64,000 nt of DNA. Origin: Halonotius pteroides. GTDB lineage: Archaea; Halobacteriota; Halobacteria; Halobacteriales; Haloferacaceae. Each line of letters starts with the position of its first letter. Position 1 is the first letter of the stretch. The stretch lies in the NCBI RefSeq assembly GCF_003605635.1, contig NZ_QMDW01000001.1:1-64000 (forward strand). Reading direction: 5' to 3'. Made by a program: the position numbers and the translations under genes. A model generated the notes under the pieces. That model ran no database searches. It was not told where the DNA came from and saw only the letters and a program-made list of their open reading frames with translations. Shown here piece by piece: positions 1 through 64,000 of this stretch.

Positions 1-2
1 GC

Positions 3-725
3 ACTCAAAAACTTAGAACCTCCAGAAGTCTTTACGTATCTATGTCCGTGATTATCATCTACAATCCTGAATCTGACTCAGGACAGCGGATCGCAGCGGC
101 GGGTGCCGAAAGTTGGTACGAGCCGCTAGCCGATGAGGCCGTCAATCTCGGGCGAACTGATCCCGATCAAGATCCACTCGGCTATCGAACGCTGTTTATG
201 ATCGAACTGGCCTCACGATACTACGATGACGCATCCAATCTCACCGACCAGATTCTTCAAGAAAACCAACTGTACCCAGAAACAGCTTTATTAAGCCAGT
301 TTGAAACTGGTTCCATTGATGCTGCAATTGCCTACCGAAACATGGCCGTCGAACGTGGGTATGAGTACATCGAGTTACCGGATCAGATCAATCTGAGTAA
401 TCCACAATATGTGGATGGCTGGTACGCTACAACGTCGTACACATTGCCAAGCGGGCAACAAATCCAGGGTGGGCTCATCAGCTACGGATCAACCATTCGG
501 CACATGAGCGACGCTGCAGTGGCCGTATTCGATGGACATACAACCGGAAACTATCTTACAGATCACGGATTCATCCTACGCGAGCAGTTCCCTGTGTACA
601 CGGGTGACATCCCCCAGCCAATTAGAAGGATAACCGAGGATCAGTCTGATGATACCCGATCACAGCTCACCCGCTCGACAACCGTGCAGTCACCGGATAT
701 CACAGGAATAACGGTGCTAATTTGA
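3..725 (+). CDS. Tungstate/molybdate ABC transporter substrate-binding protein, 3' part
   Basis: Extracellular binding protein that would capture tungstate or molybdate and deliver it to the permease that follows one base after this stop. The block LGRTDPDQDPLGYRTLF and the following helix-rich stretch are typical of WtpA/ModA-type proteins, where this segment lies mid-protein. About 100 N-terminal residues with the signal peptide or lipobox should therefore lie left of the window. The frame is open from base 3, so the ATG at 42 is probably internal. The bases before 42 match the family poorly, so a frameshift near the edge cannot be excluded. Family call is firm; whether the metal is tungstate or molybdate is not. 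Confidence 0.75.
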   Translation, partial: TQKLRTSRSLYVSMSVIIIYNPESDSGQRIAAAGAESWYEPLADEAVNLGRTDPDQDPLGYRTLFMIELASRYYDDASNLTDQILQENQLYPETALLSQFETGSIDAAIAYRNMAVERGYEYIELPDQINLSNPQYVDGWYATTSYTLPSGQQIQGGLISYGSTIRHMSDAAVAVFDGHTTGNYLTDHGFILREQFPVYTGDIPQPIRRITEDQSDDTRSQLTRSTTVQSPDITGITVLI

Positions 726-1541
726 ATGGCGACACAGTCGAAATCCTCACCGTCAGAAACGAAGATAGCAGGGTTCGGCTGGCTCAGTGTTACTCTTCTC
801 TTCGGTGGCGTGTTACTTGCGTACTATATCGTACCGGTAGGGTCGCTATTTCTCTCGGTACCACCAACAGAGGTTCTTGGGCGGATGAACAGTCCGATCA
901 TCGTGGATGCAGCGAAGACATCGGTACTCTCAGCGTCAATTAGCACACTCATAGCAACGGTTTTTGGGCTACCGCTCGCGTACTGGCTGGCACGAGCTGA
1001 CGGAGCCGCACAAACGGCAGTACTTGGGATTGTGGTGCTCCCATTGGTACTGCCACCAGTCGTGGGTGGCATCGTGCTGTTAACGGTCTTCGGTTCAAGC
1101 TCGCCGCTTGGAGAAGCCGCTATTGCTGCTGGGTTCCCACTTACCCGGTCGCTGGCTGGAGTGATACTCGCACAGACGTTCGTCGCATCACCCTTCCTTG
1201 TAGTAACGGCGAAAGTGGCCTTCGAGCGGGTTGCCCAGACACTTGAGTATGCTTCGCGCTCACTCGGAAAAAGTCGCTGGCACACTGCTCGCAGAGTTAC
1301 GATCCCATTAGCCGTGCCAGGCATTGTTGCCGGGGTGACGCTCACTTTCGCGCGGGCAATTGGTGAGTTCGGCGCGACAATGATGCTAGCATACTATCCC
1401 CGGACAATGCCTGTTCAAATCTGGGTCTCTTTTATCGAACTGGGGCTGGAAAATGCCTATCCCGTCGCCATTCTGCTTGTCGGTATCGCTGGTGTGACAC
1501 TGCTGGTAATCAATATTATTGCGTCTAACCCGTGGGAATGA
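726..1541 (+). CDS. Tungstate/molybdate ABC transporter permease
   Basis: Membrane subunit of 271 residues with about six hydrophobic segments. It contains the binding-protein-dependent inner-membrane motif (EYASRSLGKSRWHTARRVTI, about residues 177-196), the EAA-type loop that docks on the ATPase, and the GEFGATMMLAYYPRTMP segment typical of ModB/WtpB. It starts directly after the binding-protein stop, and its TGA overlaps the ATG of the ATPase, so the three genes form one operon. The ModB/WtpB family is clear; substrate is inferred from the neighbours. Confidence 0.88.
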   Translation: MATQSKSSPSETKIAGFGWLSVTLLFGGVLLAYYIVPVGSLFLSVPPTEVLGRMNSPIIVDAAKTSVLSASISTLIATVFGLPLAYWLARADGAAQTAVLGIVVLPLVLPPVVGGIVLLTVFGSSSPLGEAAIAAGFPLTRSLAGVILAQTFVASPFLVVTAKVAFERVAQTLEYASRSLGKSRWHTARRVTIPLAVPGIVAGVTLTFARAIGEFGATMMLAYYPRTMPVQIWVSFIELGLENAYPVAILLVGIAGVTLLVINIIASNPWE

Positions 1542-2593
1542 CACTGAATCTATCCGATTTGAGCAAGACGTATGGTCAATTCAAGTTTGGCCCTTTCGAT
1601 CTACGTGTTGAAGATGGAGTGCTCGCAGTCTTGGGGCCGTCTGGGAGTGGCAAAACAACGTTGCTTTCACTAATCGCTGGTATCACCGAGCCTGATTCAG
1701 GTTCAATCTGTCTCAACGGTCGGGAATTAGTTGGCCACCCACTCGAAAACCGGGATGTCGGGATGGTCTTTCAGGAGGGAGCCCTGTTTCCGCATATGAC
1801 TGCCCGGGAAAATATCGCCTATGCGGCCACAACAGCAGCCCGTGTCGATGGACTCGCGGCGACACTCGAAATAGAAGATATTCTTAACAGGAGCCCACCA
1901 GTACTCTCGGGTGGTGAGTACCAGCGAGTTGCATTAGCACGAACACTCGCTACAGACCCGGCAGTCTTGCTCTTAGACGAACCGTTGTCAAGTCTGGATA
2001 CACCTATTCGGCGGCGACTTCGAGACGAACTCCATAGTCTGTTCGAATCACTCGATATACCGATTCTCTATGTCACTCACGACCAGCGAACGGCGACTGC
2101 ACTCGGTGACAGGATCGCTATTGTTCGGGATGGTATGCTCGAACAGGTTGGAGATTCGTCTACAGTAGTTGAACAGCCAGCGACTGAGTTCGTTGCGCGG
2201 TTTACCGGCAACGAGAACCTGTTCGAAGGGAGCGTGATTGAGCACTCTGAGCAAGGAGTAACCGTTCGAGTTGGCGATGTTGAATTACAGACAGCTACAT
2301 CGAATATCGGACAGTCAGACATCACAGTCTGTATCCACCCGTCACGGGTAGAGATTAAACCATCCCGTGCTCCTGATGATGAGCAGATTATCAATACAAT
2401 CACAGGGACAGTGACTCGATGGTTGAACGAAGGAAGTGAGTATCAGATAGAGATGGCCACCAGTTGGGGGTCTCCAGCCTTGACGGCGAGCGTTCATCCA
2501 CCGGTATTCGAACGACTGACCATTGATACTGGTACCGAACTACAGATAATGATCCCTCCTAGTTCGATCCATTTGATGCCAAACCGGGGGTAG
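1538..2593 (+). CDS. Tungstate/molybdate ABC transporter ATP-binding protein
   Basis: Cytoplasmic ATPase that powers the importer. Visible motifs are Walker A (GPSGSGKTTL), Q-loop (MVFQEGALFPHMT), ABC signature (LSGGEYQRVALARTL), Walker B (LLLDEPLSSLD) and the H-loop (YVTHDQ). The last ~120 residues match a TOBE/MOP-like oxyanion-sensing domain. I chose the ATG at 1538 because it gives an ATGA overlap with the permease stop; a GTG at 1532 would add two residues. It is the last gene of the operon and converges on the HemAT gene. Confidence 0.87.
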   Translation: MTLNLSDLSKTYGQFKFGPFDLRVEDGVLAVLGPSGSGKTTLLSLIAGITEPDSGSICLNGRELVGHPLENRDVGMVFQEGALFPHMTARENIAYAATTAARVDGLAATLEIEDILNRSPPVLSGGEYQRVALARTLATDPAVLLLDEPLSSLDTPIRRRLRDELHSLFESLDIPILYVTHDQRTATALGDRIAIVRDGMLEQVGDSSTVVEQPATEFVARFTGNENLFEGSVIEHSEQGVTVRVGDVELQTATSNIGQSDITVCIHPSRVEIKPSRAPDDEQIINTITGTVTRWLNEGSEYQIEMATSWGSPALTASVHPPVFERLTIDTGTELQIMIPPSSIHLMPNRG

Positions 2594-2638
2594 GCTCTGG
2601 ATAATATTCCTTTGTGATTCCACGTTGACCGATAGTTC

Positions 2639-4381
2639 TCAGAAGGGGTTTTCCGCGTCCCCATCTGCAATTTCTTCAAGCGTTTCTCTGTCCATCGTCG
2701 CTACGATGTTGTCTGGCATTTCTGAAGGAAGTTTGTCGTAGAGTGACTGTGGGACACCATCTGGTGCCGTTTGATCTGTGTACCCTCCATCGGAAGCGGC
2801 TTGTTGAGTATCGTATTCTCCGGGGTCGGTGGGGTATTTTTTTCCATCCCAGTCGCCTTTCTCGGTGACGTTCACCAGATCGGTCGCTCCCGAATCATCA
2901 AGTTTGTCTGTGGCATCGGCTATATTTTCGATCTCTTCTTCTTGTCCTTCGATCTCCTCTGTTACTGTCTGGACTTCTTCGGCAGTCTGGGTCGCATTCT
3001 CCGCTAGCTCGTCCACCATCGAACTGACCTCCTCTGTGCTTTCTGCTTGATTCTCTGTTGCTTCTGCGATTTCTTCGGTTGAATTAGCGGCTTCAGACGC
3101 CTTGCCCTCGATTTGATCAAGCAGTTCGTCTGTTTGAGTAACCTTTGTTTCACCCTCGTTGACTAGCTGTTCGACCTGTTCTAGCCGTTCAGAAGCCTTT
3201 GTGATATCGTCTGTTACTGTCTCTAGAAGTTCCTCAATGTCACTCGCCTGATCTTGGGTGTCCTCAGCCAAATTCTTCACTTCATCGGCAACAACCTCAA
3301 ACCCACTTCCGGCCTCGCCCGCTCGTGCCGCCTCTATGTTTGCGTTGAGTGCTAATATGTTAGTCTGGTCAGCGATATCATCAATTGTTTCAATGATCTG
3401 ATCCATCTCACCAACTGCATCAACTAGATCTTCCATTTGTTCGGATAATTCCTCTTGAGCAGCAGATATCTCTGATAGTGTTTCAACAGATTCTGCTGCT
3501 TTATCCTTTCCGTCGTCGGTGAGTTCGGCTGCCTCCTCCGCCGTCTGGCGTGCTGTGTTACTTGAAGCAGCTATCTCTTCGACCGTTGCGCTGAGATTAG
3601 AAATTTCGCCAGCGACTGATTCTGTATCGTCAGCAAATTGGTTTGCAAGCGATTGGAGTTCTTCTGTGCTTTCTTTCGTTGACTCGAAAGAAACCCTGCT
3701 GTTTTTGATCGAGTCAACTGCTTGTTCTCGCAGCTGTTGACTTGCATCAATCTCGTCTCGAAGAGAACTGGTAAGCGACACTAGGTACGTGTCGTTTACC
3801 ACCTGCATATCAAGATTTAGGATTTTGATGAATGAGGCGATATCTTCAACTGCACCGTATAGGTCATTAGTTGATATTGTGATCTCGTCGCCCGCCCCGG
3901 TTGAGTTGTTCTCAACAAACTCGTTCATTCGGGCTTCGACAACGGTCGCTGTCAGACCCCCAAACATCCCCGCAAAGTAGTGAAGCGGCATGTTGAGTTT
4001 GTCGTGAAGTTGCCCGATCCGAGTCCGGTGTTTGAAATGATCTACCCCGAAATCCCCGTTCACAACTGTCTGGAAGTATCCGCTGACAATCTGTTCTAGC
4101 TCATCGTTGGTGCGTGGAGAACGGTCAACTATCTCTTTTGTCTCAGGGGTCGTATAGATAGGTTCGAGGAACGCATCCACTAATTCAGCTTCGTATTTAT
4201 TGACCAACGGTTTGGCGTCTCGAAGCCGTTGAGCGTCATCAGAATCAAAATCGATGAAGTCCTTTCTCCACTGAATCTCCTGAATGGTCAGTCCAATCTC
4301 TTGGGCAACCTCCTCAGCCGTCGAATCAGATCCAATCGATTGTCCGCCAACGATTGATGTATTCTTACTCCGATCAGACAT
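2639..4381 (-). CDS. HemAT-type globin-coupled methyl-accepting transducer
   Basis: Soluble aerotaxis-type transducer of 580 residues without transmembrane segments. Residues ~30-190 form a protoglobin sensor; [20 protein letters not shown] places the proximal haem histidine at about His126. A long coiled coil follows, then the conserved signalling hairpin ([20 protein letters not shown]) that contacts CheA/CheW. The C-terminal tail is acidic. Members of this family bind O2 (and NO or CO) and steer swimming or other outputs. The neighbouring nitric oxide synthase makes NO a plausible ligand, but that is inference. No che genes are nearby. Confidence 0.92.
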
Positions 4382-4563
4382 TAGAATATATAGGGTGCTC
4401 TATCCACTTATGAGTGCTGGACTCATATGTATGATTTGATGGAGTTTGCTGAGGGGTATGTATTGGAAAAAACACTTTGAGTTCACAACTCAGTAGTTTT
4501 ACTGTTGTTTGATTAGGATATTTTACTCGACAGACGTAGTCAAATTCGGATCTATGCCACTGT

Positions 4564-4737
4564 GTGAGCGTTGGTGAACCCTCCGTTGAGTTATCCGAAT
4601 CACAGCAGCGTGGGCTGGAACTAATCAAGGAGACTGGCGGCATCCAGCAAAGCGAGTTCTGGAAGAACTTGATGTCTCATCACGTGCTGGAAGTCGGATC
4701 AGCCAATAAAAATCCACGCCAAAAACTCAATAAATAA
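4564..4737 (+). pseudogene. Remnant of a winged-helix DNA-binding protein
   Basis: Between the HemAT and NOS genes lies an open frame starting LSESQQRGLELIKETGG about ten codons in and continuing IQQSEFWK. This reads like the first helices of a haloarchaeal MarR/Lrp-like winged helix. The continuation ELDVSSRAGSRIS is found one base out of frame from about 4671, and the frame then ends in AT-rich sequence. I interpret it as a frameshifted, truncated regulator. The rest of 4382-4885 is AT-rich intergenic DNA that should contain the NOS promoter; a TTTATT element lies near 4812. Confidence 0.45.
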
Positions 4738-4885
4738 ATCGTATATTCAACAGCTGTTACAAAATACAACAATCAATTTTCCATCGACTCTCACAAAAAC
4801 CTCTAACTGAGACTTTATTGTTCCCCATTCTAACACCGCACGGTGGCACGCAACCTCTATTCAGATCCGTACCCAATACTGTCTT

Positions 4886-5995
4886 GTGCATTCATCACAA
4901 GCCAAAGTGAGCAAGCAAGAGCGCCATGAAGCTGCAATTGACTTCATTGAGCAATGTTACGCTGAATGTGATCGTGAAGACGATGTTGATGAACGGCTTG
5001 AAGCAATCTGGCATGCGATCGGAAGAACGGGCCACTACACGCACACGTCTATGGAGCTTGAACACGGTGCAAAAATGGCGTGGCGAAACAGTAATCGATG
5101 TATTGGCCGCCATTTTTGGGACAGCCTGCGGGTACGAGACTGCCGAGAGGCGACCACCGCCGAAGCGGCCTATGACGAGCTGGTTTCACACATCACCACT
5201 GCAACCAACGATGGGAACATCGTGCCGACACTCTCGGTGTTTCCGGCAGCGGTTCAGGAAAACCCACGAGTTCGAATCTGGAATCAGCAACTGATCCGTT
5301 ATGCTGGCTATGAAACGGATTCTGGTGTTGTCGGCGACCCCGACTCGGTGGCACTAACGAGCTACTGTCAGTCCCGCGGGTGGAGCGGTGAAGGCACGCC
5401 GTTTGATCTGCTACCACTCGTGATTCAGATCGGGGATAGAGAGCCTGAACTGTTTGAACTGCCTGATGAGATTGTGCTTGAGGTTCCACTTTCACATCCT
5501 GATTACGACTGGTTTGCTGAGCTGGGATTGCAGTGGTATGCAGTCCCGATCGTCTCTGATATGATCTTGGAAATAGGTGGCATTCGCTATCCTGCCGCGC
5601 CGTTCAACGGCTGGTATATGGGGACGGAGATCGGAAGCCGAGATCTCGGGGATACGGATCGATACGACATGCTTCCGGAGGTTGCGACACGGCTGGGGCT
5701 TGATACGACGACCGACAGATCGTTATGGAAAGACCAGGCACTGACTGTGCTCAACCGAGCCGTCTTGCACTCGTTCGATACGGAAGGGGTGCGGATCGTT
5801 GATCACCACACCGCAGCCGATCAGTTCAAACAATTTGAGTCTGATGAAGCGGCGGCCGGCCGCTCAGTGACTGGTGATAGATCTTGGCTCTTGCCCCCTA
5901 ACGCATCCTCAACGGTACACATCTTCGACGAGGAGTACGATGAGACGGTTCGAACACCGAACTTCTTCTATCGAGATGATCCGTTGACAATGTAA
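4886..5995 (+). CDS. Nitric oxide synthase, oxygenase domain protein
   Basis: Haem-thiolate enzyme that oxidises arginine to citrulline and NO using electrons from separate reductases. At 369 residues it is the length of bacterial oxygenase-only NOS, without a reductase domain. The haem ligand motif AWRNSNRCIGR gives Cys72; the substrate loop NGWYMGTEIGSRDLGDTDRY gives the arginine-binding Glu248; SWLLPPNASSTVHIFDEEY matches the pterin/dimer region. Start is a GTG; no better in-frame ATG exists upstream. It is transcribed away from HemAT and toward the YeiH exporter. Identification is strong; the electron donor is unknown. Confidence 0.95.
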   Translation: MHSSQAKVSKQERHEAAIDFIEQCYAECDREDDVDERLEAIWHAIGRTGHYTHTSMELEHGAKMAWRNSNRCIGRHFWDSLRVRDCREATTAEAAYDELVSHITTATNDGNIVPTLSVFPAAVQENPRVRIWNQQLIRYAGYETDSGVVGDPDSVALTSYCQSRGWSGEGTPFDLLPLVIQIGDREPELFELPDEIVLEVPLSHPDYDWFAELGLQWYAVPIVSDMILEIGGIRYPAAPFNGWYMGTEIGSRDLGDTDRYDMLPEVATRLGLDTTTDRSLWKDQALTVLNRAVLHSFDTEGVRIVDHHTAADQFKQFESDEAAAGRSVTGDRSWLLPPNASSTVHIFDEEYDETVRTPNFFYRDDPLTM

Positions 5996-6188
5996 TTTAT
6001 TACCATTATAGGCTGTCACTCGACATACAGGCATGGACAGTCGCACCTGTCTAGATTATGGGTTGAACAGGCACAGTACCACGCCATACACGGCGTGAAT
6101 ACGCGCCGTCACCCTGGGAAACGTATCACTATTCAGACACTTGCCCCAAATTTCATAGAGAAATAATCGACTCCTTATCAACTCAACG

Positions 6189-6326
6189 GTGAAAGAAGCA
6201 CTCGCAGATCACCCGGTGTCAGCTGATTTCTGCGGATCTGTCAACGACAGAGCTGCCGAGCTGCTCAATGAGGCCGCCCAACGGGTCGAAGAGAACCAGG
6301 ATTGCCACATGATCACTTTCTGGTAG
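6189..6326 (+). CDS. Small ORF of 45 residues, unknown
   Basis: A GTG-started open frame with helical content (RAAELLNEAAQRVEENQD) and two cysteines near the middle and end. Its stop abuts the stop of the convergent YeiH gene. It could be a small soluble protein or the tail of a decayed gene. The bases from 5996 to 6188 show no other gene. I do not recognise a family. Confidence 0.3.
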   Translation: MKEALADHPVSADFCGSVNDRAAELLNEAAQRVEENQDCHMITFW

Positions 6327-7349
6327 TTAGAAGAGTATCTGCACAACGAGCAGCATCACGCTCGCAACGACTACCCAGCCAGTGAACACCACGACAATCG
6401 GTCTGTATCCCGTGTTTCGGAAATCAGCGAGTTGTATCTCAAGACCAAGCCCAGCAAACGCCAGAAGAAACGCCCAGTCTGAGAGATGCGAAAGCGATGT
6501 AAGCTGCCCACTCGTCAACAGTCCGGTGTTAGCAACAGCGATCATCCCAACAAATCCGAGTACAAACTTTGGGAAAGACCGCCAGAGAAACTTCCACTGA
6601 ACAGTATGGCTAGGTGTGCTGTCGCCGTGCTTGGTTCCACCGGATGTTCCTGAGGAAGTCTTCTGAGCGTAGGAGAACGCATACACAACCGCAACGAACC
6701 CAATGAGAGAGTTCCGCGTAAGCTTCGCCAGAAGTGCCCACTGACCGGCAGTGTCGGAAAATGCGAAACCCGCAGCCGCAACAGGGCCGGTACTAAACAT
6801 AGTCAGTCCGGCCCAGATGCCAAAGACGGTATTGGAGAGCTCAAGGGCGTGCCCGACGAGTGGATAAATAAATAGCGTCATCGCATCGAAGATAATGACA
6901 GTTGCCGCAGCGTATGCAATCCGGCTCTCGTCGGCAGTAATACTCTCGGCGACGGCGACAACAGCTGACACACCGCAGATCCCAGAGCCAGCGGCAAGCA
7001 ACGATCCGGTCTCCTCGTGAATAGTGAAGACAACCCGTGCAAGGAACTCTATCAGGAGCGTGGTTGCGACGACAGTAGTGATGACCAATAAAATGATAAC
7101 TGAACCAGCCTCAAAAATGCGGTCAAGTGCCACACTGGCCCCCATGACAACGATTCCGAGCTCGAGCCAGAGCGTATGCGTTTCAACCGCCGTCTGCGCC
7201 CACGCCGGAATCCCATACAGATTCCCGATCAACAGGCCGAGAAGAACGGTGATGATAAGATGGTTCACTGGAAGCACGGTGCTGAGGAGTCGGGCAGTGA
7301 GTCCAATCGCAAGCAGAAAGCCGAGCCCAGCGAAAACCCGGTAATTCAC
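6327..7349 (-). CDS. YeiH family putative sulfate/anion exporter
   Basis: Polytopic membrane protein of about 340 residues and some ten hydrophobic segments. LLGLLIGN near the N-terminus and GSGICGVSAVVAVAESI in the middle are hallmarks of the YeiH/UPF0324 family, annotated as sulfate-family exporters. I chose the GTG at 7349 because it lies four bases after the stop of an upstream microprotein gene. The longer frame from 7373 would overlap that gene and adds residues unlike the family. Substrate is not experimentally clear for the family. Confidence 0.85.
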   Translation of the reverse strand: MNYRVFAGLGFLLAIGLTARLLSTVLPVNHLIITVLLGLLIGNLYGIPAWAQTAVETHTLWLELGIVVMGASVALDRIFEAGSVIILLVITTVVATTLLIEFLARVVFTIHEETGSLLAAGSGICGVSAVVAVAESITADESRIAYAAATVIIFDAMTLFIYPLVGHALELSNTVFGIWAGLTMFSTGPVAAAGFAFSDTAGQWALLAKLTRNSLIGFVAVVYAFSYAQKTSSGTSGGTKHGDSTPSHTVQWKFLWRSFPKFVLGFVGMIAVANTGLLTSGQLTSLSHLSDWAFLLAFAGLGLEIQLADFRNTGYRPIVVVFTGWVVVASVMLLVVQILF

Positions 7350-7353
7350 GCAG

Positions 7354-7485
7354 TCACCATGGGATCGGAACACCGATCATAACCGCTAGCAGGGCTACTC
7401 CCCCAAGGAGGACGGCTTGCCAACCATCGTCAATATTCTTCCACCACCCCAAGAGATGCTTATACGGGTCGCGGAGGTTACTCAT
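7354..7485 (-). CDS. 43-residue membrane microprotein upstream of YeiH
   Basis: A short ATG-to-TGA frame on the same strand as the YeiH exporter and ending four bases before its GTG start, a spacing that suggests translational coupling. The N-terminus is polar and aromatic (MSNLRDPYKHLLGWWKNIDD), followed by one hydrophobic helix (AVLLGGVALLAVMIGVPIPW). This could be an accessory subunit or regulator of the exporter. I know of no named family. The composition (clear amphipathic-to-TM layout, no rare breaks) argues for real coding. Confidence 0.6.
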   Translation of the reverse strand: MSNLRDPYKHLLGWWKNIDDGWQAVLLGGVALLAVMIGVPIPW

Positions 7486-7578
7486 ACTGTTCAACTGTAT
7501 CCTCTAAGTTGGTATGAGGATTTTGTTCTTGACAGACAGCGGTCGACACAGGGAGTGCGACGGAGTGTGGCGTGAACC

Positions 7579-7601
7579 GCCTCGGGGTCAAGTCCCGAGG
7601 C
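7579..7601 (+). repeat. IS1341-type end hairpin, solitary copy
   Basis: A perfect 8-bp stem (GCCTCGGG / CCCGAGGC) with a short loop, preceded by GTGAACC. Two related copies lie at 51565-51589 and 52489-52520 on the opposite strand. In haloarchaea such hairpins sit at the right end of tnpB-only elements and belong to the sense-overlapping (omega) RNA. Here no tnpB is attached, so this is probably a solo-end relic. Confidence 0.45.
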
Positions 7602-7720
7602 ACTCCGCCTAGATACCAGCAGATATCCCAACGCTGCGGTACGGCAAGCCGCGTCGTTCACGGCAGGATTTCCTGCTTGATGGAGATGGTCGACCTCCGG
7701 GGCGGCGTCACCGTCTCGCT

Positions 7721-8214
7721 GTGTATGATCCTCGGATCGTCTTCACGACTGGGTTGTTATCGGGCGTTCTCAGTGTCGGCGGTGGTTTCATCCGAATGCC
7801 GGCGTTGTTCTGTCTCATCGGCGTCCCGATGCCGATCGCCGTCGGCACGAATCTCCTCGAGATCGTTTTTTCAGGCGGACTGGAGAGCCTCTTATACGCG
7901 CTTGACCGCAGGGTTGATCTCTCGATCGTCGTCCCGCTGTTGACCGGGAGCGCTTTCGGCGCGCGGATCGGCTCGGCGGCCATCAACATCGTCGACGAGA
8001 GGAAGTCAAGATCTACTCCGGGTTGATGCTGCTCGGCGGCGCGCTGGTGGTAGCGATCCGCGAGATCGGCAAGATCTACAAGCTGCTGATCCTCAACTGT
8101 GTGAGCCTTGTACTGATCCTTGGATCCGCGCTGCTGATCAGCGGGGCGGTGGTCTACAGCAGTATCACCGCACTGCGGGAAAAGAACCAGACCGCTTCGC
8201 CAACCGTGGAGTGA
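7721..8214 (+). pseudogene. TauE/SafE family permease, truncated and frameshifted
   Basis: Remains of a sulfite/organosulfonate-type permease. The first piece (TGLLSGVLSVGGGFIRMPAL, then GVPMPIAVGTNLLEIVFSGG) covers the middle of a TauE protein. Near 8005 one base shifts the frame, and VKIYSGLMLLGGALVVAIRE continues in another frame to the stop at 8214. The N-terminal half is missing, replaced upstream by transposon-end sequence. An intact protein would have about 300 residues; about 165 remain. Its former role fits the sulfur/thiol theme of the genes that follow. Confidence 0.75.
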
Positions 8215-8247
8215 GGGTTCGACGGTGAAGTGGCGACGATGACAACC

Positions 8248-8320
8248 CATCGTTGACGACGGCGAAAGGGTGTCGACGACGGGTCATCGTTGACGACGGC
8301 GGAAGGGTGTCGACGACACC
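8248..8320. repeat. Two-copy 37-bp tandem repeat
   Basis: The unit beginning CATCGTTGACGACGGCG starts at 8248 and again at 8285, with one internal difference. It sits between the permease relic and the HTH regulator gene. Each unit contains GTCGACGAC-type partial palindromes. No function is evident; it may be replication slippage. Confidence 0.7.
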
Positions 8321-8436
8321 GGGCAGTCACGGGTACGCCGCCGCTCCTGATCGATTCGATCGAATGACGCCTTTGTGTATAGAATTGTATTTTGTTCACA
8401 ACACTTTTGCTGCCACAGCGAGTAGTCTATGCCACG

Positions 8437-8841
8437 ATGGTTGATTCAATGGCCGAGCAACTCCGGTCAGATATGCCGTGTGAGGATCTCTTGGCCTGTT
8501 TTCACGGCCTGAAGCCGCTCGATCGGGAGTGTTTTCAGGCGTTCGTGACGGCCGAGAAGCCGCTGACGGTCGATGAGGTCGCCGACGCTGTCGATCGGGA
8601 GCGGTCAACCGCCTACCGGTCGGTACAGCGACTGCTGCAGACCGGGTTCCTGGAGAAACAACAGATCAACTACGACGCCGGCGGCTACTACCACGTCTAT
8701 GTCCCAACCGACCCTGCGGTGATTGCCGACGAGATGCAGCGACTCCTCAACGACTGGTATGCCCAGACCGGCCAACTGATCCAGGAGTTTGAGGAGACGT
8801 ACGCTGACGCCACGCCGCCCACAGCCGAGATAGAATCCTGA
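8437..8841 (+). CDS. Winged-helix transcriptional regulator (TrmB-like)
   Basis: A 134-residue regulator. Residues ~30-80 form a winged helix (LTVDEVADAVDRERSTAYRSVQRLLQTGFL) and the C-terminal part is a helical dimerisation region. Similar short regulators are found in haloarchaea beside thioredoxin and sulfur-handling genes, and that is the context here. The ATG at 8437 gives the natural N-terminus; an upstream ATG at 8392 adds residues translated from AT-rich promoter DNA. It may control the adjoining redox genes; the effector is unknown. Confidence 0.75.
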   Translation: MVDSMAEQLRSDMPCEDLLACFHGLKPLDRECFQAFVTAEKPLTVDEVADAVDRERSTAYRSVQRLLQTGFLEKQQINYDAGGYYHVYVPTDPAVIADEMQRLLNDWYAQTGQLIQEFEETYADATPPTAEIES

Positions 8842-8919
8842 ACGTCCGACAGCGACAACCACGGGTGCACAACCTGGCCAACATAGTCCCCGACCCGCAA
8901 CGAGACCGATCACAGACCC

Positions 8920-9630
8920 ATGGATCCGCATATCGCTATCGTCGATGCCTCAATCGGCGAGACACCGGCCGAACGAAACTTGACCCGCGAGATCGACGCC
9001 GAGACAACGGTCTACAAGGCCAGCGAGGGCGAGCGGCCGCCGATGCCGGGGCAGCGCGATCGAGGCTACGACGCTGTCGTCATCAGTGGCTCCCAGACAT
9101 CGGTCTACGACGATCACGACTGGATTCACGCGTTAACCGCGTGGACTCGCACCGCACAGCGGGCGGACGTGCCGATGCTCGGGGTGTGTTGGGGCCACCA
9201 GTTTCTTGCCCAGGCCTTTGGGGGGCGGATCGTCGATATGGGTGCGTATGAGATCGGCTACCGATCGATCGACCAGCGCGGCAACGACCCGCTGTTTGCC
9301 GGCATCGACTCGCCGATGACGGCGTTTGAGACCCATTCGGATCGCGTCGCTGAGTTGCCGGCCGGAGCCGTCGAGTTGGCACGCAACGACTATGGGGTAC
9401 AGGCGTTCCGACTGGGGGCCAACTACGGGGTTCAGTTCCACCCGGAGTACGACCGCCAAACAGCCGAGTGGATCCTTGACTCAAAGAATCTCGACGAAGA
9501 AACACACGCGGACGCCGCCGCAACGGTCACCGACGACGCCATCGCCGCAGCCAGTGAGGCAGCCGGCGTGTTTAATGGCTTTCTCGACATCGTCGCCGAC
9601 CACAGCCGCCGGCCTGGCCGGTCGCGGTAG
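8920..9630 (+). CDS. Type 1 glutamine amidotransferase (class I GATase-like)
   Basis: A stand-alone GATase fold of 236 residues. The nucleophile elbow GVCWGHQ gives Cys90, and VQFHPEYD gives His174 and Glu176, completing the Cys-His-Glu triad. Such proteins release ammonia from glutamine or hydrolyse gamma-glutamyl bonds. No synthetase partner is adjacent. The next gene, thioredoxin, converges with a four-base gap. A thiol or gamma-glutamyl peptide substrate would suit the neighbourhood but is speculation. Confidence 0.8.
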   Translation: MDPHIAIVDASIGETPAERNLTREIDAETTVYKASEGERPPMPGQRDRGYDAVVISGSQTSVYDDHDWIHALTAWTRTAQRADVPMLGVCWGHQFLAQAFGGRIVDMGAYEIGYRSIDQRGNDPLFAGIDSPMTAFETHSDRVAELPAGAVELARNDYGVQAFRLGANYGVQFHPEYDRQTAEWILDSKNLDEETHADAAATVTDDAIAAASEAAGVFNGFLDIVADHSRRPGRSR

Positions 9631-9633
9631 TTA

Positions 9634-10092
9634 CTAGACAGATTCAATCACGTTCGTCAGTTGGGCCGCGCTCTTGACGCCGACCAGACGCTCGGCCGGC
9701 TGTCCGTCGCTGAAGACGACCATCGTCGGGACACCCTGAACACCGTGCTGTTGGGCGAGTCGCTGATGGCGGTCGATATCGACTTTTGCGACGGCGGCGT
9801 CCGTCTCGGCGGCAACCTCCTCGACGATCGGTTCAAGCTGTTGACACGGGCCACACCAGTCCGCATAGAAGTCGACGAGGACGACAGTATGTCGGGCCGT
9901 TACCTCGTTGAAGTGGTCAACACCGTCAATATGGATCGGTGTCTCCGGAGCGGCGTCTGAACTCACATCGGTGTCGGCATCGCTCGACGGCTCGCCGTCT
10001 TGGAGGCTTTCCATCAGTTCCTGTCGCTTCTGTTCGCGGATCTCCTCGATCGAATCAGCGTCGCTCATCACCGTCGGATAGGGGTTCATCAT
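9634..10092 (-). CDS. trxA: Thioredoxin with acidic N-terminal extension
   Basis: Thiol-disulfide reductant of 152 residues. The active site DFYADWCGPCQQLEP gives Cys80 and Cys83, and GVQGVPTMVVF carries the cis-proline. The first ~50 residues are an acidic, probably disordered extension. On the complementary strand an ATATTTTG box lies about 26 bases before the ATG pair at 10092/10089, which supports a leaderless transcript and this start over the internal ATG at 10068. A divergent thioredoxin-reductase-like gene follows upstream. Confidence 0.9.
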   Translation of the reverse strand: MMNPYPTVMSDADSIEEIREQKRQELMESLQDGEPSSDADTDVSSDAAPETPIHIDGVDHFNEVTARHTVVLVDFYADWCGPCQQLEPIVEEVAAETDAAVAKVDIDRHQRLAQQHGVQGVPTMVVFSDGQPAERLVGVKSAAQLTNVIESV

Positions 10093-10267
10093 ATATTATG
10101 CTTGTGCTCAAAATATGCAAGATAGTTTTAGTGAGAAATAGCCAAACAGGTGCATAGCCGGATTTAAAGCCATAAAATGACTCAACGGCGAGGTCATACC
10201 GGATTAGTTGTGTGCGTCAACTGAAACACAGAGACTAAGTCAATCCGCGGTATTGCATAGTGTACGC

Positions 10268-11179
10268 ATGTCTGGAGTCGCAATCATCGGTGGTGGCCCG
10301 GCTGGGTTGAGTGCAGCGATCTACACGGCGCGTGCCGACAAACGGACGCTCGTCTTCGATGACGGCGGCGGCACGACGCGGGATGTTAGCCGGATGGAGA
10401 ACGTCTACGGCTTCCCTGATGGCGTCACCGGCCCGGAGTTGGTCGAGGTGGGCCAGGAACACGCCAAAAAGTACGGGGCCGAGCGGATCAGCGAGGAGGT
10501 CGTCCACATCGAACGCACCGACGACGGCTTCCGCGTCGAGACGACCGCCGACGAGTACGCTGTCGATGGGGTGATTCTGGCGACCGGTGCGGATTACGAA
10601 CGCCCGGCGATCGCCGATGTCGAGGCCTATGAGGGCCAAGGCGTCTCCTACTGTGTGGAGTGTGACGCCTACTTCTACCGTGATCGGCCGGTTGCCGTCG
10701 TCGGCAACGGCAACTACGCCGCAACGGAAGCCCTGATGCTGCTGGATTACACCGACGATGTGTGGCTGCTTACCAACGGTGCCGACTTCAACGCTGATCC
10801 GGAGCTCCAAGCGAAGGTCGACGCCGCGGAGATCCCGGTTCGCACCGATCGACTCGATCAGCTGGTTGGCGACGACGGTCTAGAGGGGATTGTCACCACC
10901 GACGGCGAGACGATCGCTGTCGACGGGCTGTTTGTTGCCCTCGGGACGGCCGGCGGCACCGATCTCGCGGAGATGCTCGGCATCCCGGTCGACGGCGACG
11001 AGATCGTCACCGAGCCGGATCAGTTGACGACCGTCGACCGCGTGTATGCGGCCGGCGACGCCACCGGCGGCCACCAACAGATCGCAACCTCCGTCGGCGA
11101 AGGGGCCCGAGCCGCGATCAACCTCCTCGAGGCGTTCCGCGGGGCCGACTACGTCGATTACAAGAAGGTACCAGCCTGA
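10268..11179 (+). CDS. trxB: Thioredoxin reductase-like flavoprotein
   Basis: FAD/NAD(P)H disulfide reductase of 303 residues. The FAD motif is VAIIGGGPAGLSAA at the N-terminus; the redox-active pair is CVECD (Cys129/Cys132); the second nucleotide motif is VVGNGNYA; the C-terminal FAD motif is VYAAGDATGG. The second dinucleotide motif departs from the usual GxGxxA, so the electron donor may not be NADPH. The ATG at 10268 starts exactly at the FAD fold. It is divergent from trxA, its probable partner. Confidence 0.86.
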   Translation: MSGVAIIGGGPAGLSAAIYTARADKRTLVFDDGGGTTRDVSRMENVYGFPDGVTGPELVEVGQEHAKKYGAERISEEVVHIERTDDGFRVETTADEYAVDGVILATGADYERPAIADVEAYEGQGVSYCVECDAYFYRDRPVAVVGNGNYAATEALMLLDYTDDVWLLTNGADFNADPELQAKVDAAEIPVRTDRLDQLVGDDGLEGIVTTDGETIAVDGLFVALGTAGGTDLAEMLGIPVDGDEIVTEPDQLTTVDRVYAAGDATGGHQQIATSVGEGARAAINLLEAFRGADYVDYKKVPA

Positions 11180-11206
11180 TTGAGTTGCTGCTGCGGGGCA
11201 GCCCTC

Positions 11207-11563
11207 TCACTCCGCGCGTGGGAGCGTCACAGCAAAAACCGCACCCTCAGGATCGTTGTCAGCGACCGACACAGAGCCGTCGTAGGCCGACACAAGCGTC
11301 TCGACCAGATAGAGGCCAAGACCAGTGCCAGCACTGTCCAGCCCGGTTTCACCCTTCCCGAAGATCTCTGCCTTGTGATCGTCGGGAACGCCGGGGCCGT
11401 TGTCCGCGACCTGCACGGCTTGCTGTTTGGATTCGGCGCTGGCGTCTTCTTGCATGTCGCCGTCGACCTGCTGCCGGAGTGTACCGCCGGCAGTGACACG
11501 TGCCCCGTCGACGCTGCAGGCGACGGCGACGCCCACCGTTTTCAGGATCGGCTGCGAACCCAC
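11207..11563 (-). pseudogene. Histidine kinase ATPase-domain remnant
   Basis: Only the last part of a HATPase_c domain is intact: VADNGPGVPDDHKAEIFGKG (G1 box) and AGTGLGLYLVETL (G2 box), ending FAVTLPRAE. The preceding ~50 codons do not resemble the N-box region, and no sensor or HisKA domain is present. This is most likely the 3' end of a decayed sensor kinase. The bases from 11564 to 11638 hold nothing recognisable. Confidence 0.6.
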
Positions 11564-11638
11564 GCCGCCGTGAGTTCACTCGGCGGGGCGGCAGCCGTCG
11601 TTGCTGCGTGGCTTGTCGTTGTCTAACCACCTGGACGG

Positions 11639-12214
11639 TCAGCGAGGCGCAGCAGGCTCGCCGGGGAACGCCTGTTCGCCGGCCTCGATGCGGACATCGA
11701 GCCAGTTTTCGGGCGGAATCATCGGACACTCGTAGGCGTGGTTGTAGGCACACGTCGGATTGTAGGCCGCGTTGAAATCGAGAATCCACCCGTCGTCGAC
11801 GCGGTGGGTGTCGGGTTCGAGATCGAGATACCGACCGGCCCCGTAGGTCGTCTCGCCGCTCGTGGCGTCGCGGAACGGTACCCAGAGGTGGTCTGCCTCC
11901 CGATCCGGCCGGTAGGCCTGCAGGGTATACGTCTCACCGTCGAACTCGAAGCTGAACGCACCCCAGCGGAGATACGTCTGTTCGCCGTCGGCTGTCGTTT
12001 CGACGGTGACCGGTTCTTTTGTCTCGTGTTCCTCCAGCGGTAGCACGAAGCGATAGGCTGGATCGGGCTCGTAGTAGGCGAGGCCCGGAAACGCCGCGCC
12101 GCGCTGCTCATCGGGCAGTGGCGATCTCGGCGAGTTATTAAACTGATCGCGTTTGGCCTCGCGCTGCTGTCTGATGCTGTCGGCCCATCCCTCAGGCGGT
12201 GATTCTGCTTCCAT
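11639..12214 (-). CDS. DUF1684 domain protein
   Basis: A 191-residue soluble protein. The family signature is seen in GRYLDLEP, DFNAAYNPTCAYNHAYECP and PPENWLDVRIEAGE, together with a beta-rich core (LRWGAFSFEFDGETYTLQAY). The biochemical role of DUF1684 is not established. The conserved Cys/Asn-rich CAYNHAYECP segment is present. Transcribed in the same direction as the disulfide reductase upstream, 80 bases apart, so co-transcription is possible. Confidence 0.85.
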   Translation of the reverse strand: MEAESPPEGWADSIRQQREAKRDQFNNSPRSPLPDEQRGAAFPGLAYYEPDPAYRFVLPLEEHETKEPVTVETTADGEQTYLRWGAFSFEFDGETYTLQAYRPDREADHLWVPFRDATSGETTYGAGRYLDLEPDTHRVDDGWILDFNAAYNPTCAYNHAYECPMIPPENWLDVRIEAGEQAFPGEPAAPR

Positions 12215-12293
12215 ACATCAATATTGTTTCTCTAACACAATAACGCTACTGGCAGTGAACCAGGATAGCCCGAGGCGGCTCCAGTGACGGCGG

Positions 12294-13976
12294 TTACTGT
12301 TCTGCTGTCACCGGTTCGGCGTCGGCTTCGTCGCTGTCTACCGCGGCCTCATAGCGGTAGTAGCCACCGGTGAGGCTGCTCGCCTCGATGCCGTGTTCCG
12401 CGAGGATTCGGGTCGCCATGTAGGAGCTTTTGCCGATCTTACAGTAGGTGAACACCTCGTCGTCGGGGTCGGCGTCGGCAGCCCACTCCCGGAGTTTGCC
12501 GAGCGGAACGTTCTCGTCGCCGTCGATCCAGCCCTGGGCCTCCCGCATTTCGGGTGGGCGAGTGTCGATGACGGTCGCGTCGTCCTCACGCGCGAGGAAC
12601 TCATCGAGATGGACGATGTCGGCGACGCCCTCCACGACGTTTGCGCCGATCATCCCCAGCATGTTGACCGGGTCTTTGGCGGCCGAGTACGGCGGGGCGT
12701 ACGCCAGATCGTAGTCCCGGATGTCGAAGACGGTGTCGTCGTGAGCGATAGCCGTCGCCAGCACGTCAGTTCGTTTGTCGACGCCGTCTTCGCCGATGGC
12801 CTGTGCGCCCAAAAGCGTCCCGTCGTCGGGATCGAAGAGGAGTTTGAACTGGATCTCGGTCGCGCCGGGGTAATACTCGGCATGATTCGGCTGGCTCGTG
12901 TAGACCGCCTCGTAGGCCTGTCCGCGCTCGTCGAGTGTCGCGGCGGTGTCGCCGACGGTGCCGACATCGAGGTCGAACACCTTAGCGATCGCCGTATCCA
13001 AGACGGGATCGAGCTGGTCGTCGTGGCCCGCGATATCGTTGGCCGCGACGCGACCCATGCGGTTGGCCGGGCCGCCGAGCGGTACCCACGCGTTCCCGTC
13101 GGCGCGAGCCGCTGGGGGCGCGACCGCGTCGCCGACCGCGTGGATCGACTCGACTGAGGTTTGCATCTGATCGTCGACAGTGATCGCGCCGCTGTCGTGG
13201 ATCTCGACGCCGGCCGATTCGGCCAGTTCCGTCCGCGGGGTGACACCGGTAGCGACGACGACGAGATCGAAGGTGTGGTCGGTGTCGTCCATCGTGGCGA
13301 CGACCGTCCCGTCGCCGGGTTCAGTCAGGTCGTCGACGCCGGTTTCCAGCCGAAGATCGATCCCTTCGTCGCGGAGGTGAGATTCGACCATCGCCGCCAG
13401 CTCCGGGCCGAGCGTGTTCGGCATCACCTGGTCGAGCAGCTCGGCGACGACCACGTCGTGGCCGGCCTCGTGGAGGTTCTCGGCGACTTCGAGCCCGATG
13501 TAACCGCCGCCGATGACGAGTGCGCGCTCGGCGTCGGCGACCCCTTCGCGGATCTCTGTCGCATCCGAAACGGTGCGGAGGGTGTGGCAGTGCTCCAGCT
13601 CGTCGAGGTCGAACATCGGTGGCACGAGCGGTTCGGCTCCCGTTGCGACAACGAGGTCGTCGTAAGCGATGGTCGTCGACTCACTGTCGGCGTCAACCAC
13701 CGAGACGGTCTGTGCGTCCGGATCGATATCGGTCGCCGTGACACCAGTGCGGATATCAAGATCGAAGGCGGCACTCAACTGTTCAACGCCCATCACCGCG
13801 AGCTGTTCTTCGGGGACGGTGCCGCTCAGGTGATACGGCAGCCCACAGCTCGCATACGAGACGTGCTCGGCTTGTTCGAGAATCGTGATCTCAGCCACTT
13901 CATTAAGCCGTCGCAGTCGTGTCGCGGTACTCATTCCAGCGGCGTTGCCACCGACAATCAGGTACTGCTGTGCCAT
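12294..13976 (-). CDS. CoA-disulfide reductase-like oxidoreductase with C-terminal rhodanese domain
   Basis: A 560-residue flavoprotein. The N-terminal FAD motif LIVGGNAAGMSTATRLRR is followed by the single redox cysteine in SYASCGLPYHLSG (Cys44), typical of CoA-disulfide reductase and NAD(P)H-dependent polysulfide reductase. The NAD(P) motif is LVIGGGYIGLEVAENL. A rhodanese domain fills the last ~100 residues, with the catalytic cysteine in TYCKIGKSSY. That fusion is known from polysulfide/CoA persulfide reductases. The ATG at 13976 begins right before the FAD motif; the longer frame from 14039 is untranslated leader. Confidence 0.88.
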   Translation of the reverse strand: MAQQYLIVGGNAAGMSTATRLRRLNEVAEITILEQAEHVSYASCGLPYHLSGTVPEEQLAVMGVEQLSAAFDLDIRTGVTATDIDPDAQTVSVVDADSESTTIAYDDLVVATGAEPLVPPMFDLDELEHCHTLRTVSDATEIREGVADAERALVIGGGYIGLEVAENLHEAGHDVVVAELLDQVMPNTLGPELAAMVESHLRDEGIDLRLETGVDDLTEPGDGTVVATMDDTDHTFDLVVVATGVTPRTELAESAGVEIHDSGAITVDDQMQTSVESIHAVGDAVAPPAARADGNAWVPLGGPANRMGRVAANDIAGHDDQLDPVLDTAIAKVFDLDVGTVGDTAATLDERGQAYEAVYTSQPNHAEYYPGATEIQFKLLFDPDDGTLLGAQAIGEDGVDKRTDVLATAIAHDDTVFDIRDYDLAYAPPYSAAKDPVNMLGMIGANVVEGVADIVHLDEFLAREDDATVIDTRPPEMREAQGWIDGDENVPLGKLREWAADADPDDEVFTYCKIGKSSYMATRILAEHGIEASSLTGGYYRYEAAVDSDEADAEPVTAEQ

Positions 13977-14149
13977 ACTTGTGCCAATGTTGCAAGGCAC
14001 ATAAAGGTACAATCGCACTCCCATCTGGAGAGAAACCACACTGAGACCATCTAACTGCCGCTAACTGGTAGAATCATTTAGCAGATCAAACCACAATAAT
14101 TCATTGGTCTTGAAGTATGCCGTTGGGATGAAACGGTCTTGCGATTCGT

Positions 14150-14167
14150 GAGGTAGTTCACTACCTC
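14150..14167. terminator. Perfect hairpin GAGGTAGT/ACTACCTC
   Basis: An 8-bp perfect inverted repeat with a two-base loop, lying just beyond the stop of the tnpB remnant on the minus strand. It may be part of the element's right end or a processing/terminator structure. No T-run follows clearly. Confidence 0.4.
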
Positions 14168-14173
14168 ATCCTA

Positions 14174-14400
14174 CTCAGCGGCTACTGCCGCTTCGTTGAG
14201 TGTGGGGCTCCCTGCTTCCACGACACGCTTTGCAGATACAGGTGTATCCACAGGGAGCGCAGTCTCCACGGCGTTGACGAATCGTGGAGCGATCCGTTCG
14301 CACACCAGAAATCTTCGATTTCTGTGGACGGTGTATCCTCTCCCTACTGCGCTACTCGGCCTCTGGCCTACGTTGCTTCTTCAGGGGGGGGGCTTACCGC
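14174..14400 (-). mobile_element. IS1341-type tnpB 3'-end remnant
   Basis: On the minus strand the frame reads ERIAPRFVNAVETALPVDTP, then SAKRVVEAGSPTLNEAAVAA and a stop at about 14174. This is the typical tail of haloarchaeal IS1341/IS200-IS605 TnpB proteins. No RuvC domain remains. The region also carries the palindrome CAGAAATC-TTC-GATTTCTG (near 14308-14326) that recurs inside the intact tnpB at about 57099-57117. A run of nine G lies at about 14384-14393. Confidence 0.6.
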
Positions 14401-14406
14401 CCAGAA

Positions 14407-14523
14407 TTAGCTAAACTCAACGCGAATGCTGTCGTCGTCGGTGTTAACCTCACCAGCAGCTCCGAACTGCTGGAGTTCGGCGGTGACTGTCTCCCAGTCA
14501 GTAAGTTTGAGTTCGATCGTCAT
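14407..14523 (-). CDS. 38-residue acidic small protein
   Basis: ATG-started frame beginning MTIELKLTDWETVTAELQQF and ending in a short acidic beta-like tail. It lies 20 bases after the membrane protein gene upstream and in the same direction, so both could share a transcript. Alternating hydrophobic residues suggest a compact alpha/beta fragment. No family recognised. Confidence 0.5.
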   Translation of the reverse strand: MTIELKLTDWETVTAELQQFGAAGEVNTDDDSIRVEFS

Positions 14524-14543
14524 TGGAATCTTGGGATGTACTC

Positions 14544-14909
14544 TCAGACATACGTTGAAACCGCCATGAGGACGATAATACCCATCCCGATGGCTATCCA
14601 CACTGGGCCGTTCGAACCGGTAGCAAGGGTCAGGACTGCCCAGCCGAGTCCGCCGAAGATGGTACTCTTCTGAAACCGAACGATTTGTTGTTGCCGGTGT
14701 GCGATCGCTTGTTGCCGTGACTCAAGTTGCGCCGGTGTGGGGTCGTTCTCGCCAGATCCGGCTGAGGGGTCATGATTACTGACATTGAATCCCGTATCAA
14801 CTAATTGTTTGAGTGCATCGCTGGTCGAAAGATCGTGATTTTCTGCATATTCGGTGACGGCAGTCTTGGTTTCGCTGTCAAGGTGGTTCTCTGTTGGTTC
14901 CTGCGACAC
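14544..14909 (-). CDS. Small membrane protein with RHH-like N-terminus
   Basis: A 121-residue protein. Residues ~10-43 (DSETKTAVTEYAENHDLSTS and following) resemble a ribbon-helix-helix or short helical DNA/protein-binding segment. A polar linker follows, then two adjacent hydrophobic segments (STIFGGLGWAVLTLATG and WIAIGMGIIVLMAVSTYV). The fusion of such a domain to a membrane hairpin suggests a membrane-tethered regulator or partner, but this is inference. Confidence 0.6.
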   Translation of the reverse strand: MSQEPTENHLDSETKTAVTEYAENHDLSTSDALKQLVDTGFNVSNHDPSAGSGENDPTPAQLESRQQAIAHRQQQIVRFQKSTIFGGLGWAVLTLATGSNGPVWIAIGMGIIVLMAVSTYV

Positions 14910-14938
14910 AGATCCAAATAGAGCCGAGAGTGTATCAA

Positions 14939-15002
14939 CCCGCCGTATGACAAGTTAGCGTTCACCATTTCGCCGAGAGTCAAGATACCGTGATACGGCG
15001 GG
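14939..15002. repeat. Inverted repeat CCCGCCGTAT ... ATACGGCGGG
   Basis: Ten-base perfect arms (14939-14948 and 14993-15002), extendable to 12 of 13 by one mismatch, separated by 44 bases. It lies upstream of the 14909 start, so it could be an operator or a small non-autonomous element. No known site matches. Confidence 0.5.
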
Positions 15003-15254
15003 TACACGTTAGAGCCCGACTCAACAGCCGGCGGACATGCCAATTCACCGAATCAAGTCACTCAAGCAACCTATGGGGAGGTTACTGACTACGACTTTGT
15101 TCTCATCCCAAATCTCCCGCTTGCGACGGCTCTCAATCAGCGGCTTGATGAACCACATTTCGGAGCCTTTGGGACGACGCCTCGCCAACTGGTCGGGACA
15201 TTTGAGGCGGCAGATGATCGTAGGGAATCTGATCAGACACAGTATATTGCCTGA
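14994..15254 (+). pseudogene. Fragment of an unidentified protein gene
   Basis: An 87-codon frame with no start codon. It has clear protein-like content: TDYDFVLIPNLPLATALNQR, then LDEPHFGAFGTTPRQLVGTF. The frame opens directly inside the inverted repeat and ends TGA. I read it as a truncated piece of a larger gene, perhaps of a haloarchaeal nuclease/helicase-type protein, but I cannot name the family with confidence. Confidence 0.4.
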
Positions 15255-15349
15255 CAACATGCGGGTTGTCGGAACTACTGATTCTTTTTATTTCAATAGC
15301 GGAACTGTATTGAGAGGCGAAGTGACTGCTTTCAGCAGGGACACCGGGG

Positions 15350-16279
15350 TCATATCGACCGACGGTTGGGTCGAGCAAGGTGGGACACGTAGTTTCGGGT
15401 TGCATCGCTGAGCCCAACCGGTTCTGGATGTAGACACCATTGGAGCACTTCCAAAGAGTCAACCAGCCGGTGGCTCGGGCGGTTGAACAAGACATTACCA
15501 TCGACAGCGTACACCCGACCGTCTGTAACTGCCGTCATCTTTTCCCACCCCTGGCGTTGTTTGAGATCGTCGATCGCGTCTCTCGCTCGATCACGCTCGA
15601 ATCCACAGGGCGTCACGACCAACACTTCTGGATCGTACTCTGTAATCTGCTCCCAGCTGACGGGTTCGGATGCGCCAGCAGGCTGAAACGAAGCGTCCCC
15701 GCCGGCTCGTTCGATCATCTCTGTAACCCAGTGGCCTGCTCGGATCGGTGGGTCAGTCCAATCGAGAACAGCCGTGCGGGGACGACCGTTCGTCCCAACT
15801 GCTGTTTCGGTAGTGGCCTCGATTTGTTCGGCCGTCGTTTGCAGCTCTGTAGTAAGCGTTGTAGCCGTCTCGGATTCGTTGATCGCGTCGCCAACGCGCT
15901 GAATGTCATCGATTACATCGGAAAATGAGTGTGGATCCAGCGTCAGCACATCCGGCTCGGTGTCCAGTTTTGTCACCGCGTCGTGTACCTGAGTAGCATC
16001 AACAGCACAGACATCGCAGGTTGCTTGGGTCACCACGAGATCGGGTTTGAGGGCAGCCAGCTGATCCAGATGTAGGTCGTAGACTGCGCCATCGACAGAC
16101 TGCATCTGGGCATCAATCTCGTCGGCTGTGTGATCCTCGTAATCGATGACGGTAGACGTTATTGTTGGGATATCAGCAACCGCTTCCGGGTGGTCACAGC
16201 TATGAGAGACGCCAACAGGTTTGATTCCCAGTGCGAACAATATCTCCGTACAAGACGGTAAGAGGGAGACGACGCGCAT
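15350..16279 (-). CDS. Cobalamin-binding protein, BtuF-like
   Basis: Periplasmic-binding-protein fold of 310 residues. The start MRVVSLLPSCTEILFALG and GVSHSCDHPEAV, followed by LAALKPDLVVTQATCDVC, are typical of BtuF/cobalamin-binding ABC substrate proteins. There is no signal peptide or lipobox, and no BtuC/BtuD gene is next to it; soluble members of this type are common in haloarchaea. The ATG at 16279 begins at the conserved RVVSLLPS; the longer frame to 16387 would add unrelated residues. Confidence 0.8.
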   Translation of the reverse strand: MRVVSLLPSCTEILFALGIKPVGVSHSCDHPEAVADIPTITSTVIDYEDHTADEIDAQMQSVDGAVYDLHLDQLAALKPDLVVTQATCDVCAVDATQVHDAVTKLDTEPDVLTLDPHSFSDVIDDIQRVGDAINESETATTLTTELQTTAEQIEATTETAVGTNGRPRTAVLDWTDPPIRAGHWVTEMIERAGGDASFQPAGASEPVSWEQITEYDPEVLVVTPCGFERDRARDAIDDLKQRQGWEKMTAVTDGRVYAVDGNVLFNRPSHRLVDSLEVLQWCLHPEPVGLSDATRNYVSHLARPNRRSI

Positions 16280-16422
16280 GATTAGATCAGGGGGCCACGC
16301 GACAAAAGCTTCACTCGCCGAGGGTAGCTCATCTGAGCCGAAACGCCAACCACCGGTGGCAGCACTACAGTACCCGGTATCAATCACCGGTATCCCAGTA
16401 TAATCGGTATTTGTTCACTGGG

Positions 16423-17382
16423 TCAGGTGAGAGCCTCAAACATATCCGAGTAGCTCACGCCGGTTAGTTCCTCACTGGTCTTCCACAACGTTTTCGCGTC
16501 TTCCTCGTCGTATGAGGCATCGTTGGAAGTTTGTAGTTCGGGAGCACCGCGCATATTCTTGAATCCGCTTGGGCCGTAGTAGTCGCCACCGCTTACGTCT
16601 TCACCTGTCGCTGCGTACAACAGCGGCAACACACCTCTTAGAGCTGACTGAGCGACGACAGCGTTGGCGACCTTCATCATCGCCAACCAGAGTCGTGATC
16701 CAGATTGCTCAGGGCCGCGGTACTGCAGATTCGTGGCTGCATACCCAGGGTGGCAGGCGACGCTGATCGTATCTGTGACCTCTGCTGTATTGAACCGTCG
16801 CTGTAACTCGTAGGCAAACAACAGGTTAGCCAGTTTGCTCTGACCGTAGGCTCCCCACCTACTGTAGGATTGTTCTCGGTGAAGGTCATCGAAGTCCATC
16901 GCTCCGGCCTCGTGTGCGCCACTAGAGTGGGTGACGACTCGGCTTTCGCCGTCGCTATCCACGAGCAGCTCCAGCAGGTGACCGGTCAGTGCGAAGTGAC
17001 CGAGGTGATTCACTCCAAGCTGTTTCTCGAAGCCGTCTTCAGTTTCCTGTCGTGGGATCGCCATCACCCCGGCATTGTTGCAGAGGATGTCGAGCGTATC
17101 GTAGTCATCCGTGATGCCATCGGCGAAGGTTTCGATCGAATCGAGTGATGCAAGGTCACAGTCTCGAACGTTCAACGTCGCACCGGTGTCCCCAACATCG
17201 CTCTTGATGTCGGCCGCTGCCTCCCGTCCACGGTCGAGACTGCGACAGGCCATGATCACAGTTGTGCCCTTTGCCGCGAAAGCCTTCGTCGCCTCATAGC
17301 CAAGGCCGCTGTTGGCACCGGTGATGAGCACTATTTTGTCCGCACAATCCGGCATTTGGTCAGCAGTCCACGAAGTTGCCAT
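16423..17382 (-). CDS. Short-chain dehydrogenase, retinol-dehydrogenase-like
   Basis: NAD(P)-dependent oxidoreductase of 319 residues. Visible are the cofactor motif TGANSGLG, the NNAGVM structural motif, the catalytic Ser (VVTHSSGAHE) and the YGQSK catalytic Tyr/Lys pair. The overall layout with ACRSLDRGREAAADI matches the WWOX/RDH11-14-like group found in haloarchaea. The substrate is unknown. Its ATG overlaps head-to-head with the possible start of the antitoxin-like gene on the other strand, which leaves no separate promoter region. Confidence 0.88.
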   Translation of the reverse strand: MATSWTADQMPDCADKIVLITGANSGLGYEATKAFAAKGTTVIMACRSLDRGREAAADIKSDVGDTGATLNVRDCDLASLDSIETFADGITDDYDTLDILCNNAGVMAIPRQETEDGFEKQLGVNHLGHFALTGHLLELLVDSDGESRVVTHSSGAHEAGAMDFDDLHREQSYSRWGAYGQSKLANLLFAYELQRRFNTAEVTDTISVACHPGYAATNLQYRGPEQSGSRLWLAMMKVANAVVAQSALRGVLPLLYAATGEDVSGGDYYGPSGFKNMRGAPELQTSNDASYDEEDAKTLWKTSEELTGVSYSDMFEALT

Positions 17383-17386
17383 GGGG

Positions 17387-17620
17387 ATGCTACAGCGTCA
17401 GCAGGGAGAAATTTCACGACAATTCAGTGGCCGGCTTACACTTCCCAAAGATTTTGACGAACAGTATGGATACCGCTATCGTATTGTTGAGGTTCACGAC
17501 AGCATGAAGCCCGTTCCTGTCGCCGATGATCCACTGCAAGCCCTGCAAGACGAGTTTGAGGAAGTACACAAGTCTGTCGACACACTTCGGACAGCGGCCC
17601 ACGGTGAGGCACGTGAGTAG
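17387..17620 (+). CDS. VapB/AbrB-type antitoxin
   Basis: About 78 residues. The middle SGRLTLPKDFDEQYGYRYRI is an AbrB/SpoVT-type swapped-hairpin DNA-binding core, followed by VHDSMKPVPVADDPLQALQD, the typical C-terminal toxin-binding tail of haloarchaeal VapB. The next codon after its TAG is the ATG of a broken toxin gene. The N-terminal ~15 residues match the family poorly, so the 5' end may be replaced. Confidence 0.6.
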   Translation: MLQRQQGEISRQFSGRLTLPKDFDEQYGYRYRIVEVHDSMKPVPVADDPLQALQDEFEEVHKSVDTLRTAAHGEARE

Positions 17621-17695
17621 ATGTACGCTGAGACTAACATCATCGTCAGTGGTTTTACTCATCCACTCTGTTCCTCAACTACTATACTACTCTAG
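17621..17695 (+). pseudogene. VapC toxin remnant
   Basis: Starts directly after the VapB stop with MYAETNIIVS, the usual first strand of a haloarchaeal PIN-domain VapC, including the first acidic residue. The frame then diverges and stops after 24 codons. No PIN domain follows, so the pair has lost its toxin. Downstream bases to about 17750 hold nothing recognisable. Confidence 0.45.
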
Positions 17696-17751
17696 ACGGC
17701 CAAAGACGCTCGGGTGTCGCCACTCACAAAACAACAGACAACGGCGTGGTG

Positions 17752-18042
17752 TCATCCTAGCGTGGGTGATATGGTACTGTCGGCTTCACTGACGGTCACC
17801 CCTCTGCGTGTGCTGTCGACGCTGTCAGTGACGCCCGAATCCGATCGAAGGCCTCTGATTGCTCGTGCAAGACGAGCATCTTGCCGTGTGTCGGAATCAA
17901 AAAATGTCACGGCACCTTCTGAAAGTCCTTCGAGGGCTTCGGCGGCACGGTAATATTGCTTCCATGCGAGATTCTCGTCTCGATCGGCTTCCAGCAGTTG
18001 TTTCGGATTATCTTTCGGTCGCAGGCAGTACCCTTTCGGCAT
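17752..18042 (-). CDS. Hypothetical protein, 96 residues
   Basis: Starts MPKGYCLRPKDNPKQLLEAD and contains AWKQYYRAAEALEGLSEGAV, a charged helical pattern consistent with coding. The last 30 residues are Ser/Thr-rich and low in structure. It lies just downstream of another broken frame on the same strand. No family recognised. Confidence 0.4.
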   Translation of the reverse strand: MPKGYCLRPKDNPKQLLEADRDENLAWKQYYRAAEALEGLSEGAVTFFDSDTRQDARLARAIRGLRSDSGVTDSVDSTRRGVTVSEADSTISPTLG

Positions 18043-18069
18043 CTTTGTGCCCCATTTCGGGAGATTTCG

Positions 18070-18439
18070 TCATAATGCGACCACTCGGCGGGCGGCCACC
18101 GAGTCGGTGACACTACTAATATCGTCGCCAGCAGCCCGGGAGATGCGCTCGACGTGGCTCAGCTCATCGGCTGGTGTGGTGTGCATTTGTACGCTCGGTG
18201 GACTCACGCAACTCAGCTTCGAGTTGGAGGCGCAGCTCTGCTTCCCAGTCGTGTTCGGAGATCGATCCGGCGATCCGTCGACCAACCGGTAGGCCGTCGA
18301 TACTCAACGTTGTGATCGGTTCCTTCTCGTCGGAACCGATGTCGATGTCGGGTTGGCCGACGAGGTCTACGTGACTGCCGGTGAGAAGGGGCACGAGGAC
18401 GAGGGAATCGCTGCGGGGGACACCAACATGGCCGATCAA
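18070..18439 (-). pseudogene. Frameshifted hypothetical gene
   Basis: Two overlapping minus-strand frames seem to be one gene. The first (from 18439) has VDLVGQPDIDIGSDEKEPIT and SEHDWEAELRLQLEAELRES. The second continues PADELSHVERISRAAGDDIS to a stop at 18070. A one-base shift near 18180 would join them into about 120 residues. The family is unknown. Confidence 0.35.
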
Positions 18440-18605
18440 GCGACAAGGCCTGTTTAGGATTGCCGTGATGGATGCTGTGCCAATAATGGTGATATTTGTT
18501 TAACCAACATCGAGGAGGTTGAAATGCAGATTGTTGGTTAGCTTTGTGCAGGATCCGTAGGAGATATGGCTGTGTCTCGACAGAATACACGCAGCCAACT
18601 GCAGA

Positions 18606-18613
18606 TTTATACT
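18606..18613 (+). promoter_or_regulatory. TATA-like box for the NAD synthetase gene
   Basis: TTTATACT is centred about 26 bases before the ATG at 18635, the archaeal TATA-to-start distance for a leaderless transcript. The two in-frame upstream starts (18566, 18614) would lie before or on the transcription start, so this decides the start choice. Confidence 0.5.
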
Positions 18614-18634
18614 ATGTCAGATCCAACAATTGTT

Positions 18635-20329
18635 ATGTCTTTGCCAATCCAGATTGCTGTGGTACAACATAATCCCAAGGTTGGTGCTGTTTCTGGGAAC
18701 TGTGCTCAAATCATCGAGGGATATTCGCAGGCTGCCAGTGCCGGTGCTGAGTTAGTTGTCACCCCTGAACTTGCCCTTCTCGGGTACCCGCCGCGTGACC
18801 TCCTCCACCGACAATCTGTGATTAAAGCTGAGCGGGCCGCTCTCAATGAACTACAATGTGCCACCGAAGATGGCCCTGCGCTCATTGCCGGACATACAGC
18901 CGATTCGACCCGAGAAAGCGGTCCGCCGCTGATGAACAGTGCCACCGCTTTTGTGGACGGAGAGGCCACTGTACGGTACGACAAGCGTCTGCTCCCGACA
19001 TATGACATTTTTGACGAACACCGTTACTTCTCTCGGGGCAACAAACCACAAACCGTCGTAATAGATGGCGTGACGGTTGGTATCACAATCTGTGAGGATG
19101 CTTGGTACGACCACGAAGTGACCGGACAACAACGCCACGGAACGGATCCTGTCGCTGCATACGATGATGTTGATCTCCTTGTGAACTTGTCCGCAAGCCC
19201 GTACCGAGTAAACAAACCCTCCTCTCGTATCACCCGGTTTGGAAACCACGCTCAGAATACCAGCACGCCGGTGGTTTTCGCCAATCAAGTTGGTGGCAAT
19301 GATGATATTCTGTTTGACGGCACGTCGGTGATTCTTGACGCCGTTGGTGCCACGGTCACCTCTGCGCCGGTTGGCAAACCCCACGTGCTGTTCAACTCAT
19401 CTAATGTGGGGTCTCGAGAGTCGGTAGTGCCGCCTGAAACAACCCAACTTCGACGGATGCTTGAAGTTGGTATTCGGGATTACCTCCACAAGACCGGATT
19501 CAAAGATGTTGTGATCGGGTTATCAGGTGGTATTGACTCGTCGGTCACGGCCGCGCTTGCTGCCGAAGCTATTGGCCCCGAACACGTCTACGGTATCACC
19601 CTCCCAAGTGCCGTCACTGCGGATGAGAACCGCACAGATGCCGAACACGTCGCCCGTAACTTGGAAATACAGTTTGGTGAGGAGGAGATAGAATCACTCT
19701 CAAAAACCGCAATCGAGTCAATCGCTGGACTCACAGAAGGAGAGGCCACGAGGAGTATCACCCGTGAAAACGTACAAGCCAGAGTACGGGGTCTCTTGTT
19801 GATGGGTGTCGCAAACGACTCAGACGCACTTGTGCTAACCCCAGATAATAAAAGCGAAGCGGCGGTTGGCTACTGTACGCTGTATGGCGACGCAGTTGGT
19901 GCAGTGGCTCCGCTTGGGGACTGCACCAAACGCCGAGTGTACGCGCTTGCTGAATCGTTTAATTCAGATCCGCCACAGTGGATTGACTCAGCACCGATTC
20001 CGGACTCCATATTAGAGAAAGCACCGACCGCCGAACTGGCCGAAGGACAGACTGACGAAGACGAGATCCCCCCATACGATGCAGTTGACTCTGTGGTCAG
20101 GCAATATGTTGATAATAAAAACTCTGTAGAGGAAATCATCAACGAAACCGACGCGACACGGGAGCAAATCAAAACGGTGGTTCAACGTCTTACCCGGTCA
20201 GAATTTAAACGGGAGCAAACGCCGCCTGCTCTCCGGGTCACAACAAAGGCGTTCGATAGCGGGTGGCGTTATCCGATTGCGGCGTCCTATGCTGAGGTCA
20301 TTGGAAGCGACTCTATGAACCAATCGTAG
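18635..20329 (+). CDS. nadE: Glutamine-dependent NAD(+) synthetase
   Basis: Two-domain enzyme of about 564 residues that converts deamido-NAD to NAD using glutamine. The N-terminal nitrilase-type glutaminase shows the triad segments VVTPELALLGYPPRD (Glu), VRYDKRLLPTY (Lys) and VGITICEDAW (Cys). The C-terminal synthetase domain has the ATP motif VIGLSGGIDSSVTA and later TPDNKSEAAVGYCTLYGD. Many archaea use a shorter ammonia-dependent enzyme; this long bacterial-like form is less common. It stands alone as a transcription unit. Confidence 0.94.
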   Translation: MSLPIQIAVVQHNPKVGAVSGNCAQIIEGYSQAASAGAELVVTPELALLGYPPRDLLHRQSVIKAERAALNELQCATEDGPALIAGHTADSTRESGPPLMNSATAFVDGEATVRYDKRLLPTYDIFDEHRYFSRGNKPQTVVIDGVTVGITICEDAWYDHEVTGQQRHGTDPVAAYDDVDLLVNLSASPYRVNKPSSRITRFGNHAQNTSTPVVFANQVGGNDDILFDGTSVILDAVGATVTSAPVGKPHVLFNSSNVGSRESVVPPETTQLRRMLEVGIRDYLHKTGFKDVVIGLSGGIDSSVTAALAAEAIGPEHVYGITLPSAVTADENRTDAEHVARNLEIQFGEEEIESLSKTAIESIAGLTEGEATRSITRENVQARVRGLLLMGVANDSDALVLTPDNKSEAAVGYCTLYGDAVGAVAPLGDCTKRRVYALAESFNSDPPQWIDSAPIPDSILEKAPTAELAEGQTDEDEIPPYDAVDSVVRQYVDNKNSVEEIINETDATREQIKTVVQRLTRSEFKREQTPPALRVTTKAFDSGWRYPIAASYAEVIGSDSMNQS

Positions 20330-20411
20330 TGCAGTGTAGAAGGCATGTGATTTCTCTGTGTTACCGCTGTCGACCGTCTATCACTCTGACGGTGGCCGGC
20401 GTACTGAACGT

Positions 20412-20438
20412 CAGGGTTCAAGTCCGAGCCGCCCCATC
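20412..20438 (+). other. Possible tRNA 3'-end fragment
   Basis: The segment with GGGTTCAAGTCC followed by GAGCCGCCCCA looks like a T-arm and acceptor strand. The T-stem pairs only partly, and no matching GGGGCGG acceptor 5' strand or anticodon arm precedes it. It could be an attachment-site copy left by integration at a tRNA gene, or chance. It lies 12 bases upstream of the photolyase start. Confidence 0.25.
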
Positions 20439-20449
20439 AGTGATATGAG

Positions 20450-22435
20450 ATGGATCGCGACGAAACGGGTGATAACCAGGGTTCCACCGCCGAGACGACG
20501 GTTCCGATCGCGGCGGACGTTCCTCGACCGGCGGATATCTGCGATAACGCCGATGCGACGGGGACTGTCGTGTGGCATCGTAAACACCTGCGAGTTGACG
20601 ACCACCTGGCAGTCGCCCGGGCCGCCGAGGCGGATGTCGTCTGCCCGCTGTTTGTGTTCGACCCGTCATTTTACGCCGACGGTGGCCTGGCGTGTGATGC
20701 CCGACTTCGGTTTTTTCACGAGGCCGTCGCAAGCCTTGACAGGCTGTACGCGGCGGTGCCAGGGTCGACGGCCACCCGACCAGCACCCGACTCCCACCGG
20801 CAGGTCACATCGATCGGTGTGCAGCCTGACGCGGGCGACGAGGGCTCGCTTGCGGGGGCTGACGACACCGGGCTGACGATCGGCTACGGCGATCCGGTGG
20901 CCGCACTCTCCCGGTTTGTCGATGCCGGCTGGGAGGTGGTGACGATGGCGACGCCGACGAGTCGGTACGGCAAACAACGGGATGAACGCGTCCGCGACAC
21001 CTGTGGGGACGCGATCACGTTTGTCTCCGGCGACGGCCTCGTTCGCGACCGCGAGTGGTCAAGACGCGGCTGGCAGGATCATATCAAGGAGTGGCTCACC
21101 GCGACACAGCACTCACCCGACTGGGACGGAGCCGACACCGTTCGAGTTGGTATCGATACCGGGGTCACACCGGCAGCCGTTGATCGCATGTTCGATGTTA
21201 CGCCAGCAAAACGGAAGGTACCGACCGGGACGCATCAGGATGCTGTAGAACGGCTTGACTCCTTTCTCGACCGGATCAGAGCATATCCCGAACATATCTC
21301 GGCCCCACAGAGGGCACGGGTAGGCGCGAGCGGGCTGTCACCGTTTCTCAACTTTGGGCTGCTCTCGATACGACAGGTACACCAAGCGGTCACCGAGCGT
21401 GCGCCGTCGTGTCGAGGTCGTGAGATGTTCACCGACCGGCTGGTCTGGAATCTCCACTACAACCAGAAGCTTGTTGACTGGCCCGGATGGACCGATACAG
21501 CGGTCAACCCTGTTTTCGAGGGGTACAACGAGGATCGACACGATCCCGAGTTGGTTCAAGCCTGGAAGCGCGGGGAAACCGGTTTTCCGATGGTCGATGC
21601 CTCAATGCGCTGTCTCGCGGGGTCAGGCTGGCTGAACTTCCGGATGCGTGCGATGTGTGCGTCGTTTTTTGCGCATGTGTTACACCAGCCGTGGTGGATC
21701 GGTGCCGACTGGTATCATCACCACCTCATCGACAGCGATGTCGGCATCAACTACACACAGTGGCAGAGCCAAGCTGGGCTTATCGGCAAGCCGGCCCAGC
21801 GAGTGTATAACCCACGGAAACAGGTTCAAGATCAGGATCCAGACGGCGAGTGGATCACCGAGTGGGTTCCGGAGCTGTCGCCGCTGCCGAGTCAGTTCCT
21901 TTCTCGCCCCGAGCGGGCACCGCTCAATGTTCAGACGGACTGTGGGGTTGTTATCGGGGACACATACCCGCGGCCAGTCGTCGACTTTGAGGCCCGCCGA
22001 GAAACATTTTGGTCGCGGTATGAGCGTGATCGCCCGGAGGCCGCCGCCCGGCTTGCACAGCCGGAGATCGCCAAGCGAGCCTCCTTTTCAGGGGGATACG
22101 ATGCGGCGAAGGCGATCGCAAAAAAACACGGCCGTGATGCCGAGTCGCCACCCCAAGACGTTCAGGCCTCGCTGTCGGACGTTGTCAACGCCGATCGAGA
22201 GACGACCGGTATGCGTCGACCCGCACAAGCCGAAACGAATCCCAACAGCGGGGGTGACGACGGGGTCGATGAATCAACAGTACCAACGGGTGTCGGTCGG
22301 CATCAGGGCGCGCCCTCGCCCGACGACCATGCGGCTGTCCCCGACGGTGACGATACCGATGACTCTGACAGAGCATCGTTGGACGACTCAACTGACGAGG
22401 CTGAACAGACGACGTTTGAGGGGTTCAACGGCTAG
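20450..22435 (+). CDS. phr: Deoxyribodipyrimidine photolyase/cryptochrome family
   Basis: Light-driven repair flavoprotein of 661 residues. The N-terminal antenna-binding alpha/beta domain starts at GTVVWHRKHLRVDDHLAVAR. The FAD-binding domain shows NLHYNQKLVDWPGW, GETGFPMVDASMRCL, WLNFRMRAMCASFF and GINYTQWQSQAGL. The core ends near residue 540; the remaining ~120 residues are an acidic, low-complexity tail ending in QTTFEGFNG, longer than in most photolyases. The start at 20450 is the first ATG; codon use is more GC-rich than in the adjoining NadE gene. Confidence 0.92.
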   Translation: MDRDETGDNQGSTAETTVPIAADVPRPADICDNADATGTVVWHRKHLRVDDHLAVARAAEADVVCPLFVFDPSFYADGGLACDARLRFFHEAVASLDRLYAAVPGSTATRPAPDSHRQVTSIGVQPDAGDEGSLAGADDTGLTIGYGDPVAALSRFVDAGWEVVTMATPTSRYGKQRDERVRDTCGDAITFVSGDGLVRDREWSRRGWQDHIKEWLTATQHSPDWDGADTVRVGIDTGVTPAAVDRMFDVTPAKRKVPTGTHQDAVERLDSFLDRIRAYPEHISAPQRARVGASGLSPFLNFGLLSIRQVHQAVTERAPSCRGREMFTDRLVWNLHYNQKLVDWPGWTDTAVNPVFEGYNEDRHDPELVQAWKRGETGFPMVDASMRCLAGSGWLNFRMRAMCASFFAHVLHQPWWIGADWYHHHLIDSDVGINYTQWQSQAGLIGKPAQRVYNPRKQVQDQDPDGEWITEWVPELSPLPSQFLSRPERAPLNVQTDCGVVIGDTYPRPVVDFEARRETFWSRYERDRPEAAARLAQPEIAKRASFSGGYDAAKAIAKKHGRDAESPPQDVQASLSDVVNADRETTGMRRPAQAETNPNSGGDDGVDESTVPTGVGRHQGAPSPDDHAAVPDGDDTDDSDRASLDDSTDEAEQTTFEGFNG

Positions 22436-22437
22436 TG

Positions 22438-22755
22438 TTAATTTTCATCAACGATATCGATCGTATCGGTCATCTCTCTTGTGCGGCTCCGGGCGGTGTC
22501 GGTGTCCGTGGCTGTCGCTAAGGCAACACCCATTTGTCGACCGGCGTATGACTTTGGCTTCCCGAATAGTCGTAGGTCGGCTTCAGGCGTCGATAACGCC
22601 GCGTCAACCCCGAGGAAGCCAGGACTGTCGAGTGGCTCGTCAGCGACCAGTGCCGTGCTCGCGCCGGGGCGTTCAACACTGACATCAGGGATCGGAAGCC
22701 CGAGAATCGGGCGCAGGTGGAGATCAAACTGACTGTATCGGATCGACTCAATGAG
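22438..22755 (-). pseudogene. PurT (formate-dependent GAR transformylase) 3' remnant
   Basis: Minus-strand codons read SQFDLHLRPILGLPIPDVSV, then ADLRLFGKPKSYAGRQMGVA to a stop at 22438. This is the C-terminal end of PurT, whose typical ending is a rudiment-hybrid domain with RLFGKP and LGVALA. A stop codon lies directly upstream of the matching part, and the ATP-grasp core is absent. It is the tail of a deleted purine gene. Confidence 0.7.
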
Positions 22756-23046
22756 TTACGGTGGGGGATTAGGCATCCGAACCATCCCTTTGAGGAGAAT
22801 ATCAAGGCTATTGAGGTCGGAAGGTACGACATCTGTGTTGGTACAGCTATCGAGCACGCCATGTATATCGATCGACACGCGGCAACGACAATTCTTGAAG
22901 ATCCCTTTGAGGCGGATCTCGTCGCTGACCCGGCCCAGTTGCTCCAAGCTATCGGCGGAATCGATCGTCAGTATACCCCTGATACGAGTGATCACTGGAA
23001 CTGGGAGACGCTGTTACCCGAATTCGACGAGGAGGGCTTTGACTAG
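22717..23046 (+). CDS. Hypothetical protein, 109-codon frame
   Basis: Overlaps the PurT remnant head-on at its 5' end, so the true start may be the ATG at 22861 (61 residues). The later part (ATTILEDPFEADLVADPAQL and WETLLPEFDEEGFD) is acidic and protein-like. It may be the 3' end of a truncated gene. No family recognised. From 23047 to 23237 there is an AT-rich promoter region. Confidence 0.35.
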   Translation: MEIKLTVSDRLNELRWGIRHPNHPFEENIKAIEVGRYDICVGTAIEHAMYIDRHAATTILEDPFEADLVADPAQLLQAIGGIDRQYTPDTSDHWNWETLLPEFDEEGFD

Positions 23047-23237
23047 GATCCCGCGGTTCGAGATCGCCTTCGGACTCTCGTCGTCGACTGTGAGCTCGCC
23101 AAACAACTCCCTGCCGATAGGGATTTACTGATATCGTCCCGTGGCGGCCGGCAGAGCAATCCCGTTTGTACTATGTGTAAAAACAATATATTTTGCTCGT
23201 GGAAAGGAATATATGGTTTCTACTCATACGTGGAGGT

Positions 23238-23756
23238 ATGACAGCACAGAGTCGTCGTGACGGCCCACCACCATTTGACCGACCGTTCGAAGCGGCAAAT
23301 ACCAAGCAGCGCGTATATGGTGCGATATTACACGCCCGAGAACCGACGACGGTGGCCGAGATCGCTACCCGGGCGGACTGTTCCGAAGAGTCCGCACGGA
23401 CACACTTAGCGTTCTATGCTGATCTCGGCATCGTCATCCAACACGAGGGACGACCAGTGCGGTATGAGCGCAACGACGAATACTTTGAATGGCGGCGGGT
23501 AAATGAACTGGCCCGGAAGAAGACGGTTGAGGAGCTACAAACACGTGTTTCAGAACTCACCGATCGGCTTGAAGAGTACCGAGCTGAGTACGACGTCGAC
23601 TCACCAGCGATGGTCGATGTCCTCGAATTTGACGCGTCACGCGTCGACGACGTGTATACTGACCTCGGTGATTGGGCGACTGTAATGGAAAAACGAGAGT
23701 TGCACGAGCGCGCGCGTAAAAAGGCAGCCAGCTCCACGGCGTCGTCAGTTAGCTGA
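23238..23756 (+). CDS. Winged-helix protein, probable antitoxin (TumA-like)
   Basis: A 172-residue DUF7342-like HTH protein. The winged helix covers residues ~20-75 (TTVAEIATRADCSEESARTH), followed by a coiled coil (VEELQTRVSELTDRLEEYRA). It ends two bases before the next gene, so the two are co-transcribed. A helix-turn-helix protein followed by a TumE-like protein is the layout of TumA/TumE modules. The start at 23238 is chosen because upstream codons come from the AATATATTTTG promoter region. Confidence 0.7.
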   Translation: MTAQSRRDGPPPFDRPFEAANTKQRVYGAILHAREPTTVAEIATRADCSEESARTHLAFYADLGIVIQHEGRPVRYERNDEYFEWRRVNELARKKTVEELQTRVSELTDRLEEYRAEYDVDSPAMVDVLEFDASRVDDVYTDLGDWATVMEKRELHERARKKAASSTASSVS

Positions 23757-23758
23757 GG

Positions 23759-24193
23759 ATGGCTCCGGTAGACGACGGTGTAAGTCCTGCGCCGATAGAT
23801 CGGTCAGTGTTAGAACTGATTCAGTCGCGACTCGCCAACACTCGGCTCGTCGAATCAGCCGACCTCGTTGCTGACGGAAACCTCTCTCTTCGAATCGTGT
23901 TATCTGGTGAGTATTACCCAAGTGAAGTCGCAGCACGAGTGGAGATTCGCTGGTACCGGAATGATGATGTCAACGTACTGTATCGGGAGCAAAGACAAGA
24001 GGAGACGTGGATATGTCGTTGGGATCGCCATCCAAACCCCCACAATTCACGGGATCACTTCCATCCACCACCAGCCGCCAGTCAGGCTGACGCGCAAGAT
24101 GAACAGTGGCCAGACGATCATCGAGACGTATGCCAGCTAACGCTTGATTATATTGAAGACCGCATTGAGACGTTGTGGGAACAACGTCACTGA
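23759..24193 (+). CDS. TumE-like (DUF6516) putative toxin
   Basis: A 144-residue alpha/beta protein. The strand-rich start (LSLRIVLSGEYYPSEVAARV) and the block ETWICRWDRHPNPHNSRDHF resemble the TumE/DUF6516 family, whose members carry an I-x-R-W-D-x-x-P-H-x-P motif followed by a HxH-type segment. The tail HRDVCQLTLDYIEDRIETLW is a helix. It follows the HTH gene by two bases. Family assignment is from memory of the motif and should be treated as probable. Confidence 0.55.
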   Translation: MAPVDDGVSPAPIDRSVLELIQSRLANTRLVESADLVADGNLSLRIVLSGEYYPSEVAARVEIRWYRNDDVNVLYREQRQEETWICRWDRHPNPHNSRDHFHPPPAASQADAQDEQWPDDHRDVCQLTLDYIEDRIETLWEQRH

Positions 24194-24294
24194 GGTGCGC
24201 GTTATTTCGCGGCAGCATTCTCCGCATTTTGTAGAAATTTCATTCGAGAGTTGAAGATATGAAAGAAGGGCGGTTTGCCCGTAGATCTCATTAT

Positions 24295-24769
24295 CTATGC
24301 TTGTATCGAGCTTGGAACTGTCTTACTCACCCCATGAGGATGATCCCACTGGACATGCCGCTGGCTATCAACCATCGTCGAGAGAATACACCCATCATCG
24401 TGGAAGTCATCCAGATGCTTCGAAACTACACTGCTATGGAGGTTGACTTCTGAGGCCAACTCCTGTTGGGCAACCCACTGGGCCGATCGATCGTAGAGGT
24501 ATTCACCCAAAGCCCGCTTGCTGTGATTGATCGTGCGCATGCGAGGAATGTAGCAGCCACAAGAAGGCGACAGATCCAGCCCCGATGCTCCGCTGAAACT
24601 CCGTGGCCCACCGGTAGGCTGCAGGGGGATCAAGCCTCTCGGCCGCCAGTAGTTGCCCACAATGCACGACCACCACGACAGCGGCTACTCCAGGCGTCCG
24701 AGCGGGATACTGCTTCTTCCACCGAAGCCAATCAAACAGGGACTCCACAAACGGTTCAATCCGCTTCAA
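24295..24769 (-). pseudogene. Winged-helix gene at the end of the mrfAB operon, frameshifted
   Basis: The frame starting at 24769 (MKRIEPFVESLFDWLRWKKQ) overlaps the last codons of mrfA and reads into WATEFQRSIGAGSVAFLW. From about 24550 the sense continues one base off as RTINHSKRALGEYLYDRSAQ and the winged helix WVAQQELASEVNLHSSVVSK. Joined, it would be about 155 residues. Either a real frameshift has killed the gene or the HTH half (81 residues from 24540) is expressed alone. Confidence 0.5.
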
Positions 24770-27272
24770 ACGCCCCTAACACGTCCTCAAGGATCATCGC
24801 ACCAGTGGCAGTATCTAGCGGATCGTTATTATTCCCACAGTCTTCGCTCATCACACACAACGGACACCCACGCCGTCGGCCACATTCACAGTCGCCAATA
24901 TGGGCAGCCGTCCGTTCGGCAAGCGTTTCGATATTCTCATAGATCGCCTTCGAGAACCCGATCCCGCCATCGATGCCATCGTGGACGAACCATGTGGGCC
25001 CAGCGATCGTCTCGTGGGGATGTGACAGCATGGAGAGCCCACCGATATCATTGTTATCAACCATCAGCTCCAATGGAGCCAGCTGAATAATCCCGTGTTC
25101 GGCGGCATGAATCCCGCCACCGTAGGTGTATCGTGACTGCTCGTTCGGGACGTTTCGATCGCTTCCAGCACGACTGGTCGGCTCTAAGAGAGGCTGCTCA
25201 AGTGCGTCAATTGTCTTCGCAAGATGGTTTTCGGGTAAGGCAACCCACAACAGCTCTGTTTGGAGGTCAAGCGGCGGTGTCTCCGTTGGCAGTGGGCCCT
25301 CAACAAGCTCTCCGGTCTGGAAGTCCCGAACCATGTAGCTCCCATAGGTGATCCGAACCGTTCCAGTGCCGAAGTAGACATCATACCCGCCGGCCAGGCT
25401 AGTATGATCGCGAACCTCAAGCTCCTGGATCTGTTTTTCCGACAGCGTTTGGGTGTAACGAGATGTGGCCACCTTCTGGACGTGGATACATGGGTGTGGC
25501 TGGCTGTGATCTATCTCGGTCACTTCGTACTGCTGGCCAGCGTGAAGGAACAACGCGCCCTCGTGATAATCCCGGTAGGCACGCTCCTTGGCAACTGGAT
25601 CGTGATCGATCTCACCGTTGGTGCAGAGTACCTCATAGTCGGTGCCTGTGGTACCATACATCGAAATCCGACTTTGTGGCCGACGATCACCCCGATAGGT
25701 GACCCCGCTGGCGTCGAGATCACCGGCTTGCTCAAGCAGGCCTGCGTCCTGCCACATCGCAGTCATCTCACGGAATCGATCCTCGCCGCCGAGATACGGG
25801 GCATCCGCAGCTGTGAGCGGCCGTTCGGCGGCTGCCGCCAACAGGTGATCGGCAAACACGCGGTCGTTGTCGATCGAGACCACCGCATCTTCCACGGTCT
25901 CATCATCGAAGAGGTATGCAGGGTTGTCGAGGATGTATGCGTCCATGGCGTCTTTGCCACCGACAAGCACCGATAGTGCGTCACTGGCTCCCCGTCCGGC
26001 TCGTCCGATCTGCTGCCAGAAGGATTGTTTCGTTCCAGGGTAGGAATCCGTCACTGTCGCATCAACGGAGCCGATGTCGATACCCAACTCTAAGGCATTC
26101 GTCGAGATGACCGCATCGAGAGTGGTTCCTTTCAGTTGATTTTCGACCGCTCGCCGCTTTTGTTTGCCGAGCCCAGCGTGATAGGGTTCAACATCGATGT
26201 ACTGCTCTCGCGGATGATCTCTGGCTGCCCCAACCGCTTGCTTCGCACCGATCTCGGTGCCCTGTCGGGCCGTTGTAAACTGCAGGGTTTGCATCCCATT
26301 GATCGCAAGATGAGCTGTCACCGAGGCCGCCTCACGGGCACTGGAGCGGCGGGCTTGCTCAAACCCCTCCATGAGGTCACCACTGCCATCATCGTAGTCT
26401 TCGAGGGGTTCCTCATCAAGTGGTGGCTCCCAAAGTACGATATCTCGACTCCCCCGTGGAGAGCCATCCGCATCGATGACCTGGAAATCAGCCCCAGTGA
26501 GCGTTCCAGCATGGGTTGCTGGATTGCCGATCGTCGCCGTCGTCATCACGAATTGCGGATCAGACTCATAGTGAGCAAGCACCCGTCGGAGTCGCCGGAG
26601 GATCCACGCGACGTGGGTGCCCATGACGCCGCTGTACTCGTGGCCCTCATCGATGACAACGAGTTCAAGATTGCTGTAGAAGCGATGCCAGCCACGATCC
26701 TTGTTGTGGCGTGGCAGATAGACATTCAATCCTGCTGGATTGGTGAGAATGACGTTTGCTGTCTCTCGGATCCGTCGTTTTCGTTCATTTTTCGTGTCGC
26801 CATCATACACACCGACGGTGGTATCAAGCTCTAAGCTCTCCCGCAGCCCATCGTTGAGTGCTTTTTCCTGATCGGTCGTCAAGGCCTTCGTCGGAAAGAG
26901 ACAGAGGGCCGTCGCGTCGGGATTCCCGAGGTGGTTGCGTGCAATTTGGAGCTGGTAGATCAGTGTTTTGCCGGAGGAGGTTGAGGTGGTCACGACGACA
27001 TTCTCGTCGTTGGCGAGCAACTCAAGCGCGTCGGCCTGATGCGAATAGAGCTCATGGTCGAGTCGCGATGAGAGTGGCTCTTGGAGCACCGTGTTTGGAG
27101 CAACCGTATCGGCTGTTTGAGCGGCGAGTCGTTCGCTGTGACAGATTTGATCTCGCCAGTCAGGAAATGAGTCTTGCAGTTGCTCCTCAGAAAGGATCTG
27201 GCGTCGTGTTGTCCCACCGTCAGTGATCGGTCTGGTATCGTGAGCGTTCATGTTGATCCGAAATGGTTGCAT
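24756..27272 (-). CDS. mrfA: MrfA-type DEAH helicase (DUF1998, YprA/Hrq1 family)
   Basis: Superfamily 2 helicase of 838 residues. Walker A is TSTSSGKTLIYQ (Lys102), motif II is VIDEGHEYSG, motif III VMTTATIGNP, and motif VI QQIGRAGRG. The C-terminal DUF1998 zinc region has CECGRRRGCPLCVMSEDCGN, the four-cysteine cluster of MrfA. In Bacillus the MrfA-MrfB pair repairs mitomycin adducts independently of UvrABC. Here the nuclease partner lies directly upstream with a six-base gap. Confidence 0.88.
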   Translation of the reverse strand: MQPFRINMNAHDTRPITDGGTTRRQILSEEQLQDSFPDWRDQICHSERLAAQTADTVAPNTVLQEPLSSRLDHELYSHQADALELLANDENVVVTTSTSSGKTLIYQLQIARNHLGNPDATALCLFPTKALTTDQEKALNDGLRESLELDTTVGVYDGDTKNERKRRIRETANVILTNPAGLNVYLPRHNKDRGWHRFYSNLELVVIDEGHEYSGVMGTHVAWILRRLRRVLAHYESDPQFVMTTATIGNPATHAGTLTGADFQVIDADGSPRGSRDIVLWEPPLDEEPLEDYDDGSGDLMEGFEQARRSSAREAASVTAHLAINGMQTLQFTTARQGTEIGAKQAVGAARDHPREQYIDVEPYHAGLGKQKRRAVENQLKGTTLDAVISTNALELGIDIGSVDATVTDSYPGTKQSFWQQIGRAGRGASDALSVLVGGKDAMDAYILDNPAYLFDDETVEDAVVSIDNDRVFADHLLAAAAERPLTAADAPYLGGEDRFREMTAMWQDAGLLEQAGDLDASGVTYRGDRRPQSRISMYGTTGTDYEVLCTNGEIDHDPVAKERAYRDYHEGALFLHAGQQYEVTEIDHSQPHPCIHVQKVATSRYTQTLSEKQIQELEVRDHTSLAGGYDVYFGTGTVRITYGSYMVRDFQTGELVEGPLPTETPPLDLQTELLWVALPENHLAKTIDALEQPLLEPTSRAGSDRNVPNEQSRYTYGGGIHAAEHGIIQLAPLELMVDNNDIGGLSMLSHPHETIAGPTWFVHDGIDGGIGFSKAIYENIETLAERTAAHIGDCECGRRRGCPLCVMSEDCGNNNDPLDTATGAMILEDVLGAFEAD

Positions 27273-27278
27273 GATTGG

Positions 27279-28892
27279 TTAGGAAAAATCAGCCAACGAG
27301 CCCTGCGAACTGTTCTCGCCGGTCGGTGTTTGTGTCGCCGGCTCGCGGCGTGCCGCTGTTTCAAGATGCTCATAGATCGTTGCGAGAGCTCGGACATCAT
27401 CCTCACAATACTGTTCAAGACGTTCCCAATTTGGTTCAACTGCTCCATCGGATTCGGTCTCGCTTGTAATCTGTCTCCGGTAGGCTGTATAGATCTCTGC
27501 GACAGTTGCGCCATCGATCCCATTGGTTGTTGGCTCCCAGCCAAGTGCCTCAGCCACGGGTTCGAGTTTGTTGGTTCGCCCTGGGAGTGCCACATTGCCG
27601 CCGTTCTTCGTTGTCGCCCAGTAATACACATCAAGGTGATACCGATCAGTCCACGTATCCACGAGACCGGGATAGTGCTCTCTGAGTTGCTCTGTGATGA
27701 CAGGGAAATCAAAGTCATAGCCGTTCCACGCCACGATCGGGCGGCCGGCTGCCGCCCCAGTGAGCCACGTTATGAAGGCCTCAAGATGTGCGCCATCATC
27801 AACCGCCTGTTCACGGAAGCTCATGTAGTTGCCTTCGGCTGGCCCGCCATCGAGAACCCCGATGAGCCACGCCGTCGATGGATTCAGACCATCTGTTTCG
27901 ATATCGATAAACACCGGCTCTTGATTAGGGAGTGAATCATCACCGGTTGGGATCACCGTCTCTGTCGTCCGGGCCTCCGCTGCTGTCTGTATATTCTCAG
28001 CTGAACTCCGACCCAGGCCTGGTAGCTCAGCGAGCGTTCGGAGTGGCATCGCCACAAGATCCCTTACTGAGGTGATCCCAGCATCTCGCAGGGCTTCGAT
28101 TCGGGTTGCTCCAATCCCATGCACACCCCGCAGGCCAAACGACTGTGGGTCAACGTCTGAAACGTCAATGGCACCGTTTGAATAGACCTCGATGATCGTC
28201 GCCGGAACTGTCTGTGTCGTGGTTCCGACACCAAGATCCGCCTCAGACGTTCCGATACCGACAAACCGTGTGACCGCCCCGGTTGATGATCGATAGTTCG
28301 TCGTGAACCCAGCCCGCAAAGCAGTCGATAGATGGAGTGTCTGTTCACCCCACCAGTGGTCAGGAAGTCGGTCACGATAGCTGTCGACCCCGGTGAGAGT
28401 CGCCGATCGCTGATATGGATCCACCGACAACGAAACGGCTTGGGTGATCACACACCGATTGGACGGAGTGTTGTGTTGATCAGTGGATCGATTTTGCTGA
28501 CGGGCGATCTGGTTGGTATCGAGTGGCTCGGCTCCCATCGGGAGAGCGATCACATCACACTCACCAGCACCAACGGCCACAACGTCCGGCCGCATCCCAC
28601 TCCCAGCTTTTAGAATCTCGAGATCTATCTGTCGCTGTAAGCTGGGTTTAACGACCTCTGCTTGGGGGTCGCTGGCGACGACCACATCGGGTGCGGTACG
28701 CTCAATCATCGCCGTGATCGTCTCGGTGTGAGCCTGATTGACTGCCTGGCCTGACAACGATAACAACCGCGTCGGCGACTCATCCGGAGGTGGCAGGGTG
28801 GGAACGGTTGCGGTCTCGCTGCCTCCATCTGCGGTGAGTCGCCCTCCAACAGCGAAACCAGAACTGCGGGAGGAAGCCCAATCGTCACTCAT
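27279..28892 (-). CDS. mrfB: MrfB-type RNase H-like exonuclease
   Basis: A 537-residue protein with three parts: an N-terminal region unlike known domains (~1-260), a helix-hairpin-helix DNA-binding pair (GVHGIGATRIEALRDAG and LAELPGLGRSSAENI, ~265-315), and a DEDD exonuclease of the YprB_RNaseH-like type. Its acidic residues sit in VFIDIETDGL, AWNGYDFDFPV and YCEDDVRALA. Compared with bacterial MrfB the N-terminal part is long. It heads the mrfB-mrfA-HTH operon. Confidence 0.85.
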   Translation of the reverse strand: MSDDWASSRSSGFAVGGRLTADGGSETATVPTLPPPDESPTRLLSLSGQAVNQAHTETITAMIERTAPDVVVASDPQAEVVKPSLQRQIDLEILKAGSGMRPDVVAVGAGECDVIALPMGAEPLDTNQIARQQNRSTDQHNTPSNRCVITQAVSLSVDPYQRSATLTGVDSYRDRLPDHWWGEQTLHLSTALRAGFTTNYRSSTGAVTRFVGIGTSEADLGVGTTTQTVPATIIEVYSNGAIDVSDVDPQSFGLRGVHGIGATRIEALRDAGITSVRDLVAMPLRTLAELPGLGRSSAENIQTAAEARTTETVIPTGDDSLPNQEPVFIDIETDGLNPSTAWLIGVLDGGPAEGNYMSFREQAVDDGAHLEAFITWLTGAAAGRPIVAWNGYDFDFPVITEQLREHYPGLVDTWTDRYHLDVYYWATTKNGGNVALPGRTNKLEPVAEALGWEPTTNGIDGATVAEIYTAYRRQITSETESDGAVEPNWERLEQYCEDDVRALATIYEHLETAARREPATQTPTGENSSQGSLADFS

Positions 28893-29013
28893 TGTAAAGA
28901 AAACCGTGTTACATCTATATCAAACCTTGAGTGCTAACCGATCAATGTATTTGAAACACCTCTCTCAATGTGGCCGGTTTGCGAATCCAGATGCCATGAT
29001 CTGTGTATGGTAG

Positions 29014-29325
29014 TTGGATAGCAGTTTAGTCGAATTCGTAGCTGATTCGTTGCTGACAAACATCCGTCGAGTCGAGAGTGTACCTGCGCTGCGTATAATG
29101 CCGCCATCGTCTGCTCTCAGGCCGTTTTCATCGTCGCCGTTTCGGCATCCAGTTCAATACCACGTGGCAGATTCCATCCCAGTGCATCCGCCAGCCATCA
29201 ATCCCTCTGATCGATGGACGACCGAGTTTGCGTTGGATGCCGATGGGGTGCCACCAGCTATTGTCTCACTGTTGGGCGATACGGAACTGACGGTTGGAGA
29301 CGTAGGCCCGCGGCAATCGTGGTAG
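29014..29325 (+). pseudogene. Coding-like debris between repair genes
   Basis: The last ~45 codons (SDRWTTEFALDADGVPPAIV and LLGDTELTVGDVGPRQSW) look like real protein. The first 55 do not, and the start is a TTG. On the other strand a short frame around 29120-29200 reads LADALGWNLPRGIELDAETA, also protein-like. The stretch 28893-29528 thus seems to hold two truncated gene pieces and no intact gene. Confidence 0.3.
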
Positions 29326-29528
29326 CACTACACCGCTGTTGTCTAACGGCTGTCGTGCTGTTTTCAGTGTGCCAGTTTCGAATAGCTAACTAATACTGGA
29401 TTAGATTGAATGGCTTTTGTTGGTTAGCAATCGAATCCAGCGAACCAGTGATCACAGCCCATGACTGATGAATTGCGCTGTGCATCTCGCACTGCCCTCT
29501 TGATAGAATTGTGATAGGCCTGGCTATG

Positions 29529-29882
29529 CTATCTTCGGCAAGAGTCTCTCTCAGTACCCTCGTCTGTCTGCCGCCAGCCAAGGGATTGTTGATTAAGCTC
29601 TTCGACAGCGGGCCGTCCGTTGGCGAGCATGCGATCTGCAACCGTGATTGCGGCTCGTAACTGGGCTTCAGAGAGATGTTTGTATGCCGGTGACCTGCTG
29701 ATGTGGTGTGACCACTCATCCCTGAAGAGTGTATCGAGTACCACCCGGGCAAAGCAGTGATCATCAGTGATCGGCCAGCCATCGCTCGCCTGTGCTTTGG
29801 CAGGCAACTTCTCGGTGACCTTCTGCAGATACTCCTCCCGGAGGGCAGAGATATCGGTTCCAGAGAGAGTCTGTTGATTCAT
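29529..29882 (-). CDS. Conserved-looking hypothetical protein, 117 residues
   Basis: Helical protein. DDHCFARVVLDTLFRDEW followed by SPAYKHLSEAQLRAAITVAD resembles a domain seen in several haloarchaeal and methanogen proteins of unknown role. There are no membrane segments. The flanking DNA gives no operon partner. Confidence 0.5.
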   Translation of the reverse strand: MNQQTLSGTDISALREEYLQKVTEKLPAKAQASDGWPITDDHCFARVVLDTLFRDEWSHHISRSPAYKHLSEAQLRAAITVADRMLANGRPAVEELNQQSLGWRQTDEGTERDSCRR

Positions 29883-30026
29883 ACGATATCAGTTATTGGG
29901 TCTTGGTATGAATCAACATTGGCATCATCAAGTATGCCCTGTGGATGTGCCAATCAGCCCTCAAAGTGTTCAGTTTTACTCAGACACACTACAGTTGGTT
30001 CATACACCACATGACAGGAAGCGCAG

Positions 30027-30206
30027 TCATTGCTCGATTATCTCTCCGTCTCCGACAGCAAGTGTCCCCTCAAGCTCAGTAAGGAGTTCTTCGCCTTCCT
30101 CACGGAGTTCTTGTGCCTCCTCAAGTGACACCTCGCCGTTTTCAAGTTGTTCAATGATCGCTTCAACTCGGTCTACCTTGTCGCTGACTGGAGTATTCTC
30201 GCTCAT
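30027..30206 (-). CDS. xseB: Exonuclease VII small subunit
   Basis: A 59-residue helical hairpin: VDRVEAIIEQLENGEVSLEE then AQELREEGEELLTELEG, the expected XseB pattern. Its ATG overlaps the TGA of xseA (ATGA), so the two are translationally coupled. The small subunit binds the large subunit's coiled coil in the bacterial enzyme. Confidence 0.88.
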   Translation of the reverse strand: MSENTPVSDKVDRVEAIIEQLENGEVSLEEAQELREEGEELLTELEGTLAVGDGEIIEQ

Positions 30207-31441
30207 GATGTTAGATAGAGGGTGGTAAGGCCAAGCACGATCACCACGAGTACAGCGATGATGATCTTGTAGCGTCGCTGCTGTCTGGCCATCTTCGCCC
30301 TGATTTCACTCTTTGCCTCGTCACGCACTGCTTCGACTGTTTCTTCAAGTTCCTCTTCATGTTCCTTCTCCTGTTCAAGGGTTCGGTAGCCGGTGTCCAA
30401 CCGGTTCCGCAATTCGAGCAGCTTTGCCTCAACGTGGCGATCAGCAGCATTCGCGAGTGAGGCTTCTAACTCGTGTAGCCGACCGGCAACCACGCTTTGG
30501 TAGGCGTTATTGAGCGTGGTCTTTGAGGCTGTGAGTTTGGTGTCGACAGTACCCTGGTATGCCGTATCGAGTCGCTCCGCAAGCCGCGTTCGCTTCTGAT
30601 CGAGATCAGCTCGCTTCGGGACGACCTCGCCAGCATGCGTTGGTGTCATAAACCGATAATCAGCCACCTCGTCGGCGAGCGTCTGATCATCCTCATGACC
30701 GATGCCCACCGCTGTCGGGGTATCAGTGTTAGCGACGACCCGACAGAGCGGCATTTCGTTGAAGATCCGGAGCGTCTTGTCTGCACCACCGCCACGGGTG
30801 ACAACGATCACATCAACGGCTGCATCCTCGTCGAAGGTTGCAACACCGCTCATCAGCGCTTGGAGTGCATTCGGGCCTTGGACACTGGCGTCGTTGATCT
30901 TGATATCGACTTGCGGATACCGATCATGGATTGCGGTGACAGCATCAATCCGTGCGTCGCTATCGGCTGATGTGACAAGGCCGACTGTCGTTGGTAGCTC
31001 CGGGAGTGGCTGTTTTTGCTCGTCGTCAAGTAGGCCGTCACCGGCGAGTTTCTCCTTGTTTTCAGCGTAAACTTGACTGTACTCGCTTTTACCCATATTG
31101 ACGACATCCTCGACAATGAGAGAGCACGACCCCTGTGGCTCGTAATAAGAGAGCTCGCCGCGAACAGCGACGTGCATCTCTTCATCAGGTTTTGTGTTCA
31201 ACCCCTTGTATCTGAACCCAAAAACAACACAGTGAATAGATGCATCGCCTGAAACGAGATCGAAGTGGAGGTGGCCGTTAGCCGATCGACAATCTGACAC
31301 ATCGCCGATGACATAGTCATGCACAAGCTCTTGATTCTCATCAATGACGGCGGCTATCTCGTCGTTGAGTGTGGCTACGGTGACGACATCATCGCTGTCA
31401 AGTTCAACCGGCCCGGCCGCCGATTCATCTGCTTTTGCCAT
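30203..31441 (-). CDS. xseA: Exonuclease VII large subunit with C-terminal membrane helix
   Basis: A 412-residue subunit. The N-terminal OB fold (VIGDVSDCRSANGHLHFDLV) is followed by the catalytic domain (VGLVTSADSDARIDAVTAIH, VIVVTRGGGA, VGIGHEDDQTLADEVADYRF) and a long coiled coil. The chain ends in a hydrophobic segment, IIIAVLVVIVLGLTTLYL, which ordinary XseA lacks. The start at 31441 (MAKADESAAG) is chosen because upstream residues are unlike the family. Role: degradation of single-stranded DNA. Confidence 0.88.
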   Translation of the reverse strand: MAKADESAAGPVELDSDDVVTVATLNDEIAAVIDENQELVHDYVIGDVSDCRSANGHLHFDLVSGDASIHCVVFGFRYKGLNTKPDEEMHVAVRGELSYYEPQGSCSLIVEDVVNMGKSEYSQVYAENKEKLAGDGLLDDEQKQPLPELPTTVGLVTSADSDARIDAVTAIHDRYPQVDIKINDASVQGPNALQALMSGVATFDEDAAVDVIVVTRGGGADKTLRIFNEMPLCRVVANTDTPTAVGIGHEDDQTLADEVADYRFMTPTHAGEVVPKRADLDQKRTRLAERLDTAYQGTVDTKLTASKTTLNNAYQSVVAGRLHELEASLANAADRHVEAKLLELRNRLDTGYRTLEQEKEHEEELEETVEAVRDEAKSEIRAKMARQQRRYKIIIAVLVVIVLGLTTLYLTS

Positions 31442-31594
31442 CCACTTTGTGGTACGCTTGATACCATCAAAAAGCTGTTCAGGTTTGTCTACGACATCCT
31501 TCGCGTCGCCAACGACGCAGCTTCCCACGCACGGGGAATCCAGCCTGGTAGATTTCAATCCGAGTAGGCCACCATGGTCTGTATATCACGGGCC

Positions 31595-31624
31595 GTTTCA
31601 GACGACCCCTCGTGGGATTGAATA
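31595..31624 (+). CRISPR. Solitary degenerate CRISPR repeat
   Basis: Thirty bases beginning GTTTCAGACGACCCCTCGTG and ending GGGATTGAATA-like sequence match the haloarchaeal 30-nt repeat class (GTTTCAGACGAACCC...) with a few changes. No further repeat is seen at the expected 60-70-base steps on either side, and no cas gene is present. It is the left member of two repeat sites that flank the preQ0 genes. Confidence 0.55.
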
Positions 31625-31680
31625 AAATGCTCGTTGGCGAGGGATGGGGAATATGAGCCAGACAACTCAAAGAACGGCTA

Positions 31681-32370
31681 TCACGAGAATGTTGGCCGTT
31701 CTGCGTACTTAATCGGATCTTGTGTACCAGCATTGCGGAACGCTTCAAGCCGAAACGCGCACGCATCACATGTACCGCATGCCGGCTCGTTGTCTCGATA
31801 ACATGACCACGTGATTTCGTAGGGGACATCAAGCTCAAGTCCACGCTCAGCAATTTCTGTTTTCGACCACTCAACGAACGGAGCCATCAGATCGATGTCC
31901 GTCTCTGGTTTCGTCCCGAGATCAATCACGTTCTGGAACGCCTCGAAAAACTCTGGACGGCAGTCTGGATATCCAGAGAAGTCCTCTGTGTGTGCTCCAA
32001 TGAACAACGCCGATGAGTCAGTCGCTTCAGCGTACGATGTTGCCATCGACAACAGGTTCGAATTCCGGAACGGAACGTACGATGTCGGTATCTCGTCACT
32101 ATCTAAATCTGCATCAGCCACATCCATCTCATCATCTGTGAGACTCGATTCCCCGATTTGGGCTAAATGCTCTGTTTCAATATGCAGGGAGTCGACTGCA
32201 TTGACTTCGTCGGCGAGTGCTTTTGCGCACTCGTATTCTTTATTTTCAGTCCGCTGCCCGTACGATGTATGCAGGAAGTAGGGCTCGTAGCCCTGATCCA
32301 TCGCTTCGTACACAGCGGTTGCACTATCCATTCCTCCGGATACCAGAATGACTGCACTTTTGTTGCTCAT
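31681..32370 (-). CDS. queC: 7-cyano-7-deazaguanine synthase
   Basis: Last enzyme of preQ0 formation: converts 7-carboxy-7-deazaguanine to preQ0 with ATP and ammonia. The PP-loop is ILVSGGMDSATAVYEA, and the zinc motif CYRDNEPACGTCDAC lies near the C-terminus. In haloarchaea preQ0 feeds archaeosine in tRNA. It is 112 bases downstream of queE and in the same direction. Confidence 0.95.
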   Translation of the reverse strand: MSNKSAVILVSGGMDSATAVYEAMDQGYEPYFLHTSYGQRTENKEYECAKALADEVNAVDSLHIETEHLAQIGESSLTDDEMDVADADLDSDEIPTSYVPFRNSNLLSMATSYAEATDSSALFIGAHTEDFSGYPDCRPEFFEAFQNVIDLGTKPETDIDLMAPFVEWSKTEIAERGLELDVPYEITWSCYRDNEPACGTCDACAFRLEAFRNAGTQDPIKYAERPTFS

Positions 32371-32482
32371 TGTCGCTCAATTTTGTCGGACGTGTCGTTT
32401 GTTTGTTCTCTATGTGGGCTCTGACATCCACACTCCCCACTCTTTACAGTACTCTCTCGGCTGTGGCGTCTCCATTTGCTGG

Positions 32483-33250
32483 TCACGTTCCTGGTGCGTC
32501 GTTCCACAGATCAACATGGAGTCGTGGTGTGTACCGGTAGCCGTACTCCATAGCAAGCTCAGCCACCTCGCTGCGCGTTCCATCGAGTTGTTCACGAGTC
32601 ATTCCCTCCGGCATCAACAATACATCATCATCTGCTACTGTGGTCGTTGTTGTCGCTCGTATCCGATCAACCACGTCCGTAATCTCCTGCATATCCTCCT
32701 CTCCGGTCACGACGAATTTCAGTTGTGTCTCGTAGTCGTCGATCAATTGCGACAGTGCCTCCATATCGATCCGGTCTTGCTCGTGTTGGCCTTCCCACTC
32801 GCCATCGCCTTTCGGATCTCGATCAGGTGTCGGTGTACTGCTCGCCAGCTTCGGGCTAATACTGGCGAGGTCGATGGGTGCATCCCGGTAAATCGTTCCG
32901 TTCGTCTCCACTGTGGTATGATATCCATCTGCTGTTAGTTGTTCTATGAGGGCTACTGACTCCTCGTGAATGAGTGGCTCTCCACCGGTGAGCACCACAT
33001 GAGTAGCCTGCTTATGAGAGTGGACTTCCTCCAAAATTGAGTCCACATCTCGCCACGCCCCAGTCGGCTCCCAAGACGTGTGATACGAATCACAGAACCA
33101 GCATCGTAGGTTACATCCTGAGGTTCGTATGAAGACTGTTGGTACGCCTGCTAAGGTACCTTCCCCCTGCAACGAATAGAACAACTCGTTGATCGGGAGG
33201 TCGCCATCAGTGTCAGGTTCGGTCTCTTCTACTTCAGCGTTGACAGGCAT
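32483..33250 (-). CDS. queE: 7-carboxy-7-deazaguanine synthase (radical SAM)
   Basis: Radical SAM enzyme of 255 residues. The [4Fe-4S] motif is SGCNLRCWFCDSYHTSW, preceded by FYSLQGEGTLAGVPTVFIRT, and the SAM-binding motif is LTGGEPL. It converts carboxytetrahydropterin to 7-carboxy-7-deazaguanine. The ATG at 33250 follows the queD stop by two bases. Confidence 0.95.
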   Translation of the reverse strand: MPVNAEVEETEPDTDGDLPINELFYSLQGEGTLAGVPTVFIRTSGCNLRCWFCDSYHTSWEPTGAWRDVDSILEEVHSHKQATHVVLTGGEPLIHEESVALIEQLTADGYHTTVETNGTIYRDAPIDLASISPKLASSTPTPDRDPKGDGEWEGQHEQDRIDMEALSQLIDDYETQLKFVVTGEEDMQEITDVVDRIRATTTTTVADDDVLLMPEGMTREQLDGTRSEVAELAMEYGYRYTPRLHVDLWNDAPGT

Positions 33251-33252
33251 GA

Positions 33253-33717
33253 TTACGGGGCCGCACACAGTTCACCGGTCTCACGAACAGACACGGCGAT
33301 CTCTGAGACAGTTTCTGGCAGTGCATCGGACAGTTCCCCCTCAAGCAGCACAGCCATTACCTCTGCTGTGGGTGGATGGTCGATGATAACCAGCGAATCC
33401 TCGTCACCGCTTCGCTGAAATGCCTCAATGAGGGGATCACCTCGTTCTACGAGAAACCGATGATCCCATTCAGATATTACTGAGGTAATATCACCCTTAT
33501 CAACGATCCAGCCTTCCGAAGTCAGTTCGCCAGTCACCGAAACGGTGATCTCGTAGTTATGACCGTGTGGCCTGCTGCATTTTCCTTCGTGGTGAAGTAT
33601 CCGATGCCCTGTACTGATTCGAATGGGCCGATCCTCCCCGACACGCAGTTCTCGTTCACCTGCATCAGCGAGGGTTTCATCATCTGGTGATTGATTACTG
33701 GATAATCCTTGAGACAT
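33253..33717 (-). CDS. queD: 6-carboxytetrahydropterin synthase
   Basis: First dedicated step of the preQ0 pathway, of the PTPS fold, 154 residues. The zinc histidines lie in STGHRILHHEGKCSRPHGHN, with the catalytic Cys in GKCSRPHGH and the later DHRFLVERGDPL. It heads the queD-queE-queC operon. The first ~25 residues are an acidic extension. Confidence 0.93.
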   Translation of the reverse strand: MSQGLSSNQSPDDETLADAGERELRVGEDRPIRISTGHRILHHEGKCSRPHGHNYEITVSVTGELTSEGWIVDKGDITSVISEWDHRFLVERGDPLIEAFQRSGDEDSLVIIDHPPTAEVMAVLLEGELSDALPETVSEIAVSVRETGELCAAP

Positions 33718-33832
33718 ATCTCAAGAATATTCAGGTGGTACTTATGCGTGCCTATCTGAGCGAATCTAACCTATCATCCTTACTTGTCGAGCACCCATTG
33801 TTGGGTGGTAGTTTGGCGTCCCCCAATGGAGA

Positions 33833-33928
33833 GTTTCAAACGAACCCTTGTTGGGATGAAGCAATCATCTACAGCTACCCGGACGGTGACGACAACGAGT
33901 TTCAGACGAACCCATATGAGGTCAAAGT
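33833..33928 (+). CRISPR. Two-repeat CRISPR fossil with one 36-nt spacer
   Basis: Repeat 1 (33833-33862) begins GTTTCAAACGAACCC and ends GGGATGAAGC, close to the haloarchaeal 30-nt repeat. The spacer 33863-33898 is 36 nt, a normal length. Repeat 2 (33899-33928) keeps the first 15 bases GTTTCAGACGAACCC and then decays, as terminal repeats do. No leader and no cas gene are visible. The open frame across it (33687-33941) is an artefact of the repeats. Confidence 0.72.
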
Positions 33929-33985
33929 GGTCAACCAGTAAAATAATCTGTTGCGTATCAAATCAATGGTTGAAACGTATGTTAA

Positions 33986-34010
33986 CGGCTGAAACCTTTG
34001 ATTTCAGCCG
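33986..34010. terminator. Perfect 9-bp hairpin
   Basis: CGGCTGAAA and TTTCAGCCG pair perfectly around a seven-base loop. It lies between the CRISPR fossil and the 3' end of the minus-strand membrane protein gene. It could terminate that transcript or be a leftover regulatory stem; no clear T-tract follows. Confidence 0.45.
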
Positions 34011-34099
34011 ACTCATCGACGCGGACGTGCTCTGGGTCATACACTCTATATCATTTTGTCATGGTAAGTTACAATAATTCTCTCCAGGAGTTGATCTGT

Positions 34100-35530
34100 T
34101 TACTTGGGATATGACTCCGCCCAAATTTTGTGTAGAAGAGGGATAGCGAACGGTAATCCGAAGGCAGTATACACAACCACTTCTCCTATGCTTATCGACG
34201 GTGCCACAATAAGAACACCCACTGTGACGAGTATGCCGCCGATACAACTTCCAAACAAGACTATCGGCCACCGTTTGAGTGGGTCAAATCCTGTCGATGC
34301 AATAGGGAACTCAAATGATTCGGTGACTGTCTTAGGGTCACTCACAGGCCCAATCGTCCGTTCCGCTGCGTTTTCACCAGCCCCTACCGTGGCTACAATA
34401 GTTCGCGTGCCGAGCAACCGATCAGGAAGCCGATCCGTAACGAGTTCAACTCCACGAAGTACGTCAGTAGAGGTCTCCCATTGAGCCTCCTCGACAAGTC
34501 GGTCGTACGCAATGAGACGATCTCCACACCGATGATACTCCAACAAGCCATACCTCAGATAGAATATCAGGACTTCAGCGAGCAGAAACCCAATATACGA
34601 TCCAAATACCGCGAGCGTGATGCCGACAGCCATTACTGAGGAGAGGTCACTGCCCACAAATCCGAGTAACACAATCCAGAGGATGATAAACGGCAGCGCA
34701 ACAAACGGCGCGAGATTCACGATAACGTTCAAAGCCCCGGTGAAGAGAACGCCACGGCTGTCAGTTGACACCCGTACGTCAGGCTCCTCGTTGGGCAGAA
34801 CCACGTCAGTTGATTCAGTGTCCTGAGAGACTGGCCCTGAGAGCCATGCCGTGAGGCGGCTCCCAGTTTCTGTCGAGGCCTGATAGCCAGACCACTCAAC
34901 GACTATCTTCCCACCGATCAGAATCACGACTGCAAACTCCGTCCCAGCGGCTGAAGTAAACACAGTTACAAACAGCAACAAAATGATAAATGCCATCTCT
35001 CTGGCGGGAGCTTCAACCACTGAGTACGGCGAGACCGTTTTGTACTCCCCTCGAAAGTAAGTGCGCCACATGTCGATCAGTCGGGCGACGACAAGAACCG
35101 CCAAGCCCCCGATGACTTCACGCTCGGAGATCACTCCCGTGATATCGACAATTTTGGACAGAAGGAGACCGAATGCAAGCGAGGACTGCACCCCAAAGCC
35201 CACCACTGCGGTAATAAATGGGATATTCCGCGGATATACTGGCGGCAACAGTTCCAGGATCTTGGTGCTGCCACGCTTTGCTTCTAGATCGCTTGAGATG
35301 CTGATTAGTGTATTGTCCGCATCACCACGAGTTTGCGGTGCTCGTTGTGCAAACAGGGCTTTTGCAGCCGCGAAGAGAATTGAAAAGAACAACTCTAAGA
35401 CGTATAGCACGATGAGTGTCTCTGAGTCCCACCCAAACATCAGAACCCCAATAATGGGGAATAAATTTGCAAGGAGTGTTGGAACGAACCCAACTGCATA
35501 TGGTTTGGAACCATCGGCTATCGAGGGCAT
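34100..35530 (-). CDS. DUF6498-type multi-pass membrane protein
   Basis: About 476 residues. It has at least seven hydrophobic segments (e.g. FVPTLLANLFPIIGVLMFGW and VLYVLELFFSILFAAAKALF, the latter typical of DUF6498). A soluble region of ~100 residues (YHRCGDRLIAYDRLVEEAQW...) sits before two last helices. The function is unknown. I chose the ATG at 35530 since codons upstream come from an AT-rich promoter-like stretch. Confidence 0.75.
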   Translation of the reverse strand: MPSIADGSKPYAVGFVPTLLANLFPIIGVLMFGWDSETLIVLYVLELFFSILFAAAKALFAQRAPQTRGDADNTLISISSDLEAKRGSTKILELLPPVYPRNIPFITAVVGFGVQSSLAFGLLLSKIVDITGVISEREVIGGLAVLVVARLIDMWRTYFRGEYKTVSPYSVVEAPAREMAFIILLLFVTVFTSAAGTEFAVVILIGGKIVVEWSGYQASTETGSRLTAWLSGPVSQDTESTDVVLPNEEPDVRVSTDSRGVLFTGALNVIVNLAPFVALPFIILWIVLLGFVGSDLSSVMAVGITLAVFGSYIGFLLAEVLIFYLRYGLLEYHRCGDRLIAYDRLVEEAQWETSTDVLRGVELVTDRLPDRLLGTRTIVATVGAGENAAERTIGPVSDPKTVTESFEFPIASTGFDPLKRWPIVLFGSCIGGILVTVGVLIVAPSISIGEVVVYTAFGLPFAIPLLHKIWAESYPK

Positions 35531-35911
35531 ACTGATACACCATATTGTGGGCAACAAAATATTTCGAACATCGTCAACACCACCACTTATTGAACTTTGT
35601 ATTTTCTTATACTTCTCAAAGTTGAAACACGAAAACAAGGGATTCCTTATTTACTACCGGACGCCCGGTGCCGGTGGTTTGTAGTTTCTAAAGTTGATCG
35701 GATACTGGATGCCCTCAATAACCGATTGTGGACAGCTCTGTGAGATGAGCACGGCCTCTCTATCGAAGCAACCCCCTGTGTACCGAGTGAAAACACACCA
35801 GCCTGCAAGTGTATTTATGCTCCGGACATAGTGGGGGTCTCCGCCAGATCGAAATCAGACACACCACATTTCCGCTGTAATCCAATACTCAACAGACTCG
35901 GTGATAGAAAG
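35531..35911. other. Intergenic, no gene seen
   Basis: AT-rich upstream region of the DUF6498 gene, followed by mixed sequence with the short GC-rich palindromic stretch CGGACGCCCGGTGCCGG near 35660. No coding frame with protein-like content was found on either strand. Confidence 0.5.
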
Positions 35912-36369
35912 TCACGTATCACCGCTCGTATCAGTCACTTCGAGCTGTTCGTCGGCCGCTGACTCTGTGTCCTCCTCGCTCGGCTCTTCTCCTGACGATG
36001 CTCCCCCATCTTCTTTGTCGCTGGCGGCGTCGTCAGCCGTACTCTCAGCTGGCTCTTCCGGTTCCTCGTCACGGGAGTCAGTGACTGACGCCGACTCCAC
36101 ATCGGTCGAATACCCAGCGAGGGCCTCACGTAACTCTTCACTGGCCGAAGCAATCGCTCCAAATGTGGCAACCGTCTCCTCCAGTTCACTGATCGTTGCT
36201 TCTGTCTCGGTAACATACTCCAATTCGAAAGCATCCGCACGCTGGCCAAGTAGGAACGTCTTCTTCACGTCTGCAACGGCCGCCTCAGCCGCATCAATGT
36301 CCACCGCCTCTCAACTGACTCCAAAGCAACAACGGCTGTCTCGGGATCATGTTCACCCGCTACGGCCAC
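35912..36369 (-). CDS. Acidic helical protein, apparent N-terminal frameshift
   Basis: The main frame (35912-36304) encodes DIDAAEAAVADVKKTFLLGQ, a helical core, then a ~60-residue Glu/Asp/Ser tail. Upstream, in a different frame starting at a GTG near 36369, HDPETAVVALESVER reads like the missing first helix. The two join with a one-base change at about 36306. It lies divergent from the rnz-like gene. The function is unknown; it may be a frameshift mutation or a late GTG start at 36304. Confidence 0.5.
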
Positions 36370-36443
36370 GCCCCCGGAGCAGCCCCAAAGCCGCAACGTC
36401 CCCGATGCGTAGCGTTTAGTCTCTCAGTGTTCAGGTAACACGT

Positions 36444-37346
36444 ATGCGAGTCACTGCCGTTGGAACAAGCGGCGGCCTTCCCACCGCCACCTACGGAACC
36501 AGCTGCGTATACATGGAGCTGTTCGGCGACCGGATTCTCCTTGACTGCGGTGAGGGGACACAGCAACGCCTGATGCGGTACGACTCGTCGCCAAACGTCG
36601 ATGCGATCCTCGTCAGCCACTTTTATGCGGATCACACGCTCGGCATCCCCGGTGTCGTTCAGGCCCTCGAAATGAACGACCGCAAGCGGCCCCTGCGTCT
36701 CTGCGTTCCCGACGGACGGATCCAACGGGCGAACGACCTCGTCGAGGGTGCCTACGGACATCCAACGTACCCGCTCAAAATATGCGGCTACGGCGGCGAC
36801 GAACCGGCGATGTCCACCGACAACTACCGTATCCAGCCGTTCGAAACGGAATATACGGAACACTCCCACGGGTTCGTCGTCGAAGAGACGCCGAAGCGGG
36901 AGTTCCTCGTCGGGAGGGCACAGGATCTCGGCGTCGACCCGGGACCAAAGTACGGGAAACTGCAGAACGGCCACTCCGTCGAGACCGACGACGGGCGGAC
37001 GGTGACACCCAACGACGTGTTATCGGAACCAAAGCCTGGACGGAAAGTGGTGTACACGGGCGATACGAGGCCGATCCCCGGGGTCGTCGACGCGGCGTCC
37101 GACGCCTCGTTGCTCGTCTACAGCGCGATGTTCTCGGACAGCAACGCCGAACGGGCCCGATCGACCGGCCATTCGACGGCAGCGGAGGCCGGACAGGTCG
37201 CCTCGGAATCCGACAGTGACCGGCTCTGGCTGACGCACATCTCCCCGAGACACGAGGGGGAGGAGCCGACGCTCGAATCGGAGGCGGAAGCGGCGTTTGA
37301 CGGAGACGTCGTCGCCGTTCGGGACGGCGAGTCCACGGAGCTGTGA
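36444..37346 (+). CDS. Ribonuclease Z-like MBL protein with altered active site
   Basis: A 300-residue metallo-beta-lactamase protein closest to tRNase Z: VGTSGGLPT, LLDCGEGTQQRLMRYD, VVYTGDTRP, STGHSTAAEAG and LTHISPRH are all present. The zinc motif is SHFYADHTLGIPG, where HxHGDH is expected: position 61 is Tyr instead of His, and 62 is Ala instead of Gly. FETEY (Tyr137) stands where FxTDH carries a zinc His. LLVYSAMF (Tyr226/Ser227) replaces the LVHxATF catalytic motif. Asp207 of YTGD and His265 remain. The frame is intact, so this may be a non-nucleolytic paralogue. Confidence 0.82.
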   Translation: MRVTAVGTSGGLPTATYGTSCVYMELFGDRILLDCGEGTQQRLMRYDSSPNVDAILVSHFYADHTLGIPGVVQALEMNDRKRPLRLCVPDGRIQRANDLVEGAYGHPTYPLKICGYGGDEPAMSTDNYRIQPFETEYTEHSHGFVVEETPKREFLVGRAQDLGVDPGPKYGKLQNGHSVETDDGRTVTPNDVLSEPKPGRKVVYTGDTRPIPGVVDAASDASLLVYSAMFSDSNAERARSTGHSTAAEAGQVASESDSDRLWLTHISPRHEGEEPTLESEAEAAFDGDVVAVRDGESTEL

Positions 37347-37481
37347 CGCGGCGTGGGGTCGGGTGATCGCTTGGCCGGCGGTGCGGGGCGGAACCGACGG
37401 AGCGCAACCGTCCTCATGGCCCCGTGCAAGGTGCTTTCCCGCGGCCACCGTAGGGTATTTTGATCGATTTCTTCCTACGAT

Positions 37482-37787
37482 ATGGATCTGGTGTTGGAGA
37501 CGTGGCAGCTTCGCGAGCGGCTCCTGCCGCGCGTCCCCCCGGACGACTGGGCGACAGTCGACGGCCTCCGCGCCGCGGTCTGTCTCAAGATCCTTCGCGT
37601 CGTCGACGGTACCGAGTCGATCAAGCCACTCGAAAGATCGCCGGCTGACCACGGGCGGTTCAAGACAACGGTCGCCGTCGAATCAATCGACAACGAACAC
37701 GTCCGCGTTGCGACGGCTGCCAGGGACGCTTCCGGGGGCGACGCGAGAGACGGACGGAACAGGGATTTCGACGAGACGACCGAATAG
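37482..37787 (+). CDS. Conserved-type hypothetical protein in the rnz/hflX locus
   Basis: A 101-residue protein starting MDLVLETWQLRERLLPRVPP, with a helical first half and TVAVESIDNEHVRVATAAR strands, ending in a charged tail. It sits 135 bases after the rnz-like gene. Similar short genes accompany rnz and hflX in haloarchaea as I recall. The function is unknown. Confidence 0.6.
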   Translation: MDLVLETWQLRERLLPRVPPDDWATVDGLRAAVCLKILRVVDGTESIKPLERSPADHGRFKTTVAVESIDNEHVRVATAARDASGGDARDGRNRDFDETTE

Positions 37788-37837
37788 TTCGATCTCGACG
37801 AAGCTATAAATCGGTTGTAACCCACCTCTTGACCGTA

Positions 37838-38119
37838 TCAGCTGTCGGTCAACCCGACTCGGAGCCGACGGAACCCGTCGGCGGCACCGTGCTCCCGGAG
37901 ACCGTACGCGGCGTCAGCGAGTTCGTCGCGGATCGACTCGTATTCCGCATCCGGTCGGTGGATCCCAACGAAAACTTTCAGTCCACCGACCGGCGAGACA
38001 CGGTAGTGAGCGACTCCGTGTGCCTCCAACACCGCGAGGGCTTCCCCGAGTACCGCCTCGTCGATCCGGTCGCGACACGACGTTGGGATCGCGACCTCGA
38101 AGATCGTCTCTGTCTCGAC
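37838..38119 (-). CDS. Small alpha/beta hypothetical protein
   Basis: About 93 residues from a GTG start: ETIFEVAIPTSCRDRIDEAV, VLEAHGVAHYRVSP, and KVFVGIHRPDAEYESIRDEL, an ACT- or ferredoxin-like strand/helix alternation. Earlier GTGs at 38161/38164 would extend it. It is downstream of the hflX-like gene in the same direction. Confidence 0.55.
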   Translation of the reverse strand, partial: VETETIFEVAIPTSCRDRIDEAVLGEALAVLEAHGVAHYRVSPVGGLKVFVGIHRPDAEYESIRDELADAAYGLREHGAADGFRRLRVGLTDS

Positions 38120-38210
38120 GCCCGCCGGATACCCGCCGGCCGGCCCATCGGTACCCCTCACGACCCCGTGCCCCCATCGTCGACACTCGCCGACCCGTTC
38201 ACACACGCGA

Positions 38211-39344
38211 TCACGGCGTATCGTCCCTCGCTGTGTCGACTTCTTTCGGCCCCCACCTCGGGTCGGCCGGCCCGGTTCCGCCACCGATGTCGTCGACTCG
38301 GCGAGTCAGAGTGTCGGCGGCAGCGGCCGACACCTCAACGCGCACCACGACATCGTCGTCGTATGCGACCTCCCGGACAAGCGCGTCGTCGTGGAGTTCG
38401 GCGACGAGGGCGTGTGTGGCGTCGCCGTACGGCAAGCGCAGGCGATATGCTACCGTATCGAGCGTCCCGAGCACCGTATCTCGGATCTCGTCGATGTCGG
38501 AACACTGCCTGCAGGCGGCGTCGGTTTGGTCGGACAGCGATTCGACGAGCGAGCCGGTTCCTGCTCCAACTCCAACAACGAGGTCGGCCCGCTCTATCGC
38601 TTCGAGGGTTCCGGCGGCGACGGCCTCAACGTACGCTGGCACCGCTCCGTCGCCGGGGATCCCCGGTGTCTCGGTCACCGCAACAGTGTGGGGGCCGATG
38701 TCAGCTGTCGCCGTCTTCGCCCGTGCGGGACGACCGGCGGGTGTCGGCGCATCAGTGCCAGTAAGCGCCGTCCAGCAGTCGGTCGTGGCCGTTCCCGGCC
38801 GCCCGACGAACACGACGTGACCATCGACGTTCCTGTAGCCGTTTGCCACCCGTTCGCCGGCGGCCTGACGGAACCGCTCAAACTGGGCCCGGAGCTCGTC
38901 TCGGCGCCGTTCGAGGTCGGCCCGACGGCCACTTGATCCGCCCGGGCTGCTCGCCGCAGCGTCCCGATCCACCCGCGCCGCGGCAAGCCGCTCAATGCGG
39001 CACTGCCTGAGTTCGAACCGTACGTCTGCGACCCGGTTCGCCCCGCGCAGCCGCTCCCAGACGGCACCCTTCCGGTCTCGAACCGTCGCGGCCGGGAGCC
39101 GCGCCCGCAGATCGAGCATCTGCCCCGGGTGGAGGTCGCCGTCGACGACAATATAGGCGTCCTCCGTCCTCTCGACAACGTCGACAACCTGACCAAGGGT
39201 CGCCGGTGGAAGGTCGTATTTTTTATGCTCCGGCCGGTTCGTGACGACCCGTTTGACGTTCTCGTATCCGCGCGCTGCTACCAGCGCCGGCAGCCCCCGC
39301 GTGATCGCTCCAGTTCGGCTCGCGATCAGTGCTTCCCCATCCAT
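38211..39344 (-). CDS. HflX-like protein lacking a functional GTPase P-loop
   Basis: A 377-residue protein with the HflX layout: an N-terminal subdomain (DLHPGQMLDLRARLP matches the TPGQ motif), a coiled coil (ADLERRRDELRAQFERFRQA), then a GTPase-like domain. The G1 loop reads VVFVGRPGTATTDCW (residues ~178-191) in place of GYTNAGKST, so the P-loop lysine is absent. G3 is VTETPGIPGD, and no NKxD motif is seen. GTP binding as in HflX is unlikely. The frame is complete. Confidence 0.75.
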   Translation of the reverse strand: MDGEALIASRTGAITRGLPALVAARGYENVKRVVTNRPEHKKYDLPPATLGQVVDVVERTEDAYIVVDGDLHPGQMLDLRARLPAATVRDRKGAVWERLRGANRVADVRFELRQCRIERLAAARVDRDAAASSPGGSSGRRADLERRRDELRAQFERFRQAAGERVANGYRNVDGHVVFVGRPGTATTDCWTALTGTDAPTPAGRPARAKTATADIGPHTVAVTETPGIPGDGAVPAYVEAVAAGTLEAIERADLVVGVGAGTGSLVESLSDQTDAACRQCSDIDEIRDTVLGTLDTVAYRLRLPYGDATHALVAELHDDALVREVAYDDDVVVRVEVSAAAADTLTRRVDDIGGGTGPADPRWGPKEVDTARDDTP

Positions 39345-39676
39345 CGCCTACCGTTTTCACGCGGCGAGCGAACTTGATCGTGACGGCAACACGGGGCTAC
39401 GCACTATTCATCGCGGTGCCGTTTCGATATCGACGCGATCGCCCGCGTTACTTTTAGAAGGAAATTTGCCATCGCCGTTAAGTAGGTGTGGAACCGAGAA
39501 AACCTCTGAAACATAGTCACAACTTCCGAGCAAACAGAACTCGGTTACTTTGTCGAATCTTGAGTTAAGCCGTTCTCGGGAGCCCTACGGCTGGTCATAC
39601 AAAGACCCAGCTAGTCAGGGGCTTGGCTCCAAGACAATTCACTTCCATCACGGCTAAATAGTGTGAGATATACCTG

Positions 39677-39990
39677 ATGAAACCAGACAGCATCAAGGTA
39701 AGCGAAACTGCAGCCAAGAAACACTCGCGGTATCTGACCACAGCACAGCTCAAAGCGGTTCTACGCGAGCAGACGGGGTATATCTGTACCAAGTCATCCC
39801 AAATCACGATGACCTCTATTCGGATAACAAGTTCATCCTGCGAGGAGAGTTTTATGACGTTCAATTGGATATTGTGTTCGTCGTAGAACAACACAGTGAC
39901 CTTGTCGTTGTCACACAGATGTCACAACACAGCGATAGCTTACGCGGTCGATTTTATCAATATGTTGGTCGCGTCGCAAAGTCCTCTAGA
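39677..39990 (+). pseudogene. Small toxin-like or unknown gene, frameshifted and cut by an IS
   Basis: Begins MKPDSIKVSETAAKKHSRYL; after about codon 32 a one-base shift is needed to continue DGVYLYQVIPNHDDLYSDNK and DLVVVTQMSQHSDSLRGRFY. The joined product of about 105 residues resembles small haloarchaeal DUF4258-like/RelE-fold proteins, which are often toxins. Its end near VGRVAKSS runs straight into the ISH6-like element. Confidence 0.45.
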
Positions 39991-41125
39991 GTTTGCCTCT
40001 GGTGCTCTCAGTTGAGAGGTCACAGCTCATTGCTGTTTTGATTGATCGCTGGAGCAGGTCGTCAAGAAACAACTGGTAGTGAGATAGATCAGCGTACTTC
40101 ACTAGCCGAAGCCGGAGCAACGCCTCCAGCCCCTCTGTTGTCCAGCGCATCCACTGGTTCTTACACCGGTTGCTGACTTCCTTCATCAGCCGTTCGACGG
40201 GGTTCGAGGCCCACGGCATCTCGAACCCCTCGATAGCTGCCTCAGCAAATGTCACGATTGACGGCAGCTACGCATAGAGATACCCCGCTGCCGTCTCTGC
40301 TCCGTACTGATCCAACTGCCACGCTGTCTTCTCGATACGGTCGGTCGTTTGCGCGATCCGCTCGCGGATCGCCGCGAACTCCTCGTTCGGACGGTGCTTA
40401 GCGACCGAGTTCTCCAGATGGAACACCTCACCGATTACTTCTGAGACGATCTCGTTACGCTGATTTATTGGAAAGACACCGTCATCCCAGAGATAGTAGT
40501 CCAGTGTTCGACCAACGTGGACAAGGTCAAGTTGGTGATCGTGAGATTCGTCGGTAAAGGCCGTGACAATGCCTCTATCCCCGTCACTGACGACCGTCGC
40601 GTCGTCAGTGACTGCACCCATGTCATCGAGTTCGGCAGCTGTCTTGTTCCAATCACCATTCACCGAGAGATCCAGCAGAGAGCGTGACTTGTCTGCGGTA
40701 TCTTCGCCAAGCGTTGCTTGAATTGAGTGGTACGACCGGTCGTCGTCTTGGCTGTAGCACTTTGTGCCGTCAGGAATGACAGCGTCAGCCTCTGTATCAG
40801 CGACACAGTCTGGAGGAAACTGCTTGAGCTTACCGCCGTATTCTCTGACACGGCGGTTGATGATGGTTGGCGACGGCATCCGTTCGAAGATGCCGTCGTC
40901 GTGATCAGCAGTATCACGGTAGCTGAGCGAGGTGGCGAGATCGACACTAGTGGCTGCGATGTCCTGCTGATAGCGGTTCTGCCCGTCGAAGCTGAGAACA
41001 TCTTCGACGGGCCGGAAGTAACTGGATTCATCGTGGTTAGCAGCAGTATCCTCGACGTAGTGGAGGCTGAACTCGTGATCACCAGCGGTTGTGACAGCTG
41101 TGTGAGGATCGGTGCCACCGTCTGA
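39986..41125 (-). mobile_element. ISH6-like transposase, inactivated
   Basis: On the minus strand, from 41125 downward: DGGTDPHTAVTTAGDHEFSL, VEDVLSFDGQNRYQQDIAA, MPSPTIINRRVREYGGKLKQ, VTDDATVVSDGDRGIV, then a TAG at 40268 where REW-LPSIVTFAE is expected, and EMPWASNPVERLMKEVSNRC to the end at 39986. One nonsense codon and a stop near 41120 that cuts off the N-terminus make it inactive. The terminal inverted repeats were not located. Confidence 0.75.
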
Positions 41126-41502
41126 TTTTGCCTACCGGTGTTGATCGAGGAGGCCGACGACGAGCAGCCCACGCGGAGGCGGCCTCAACGGCGTTGTGTT
41201 CGCGGCCCGCCGCTAACTCTTCGAGCACCCACCTCAGATAGTTCGGGTCGATCTAGCCCATTGGATCGCAATCCATACACACGCCGCCACATCGTGGCAC
41301 GACGTTCACGCCGCCGTGTCAGCGGTTGAGATGTTTGGCGAGGTAGATCTCGGTGTCGATAGCCACGCTTCGCCGAGAGGACGCCTCCACCAACCTGATG
41401 TGATCGATTGGTTTTCGCTTCGAATCGGATGCTGTTTCAAACAGCTCATTTCCGATCAGTTCTCAGAAAGGGCGGCTGCTCATCCAGAAGCGAACCGGCG
41501 CG
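41126..41502. other. Probable 5' part of the ISH6-like wreck
   Basis: GC-rich stretch upstream of the transposase remnant. The minus-strand frame has EAASAWAARRRPP-like residues but no clear domain. Short plus-strand frames are not protein-like. No intact gene was found. Confidence 0.35.
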
Positions 41503-41751
41503 TTACTCGTCGTCGCCCGCCAGCATCTGCTTTATCTCTTCGAGTTTGAAGTATGAGGCCATCGCGAGGATGGTAACAGGCCAAAATCCAACAAATTGGC
41601 CGCGCTGTTTATCGCCGCGCACGTAATAGAAGTACAGTGCCAAGGCGACTGAACCGGCCGATGCTAGTACAGCTGGAGAGAGGCCCTCCGTATCGATGCC
41701 TTCCGCAGACTCTATGCCAGACTCTTTGGTTGTATCAGACACATTTGCCAT
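41503..41751 (-). CDS. Small two-helix membrane protein
   Basis: An 82-residue protein. After a polar start (MANVSDTTKESGIESAEGID) come two hydrophobic segments (PAVLASAGSVALALYFYYV and FVGFWPVTILAMASYFKL) and a short charged tail. The chosen ATG precedes the first well-formed residues; the longer frame to 41880 is not protein-like. Function unknown. Confidence 0.6.
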   Translation of the reverse strand: MANVSDTTKESGIESAEGIDTEGLSPAVLASAGSVALALYFYYVRGDKQRGQFVGFWPVTILAMASYFKLEEIKQMLAGDDE

Positions 41752-41883
41752 TGAGCCTGTGGAGGTAAATCGCTTCTCATGACACAGGTGACGACAATGC
41801 AGGCTGTCCAGAAGTGTGGCCTCCCTGTATGGCATCCCGTTCGTAGAGATGTCTTGACAGCAGCTGTCGACGGAGATCAAGTA

Positions 41884-41994
41884 TTATTTTTCATAGTTGC
41901 GGATAGCGAGGAATACGACTACTGATACAGCAAGCATAATCAAAACAAAGGCCACGTCACTGTCGCCGCCGTCTTTGTCTGTCTTAGCGATCAT
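41884..41994 (-). CDS. 36-residue single-helix membrane microprotein
   Basis: Starts MIAKTDKDGGDSDVAFVLIM, runs through one hydrophobic helix and ends RNYEK. The acidic start and basic end suggest N-out orientation. It lies 132 bases upstream of the preceding gene on the same strand. No family known. Confidence 0.45.
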   Translation of the reverse strand: MIAKTDKDGGDSDVAFVLIMLAVSVVVFLAIRNYEK

Positions 41995-42138
41995 AACGTG
42001 GTTTTACACAAGTCTCATACACATAGGACTTCGCTTGCTGCTCATCGGCGTGATCGCTGCTTCGCTCGCCCGCCAGACGTTTGACGCCGGTCGCTCTGGA
42101 TACCCAACTGTTTCAGGGTCATAGCGTCTACTACTAGC

Positions 42139-42246
42139 ATGGAAGATATTGATCCCGATACCGCGATGGTCGCCGCCGGCGTTGTGCTCAGTTTGATCGC
42201 CATCATAGAGCTGTACCCGGCTTGGAAGAAGTCGCGGGCGGAGTAA
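42139..42246 (+). CDS. 35-residue single-helix membrane microprotein
   Basis: Starts MEDIDPDTAMVAAGVVLSLI and ends in AWKKSRAE, the acid-helix-base layout again. It stands alone on the plus strand. Between 42247 and 42458 no other frame is convincing. Confidence 0.45.
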   Translation: MEDIDPDTAMVAAGVVLSLIAIIELYPAWKKSRAE

Positions 42247-42458
42247 GGACGTTTGAGCCGGGGAGTACGGCCAACACGGGAGCTCGGCACCCTAATAGTC
42301 AGCACATGGTGTACCGTATACGCGCTCTCCAGCTTGCACTACCCATCCTGATAGAACTCCGATAAGCTTGTCTCGCTAACTTCGACGAGAACCTCTTCCG
42401 AACAGCCGCCACGAGGACGGATCTCAACGCCTACATAGCTCGGTCGCCAACCACTGAT

Positions 42459-42998
42459 ATGGCCGACTCAGCGGGGTTTGCGGATCTGCTTCGGCGGCAT
42501 GTCGACGACGACGGGCCGGCAATCCCATCTACGGATGTTGCTAACTCACTGGCGGTGGCCCTCGGTGAAATTCGAACGGCCGCAGCACCCGAAACAGCCG
42601 GCGGTGGCAGCGAACCGGCGATCAGGTGGGCGACACCTGCGATGGACACCGCCCCGATCAGCATGGTGATCACCGGCCCAGCCTACGAGGACAATCCGGT
42701 GTGGTACGCCAACGATGCCTTCGAGTCACTTACCGGCTACGCCGAGTCGGACGTGCTGGGTGAGAATCTCCGGTGTCTGCAAGGCCCTGAGACCGCCGCC
42801 GAGCCGGTCGCGACGCTACGAGAGGCGACCGAGATCTGGGCAGCCGCGATTACCGAGTTACAGAACTACCGCGTCGATGGCACGGCATTCGACAGCCGGG
42901 TTGCCATCGCGCCGATCCCCGATGAAACAGGGACGATCAGCAACTGGGTCGGGTTTCAGGAGCCGGTCGAGACGGCCATCGACACATCATCGCCGTGA
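42459..42998 (+). CDS. PAS/LOV-like single-domain protein
   Basis: A 179-residue protein. Residues ~62-170 form a PAS fold: PISMVITGPAYEDNPVWYAN, FESLTGYAESDVLGENLRCL, QGPETAAEPVATLRE, and a C-terminal VGFQEPVE. The ExLxGxNxRxLQGP context is that of LOV flavin domains, where NCRFLQ carries the photoreactive Cys. Here it is NLRCLQ: Leu104 at the normal position and Cys106 two residues later. The N-terminal 50 residues are acidic/helical. No output domain. Confidence 0.78.
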   Translation: MADSAGFADLLRRHVDDDGPAIPSTDVANSLAVALGEIRTAAAPETAGGGSEPAIRWATPAMDTAPISMVITGPAYEDNPVWYANDAFESLTGYAESDVLGENLRCLQGPETAAEPVATLREATEIWAAAITELQNYRVDGTAFDSRVAIAPIPDETGTISNWVGFQEPVETAIDTSSP

Positions 42999-43062
42999 GG
43001 CGGTTTCGTGGGCGGATATATCGGCTGATGGCAGACCTCACCACGTAATCCATCGGCAGCGT

Positions 43063-43155
43063 TCAGTCAACAAGGAACACGAGGAGTACGCCAGCGACAA
43101 TCAACAGTCCCAACAACACGACGGCATACAACATGAATCGATCACTCCCCTCCAT
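43063..43155 (-). CDS. 30-residue single-helix membrane microprotein
   Basis: MEGSDRFMLYAVVLLGLLIV followed by a few more hydrophobic residues and a final Asp. It is almost entirely one membrane helix, and lies between the PAS protein and the dehydrogenase genes. Coding status rests on the clean start, helix and stop only. Confidence 0.4.
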   Translation of the reverse strand: MEGSDRFMLYAVVLLGLLIVAGVLLVFLVD

Positions 43156-43673
43156 GAGCGAACATACTCACTTGAGACACTTGGATACCCTACTTGCGGC
43201 ATAAAAAGCCATCAGTAGAGCATTTCACGCTGTCACTACTGCAGGCAGCTATCGGGTTATAGATCCGCTACCGGGTTAGCTCCGACTGATCCGGCGCGTT
43301 CGACTGTTCGGCCGCCTGCTGGTTGATCTTCTCCAGTGCAGTCTCCTGTCTGCCACGCGCTAATCCACCGGACTCGGCGTGTCGACCAGCATACTGCTGG
43401 CTGGGCTGTATGTTTCAGCCGATAAACCCTCACTAACCGGCGGTACCAACGGCAACGAGAGCAAGCCGTGCCAGCCACCAATCACTCACAGCGTGGCCGG
43501 AAGCCCACCACACAGGCGGATCACAACGGTGATACTGCCGAGCCAACGATTCCCGCGGTCGTCGCGACCGGAAGCAATATAGAACATGTGCATCGACTGA
43601 AGAGACGCACGGTCGTGGAACTGCCAGGTGGCGAGAGATGCAGTTTAATGTGGGAGTCAGCCGAACCGCCGGT
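43156..43673. other. Intergenic with one short coding-like piece
   Basis: On the minus strand, bases ~43262-43400 read HAESGGLARGRQETALEKIN then QQAAEQSNAPDQSELTR to a TAG. This is protein-like but has no start codon after the preceding stop, so it may be a relic. The rest, up to the dehydrogenase start, shows nothing recognisable. Confidence 0.35.
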
Positions 43674-44624
43674 ATGGCATCCCCAACAATCGCCGTGTTG
43701 CGACAGAAGATTCACGGGCTGTCGGCTGTCGACTACGCGACAGCCTTACGGGATAAACTCCCCGAAGCAGATGTTGCTGTCGCAGAGACACCGGCTGCGG
43801 AACGCGAGCTCGTGGCGTCGGCCCCGATCGTCACCGGCTACGATCTCGATGCAGAGCTGATCGAAACCGCCGAGAATATCGCTCTCTTCGCCGGTGTCTA
43901 CGCGGGCGTCGATCATCTCCCCTTAGATACCTTCGAGGCCAACGATGTTGCGGTGACAAACGCCTCCGGCGTCCACGGGCCGAATATCGCGGAGTATGTC
44001 ATCGGCGCGATCCTGAGCCACGTGCGTGGGTTCCGGCGGGCGCGACGACAGCAGAACCAACGCACCTGGCAGTCGTATCCCGCCCGCGAACTACAGGGTA
44101 GCACGGTGACAGTCGTTGGCCTCGGCGCGATCGGCTCAGCGGTCATTGAGCGACTCGGCCCCTTCGGCGTCGAAACCCTCGGTGTTCGCTACACCCCTGA
44201 GAAGGGTGGCCCAACCGACGAGGTGTTGGGCTTCGACGAACTCCATGCGGCTCTTGCCCGTACCGACTATCTCGTTTTGGCTTGTCCGTTGACGGATGCG
44301 ACCCGGGGGCTGATCGACAACGAGGCGTTGTTGACACTGCCGACCGAGGCATTTCTCGTCAACATCGCCCGCGGCGGGGTCGTCGACACCGACGACCTCG
44401 TGAGCGCGCTGCAGGCCAACCGGATCGCCGGCGCGGCCCTCGATGTGACTGATCCCGAACCGCTACCGGAAGACCACCCGCTGTGGGGGTTCGACACCGT
44501 CTCGATCACCCCCCACAACGCTGGCCACACCCCACGCTACTACGAGCGTACTGCCGAAATCCTCGCCGACAACATCGAACGATACCGCAACGGCGAGACC
44601 GACTTTGAAAACCGCGTCGTCTAA
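43674..44624 (+). CDS. D-2-hydroxyacid dehydrogenase
   Basis: NAD-dependent dehydrogenase of 316 residues. The cofactor motif is VVGLGAIGSAV; catalytic Arg in VNIARGGVVDTDDL, Glu in DVTDPEPLPEDHPLW, His in SITPHNAGHTPRY. It reduces 2-oxoacids to D-2-hydroxyacids or the reverse; the specific substrate is not evident. The ATG at 43674 (MASPTIAVLR) fits the family start. It converges with the membrane protein gene next to it. Confidence 0.9.
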   Translation: MASPTIAVLRQKIHGLSAVDYATALRDKLPEADVAVAETPAAERELVASAPIVTGYDLDAELIETAENIALFAGVYAGVDHLPLDTFEANDVAVTNASGVHGPNIAEYVIGAILSHVRGFRRARRQQNQRTWQSYPARELQGSTVTVVGLGAIGSAVIERLGPFGVETLGVRYTPEKGGPTDEVLGFDELHAALARTDYLVLACPLTDATRGLIDNEALLTLPTEAFLVNIARGGVVDTDDLVSALQANRIAGAALDVTDPEPLPEDHPLWGFDTVSITPHNAGHTPRYYERTAEILADNIERYRNGETDFENRVV

Positions 44625-44630
44625 CGCAGC

Positions 44631-45143
44631 TTAGGGGCTCACCGACACCACGACTACCGGGGCGACCACCAACACCGTCAGCCCATAGACGAGGGCTGAG
44701 CGGAGCCACTGGCCGCGAACCGCTGTTGCTTGTTCCTCATACGGGCGGCCGCCGGCCCGCGGGAGGACAAGATGGGCGAAAAAGGCGTAGATGAAGCCGA
44801 CAACGACGATCACGCCGACCAGATGCGCAGGCAAGCCGACACCGACGGTCGGCGGCAGCGTCGGGGGCAGCCGGTCGACGCCGAGAGCGACAAGCCCGTA
44901 CAACAGGCCGGCCAGCCCGCCAGCGAGATGGTGGACAAACATTGCCGTCCGAAACCGAACATCGGTTGGGGGCGTTCGGGTCAGGACGCCGGCAGCGATA
45001 TACGCCGGCGTAAAGCCCTCGGGCTGGCGACTCATCGGCCAATCCATCACGAGTGCAGCCACGACGCCGGCCGCGATGCCGATAGCCAGAAACAACGGCG
45101 GAGCCAGTCCGCCGGTCGTGAGGCCACTCGTGAGCGATTCCAT
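44631..45143 (-). CDS. Four-helix membrane protein, unknown
   Basis: A 170-residue protein with hydrophobic segments FLAIGIAAGVVAALVMDWPM, MFVHHLAGGLAGLLYGLVAL, HLVGVIVVVGFIYAFFAHLV and ALVYGLTVLVVAPVVVVSV. His pairs (VHHLAGG, FFAHL) in helices are notable. The chosen ATG follows a TATA-like ATATATAAATAA stretch about 25 bases away, suggesting a leaderless message. Confidence 0.7.
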   Translation of the reverse strand: MESLTSGLTTGGLAPPLFLAIGIAAGVVAALVMDWPMSRQPEGFTPAYIAAGVLTRTPPTDVRFRTAMFVHHLAGGLAGLLYGLVALGVDRLPPTLPPTVGVGLPAHLVGVIVVVGFIYAFFAHLVLPRAGGRPYEEQATAVRGQWLRSALVYGLTVLVVAPVVVVSVSP

Positions 45144-45213
45144 ACCCGACACACCGTGTCGATATATAAATAAGCACGTCAGACGAGGGGACGGCAGTCG
45201 CCGCCGCGCGACG

Positions 45214-47466
45214 TTAGTTGTCGGGCAGCGTGATGTAGAACGTCGTTCCCTCACCGGGTGGTGACTCGACACGGATCTTACCGTCGTGGCGGGTGACGAT
45301 CCGCTCACAGACCGCCAGTCCGATCCCCGTGCCATCGCTGTCCCTGCCTGTATCAAAGAGCCCAAAGATCTCATCCTGCTGGTCGACCGGGATGCCGGGG
45401 CCGTCGTCGCTGACGGCAAACTCGACGCCTTGTGTCGTTTCGGTGGCGGTTACCTCGACAGTTGTTCCGTCGCCGCCGTGATCGATCGCGTTGGTGAGGA
45501 GATTCTGGAACAGTTGGCCGAGTTGGTCGAAGTCGGCGGCAACCGTCGGAAGCTCACCGACGATGATCTCGGCGTCGGCTTCCGCGGTCGCCAACTGGAG
45601 GTCGTCGACAACGCCGTCGACAACGGCCTCGACGTCAACGGGTTCGAACGCCTTGCCGTCGGTTTCGACGCGAGAGTACTCCAACAGCCCGTCGATCATC
45701 CCCCGCATTCGTTCGGCCCCGTCGACAACGAACCCCATGTACTCTTTGGTCTCTGCGTCGAGATCGTCGCCGAGTTCACTTTCCAGAAGATCGATGTAGC
45801 TGGAAACCATCCGGAGCGGTTCCTGAAGATCATGCGAGAGAATGTAGGCAAACTCCTGGAGACGCTCGTTTGAGCGTTCAAGCCGTTGCTCGTACTCCTT
45901 GCGGTCGGTGATATCCTTTGAGATAACCGCCAACCCGTCGTCGTCGGGATAGATCTGCAGCACCGTCCAGTAGTCGGCGGGCTCGTAGTAGTACTCACAG
46001 GTGGTCGGCTCGCCGGTGGTCATCGCCTCTCGTAGTCGATCCTCGACAACCGTGTCGGTGATCTCGGGGAAATAGTCCCAAAGAGACTCATTGAGGACAT
46101 CCTCGCGTGGCACGTTCAACCGGTCTGCGATCGTATCGTTCCAGTAGGTCACGGTAAAGTCGGTGTCGACGGCATAGTAGGCATCGGAGATCCGTTCGGT
46201 CAGCCGCCGATATTTGGCCTCTCGTTCGGTGCGTTCAAGCTCGTAGCTCGCCCACTCGGCCAGCAGTTCGACGAAGGTTTCCTGAATCTCAGTAAACTCC
46301 GCATCTACAGGCCCGCGGTCAGCGAAACAGAGTGTCCCGGTCACCTCACCGTCGACTGTGATCGTTGCACCAACATAACACCCCAGACCGAACCGGTCGT
46401 AGGCAGGGTCGTCACCCCAACCGTCGCTGGCGGCATCGGTGACAACCAGTGGCTCCGCCTGATCGGGTGAGACAGTATGCCGACAGTAGGATTCCGAAAC
46501 GGGCGCGTCTGCACCGGTTTTGAGCTGCTGGTTGGGGCCTACCCCGACGACGATCCGTTGGCTATCGCCGTTGATCCGGGTCAAAAAGCCCTGCTCAACA
46601 CCCATATAGCCGCGACCGAACTCCAGTAGTTCGGCGACCTTCTCCTCGAAGGGAATCGATTTCGCGACTGTTTGATTGAACTGTCGAAGCATTTCCTCCT
46701 GGGTTTTGAGCCGGTCAAGCCGCTCCGTGCGGTCGGAAATTTCCCGGCCGATGCCGATGATCCCCTGAATGGTGCCGTGGTCATCGGTGAGCTGTGTGCC
46801 GGTAAACTCATCGGGGATCAACTCGCCGTCCGCGGTGCAGAATGCGGCTTCGACGATCACCGAACCGGTTTCCCGCACTTCGGCGATGGCAGCTTCGACC
46901 GTCGGCTGATCAGCCTCGTCGAACAGTTCGAGAGCGTGCAACTCCTCCAGTTCGGCATCACTGTACCCCAGTGTTTCGGCCAGTGTCGCGTTCCACCGCT
47001 GGAGGGTACCGTCGACAGCAAGGAGATAGAAAGAGTCCTCCAGTGCTTCGAGGCCTTGTTTCATAAACGCTTGTTCGCTGTCGAGAACCCGCTGGTGGTG
47101 TTTGCGCGCCGAGATGTCACTGACCTCCGTGAGCACGTAATCCTCACCATCGAGTGTCGTGTGAGCCAGCCGTACCGCCGCCCAGAACCGCTCACCGTCG
47201 GCGCGTTCGATCCGCCACTCGAACTCCTGTGGCTCGCCGTCGACGGCCGCCTGAATCCGCGCCTCGATGTCAGCCTGCGTGAATCCGTCACCGGTCGCGC
47301 TGTAGTCGGCGACCGAACGCCCGCTCAGCTCGGCTTCGGTGTAGCCATACAGTTCCTCAACCCGGCTGTTGGCCCCGACGATCCTCCCGGTTTCGGGATC
47401 ATGCAGCATAATCCCAACACCCAGATCGTCGAAAACGGACTCGACAGTCTGTTGCATCAGTTTCAT
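45214..47466 (-). CDS. Multi-PAS/GAF sensor histidine kinase
   Basis: A 750-residue soluble kinase. Order by sequence: PAS (~10-125), PAS (~130-250), GAF (~265-420), PAS (~425-525), HisKA with the phospho-His in FAYILSHDLQEPLRMVSSYI, and HATPase_c (NLLTNAIDHGG, VSDDGPGIP, GTGIGLAVCERI). No transmembrane segment, so it senses cytoplasmic signals. It is divergent from two response regulator genes 197 bases away, the likely partners. Confidence 0.9.
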   Translation of the reverse strand: MKLMQQTVESVFDDLGVGIMLHDPETGRIVGANSRVEELYGYTEAELSGRSVADYSATGDGFTQADIEARIQAAVDGEPQEFEWRIERADGERFWAAVRLAHTTLDGEDYVLTEVSDISARKHHQRVLDSEQAFMKQGLEALEDSFYLLAVDGTLQRWNATLAETLGYSDAELEELHALELFDEADQPTVEAAIAEVRETGSVIVEAAFCTADGELIPDEFTGTQLTDDHGTIQGIIGIGREISDRTERLDRLKTQEEMLRQFNQTVAKSIPFEEKVAELLEFGRGYMGVEQGFLTRINGDSQRIVVGVGPNQQLKTGADAPVSESYCRHTVSPDQAEPLVVTDAASDGWGDDPAYDRFGLGCYVGATITVDGEVTGTLCFADRGPVDAEFTEIQETFVELLAEWASYELERTEREAKYRRLTERISDAYYAVDTDFTVTYWNDTIADRLNVPREDVLNESLWDYFPEITDTVVEDRLREAMTTGEPTTCEYYYEPADYWTVLQIYPDDDGLAVISKDITDRKEYEQRLERSNERLQEFAYILSHDLQEPLRMVSSYIDLLESELGDDLDAETKEYMGFVVDGAERMRGMIDGLLEYSRVETDGKAFEPVDVEAVVDGVVDDLQLATAEADAEIIVGELPTVAADFDQLGQLFQNLLTNAIDHGGDGTTVEVTATETTQGVEFAVSDDGPGIPVDQQDEIFGLFDTGRDSDGTGIGLAVCERIVTRHDGKIRVESPPGEGTTFYITLPDN

Positions 47467-47663
47467 GACCGTAGGCAGCGTCGCTGTAAAAACAGTCGGG
47501 CGGGCGACCGCTGAAACCGCCGGAATTGTTCACTACAAGCGGCATTCTCCCTTGCCTGACACGAAATTTGAAACCAAAGGGGTGTGTACGACTCACAAAT
47601 GGGAACGTGGTTTGAGCGGTCGGGTGGCAACATGTCGACACCCAATCTGGGGGTGGCCGACAG

Positions 47664-48104
47664 ATGACAACCGGAGACAACCCCGCCGAGATCTTGCTGG
47701 CGGAGGACAACCCTGGTGATGTAGTGTTGACGAAGAAGGCCCTCAAACAGGGCAAGCTCGCCAACAACCTCCATGTCGTTGCCGACGGCGTCGAGGCGAT
47801 GCGATATCTCCGGCAGGAGGCCGAGTACGCTGACGCCCCGCGGCCGGATCTGATTTTACTGGATCTCAACATGCCACGCAAGGACGGCAAGGAAGTGTTA
47901 GCGGATATCGACGAGGAAAACGAGCTCAGTCGCATCCCGGTCGTTGTGTTGACAAGTTCGGAATCCGAGGCGGATATCGCCCGGTCTTACGAGCTGAGTG
48001 CCAACGCCTACCTGACGAAACCAGTTGATTTCGACGGCTTCGTCGAGATCGTCAACCGGCTTGAGGGGTTCTGGTTTCAGGTCGTCACACTCCCGGAGGG
48101 CTAA
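47664..48104 (+). CDS. Single-domain response regulator (Rcp1-like)
   Basis: A 146-residue receiver. The phospho-acceptor is Asp67 in [18 protein letters not shown], the acidic pair is [10 protein letters not shown], the Thr/Ser is in VVLTSSES, and the Lys in AYLTKPVDF. There is no output domain. It stops one base before the next gene. It probably shuttles phosphate between kinases. Confidence 0.92.
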
Positions 48105-49157
48105 ATGTCGGTAAACGTCGACGACACACTCGAACTGTTGTTAGTCGAGGACAACCCCGGCGATGCGACCCTGTTCGAACACCATCTCACGACTGATCGC
48201 CCGGAGTCGTTTCCGCCGGCGACTGTCACCCACATAACGCGGCTGGATGCCGCCATCGGGGCCCGCAACGAGGGCGACTACGACCTCGTTCTGTTAGACC
48301 TCGGGCTGGCGGAAAGTACGGGGTTGGCGACGCTGGATCGGTACAACACGGCTGTCGAGGACAGCGACGCCCTCTCGGCGTTGCCGGTGATCGTTCTGAC
48401 CGGGCTGAAAGACGACGCCATCGCAGTCGAAGCGATCGAACGAGGGGCCCAAGACTATCTGGTCAAAGACAGCGTCAGCGCCGACGTGCTCCATCGGACG
48501 ATCCGGTACGCGCTGGAACGCCACCGCCAACAACAGGAGCTTCGCCGACAAAATGACCGCCTCAAACGGTTCGCCCACGTCGTCAGCCACGACCTCCGGA
48601 ATCCGCTTGGCGTCGCTCAGGGCCGGATCAAGATGATCGACGACGACGAACACGCGCCGATCGTTGCCAAAAACCTCGACCGGATGGAGGCGATCATCGA
48701 CGATGTGCTTACGCTTGCTCGGGAGGGGCAAGCCGTCGAGGAAACGGAACCGGTCGATATGGGGGTGTTAGCTGCCAACTGCTGGGCAAACGTCAAGACC
48801 GCCGGCGCGACACTGTCAGTTTCCGATGGGCTGGTCGTCCACGCGGATACAGGTCGACTCCAACAACTACTGGAGAATTTGCTGCGCAACAGCGTCGAAC
48901 ACGCCGGCGACGACGTTTCGATCACGATCGGCGCGCTTTCCGATGGCTTCTCTGTCGCCGACGACGGCCCGGGGATCGATCCCGACAACCGCGATGAGAT
49001 CTTCGAGGCTGGCTATACGACCGATCCTGATGGGACGGGCTTTGGGCTGAATATCGTCGAAGAGATCGCCGCAGCCCACGGCTGGGATGTCGCCCTCACC
49101 GACAGCGATGACGGCGGCGCGCGCTTCGAGTTTACCGGTGTTCAGATCGAAACGTGA
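48105..49157 (+). CDS. Response regulator-histidine kinase hybrid
   Basis: A 350-residue protein with an N-terminal receiver (LLVEDNPGD; Asp65 in YDLVLLDLGLAEST; Lys in DYLVKDSVS) joined by a coiled coil to HisKA (FAHVVSHDLRNPLG) and HATPase_c (LENLLRNSVEHAG, VADDGPGID, GTGFGLNIVEEIAA). Receiver-first kinases are frequent in haloarchaea. Likely a relay with the two neighbouring signalling genes. Confidence 0.92.
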   Translation: MSVNVDDTLELLLVEDNPGDATLFEHHLTTDRPESFPPATVTHITRLDAAIGARNEGDYDLVLLDLGLAESTGLATLDRYNTAVEDSDALSALPVIVLTGLKDDAIAVEAIERGAQDYLVKDSVSADVLHRTIRYALERHRQQQELRRQNDRLKRFAHVVSHDLRNPLGVAQGRIKMIDDDEHAPIVAKNLDRMEAIIDDVLTLAREGQAVEETEPVDMGVLAANCWANVKTAGATLSVSDGLVVHADTGRLQQLLENLLRNSVEHAGDDVSITIGALSDGFSVADDGPGIDPDNRDEIFEAGYTTDPDGTGFGLNIVEEIAAAHGWDVALTDSDDGGARFEFTGVQIET

Positions 49158-49265
49158 AGCGGTGTCGGTAACGTGTTCACCCGAAGTGGTGGAATCCTTC
49201 TGTCGGATTTCTATGAAGAAGTACAGTGCAAGACAGAAGACACGTCCCCCGTACCGAACCGGTGG

Positions 49266-49466
49266 TTACAGCGGTGGGTCGGGCATGAATATATCCTCTA
49301 TCGTGCAATCGAAACAGCGCGCGAGTTCAAAGGCTAGTTCCAGCGATGGATTATATCGCTCCGCTTCAAGATTATTAATCGTCTGACGGGTCACACCCAC
49401 CTCTACTGCCAACTCTTTTTGGGTATATCCGTGCTCATCCCGCAGTTCTTTCACCGAATTCTTCAT
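49266..49466 (-). CDS. Cro/CI-type HTH regulator (YozG-like)
   Basis: A 66-residue protein nearly all helix-turn-helix: KELRDEHGYTQKELAVEVGV then TRQTINNLEAERYNPSLELA and CTIEDIFMP at the end. It follows the membrane protein gene by one base. This pairing of a short Xre regulator with a DUF2178/3021-like membrane protein is common in archaea and bacteria. It may repress its own operon. Confidence 0.88.
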   Translation of the reverse strand: MKNSVKELRDEHGYTQKELAVEVGVTRQTINNLEAERYNPSLELAFELARCFDCTIEDIFMPDPPL

Positions 49467-49467
49467 A

Positions 49468-49851
49468 CTATTTGAGATCGATTTTCTGGTAGCCCCAGGA
49501 AAGTCCAAGGAAGCTCATGGCGACGAGAAGATACACCGATGTTTCCAAACTCGTGGGGATAAAATCAAAGCCTGATTCGATCACTAAGATCATAACTAGT
49601 AGATAAAACGCCGTCGACGCTGCTCTGTGAGCTTCTCTCTGGGTTCGTTCGTCTGAGGTCGGGACAGTGATTTCCCGCGTCGGCTGGAGCTGTCTCCACG
49701 CCAAATATCCAACAACCCCTGCCACAGCGACCTGCGGGCCAGCAAGCCAGTATGCCCCCTCCAGAAGATTGACCACTGCAGCCACAGCGATGAGGAGACC
49801 TACTGCTGTAAATAACACACCTGTCGCCCGTTGACGTTGTACGGTTGTCAT
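49468..49851 (-). CDS. DUF2178-like membrane protein
   Basis: A 127-residue protein with four hydrophobic segments in two pairs (VLFTAVGLLIAVAAVVNLL, LAGPQVAVAGVVGYLAW; then STAFYLLVMILVIESGF, VYLLVAMSFLGLSWGY) and a polar linker with DERTQREAHRAAS, as in DUF2178. It precedes the HTH gene in one operon. The ATG at 49851 is favoured; two earlier starts exist. Confidence 0.7.
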   Translation of the reverse strand: MTTVQRQRATGVLFTAVGLLIAVAAVVNLLEGAYWLAGPQVAVAGVVGYLAWRQLQPTREITVPTSDERTQREAHRAASTAFYLLVMILVIESGFDFIPTSLETSVYLLVAMSFLGLSWGYQKIDLK

Positions 49852-50013
49852 TGTCTCGCTCCTAACCGAACACATTGATGAGTAACTCTGGTCATCGCTC
49901 ACTTTGTAAAAGAAGCTTTACGTAAAAGAACTTTTTCATTAGCTGCGGCCGGTGGAAATCTCATAGGCACTTATTGACCGTTAGATCAGGGAAGAATTCT
50001 TCACAGACACTGA

Positions 50014-50313
50014 TCGGAGCGTCCTCCGCACTGCAATGTCGATCTAAATGTCGCGGCTGACGCCTCCCAACCAGCTCTCAACGGTGAACGGCCAAATGAC
50101 ATTAGTATTCACGGGCCATACGGTGCTGTCGTCACATACGTTCGGTCGCTTAGCGCATCGGTACACCACGGACTGACTGTCGACGTGAAACGAATATATC
50201 CGGAGTCGATTGCCGACCACGTCGGCGGTGTCGCCCGAGAGGGCATTCGGACGCTACGAGATGAATGTTATTATCAGATAATTTATCTACTTACGCTAAT
50301 CGGTGATTGGTAA
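50014..50313 (+). pseudogene. Unidentified gene fragment without start
   Basis: A 100-codon open frame with protein-like content: GPYGAVVTYVRSLSASVHHG, LTVDVKRIYPESIADHVGGV, AREGIRTLRDE. It has no ATG/GTG near its beginning, and its end drifts into AT-rich codons. I read it as the truncated inner part of a lost gene. The remainder of 49852-50377 is promoter-like AT-rich DNA. Confidence 0.4.
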
Positions 50314-50377
50314 CAAAGAATATTACATAGCTCCATCATTCACCACTCTCTTAGGTTGTTAGGCGGTAGTAAATGCG

Positions 50378-51484
50378 ATGGAATCCGACCCACTCTTTAC
50401 TGAACTCACGCTCAAAGATCACACACTTGACAATCGGGTTGGCCTTGCACCGATGACCCGGACGAGCGCAACCGATGACGGAGATGCAACCGATCAAATG
50501 GCTCAATATTACGCTTCGTTTGCCCGCGGCGGGTTTTCATTTCTTGTCACAGAGGGCATCCATCCAGATACGACCCACAGTCAGGGGTATGCGAATCAAC
50601 CTGGTCTTGCCACCGATGAGCAGGCAGCAGCGTGGAAGTCAGTCGTCGAAGCCGTCCACGCAGCGGGAAGTCCAATCTTTGCACAGTTGATGCACGCCGG
50701 CGCCCAGGCCCAAGGCAATCGGTATGGCTATGACTCTGTGGCCCCCTCAGCGTACCGTCCGCCAGGAGAGATGTCGGAACTGTACGGCGGTTCCGGAGAG
50801 TTCCCGGAGGCAGACGCACTTGACACTGCAGAGTTGCGTGACATACGAGCGGAGTTTGTTGCCGCCGCAAAGCGGGCTGTTGAGGCCGGCTTCGATGGCA
50901 TCGAGGTGCATGCGGCCAACGGCTATCTCCTGCATGAGTTCGTCGATCCGCTAGTCAACAGCCGTGATGATGAGTATGGCGGGTCACCAGCCAACCGCGC
51001 GCGGTTTCCGGCTGAGGTGACCGCTGCGATCAACGACGCCACGCCGGAGAAGTTCGTGATCGGTGTGCGCACCTCACAAACGGCTGTCGTTGATGAACAG
51101 CGGGTGTGGCCAGACGGCGAGTCGACGGCTACTGCGCTGTTCAGCGCACTCTCGGAGGCTGGAGCCGACTACATCCATGTCACCGGTGGCGATGCGACTG
51201 CCGGGGAGGTGCCAGACACGGAGCAAACACTTGCGGAACTCGCTGTCCAATACAGTGATGCTCATGTTGCTGTAATCGCCAACGGTGGACTTGGTGATCC
51301 AACGAAGGCACGGACGGCACTAGAGAGGGGGGCTGATCTCCTCACGCTTGGCACGAGCGCGCTTGCCAATCACGACTGGCCGCATCGAGTGAAAACTGGT
51401 GAACCGCTTGCGGATTTAGATCCGAGTATTATCTTTGAGCCCGATGCGTCGTTGAGTGACGCCGAAATCCCTAGTGACGATTGA
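50378..51484 (+). CDS. Old yellow enzyme family NADH:flavin oxidoreductase
   Basis: FMN-dependent ene-reductase type, 368 residues. NRVGLAPMTRTSA at the start, FAQLMHAGAQAQ, the active-site region IEVHAANGYLLHEFVDPLVN followed by SRDDEYGGSPANRARF, and the phosphate loop near ANGGLGD are all family features. Several members reduce enones or nitro compounds. It is followed by an SDR in the same direction. Confidence 0.92.
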   Translation: MESDPLFTELTLKDHTLDNRVGLAPMTRTSATDDGDATDQMAQYYASFARGGFSFLVTEGIHPDTTHSQGYANQPGLATDEQAAAWKSVVEAVHAAGSPIFAQLMHAGAQAQGNRYGYDSVAPSAYRPPGEMSELYGGSGEFPEADALDTAELRDIRAEFVAAAKRAVEAGFDGIEVHAANGYLLHEFVDPLVNSRDDEYGGSPANRARFPAEVTAAINDATPEKFVIGVRTSQTAVVDEQRVWPDGESTATALFSALSEAGADYIHVTGGDATAGEVPDTEQTLAELAVQYSDAHVAVIANGGLGDPTKARTALERGADLLTLGTSALANHDWPHRVKTGEPLADLDPSIIFEPDASLSDAEIPSDD

Positions 51485-51564
51485 GCATACCCCGGGTCTC
51501 AGCGGTGGGTCGATATGACGAGGCAGTGCACAGCTCTTTGAGGGTTTCACAGGGACAAGGGAAA

Positions 51565-51589
51565 TGCCACGGGGCTTGACCCCGAGGCA
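51565..51589 (-). repeat. IS1341-type end hairpin, solitary copy 2
   Basis: TGCCACGGGG / CCCCGAGGCA with a five-base loop and one mismatch. It is related to 7579-7601 in reverse orientation. No tnpB is attached. It lies between the flavin oxidoreductase and the SDR gene. Confidence 0.4.
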
Positions 51590-51665
51590 ATCTACCACAA
51601 ATGGAGGTGAGAATGCATTCCAGAGAACGGTATCCTCATACGAACCGAGGGCCTTACTGCAAGTG

Positions 51666-52430
51666 ATGACAGCAGCCCTTGAGTCTGAGTTAGCTGGAGA
51701 GGTAGCAATCGTAACTGGCGCATCGTCTGGAATCGGGGAAGCGACTGCTGAGTCGCTGGCTGCCCGTGGAGCCAGCGTTGTGCTCGCCGCACGCCGTGCA
51801 GACGAACTTGAGGCAGTGGCCGAACGCATCACCTCGGAGGGAGGCGATGCACTTGTGACTCCGACAGATGTCACCGAAGACGACGACATCGATGCACTCG
51901 TTGCAGAAACCGTCGATGAGTTCGGCGCGATCGATATTCTCGTGAACAATGCTGGAGTGATGCTACTGGAACGGCTTGATGAGGCTGCCCGCGAACACCT
52001 TCGACAGATGATTGAGGTCAATCTCTTGGGATTGATGAATCTCACCCATGCCGCACTGCCAATCATGCAAGAACAAGACACCGCCCATATCGTCAACGTC
52101 TCATCAACGGCTGGCCGACAGGCCGGTGCGAAAAGTTCGGGCTACAATGCGACAAAGTTTGGTGTCAACGCCTTCACCGAAGCCGTCCGGCAAGAAGTCA
52201 CAACTGAGGGCATCCGGACGACAATCATTGAGCCCGGGGCGGTCGATACCGAACTGCAAGAGCACATCCCTGACGAAGAGATCAAACAACAGATCGAAGA
52301 GGGGATGCTTGAGTCGATGACACCACTCGAAAGCGAAGATATCGCCCGTGCAATCGCCTACGCTGTAACCCAGCCCCAGCATGTCAATGTCAATGAGATG
52401 CTCATCCGCCCAACCGATCAGCAGCGATAA
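51666..52430 (+). CDS. Short-chain dehydrogenase (YdfG-like)
   Basis: NADP-dependent SDR of 254 residues. Motifs: VTGASSGIGEATAESLA, LAARRADELEA (Arg-Arg favours NADP), NNAGVM, catalytic Ser in VNVSSTAGRQ, and YNATKFG. It resembles YdfG/clavaldehyde-type dehydrogenases common in haloarchaea. The ATG at 51666 matches the family start. The gene is bracketed by two transposon-end hairpins in the same orientation. Confidence 0.92.
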   Translation: MTAALESELAGEVAIVTGASSGIGEATAESLAARGASVVLAARRADELEAVAERITSEGGDALVTPTDVTEDDDIDALVAETVDEFGAIDILVNNAGVMLLERLDEAAREHLRQMIEVNLLGLMNLTHAALPIMQEQDTAHIVNVSSTAGRQAGAKSSGYNATKFGVNAFTEAVRQEVTTEGIRTTIIEPGAVDTELQEHIPDEEIKQQIEEGMLESMTPLESEDIARAIAYAVTQPQHVNVNEMLIRPTDQQR

Positions 52431-52488
52431 CAGGTTTACTATTTGTTGATCCTGAGGTATACCCCTCTTCTGCAGATAAGCAAGGCGA

Positions 52489-52520
52489 GTGCCCCGGGAG
52501 TTAACCCCGAGACGGTTCAC
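52489..52520 (-). repeat. IS1341-type end hairpin, solitary copy 3
   Basis: On the minus strand it reads GTGAACCGTCTCGGGG then TTAACTCCCGGGGCAC, nearly the same as 7572-7601. The stem carries one change. Together with 51565-51589 it flanks the SDR gene. Confidence 0.45.
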
Positions 52521-52638
52521 ATGTGGGAGATTCCGGTTTTCAGTCAAAAGGAGAATGCGACATGGAACTGGTCAACGGTCATTCGCCGCTTTGATTAGGA
52601 TCCAACCACCTCTGAGTATGGCGTAACATTCTCACTCG

Positions 52639-52939
52639 ATGGGATTGTCCCTGCGGAAGGTCGTCGTTGTCTTGGATGTACTCGGGATCGATCGCTCTCA
52701 TAGAGCTGTGAGGAACTGGACGCACGATCTCACCGAAACACAATCAGCCCCGCCGACGGTGGAACCGTTGCGGGTAGCTATCGATGGGAAACAAATCGGG
52801 GTCAACGGTGAAGTAAATCGAGGTTGACGGTGAAACAAAATGGCTGTACGCAGCTGTCGATACGGACGCAAAATCCATTCCCGATGTCAACGTGTACAGC
52901 CGCCGAGTGACTGATGCCGCGGCGGTGTTTCTCCGTTGA
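52639..52939 (+). mobile_element. IS6-family transposase remnant
   Basis: GLSLRKVVVVLDVLGIDRSH, RAVRNWTHDLTETQS and VEPLRVAIDGKQI match the N-terminal part of halobacterial IS6/IS240-type DDE transposases. A 22-bp imperfect direct duplication at 52793/52815 shifts the frame; the sense then resumes as EVDGETKWLYAAVDTDAKS and stops at 52939. The catalytic C-terminal part is missing. Confidence 0.65.
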
Positions 52940-52959
52940 CTTACGGAATTGAGCTACTC

Positions 52960-53085
52960 ATGCGATTGGTTGAATCGCTTGAGAAACTCTCACGCCGCAG
53001 TCTGAGTACCGAAATCGAGTCTGCAATAGCTAATACGCGCGCTGCTGCAGTTGTGACTAAGGCGTCAAACCAACACGAAACGTAG
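52960..53085 (+). CDS. Small ORF, 41 residues
   Basis: MRLVESLEKLSRRSLSTEIE followed by an Ala/Thr-rich helix. It begins right after the transposase relic. It may be a small basic helical protein or a chance frame. Confidence 0.25.
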   Translation: MRLVESLEKLSRRSLSTEIESAIANTRAAAVVTKASNQHET

Positions 53086-53111
53086 ACAATGCCTGCGATC
53101 TGGTAGTAAAT

Positions 53112-53357
53112 ATGAACCACGACCGTATCCATGCCCAGAAGCCAGATCATGATATCGAACGCTGGTCGGTTGGGACGATCGACGCAGTTCAGCAGCGGGA
53201 TGGCCACTGTATTGTCACTGTCAGCACTGAAGATGACGAGCTTGTTGAGCTAGTTGTCACGCTTGCGGTTCGGGATCTCTTTGTTCGCCGGTTGGAACTT
53301 GCGGAAGGTGCGTCTCCAGAGGGTGAGCGTGTCTGGTTTCGCAAACACGGTGGGTGA
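53112..53357 (+). CDS. Small beta-rich hypothetical protein
   Basis: An 81-residue protein. ERWSVGTIDAVQQRDGHCIV and STEDDELVELVVTLAVRDLF alternate in a beta-barrel-like way, and RVWFRKHGG closes the chain. Such short OB-like proteins are seen in haloarchaea without known function. It is upstream of, and in line with, a methyltransferase gene. Confidence 0.6.
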   Translation: MNHDRIHAQKPDHDIERWSVGTIDAVQQRDGHCIVTVSTEDDELVELVVTLAVRDLFVRRLELAEGASPEGERVWFRKHGG

Positions 53358-53427
53358 GAGGGCTACCCAGGTGAACAGCTTATCAACCCACGTGCGATTG
53401 ATACGCTTGGATACTCTACTGTATGTA

Positions 53428-54033
53428 ATGACTGTGTTATCCGATGTTGACCGCCGTAAGATCGATACTGGTGATGATACGTCGTTCTATGATTCCCCGC
53501 GGTACGTTACCCACGCCAGCGAAACGTTTCTCGACCGACTCACCGATCTGTACGACCGGATTCTCACCCCGGGCGATAGGGTGTTTGATGCGATGGGCAG
53601 TTGGGTCTCGCATTTGCCAGAGACCGAGTTGACTCACGTCGTTGGACATGGACTCAACGCCGAGGAGCTCAGAGCAAATGACCGCTACGATGAGTGGTTT
53701 ATCCAGAGCTTCAACGACGATCAGTCACTACCGTTGGCCGACGACAGTTTTGATATGATCTGTTGTGCTCTCTCCGTCCAGTATCTCCAATATCCAGCAG
53801 CAATCTTCGCTGAATTCAACCGAGTGCTCGCCGACGACGGAACCGTCGTTATCAGTTTTACCGACCGAATGTTCCCGACGAAAGCAATCCGAGCGTGGCG
53901 TACAGCAACGATGGACGAGCGGGCTGAATTAGTGGGCTCTTACATACAAGCTGGTGGGATGACAGTAACCGATCAGATCGCTCAAGATGACACTGAGAGT
54001 CCGTTTTACGCAGTAATTGGCTCTTGCGATTGA
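53428..54033 (+). CDS. Class I SAM-dependent methyltransferase
   Basis: A 201-residue enzyme. The SAM-binding core shows RVFDAMGSW, HVVGHGLNAEEL, and LPLADDSFDMICCALSVQYL (motif with the acidic loop), then EFNRVLADDGTVVISF. It resembles the UbiE/methyltransf_11 type. The first motif departs from the usual E/DxGxGxG, so activity is not assured. Substrate unknown. The ATG at 53428 is preceded by an AT-rich box (ATACTCTACTGTATG). Confidence 0.75.
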   Translation: MTVLSDVDRRKIDTGDDTSFYDSPRYVTHASETFLDRLTDLYDRILTPGDRVFDAMGSWVSHLPETELTHVVGHGLNAEELRANDRYDEWFIQSFNDDQSLPLADDSFDMICCALSVQYLQYPAAIFAEFNRVLADDGTVVISFTDRMFPTKAIRAWRTATMDERAELVGSYIQAGGMTVTDQIAQDDTESPFYAVIGSCD

Positions 54034-54103
54034 TCGTGATCGGCACACACTGATACTCTTGAGGCCGATCACAGTCCAAACACCCCTGCCGGATCACTTC
54101 GAT

Positions 54104-55306
54104 ATGAACAAAGAAGACACTGTGGCAGTCTTGGACAATCTCTCTGGCTTCGAATTTGAGGACGTAGTTGTGGATATCTTCAGAAATCTCGGCTACGAAA
54201 ATGTCCGCCAAGCCGATCGCCGTACCGATGAGGGCCGCGACGTACTGATGGAGGAAGATCTTGACGCGAAGGACGATCCGTATCCAATCGAGTTGATCGA
54301 CGGAGAGAATCTCAGAGAGATCGCCGACAGTGTTGGACTTGATCTCTACAACGGACGGATGGAGATCCTCTATGATGAAATCCTCCGGCCATATGATCCA
54401 GCAGCGTCGATCATCACACCCCTCGAAGAGGCAATCAGGGATATCCAGGGTATCGATGCGGCTGACCTACCGAAACCACATTCAACAGTCACGTTTCAGC
54501 CGGTCGTGGAGGTGACAGCCGAAACGAATGCCGTCTTCGAGACCTCCGTTGGGGTAATTCATCGGATCAACGAGCAGACACAGTTTGTCATCTATGCCGA
54601 TCGTGGTTCTCCTCGGGCGGCCGATAGCGACGTTGCAGCACTGATCTCGGAGAACTTCCATGCGATTGTCGATCTTGATGACGAATCGATCCGCGAGCCA
54701 TTCGACGAGGCTACCGAACAGCGGTTCGGACAGACCGAACCCGAGTACAAAGACTGGGCTATCGATCAACTGCAGCGAGCCCAGGTGACAACGGTGAGCT
54801 ACACCGGCGACAACAACGTCACCTACAACAAGACCTGTGAACCGAATCGCTCGGCTATCTCCGTTCAATCGATTGAGGCGGTGTATGTGCCTATGGTACG
54901 GCAAACGGCTAATCTTGGTGAGTACACCTACCCCTACGAGCACTATGCTGCCGGGCCGTCTCGTGTCACGACGGCGGATGGCTTCCATTAGTGTGTCCAC
55001 TGTGAAACGGCGGATTATGATGAGCCCTACGCGTACTGTGAGAACTGCGGTGCGATTGCCTATGATGACCACATCAAGACAGAGCGATTGTCTGGGGAGC
55101 CGGTCTGTACTGGGTGTGCAGTAACTGAAACGTTCGCGTTCAAGACGAAATATTTCTATGACGAAGCGAATCTGGAAGCCTTCCGCGAGGAGTACGCCGC
55201 AATGTGGCCGCATGAGAAGGCCATGGAGAATCCACCGTTGGCTGGTGGTGGAATACTGGTGGTACTGGTGATAGAGATACGAGCGCATACCCCCGCATTC
55301 CCGTGA
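54104..55306 (+). pseudogene. Mrr-like restriction endonuclease, inactivated
   Basis: Starts with the Mrr_cat beginning (LSGFEFEDVVVDIFRNLGYE, RRTDEGRDVLMEEDL) but jumps directly to DPYPIELIDGENLREIADSV, so the central strand with the catalytic ECK-type motif is deleted. The long C-terminal part follows (EYKDWAIDQLQRAQVTTVSY...). An in-frame TAG at 54989-54991 separates it from a zinc-ribbon end (CVHCETADYDEPYAYCENCG, CTGC). IS200/IS605 DNA begins shortly after the gene. Confidence 0.65.
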
Positions 55307-55463
55307 GTGACGAGTGTTCCGACACCCTGCCGGAACCGAGGAGCGAACAGGCGGGGGTCGAGCGGACAGCATAGTGCGACAATCCACCGTTCTATTGCAG
55401 GGCTGGATTTCCCACCGTTTCCGCAAAATATTTGCAATGGCATTACCATAGTGTGTAGCACAG

Positions 55464-55853
55464 ATGAAGACCACACGGCACGCAACCTACAACCTTAACT
55501 ATCACATAGTGTGGCTCCCGAAGTACCGCAACGCGGTACTGACGGGAGAGGTTGCCGACCGTGTGGAATCCATCCTCCACGAAATTGCCGACGAGAAGGG
55601 TTTGGACATTCAAAACCTGACTGTTCAGCCCGACCACGTTCATCTGTTCGTCAGTAGCCCGCCCAAACACAGCCCATCACTGCTTGCCAACTGGTTCAAG
55701 GGCATTTCCTCACGGAAATATAACCACCGCCACGCCGACCACGACGGCGAGAAAATACGGTGGGCACGCGGCTACTACACTGGAACAGCCGGGCACGTCT
55801 CCAGCGAAACTGTCGAGAACTACATCGACCGGCACAAGGAGGCCGAAGCGTGA
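55464..55853 (+). CDS. tnpA: IS200/IS605 TnpA, Y1 HUH transposase
   Basis: Single-strand DNA transposase of 129 residues. YHIVWLPKYRNAVL is the usual opening; the HUH metal motif is PDHVHLFVS; the catalytic tyrosine is in SSETVENYIDRH. The length equals active relatives and no disruptions are seen. Its TGA overlaps the GTG start of tnpB. Confidence 0.95.
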   Translation: MKTTRHATYNLNYHIVWLPKYRNAVLTGEVADRVESILHEIADEKGLDIQNLTVQPDHVHLFVSSPPKHSPSLLANWFKGISSRKYNHRHADHDGEKIRWARGYYTGTAGHVSSETVENYIDRHKEAEA

Positions 55854-57166
55854 CCGAACTCACGAAAACGCTCGAACTGAAGCTTGTGGATCCGAATGTC
55901 CACAAGCGGCAGAAGCTTCGTGAGACACGGGACGCCTACCAGCAGGCACTTCAGGACGCCTTCGACGCTGGCTGTGACACACAGGCAGCGGCTAACGATG
56001 TGGTTGTTGAGTACGACCTGAGCGGCTACGCGAAAAACGCCCTCAAGAAGTACGTCCCACAACTCTGTGGGAACAGCTACGACGCCGACGAGCTTCACGA
56101 CGACCACCCGGTGCGGTTCACCAACGAGGGCGTTCGACTCGATCACCAGCCACAGAACGCCATCGAGTGGTACGTCAAAATCCCGCACCACGAGGATTAC
56201 CACCTCTGGATGCCGGCTCGTGCCAATCCCGAACAACGAGAGTGGCTGGAAGCGTTGTACGCTGACGACGCAGAGATGGGCGAAAGTCGGCTGTTCGAAC
56301 GAGACGGAATGTGGTATCTCCACGTCACCGCCACCCGAAACGTGGAGGACGAATCTGAGGTGTCCGCCGACGAGCGGACGCCGATTGGTGTGGACATCGG
56401 AGAAGCGAGTCTCGTCACGGTGTGTCACCGAAACGACTCGGGTTCTCCGGTTCGCCCCCGGCTGTGGGCCGACGAGGGAAAGACCGTTCGTCGGCTCCGC
56501 AAAACCTACTTCACCGCCAAGAGACGGCTTCAGCAGCGTGGCAGTGAGCGAATCGCAGAGTGCTACGCTGACGCACTGTGGAACCAGATCGACGACGTAT
56601 TCCACCGTGTGACTAGCGAGGTCGTGGCGCACGCCGAGTCCGTCGAGAATCCAGTGCTGGTGCTGGAAGACCTGACGTACATCCGCGAGAACATGGACTA
56701 CGGCGAGTACATGAATCGGCGGTTGCACGGGTGGGGGTTTGGGAAGCTCCACGCACAGATTCGCTACAAAGCCGCCGAGCAGGGGATTCCCGTCGAGACG
56801 GTGAATCCCCGAAACACGTCGAAGGCGTGTCACGCTTGCGGTGAAGTAGGCTCCCGGCCACGACAGGCGACGTTCCGCTGTTCGAACGACGACTGCTGGC
56901 TCGGTGAGTATCAAGCCGACGTGAACGGGGCGATAAACATTGCAGACCGCTACCGTAGTGGAGAGAGTCACCGCCAAAGCGACCGGGCTTCCCGGCAGAA
57001 GGTCGGTGACGATGACTCGGCTACGGATGGGGCCTCTTTGACCGGGCCACGAGACAGCCACGCCGTTAACGAATCGCGCAGCGATTCGTTCGCACACCAG
57101 AAATCGAAGATTTCTGGGGACGATGCTGAAACCCAGCAGCCGACGCTTGGAACGAATGCGTCTTGA
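55850..57166 (+). CDS. tnpB: TnpB RNA-guided nuclease (IS605 OrfB)
   Basis: A 438-residue protein, ancestor type of Cas12. RuvC-I is GVDIGEASLVTV (Asp), RuvC-II is PVLVLEDLTYIREN (Glu), the zinc ribbon has CHACGEVGS and CSNDDCW, and RuvC-III is QADVNGAINIADRY (Asp). All catalytic residues are present. The GTG at 55850 overlaps tnpA. The 3' part encodes two palindromic stretches that overlap the presumed omega RNA. Confidence 0.93.
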   Translation: MTELTKTLELKLVDPNVHKRQKLRETRDAYQQALQDAFDAGCDTQAAANDVVVEYDLSGYAKNALKKYVPQLCGNSYDADELHDDHPVRFTNEGVRLDHQPQNAIEWYVKIPHHEDYHLWMPARANPEQREWLEALYADDAEMGESRLFERDGMWYLHVTATRNVEDESEVSADERTPIGVDIGEASLVTVCHRNDSGSPVRPRLWADEGKTVRRLRKTYFTAKRRLQQRGSERIAECYADALWNQIDDVFHRVTSEVVAHAESVENPVLVLEDLTYIRENMDYGEYMNRRLHGWGFGKLHAQIRYKAAEQGIPVETVNPRNTSKACHACGEVGSRPRQATFRCSNDDCWLGEYQADVNGAINIADRYRSGESHRQSDRASRQKVGDDDSATDGASLTGPRDSHAVNESRSDSFAHQKSKISGDDAETQQPTLGTNAS

Positions 57167-57240
57167 AACTAACAGGCCGCTTCGCTCGGCCTGAAATCCC
57201 ATGGTGGGATTCCCGCGTCTTCAGGCGCGGGAGGAGGTCA
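57167..57240 (+). ncRNA. Probable omega RNA scaffold end / IS right end
   Basis: After the tnpB stop come two stems: AGGCCG-CTTCG-CTCGGCCT and CCCGCG-TCTTCAG-GCGCGGG, followed by AGGAGGTCA. This is the usual layout of the tnpB right end, which is transcribed as the guide-bearing omega RNA. The guide would start just after position ~57240. Confidence 0.6.
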
Positions 57241-57369
57241 ACTCGCCTGAGCCTCCGATTCAATCGTTGTGAACTGGCGGTTCTCACAAACATCACATAT
57301 CGGCGGCTCCTCAATATCCGCATAGACCGTCTCACAGCCAGTGCATGAAAAAAATTCTAGGCTGCGCAC
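57238..57369 (-). CDS. Zinc-ribbon microprotein, 43 residues
   Basis: FFSCTGCETVYADIEEPPIC and DVCEN give a C-x2-C ... C-x2-C zinc ribbon; the tail is acidic. It starts at a GTG. Its stop codon overlaps the last bases of the IS right end, so the insertion may have trimmed or replaced the original C-terminus. Confidence 0.6.
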   Translation of the reverse strand: MRSLEFFSCTGCETVYADIEEPPICDVCENRQFTTIESEAQAS

Positions 57370-57399
57370 GTCACAGTTTAGAGGTGGTGAAGTATAACG

Positions 57400-57700
57400 A
57401 CAGCGGTCAGTCGAGATTGAGAGGGGAGGCCCGTGCTGATGGCACTCCACCCGTTCGCCCAGAGTGGTTTGCCATCGTGCGTCCAAGCAAGCGTATGGCG
57501 AAGACAGCCGTAATCGATGGTGTCGGCTCCGGACTGGGTGCATCAATAGCACGGAGACTCCCAACCAGTGAGTGTGAACAATGGAACGACGTTTTCTCCA
57601 TGGTAACCGTCTGTACGTCGATGCCGTGTAGTTCGGGGTTATACTCGACGTACTCGCACAACCGCTCGAAGGCCCGCTTGTGTCCACACAATGCACCAAG
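57400..57700 (-). mobile_element. Second IS1341-type tnpB remnant
   Basis: HKRAFERLCEYVEYNPELHG and EKTSFHCSHS read like the RuvC-II/zinc-ribbon-flanking part of TnpB (normally RLYEYVEYKAE ... NTSxxCS). The rest is out of frame and truncated. It is on the strand opposite to the intact element. From 57700 to 57919 nothing recognisable is found. Confidence 0.45.
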
Positions 57701-57919
57701 AGACTCAGTAGCTACATCAGGGGTGCCAGATCAGGAAGATGTGTTCAATCCGCGTTGAACCCATCGTAAGCTACAGGCCTTCGGTATCTGAATCGGTTAG
57801 CAGATGCCTCAACGTGAACACGCGACAACACGTCGGCATGGTGCTTTGTTGAGCGTGAGTCTTCCCGAACAGCGTCAGCAGCGGTACCAACGAGCGTTCC
57901 CCATCCGAAGAGGTGGCGT

Positions 57920-58861
57920 GTGACGCTGTTGGCCGGTGCTCAGCCGAGCTGGTTCCCACTGGCTCGCGAGGAGGCTCGCGGACTACTGACCGCCAAGGGG
58001 CCGTGGATTCTCGCCGTACTGCTCGTCTTGTGGGGCTACCGACCGACCTACGTCGGTTGGCAGGGGCTAGGCTCGAACATGACCATCGGCTTTCTCCAGA
58101 CCGCCGGATCGTTTCTTCTCCCACTTGGTGTCCTTCTGTTGAGCTATCGGTCAGTTGTCGGCGAACGAACCTCGGGGAGCCTGAAGTTCGTCCTCGGCTT
58201 GCCGATGACTCGGAGTGATGTTCTCGTCGGGAAGGTTCTGGGCCGCAGTGCTGGCATCGCAATCCCAATCTCGGCCGCCGCTGTCACCCTTGGTGTGATC
58301 GGCCTCATTCGGTTCGGAGCCTTCTCGCCGCTGTTGTTCTGTGGTGTCCTACTGTCGACAGTGGTGTATGTCATGTCGCTGGTGTCGGTGGGGACGGCTC
58401 TCTCTGCGGTCACAACGAGTACTGTCCGGGCCGCCGGTGCCGCGTTTGGGGGTGTCTATCTCGTCTTCACAGCCTTCTGGACAAAGTTCGCCGAGATAAT
58501 ATACGCGACTGTCGGTACTGCGCCCCCGGAGACGACTGTTGGTACAGCATCAGTCAACACGTTCAGCGCGCCGGCCGACGGGCTGTTTTTTCTGCTTCTC
58601 CGGCTCTCCCCCGGGAGAGCGTATCGCGTCCTGACAAACTGGTTGCTCGGTGTTGGGAACTCCGGTGGGAGTTTCGACGCCGTCATTACGAAGCTCGAAA
58701 CCCCGACGAGCATCACCATCTACACCGTCGAGAGTGCGTTCCACGGACAAACACCACCGGCCTACCTCCACGAGCTCTCAGGGGTCGTGATACTCCTCTG
58801 TTGGTTGCTGGTACCGCTGGGGGTCGCTCGCTATCGGTTCGAGCGTGGTGATCTGGTGTGA
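57920..58861 (+). CDS. ABC-2 type exporter permease
   Basis: A 313-residue protein with six hydrophobic segments, starting with a cytoplasmic LAREEARGLLTAKGPW. VVGERTSGSLKFVLGLPMTR is the typical ABC-2 loop, and YRSVVGERTSG a NosY-like signature. Its TGA overlaps the GTG of the ATPase gene, so the two are coupled. Confidence 0.88.
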   Translation: MTLLAGAQPSWFPLAREEARGLLTAKGPWILAVLLVLWGYRPTYVGWQGLGSNMTIGFLQTAGSFLLPLGVLLLSYRSVVGERTSGSLKFVLGLPMTRSDVLVGKVLGRSAGIAIPISAAAVTLGVIGLIRFGAFSPLLFCGVLLSTVVYVMSLVSVGTALSAVTTSTVRAAGAAFGGVYLVFTAFWTKFAEIIYATVGTAPPETTVGTASVNTFSAPADGLFFLLLRLSPGRAYRVLTNWLLGVGNSGGSFDAVITKLETPTSITIYTVESAFHGQTPPAYLHELSGVVILLCWLLVPLGVARYRFERGDLV

Positions 58862-59628
58862 CAGTCCCAGCTATCAAAACAGCGGGTCTGAGCAAGCAGT
58901 ACGACGAGGTGACCGCTCTTGACGGCCTTGAGTTGACCGTCGAACAGGGGGAAGTGTATGGCTTCCTCGGCCCCAACGGGGCCGGGAAGTCGACGACTAT
59001 CGGCCTCCTGATGAACTACAGCAAACCGACAGCTGGAACCGCACGCGTACTCGGCTTCGATCCGTGGACGGACGTGGTCGCCTGCCATCAACAGATCGGA
59101 ATCCTCCCCGACCGATTCGATACCTACGACAACCGCTCAGCACGGCGGCATCTCCAGTTGGTTGCAGACACGAAAGGGGCCGACGCCGACCCCGCCGCGT
59201 TGCTCGAACGCGTCGGCCTCGGTGACGCCATCGACCGTCCGGCGGGTGAGTTCTCACAAGGAATGGAACAGCGGCTCGCCCTTGCGATGAGCCTCGTCGG
59301 CGACCCGGAGCTGTTGATTCTCGATGAGCCCTTCACCGGACTCGACCCCCATGGCGTGGCACTGGTTCGAGAGGTCGTTGATTCCGAGTCCGAACGCGGA
59401 ACGACGGTGTTCTTTTCGAGTCACGTCCTCGGTCAGGTCGAAGTTGTCTGTGACCGGATCGGCATCCTTCACCGCGGACGACTCGTCGACGAGGGGACGC
59501 TGTCGGCGTTCCGTGAACGACTTGATCTCACGGCTGAGGCGACAGTCGAGGACGTTTTTATCCAGTTGACCGACGAGTCAGTTCAGCAGACAACGGATTC
59601 AGCTCGCCTCCGGGAGGAAGACCAATGA
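58858..59628 (+). CDS. ABC-2 exporter ATPase
   Basis: A 256-residue ATPase. Walker A GPNGAGKSTTIGLL, signature FSQGMEQRLALAMSL, Walker B LLILDEPFTGLD, H-loop FFSSHVLGQVE. The type is the CcmA/NosF-like exporter ATPase. It overlaps both neighbours (GTGA upstream, ATGA downstream). Confidence 0.92.
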   Translation: MTVPAIKTAGLSKQYDEVTALDGLELTVEQGEVYGFLGPNGAGKSTTIGLLMNYSKPTAGTARVLGFDPWTDVVACHQQIGILPDRFDTYDNRSARRHLQLVADTKGADADPAALLERVGLGDAIDRPAGEFSQGMEQRLALAMSLVGDPELLILDEPFTGLDPHGVALVREVVDSESERGTTVFFSSHVLGQVEVVCDRIGILHRGRLVDEGTLSAFRERLDLTAEATVEDVFIQLTDESVQQTTDSARLREEDQ

Positions 59629-60194
59629 ACCGACGGCACTATCTTGGCGTCGCGACGGCGACGATAGCCGGGCTCGCTGGCTGCATGGGTGACTCCGAAT
59701 ACACTATCACCAACATCGGTACTTCCGGTATGGCGGGGCCGCTCGATTACGATATCGAGGCGGTCGATACGGCTGTGACAGTCGATAGCCCTGGATCGCT
59801 TGATCTGACGGTTCGAAACGGTAGTGAAACGGCGGTCGAAATCAGCAACATTGGCGTCTGGCCATTCGGAATACTCGCTTTGGTGCCAGCCAAGGAGCAC
59901 ACGTTCAAGACGCTCTTGCTTACTGATGGATACGACGAAACCGACCATGTCGAGGTGACAGCAAACAGCACTAGGACGGACAACACCCGACTGGTTCGCA
60001 GTCTGGCTGCCAGCGAGTCAGTCACGAGGCGATATTTCGTTCATGGCAACCGTCTGTCCGGGAGCGGGAGGTATACTCTTGGGGACTACTTTGATGGCCC
60101 TCTACTCTCCTACCGCACCGACGACACCGGGAGCTGGATCGAACGCAATCCGACGGTTTCAGTGACCATCGCCGAACGCTCACTGTTGCTCTAA
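59625..60194 (+). CDS. Lipoprotein of the ABC-2 operon
   Basis: A 189-residue exported lipoprotein. MNRRHYLGVATATIAGLAGC is a twin-Arg-like/lipobox signal with the acylated Cys20. The mature part is beta-rich (SLDLTVRNGSETAVEISNIG), an Ig-like fold. It overlaps the ATPase stop by ATGA, so it is probably part of the exporter complex or its cargo handler. Confidence 0.8.
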   Translation: MNRRHYLGVATATIAGLAGCMGDSEYTITNIGTSGMAGPLDYDIEAVDTAVTVDSPGSLDLTVRNGSETAVEISNIGVWPFGILALVPAKEHTFKTLLLTDGYDETDHVEVTANSTRTDNTRLVRSLAASESVTRRYFVHGNRLSGSGRYTLGDYFDGPLLSYRTDDTGSWIERNPTVSVTIAERSLLL

Positions 60195-60430
60195 CTGTTC
60201 GTGCTGGTCAAAGACCGAATGCTCAACAAGAGTTCGTCTGAAACCAATGACGGCGGTGTATAACCGGGGGGGGGGCTCAAAGATATCTCAATGAGCTACT
60301 GCTGTCAGGCGATTTCACTATTAGCTAAATACGGATGGTTCGCCCAGAGTGTCTCGGTGTTTCTGTTGGTGAGTACAGTAAGCCTTCGACGTATGCGACA
60401 GAGATCAACGAGCTATCAGCCGCGGAATTG

Positions 60431-61783
60431 TCAGTACTGCCTGTCCCCGCGCTCAACGTGCGAATCAGGGAGTCTTGCTGTCCCGAAAAGCTGTTCTCGC
60501 AGGGTCTGCTGTTGGGTGGTATCCGACGCCTCGGAGGGGAGGTGCCCACGTGTGCGCAGTTCTGGCACGAGTTTCGCACACACCCCTTGAAAGGTGCGTG
60601 GAACGGCAGGAGCCATGAACATAAACCCGTCCGCGCCAGCTTCCATCCATTGTTCCAGCTTGTCAGCGACCATACTGGGGGTTCCAATCAGCTCCGCGGT
60701 TGGGTACCGTGCGTATCGGACAGCTGCCTCACCAACCGTCCAACGCCGATCATCAGTTAGGAATGCCTGCAGTGCCCCTCTGATCCCCTCTGCGTTGATT
60801 GATTTCAGTTGAGCGTCGGTGTCGTACTGACTGTAATCGTGGTTGAGGTGGTTTGAGAGCCGTACGAGCCCTGTTTCGGGAGCGATCGTCTCAATGACCG
60901 ATTGATGAAACTGCTCGGCGGCGGCAGTCGTTGACCCAACGTATGGTGTTACCGCCGGGTAGAGCCGATACTGGTCGCGACCGCGGTCGATGGCACGCGT
61001 TTCTGCCCGCATCTCGCTGGCATACGACCGGAACTCCGCCGAAGAAAGATGAAACGAGAACACTGCCTCGGCGTGACGAGCCGCAAACGCACGACCGCTA
61101 TCGGACTGTCCGGCCTGAAAGAGAACAGGTGTCCGCTGGGGGGTCGGAGCACACATATGTGGCCCAGGAACATTGTACACCGGCCCGTCGTGATTGATAA
61201 ATGACACGCTGTTCGGATCAGCAAACGTCTCGGTCGTTGCGTCCTGCAGGACGGCTCCCTCGGCCCAAGACTCCTCCCACAGTGCATAACAAACCTGCAT
61301 GAACTCATCGGCTTGCTCATACCGCTCATCGTGGGGGATGTACTCTCCAACGACATTCTCAAACTCAAGCTGTCCGGCGGAGGTGACAATGTTCCACCCG
61401 ACACGACCATCGGTGAGGTCGTCGATCGTAGAGAGTTTTTTTGCAAGCAGATAGGGGGGATACAACGAGGTTGATGCGGTTGCCACCAACCCGATCCGGT
61501 CGGTGACCGCCGCTAGCGCTGATAACAACGGCAACGGATCATTTTCGGGCAGTTGCTCACCACGCCGAACGGTCGGCGCGATCTCCCCCTGATAGTTGTT
61601 TGCAACATTGTATGCATCCGCAAAAAACATCCCTCTAAACCCGCCGTCTTCAAGCAGTTCTGCTAACTTCGTCCAGAACTCTATGTCAGTATACCCGTCT
61701 GGCTGCGTGTGCCCGGGGAGCTGCCATGCGTCCTCAACCGTCGGGGAGTGGCTGCAGTTGAGATACGCAAAAAGATCAAGCAT
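60431..61783 (-). CDS. LLM-class flavin-dependent monooxygenase (NtaA/SnaA/DszA type)
   Basis: A 450-residue TIM-barrel oxygenase. TSLYPPYLLAKKLSTIDDLT, GRVGWNIVTSAG, ERYEQADEFMQVCYALWEES and PVLFQAGQSDSGRAFAARHA are hallmarks of the NtaA/SnaA/DszA group, which uses FMNH2 to attack compounds such as nitrilotriacetate, sulfones or pterin-like substrates. A flavin reductase partner is not in the window. The C-terminal 40 residues are longer than usual and polar. Confidence 0.92.
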   Translation of the reverse strand: MLDLFAYLNCSHSPTVEDAWQLPGHTQPDGYTDIEFWTKLAELLEDGGFRGMFFADAYNVANNYQGEIAPTVRRGEQLPENDPLPLLSALAAVTDRIGLVATASTSLYPPYLLAKKLSTIDDLTDGRVGWNIVTSAGQLEFENVVGEYIPHDERYEQADEFMQVCYALWEESWAEGAVLQDATTETFADPNSVSFINHDGPVYNVPGPHMCAPTPQRTPVLFQAGQSDSGRAFAARHAEAVFSFHLSSAEFRSYASEMRAETRAIDRGRDQYRLYPAVTPYVGSTTAAAEQFHQSVIETIAPETGLVRLSNHLNHDYSQYDTDAQLKSINAEGIRGALQAFLTDDRRWTVGEAAVRYARYPTAELIGTPSMVADKLEQWMEAGADGFMFMAPAVPRTFQGVCAKLVPELRTRGHLPSEASDTTQQQTLREQLFGTARLPDSHVERGDRQY

Positions 61784-62006
61784 ACGATTTAAACGGTGTG
61801 TAGCTGATTATATCTCACGCTCTCTGTGAGTGATCGTTTTACTGGCTCTATGTATACCGGTTGAGTGGTTTATGTCAGCCGTGTATGATCGGTTTATACA
61901 GTATCAATCAATATCTTGATCGGCAACCGTTAGATCAACCTGATCGACGCCGCCGTGACTTACCTACGAGTAGCAACTATGTCGAATAGATGGTTCTGAT
62001 ACCACG

Positions 62007-63497
62007 ATGACGGCTGCCGCTCAGACGGAGGACGATGACGAGCTGCTCGCGGAGGTGGTGGAGAAGTCAGCAGTTGGGATTGTAGCCTTCATCTCCGAGC
62101 GCCTTCTCCTATTTGTGGTTGCATATGCCGTCGCTGGTGTATCGGGGGCGGCGGCGTACGGCTTTCTGTCCGTATTTATTCGTGGGGAGACGATCTCACG
62201 GAATCTGGTCGCCGGGATCGGCGACGGATACACTAGAATCGTTCCGACTGTCTCATCGTCAGCACAACAGACGCTGATGAGCGCAGGTACCGTTGGATAC
62301 GTTTGTATCTGGATTGTTGTCGCGATGCCGGTTATCATGTTTCGAGACCGGCTCGTTGAGCTGACGCTTCTCCAGCCGCGTCATGAAGCTGTCGTCGTTA
62401 TATTTGCGGTCGGGTTACTGCCGTTTCTGCTGCTTCGAGATCTTCGAGATATGTTCAGAGCACTACGCCGCATCAGACTCGCCATGTTGGTGTCGCGCGT
62501 TTTTGCTCCGTTAGCACTGTTAGTCGGCGTACTGGCGATTAGTGTTGGTGGGATCACCAGTTCACTGTTGAACCTGTGGGTGGGGATCGTTGGAGCTGTC
62601 GTCCTACTGGTGGCGATCGGCACGTGGCTGCTGTTTCGGTTTACCGATATTCGATTCGGCTCGCTTAGATCACACCGTGGGGTCGTTCAGAGATTCCTCA
62701 CATATGCCGCGAGTACGACCGGGGTTGCGGTACTAGAGCTTGTCCAGCGGCGAGCTGTGTTTGTGGTTATGAGCGTGTATCTCTCGCCGGTTGTCGCCGG
62801 CGCGTTTAGCCTCTCAGTAGTGGTTGCACTCATCGTTCGGTGGCCATTGAGCGGTGTAAACGGGATTCTGCCACCGATAGCCGCGTCGCTTTACAACGAC
62901 GGAGACACCCAGCGGCTACACCGACTCTACCAGCAGACGAGTCGGCTGGCGATCGTCGTCACAACGCCGGTATTTGTGGTTGGATACACGTATGCTCCGG
63001 AGTTACTCGGCGTCATAAGCGACGCATACGCCCAACAGGCGGCGGTTCTGCGTGTGGTGCTTGGTGCGCAGTATGTTGCGACCATCTTCGGGAGTGTCGG
63101 TCTGCTGTTGCTTATGACTGACAATGAGCGAGCGAGTCTACTCACACAGGTGTTCAATGCTGCTGTCGCACTTCCGCTGATGGTGACGTTCACGACGGGC
63201 TACGGGGCAATCGGCCTGGGAGTCGCCTATCTGCTGTCGGTGGTGCTCAACAACACCACCGAGTTGGCAGTGTTGTACTTCCGCGACGGATTGACACCGT
63301 TTAGCCGACAGCAAGTGTATGCTATTGCTCTCTCGTGTCCGGCAGTATACGCGTGCCAGGTAATAAAATCGATAGCTGGGATTCGGGTAAGTCTGGTTTT
63401 CGTATCGCTTGCGGTCGCTGTATATCTGTGGTTCGGCAAACGAGTTCTGCTTCGGTCAGTAGATATGAGAGCCATGCGAGCACTGATCGCTGAGTGA
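62007..63497 (+). CDS. Polysaccharide/oligosaccharide flippase (MOP superfamily)
   Basis: A 496-residue membrane protein with about 12-14 hydrophobic segments. The N-terminal helix SAVGIVAFISERLLLFVVAY, the paired repeats, and the middle VVAGAFSLSVVVALIVRW with PLSGVNGILPPIAASLYN are typical of Wzx-like flippases that move lipid-linked sugars for glycoprotein or exopolysaccharide synthesis. No glycosyltransferase is in the window, but the gene cluster may continue beyond it. Confidence 0.88.
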   Translation: MTAAAQTEDDDELLAEVVEKSAVGIVAFISERLLLFVVAYAVAGVSGAAAYGFLSVFIRGETISRNLVAGIGDGYTRIVPTVSSSAQQTLMSAGTVGYVCIWIVVAMPVIMFRDRLVELTLLQPRHEAVVVIFAVGLLPFLLLRDLRDMFRALRRIRLAMLVSRVFAPLALLVGVLAISVGGITSSLLNLWVGIVGAVVLLVAIGTWLLFRFTDIRFGSLRSHRGVVQRFLTYAASTTGVAVLELVQRRAVFVVMSVYLSPVVAGAFSLSVVVALIVRWPLSGVNGILPPIAASLYNDGDTQRLHRLYQQTSRLAIVVTTPVFVVGYTYAPELLGVISDAYAQQAAVLRVVLGAQYVATIFGSVGLLLLMTDNERASLLTQVFNAAVALPLMVTFTTGYGAIGLGVAYLLSVVLNNTTELAVLYFRDGLTPFSRQQVYAIALSCPAVYACQVIKSIAGIRVSLVFVSLAVAVYLWFGKRVLLRSVDMRAMRALIAE

Positions 63498-63659
63498 CGG
63501 AATAATCACAACACACTGACAGGCTGAATATCGAGCCTCCGGTCTTCATCGGCAGTGTGCCGCACCACGCCAAATCAAGGGCTTGCGGACACAACTCCAG
63601 TTGGTTGCCGGACGCATCCTCCTAACAACCGAGTTCCAAACGTGTCACGGCGGAATGTG

Positions 63660-63940
63660 CCGCGAGCACTGTTGCTACTGACACCCTCCGTAGAGAGTGT
63701 TATAGAGGAGTCCGCATTGTCTGTTGAATCAGTTCTACGGGTTGAAACTACGGCACAGTTAGTACACGCTGTTCTAAGCCCGTTCTAGCCGTGACAAAAG
63801 AGCAGTTCGGCGGCGTTGTTGACGAGGAAATCGTGCGAGGAGTGGCTGAATTGGTCGCTGAGTGGCAGTTGCCACCGCCCCGTGCTGCTGGAAACTGGAC
63901 AACAGTAGGAGTGGGTAACGTCGGTGATATGTCGATATAG
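63660..63940 (+). pseudogene. Remains of one or two small genes
   Basis: Bases ~63684-63788 read PSVESVIEESALSVESVLRV then ETTAQLVHAVLSPF, ending in TAG. Two bases on, a GTG frame (63791-63940) reads TKEQFGGVVDEEIVRGVAEL. Both look coding but are short and lack clear starts or ends. They may be pieces of small haloarchaeal genes broken by transposition. The rest of 63498-64000 holds nothing else recognisable. Confidence 0.35.
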
Positions 63941-64000
63941 ACACAACATGGTCGAGTATACGACAGATAGATACCTCAAAAGCACATAGGACGTATGTAC

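Follow-up and report, generated by a model that had tools for sequence, protein, structure and literature searches.

The stretch of Halonotius pteroides DNA analysed here (64,000 nucleotides; the window) encodes an RNase Z-derived paralogue, which we call P. Its frame runs uninterrupted from ATG to stop. The gene for an HflX-like protein, X, lies 0.87 kb downstream and convergent with it. The features of the two genes are listed here with the evidence for each in brackets.

36444..37346, plus strand: P, 300 aa (family searches, tree, fold match)
36492..36494, plus strand: codon of Tyr17, at the Arg position of the PxKxRN loop (Tyr in 22 of 22 readable paralogues)
36618..36635, plus strand: motif II, HFYADH (His59, Asp63 and His64 kept)
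36624..36626, plus strand: codon of Tyr61, TAT, for the second His of motif II (alignment)
36852..36854, plus strand: codon of Tyr137, for the metal-ligand His of motif III (24 of 24 paralogues)
36900..37040, plus strand: flexible arm or exosite with GP motif, residues 153-199, retained (alignment, fold match)
37062..37064, plus strand: Asp207, bridging metal ligand of motif IV (invariant)
37119..37130, plus strand: YSAM at the HEAT loop, with Tyr226 for the catalytic His (alignment)
37236..37238, plus strand: His265, metal ligand of motif V (invariant)
38211..39344, minus strand: X, HflX-like, 377 aa (co-occurs with P)
38781..38804, minus strand: degenerate P-loop of X, GRPGTATT for GxxxxGK[ST] (alignment)

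Several other genes are found nearby. About 3 kb upstream of P, on the minus strand, are queC, queE and queD-like genes (31681-33717, assigned by sequence), which belong to the preQ0/archaeosine pathway. The gene xseA, for the large subunit of exonuclease VII, is at 30203-31558, and xseA also occurs near the paralogue in Haloquadratum (L007 1680-2852, L049 3148-4350, L156 6424-7602). A fragment of an ISH6-family transposase (40268-40879; 163.6 bits against an NCBIfam cut-off of 240) lies 0.9 kb from X and is a possible trace of mobility.

Comparison with NCBIfam models and PDB structures places P in the RNase Z family. P scores 249.2 bits against the TIGR02651 equivalog, below its cut-off of 292.95, and all five family members scored fall below that cut-off, at 242-274 bits. 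Some family members pass the cut-off of NF000801, 'ribonuclease Z'. The translation reads SHFYADH, FETEY, LLVYSAMF, YTGD and LTHIS, exactly as the initial annotation had read the three altered motifs, the YTGD and the final His motif, in an intact frame. That annotation took the three tyrosines to replace histidines at zinc or catalytic positions. In an alignment with the characterised tRNase Z structures 1y44 and 2cbn, Tyr61, Tyr137 and Tyr226 do fall at B. subtilis His65, His140 and His247, residues that serve as metal ligands and proton donor (PMC2942849). The annotation had not noticed a fourth replacement, which is fixed: the PxKxRN loop of P reads PTATYG, with Tyr17 at the position of an Arg that canonical haloarchaeal RNase Zs keep (their Asn is variable).

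P is an additional gene. A second, canonical rnz was sought in the window genome and is present on a separate contig (C24), 43% identical to P, with motifs HLHGDH, VETDH and LLIHDATF and a TIGR02651 score of 336.8 bits, above the cut-off. Canonical rnz was found in 17 of the 18 genomes that carry the Tyr paralogue, and the one exception is a genome only 52% complete.

The substitutions in P are not all of one kind. Tyr137 and Tyr226 are invariant in all 24 paralogues, none of which has the motif III or the HEAT histidine of tRNase Z, whereas canonical enzymes have His at these sites in 98-100% of cases (42 haloarchaeal and 14 methanogen RNase Zs). The rest of the HEAT loop has changed too, with Ser or Asn at 227 and Met at 229, so that HDAT becomes YSAM (or YNAM). 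Tyr17 is found in every paralogue readable there (22 of 22), against Arg in 100% of canonical sequences. Tyr61, by which motif II of P departs from HxHxDH, occurs in only 6 of 23 readable paralogues (the window, G345, G218, G302, G424 and G522). The other 17 keep HxHxDH, and a family-wide loss of that motif is thereby ruled out. Tyr61 needs at least three changes on the paralogue tree; together with its presence in six members, this indicates a later, recurrent step. The three changes from His to Tyr thus stand for P itself, and two of them for the whole family, but Tyr61 is no family trait. Around these sites much of the active site is unchanged. His59, Asp63 (the general base), His64, Asp207, His243 and His265 are invariant where readable, as is the HST loop (H243-S244-T245), and the motif IV Asp and motif V His are in place.

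Two haloarchaeal families have the Tyr paralogue, at about 24 loci and at 66-74% identity. It was found in 9 of 171 and 9 of 146 genomes of these families, in 6 of 392 genomes sampled by order and in 8 of 392 sampled by class. Named records that carry it include Haloquadratum walsbyi J07HQW2, Haloquadratum sp. J07HQX50 and uncultured Halobacteriales. It is missing from the four further genomes sampled in the window's genus. A tree of 77 rows gathers the paralogues in a single clade (SH-aLRT 100), whose stem measures 1.4 changes per site and which is nested within haloarchaeal RNase Z (99); support for the exact point of attachment is weak. The paralogue tree is discordant with genome relatedness, and genomes of families f1 and f4 interleave in it, which suggests lateral transfer. 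We found no relative of the paralogue on viral contigs when a single protein was used as query, and plasmids gave only canonical-level matches (below 45% identity), with no carriage of the paralogue.

The paralogue is not a gene in decay. Pairwise dN/dS is 0.07-0.18 in most pairs, with one at 0.34, broadly similar to canonical rnz in matching pairs, and the relatives that have the tyrosines are thus under purifying selection. These low ratios, combined with the invariant residues, point to a specialised protein under functional constraint. The patchy occurrence of the HFY tyrosine across the family is what a decaying gene, or an error of sequencing or assembly, might leave behind. However, separate assemblies agree on these residues, their frames are intact and dN/dS is far below 1; the shared residues and the low ratios rule out decay or assembly error, which we consider barely credible. 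The initial annotation had preferred specialisation to random decay, and that preference is borne out by the canonical rnz in the same genome, by tyrosines common to several genera and by low dN/dS. The relatives of P do not all have normal histidines, since at two of the three sites every paralogue has Tyr. Specialisation rather than decay is strongly supported by these sequence comparisons.

The predicted structure of P, with its arm, is confident (AlphaFold2 with a 48-sequence alignment, pLDDT 91.4). Of the folds compared with it, that of the B. subtilis RNase Z-pre-tRNA complex (4gcw) matches best, at a TM-score of 0.88 over the full length and with the arm aligned. The arm is also the better conserved part of the sequence: mean identity between paralogue and canonical copies is 49% there and only 26-31% over residues 81-152. 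The arm motif reads PGPKYGKLQ, and G167 and P168 are present in 24 of 24 paralogues. From the closeness of the arm and the fold match to 4gcw we infer that P has likely retained tRNA binding. The arm stretch of P also matches NCBIfam PRK14866, presumably a D-aminoacyl-tRNA deacylase, and this match suggests that a tRNA-binding arm is shared between the two. Elsewhere in the window genome, a 685-aa frame contains a short stretch that resembles the RNase Z arm (G000:C30:11533-11670, query residues 154-198; L006, L105).

X co-occurs with P across genomes. Its relationship to HflX is clearest in the fold: the best 14 PDB matches of its predicted structure are all HflX/HflXr or GTPBP6 (TM 0.58-0.64), for a model of moderate quality (pLDDT 72.7). 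Profile evidence is weaker. The HflX model is matched by 3 of 12 X members, the window X gives no match to NCBIfam HflX at E 0.01, and its P-loop stretch aligns only weakly with the GK[ST] loop of Sulfolobus HflX (E 0.12). HflX is a ribosome-splitting GTPase, and the ancestor of X would have bound the large ribosomal subunit. X resembles HflX GTPases in fold and, weakly, in profile, but differs in that the P-loop is replaced; most other X homologues read have a loop of the GRV/GRM/GRI-xAPTT type.

X was found in 15 of 18 paralogue genomes and in 1 of 62 others, in an 80-genome control that is too favourable because it is short of uncultured genomes. In the larger control of 392 genomes, X is present in 5 of 6 carriers and in 13 of 386 others (Fisher p 7e-7). 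The presence of X and P shifts jointly within five genera (g1, g2, g3, g48 and g59). Three paralogue carriers have no detectable X, and two genomes of genus g73 have X but no P. The idea of a strict P-X pair is weakened by the 13 genomes with X and no P. The carriers are mostly uncultured genomes from brine, so shared habitat may inflate the co-occurrence.

Two further components recur near P and X in other genomes: T, a 590-aa protein with no clear domain, and a set that we call MVZ, consisting of a MoxR-type AAA ATPase, a CobT-like VWA protein and a zinc-ribbon protein (ZnR). In Haloquadratum, T and P are neighbouring, convergent genes. In G522, T, P and X share a strand: T lies 64 bp upstream of P, and two genes upstream of T comes X; the row there is X, DUF7113, T, P (the DUF7113 protein at L152 5769-6110, E 1e-42). 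Close homologues of T occur in 10 of 18 carriers and in none of 62 others, besides two at 27-28% identity, and T is absent from the window genome. MVZ adjoins P in G424, and its genes, MoxR and VWA among them, sit beside X in G345 and G218 and beside T in G431, G510 and G514. For any two of P, X, T and MVZ there is at least one genome that links them, and by a simple binomial estimate the chance of such linkage is 0.002 for P-X and 0.0004 for P-T. An immediate neighbourhood conserved in all members is ruled out, as the links join pairs of genes and differ from genome to genome. In the window genome, the 0.88 Mb (29%) that was read contained no recognisable MVZ. Haloarchaeal plasmids and tailed viruses commonly have related VWA genes (31-37% identity), and the linkage of MVZ has to be read against its base rate among haloarchaea. 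The haloviruses HVTV-1, HCTV-1 and HCTV-5 (H1-H8) encode a VWA protein 33-36% identical to the P-linked VWA protein of G424. PADLOC gave no match to P, X, VWA, ZnR or T. T is found in 9 of 11 genomes whose paralogue has His61 and in 1 of 6 with Tyr61 (p 0.03, uncorrected for phylogeny), an association that is a lead only.

We tentatively propose, at a little under an even chance, that the P family is a tRNA-binding RNase Z pseudoenzyme, with cleavage of pre-tRNA trailers lost or almost lost, and acts as part of a module. P would keep the fold, the arm that grips tRNA and the second metal site, and would serve as a subunit that binds tRNA or a tRNA-like acceptor stem. It may work alongside X, an HflX derivative that has lost its GTP-binding loop, with T and the MoxR-AAA/VWA/zinc-ribbon remodelling set joining the two where present. 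P and X would act together close to the tRNA end or the large ribosomal subunit, the places where their ancestors work. From its residues, P plausibly cleaves trailers little or not at all. Several observations count against our proposal. The invariance of the metal-2 ligands and the general base suggests that chemistry has been kept, and a metal site with some hydrolytic activity is possible in P. Further, X is found in some genomes that lack P and is missing from three carriers, the window genome has no T, and the part of it that was read gave no MVZ.

It is for this reason, a catalytic base and one metal site that never vary (H59, D63, H64, D207, H243 and H265 throughout the family), that the strongest rival makes P an active metal hydrolase whose chemistry or substrate has changed. 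It could be a phosphodiesterase with a single metal or with Tyr as a ligand, for example, and its target a nucleotide, an RNA end or a nucleotidylated protein. RNase Z has a reported second activity in protein deAMPylation, and the B. subtilis H65A variant, altered at the site of Tyr61, retains residual RNase activity (PMC12663964). We nevertheless regard this reading as less likely than our proposal, as no member retains either the motif III ligand or the HEAT His, and in characterised tRNase Zs these two motifs serve zinc binding and catalysis (PMC2942849). The retained arm beside an altered active site could also mean that P donates its exosite to canonical RNase Z, presenting tRNA in an ELAC2-like heterodimer. 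In the RNase Z dimer the arm of one subunit serves the other, the ELAC2 N-terminal domain has the same design (PMC12663964), and nearly all carriers have a canonical rnz to partner. However, P is linked to X, T or MVZ and at no locus to rnz, and canonical RNase Z already functions as a homodimer, which makes a heterodimer improbable. Least probable of these readings, and very improbable, is that P continues to process tRNA 3′ ends but has narrowed to certain precursors. The arm and the majority of motifs remain, HxHxDH survives in most members and some pass NF000801, but motif III, HEAT and PxKxRN are all replaced and the five scored members fall short of the TIGR02651 threshold that the canonical copy exceeds.

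Beyond the pseudoenzyme reading of P, the gene set as a whole may be a haloarchaeal multi-protein system, scattered in genomes and laterally moved, that combines a degenerate RNase Z and HflX with a MoxR AAA ATPase, a CobT-like VWA protein, a zinc-ribbon protein and the 590-aa protein. Its targets might be tRNA ends or the large ribosomal subunit, and its setting a stress response, the quality control of ribosomes or viral conflict, a possibility we hold with less conviction than the proposal for P. A literature search of incomplete coverage found no paper on the paralogue, on a connection of it with HflX or MoxR-VWA genes, or on a link between HflX and MoxR-VWA, and the multi-gene module is apparently undescribed. 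If the association of P, X and MoxR-VWA is functional, it would point to an unknown system at the interface of tRNA and ribosome. The 'ribonuclease Z' label that NF000801 gives to some members also means that database entries may be misnamed.

In G424, the P-linked AAA_5/CbbQ_C ATPase and CobT-like VWA protein are of the class that takes in MoxR-VWA remodelling pairs (CobS/CobT, CbbQO, RavA-ViaA) and ternary vWA-MoxR-VMAP conflict systems (PMC7159879). That paper does not use the terms RNase Z, MBL or HflX; here a zinc-ribbon protein, T, X and P accompany MoxR and VWA. P itself resembles canonical short-form RNase Z (TIGR02651) in fold, motif I, the motif IV Asp, the motif V His, the HST loop and the GP arm, and is 41-46% identical to haloarchaeal canonical copies. 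It differs in having Tyr for the motif III His, the HEAT His and the PxKxRN Arg, as well as for the second His of motif II, in scoring below the TIGR02651 cut-off and in being additional to rnz.

Another RNase Z-like protein of haloarchaea is HVO_2763 (NZ) of Haloferax volcanii, a conserved archaeal MBL protein similar to tRNase Z and reported to lack tRNA 3′ processing activity (PMC3296008). P shares its RNase Z-like character and is set apart from it here by that paper's description of HVO_2763. A separate 266-aa MBL gene on contig C115 scores 102.7 bits against TIGR02651. This gene, and not P, may be the counterpart of HVO_2763. A parallel to P is the N-terminal domain of ELAC2, a known pseudo-RNase Z domain (PMC12663964). 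Both have an RNase Z fold and a retained exosite with altered catalytic motifs, while P is a separate 300-aa protein of independent origin, unfused to a catalytic domain and with its metal-2 residues conserved. P offers a clear example, from a prokaryote, of an RNase Z paralogue that stands alone and in which the loss of catalytic histidines is fixed, in parallel to the human ELAC2 pseudo-domain.
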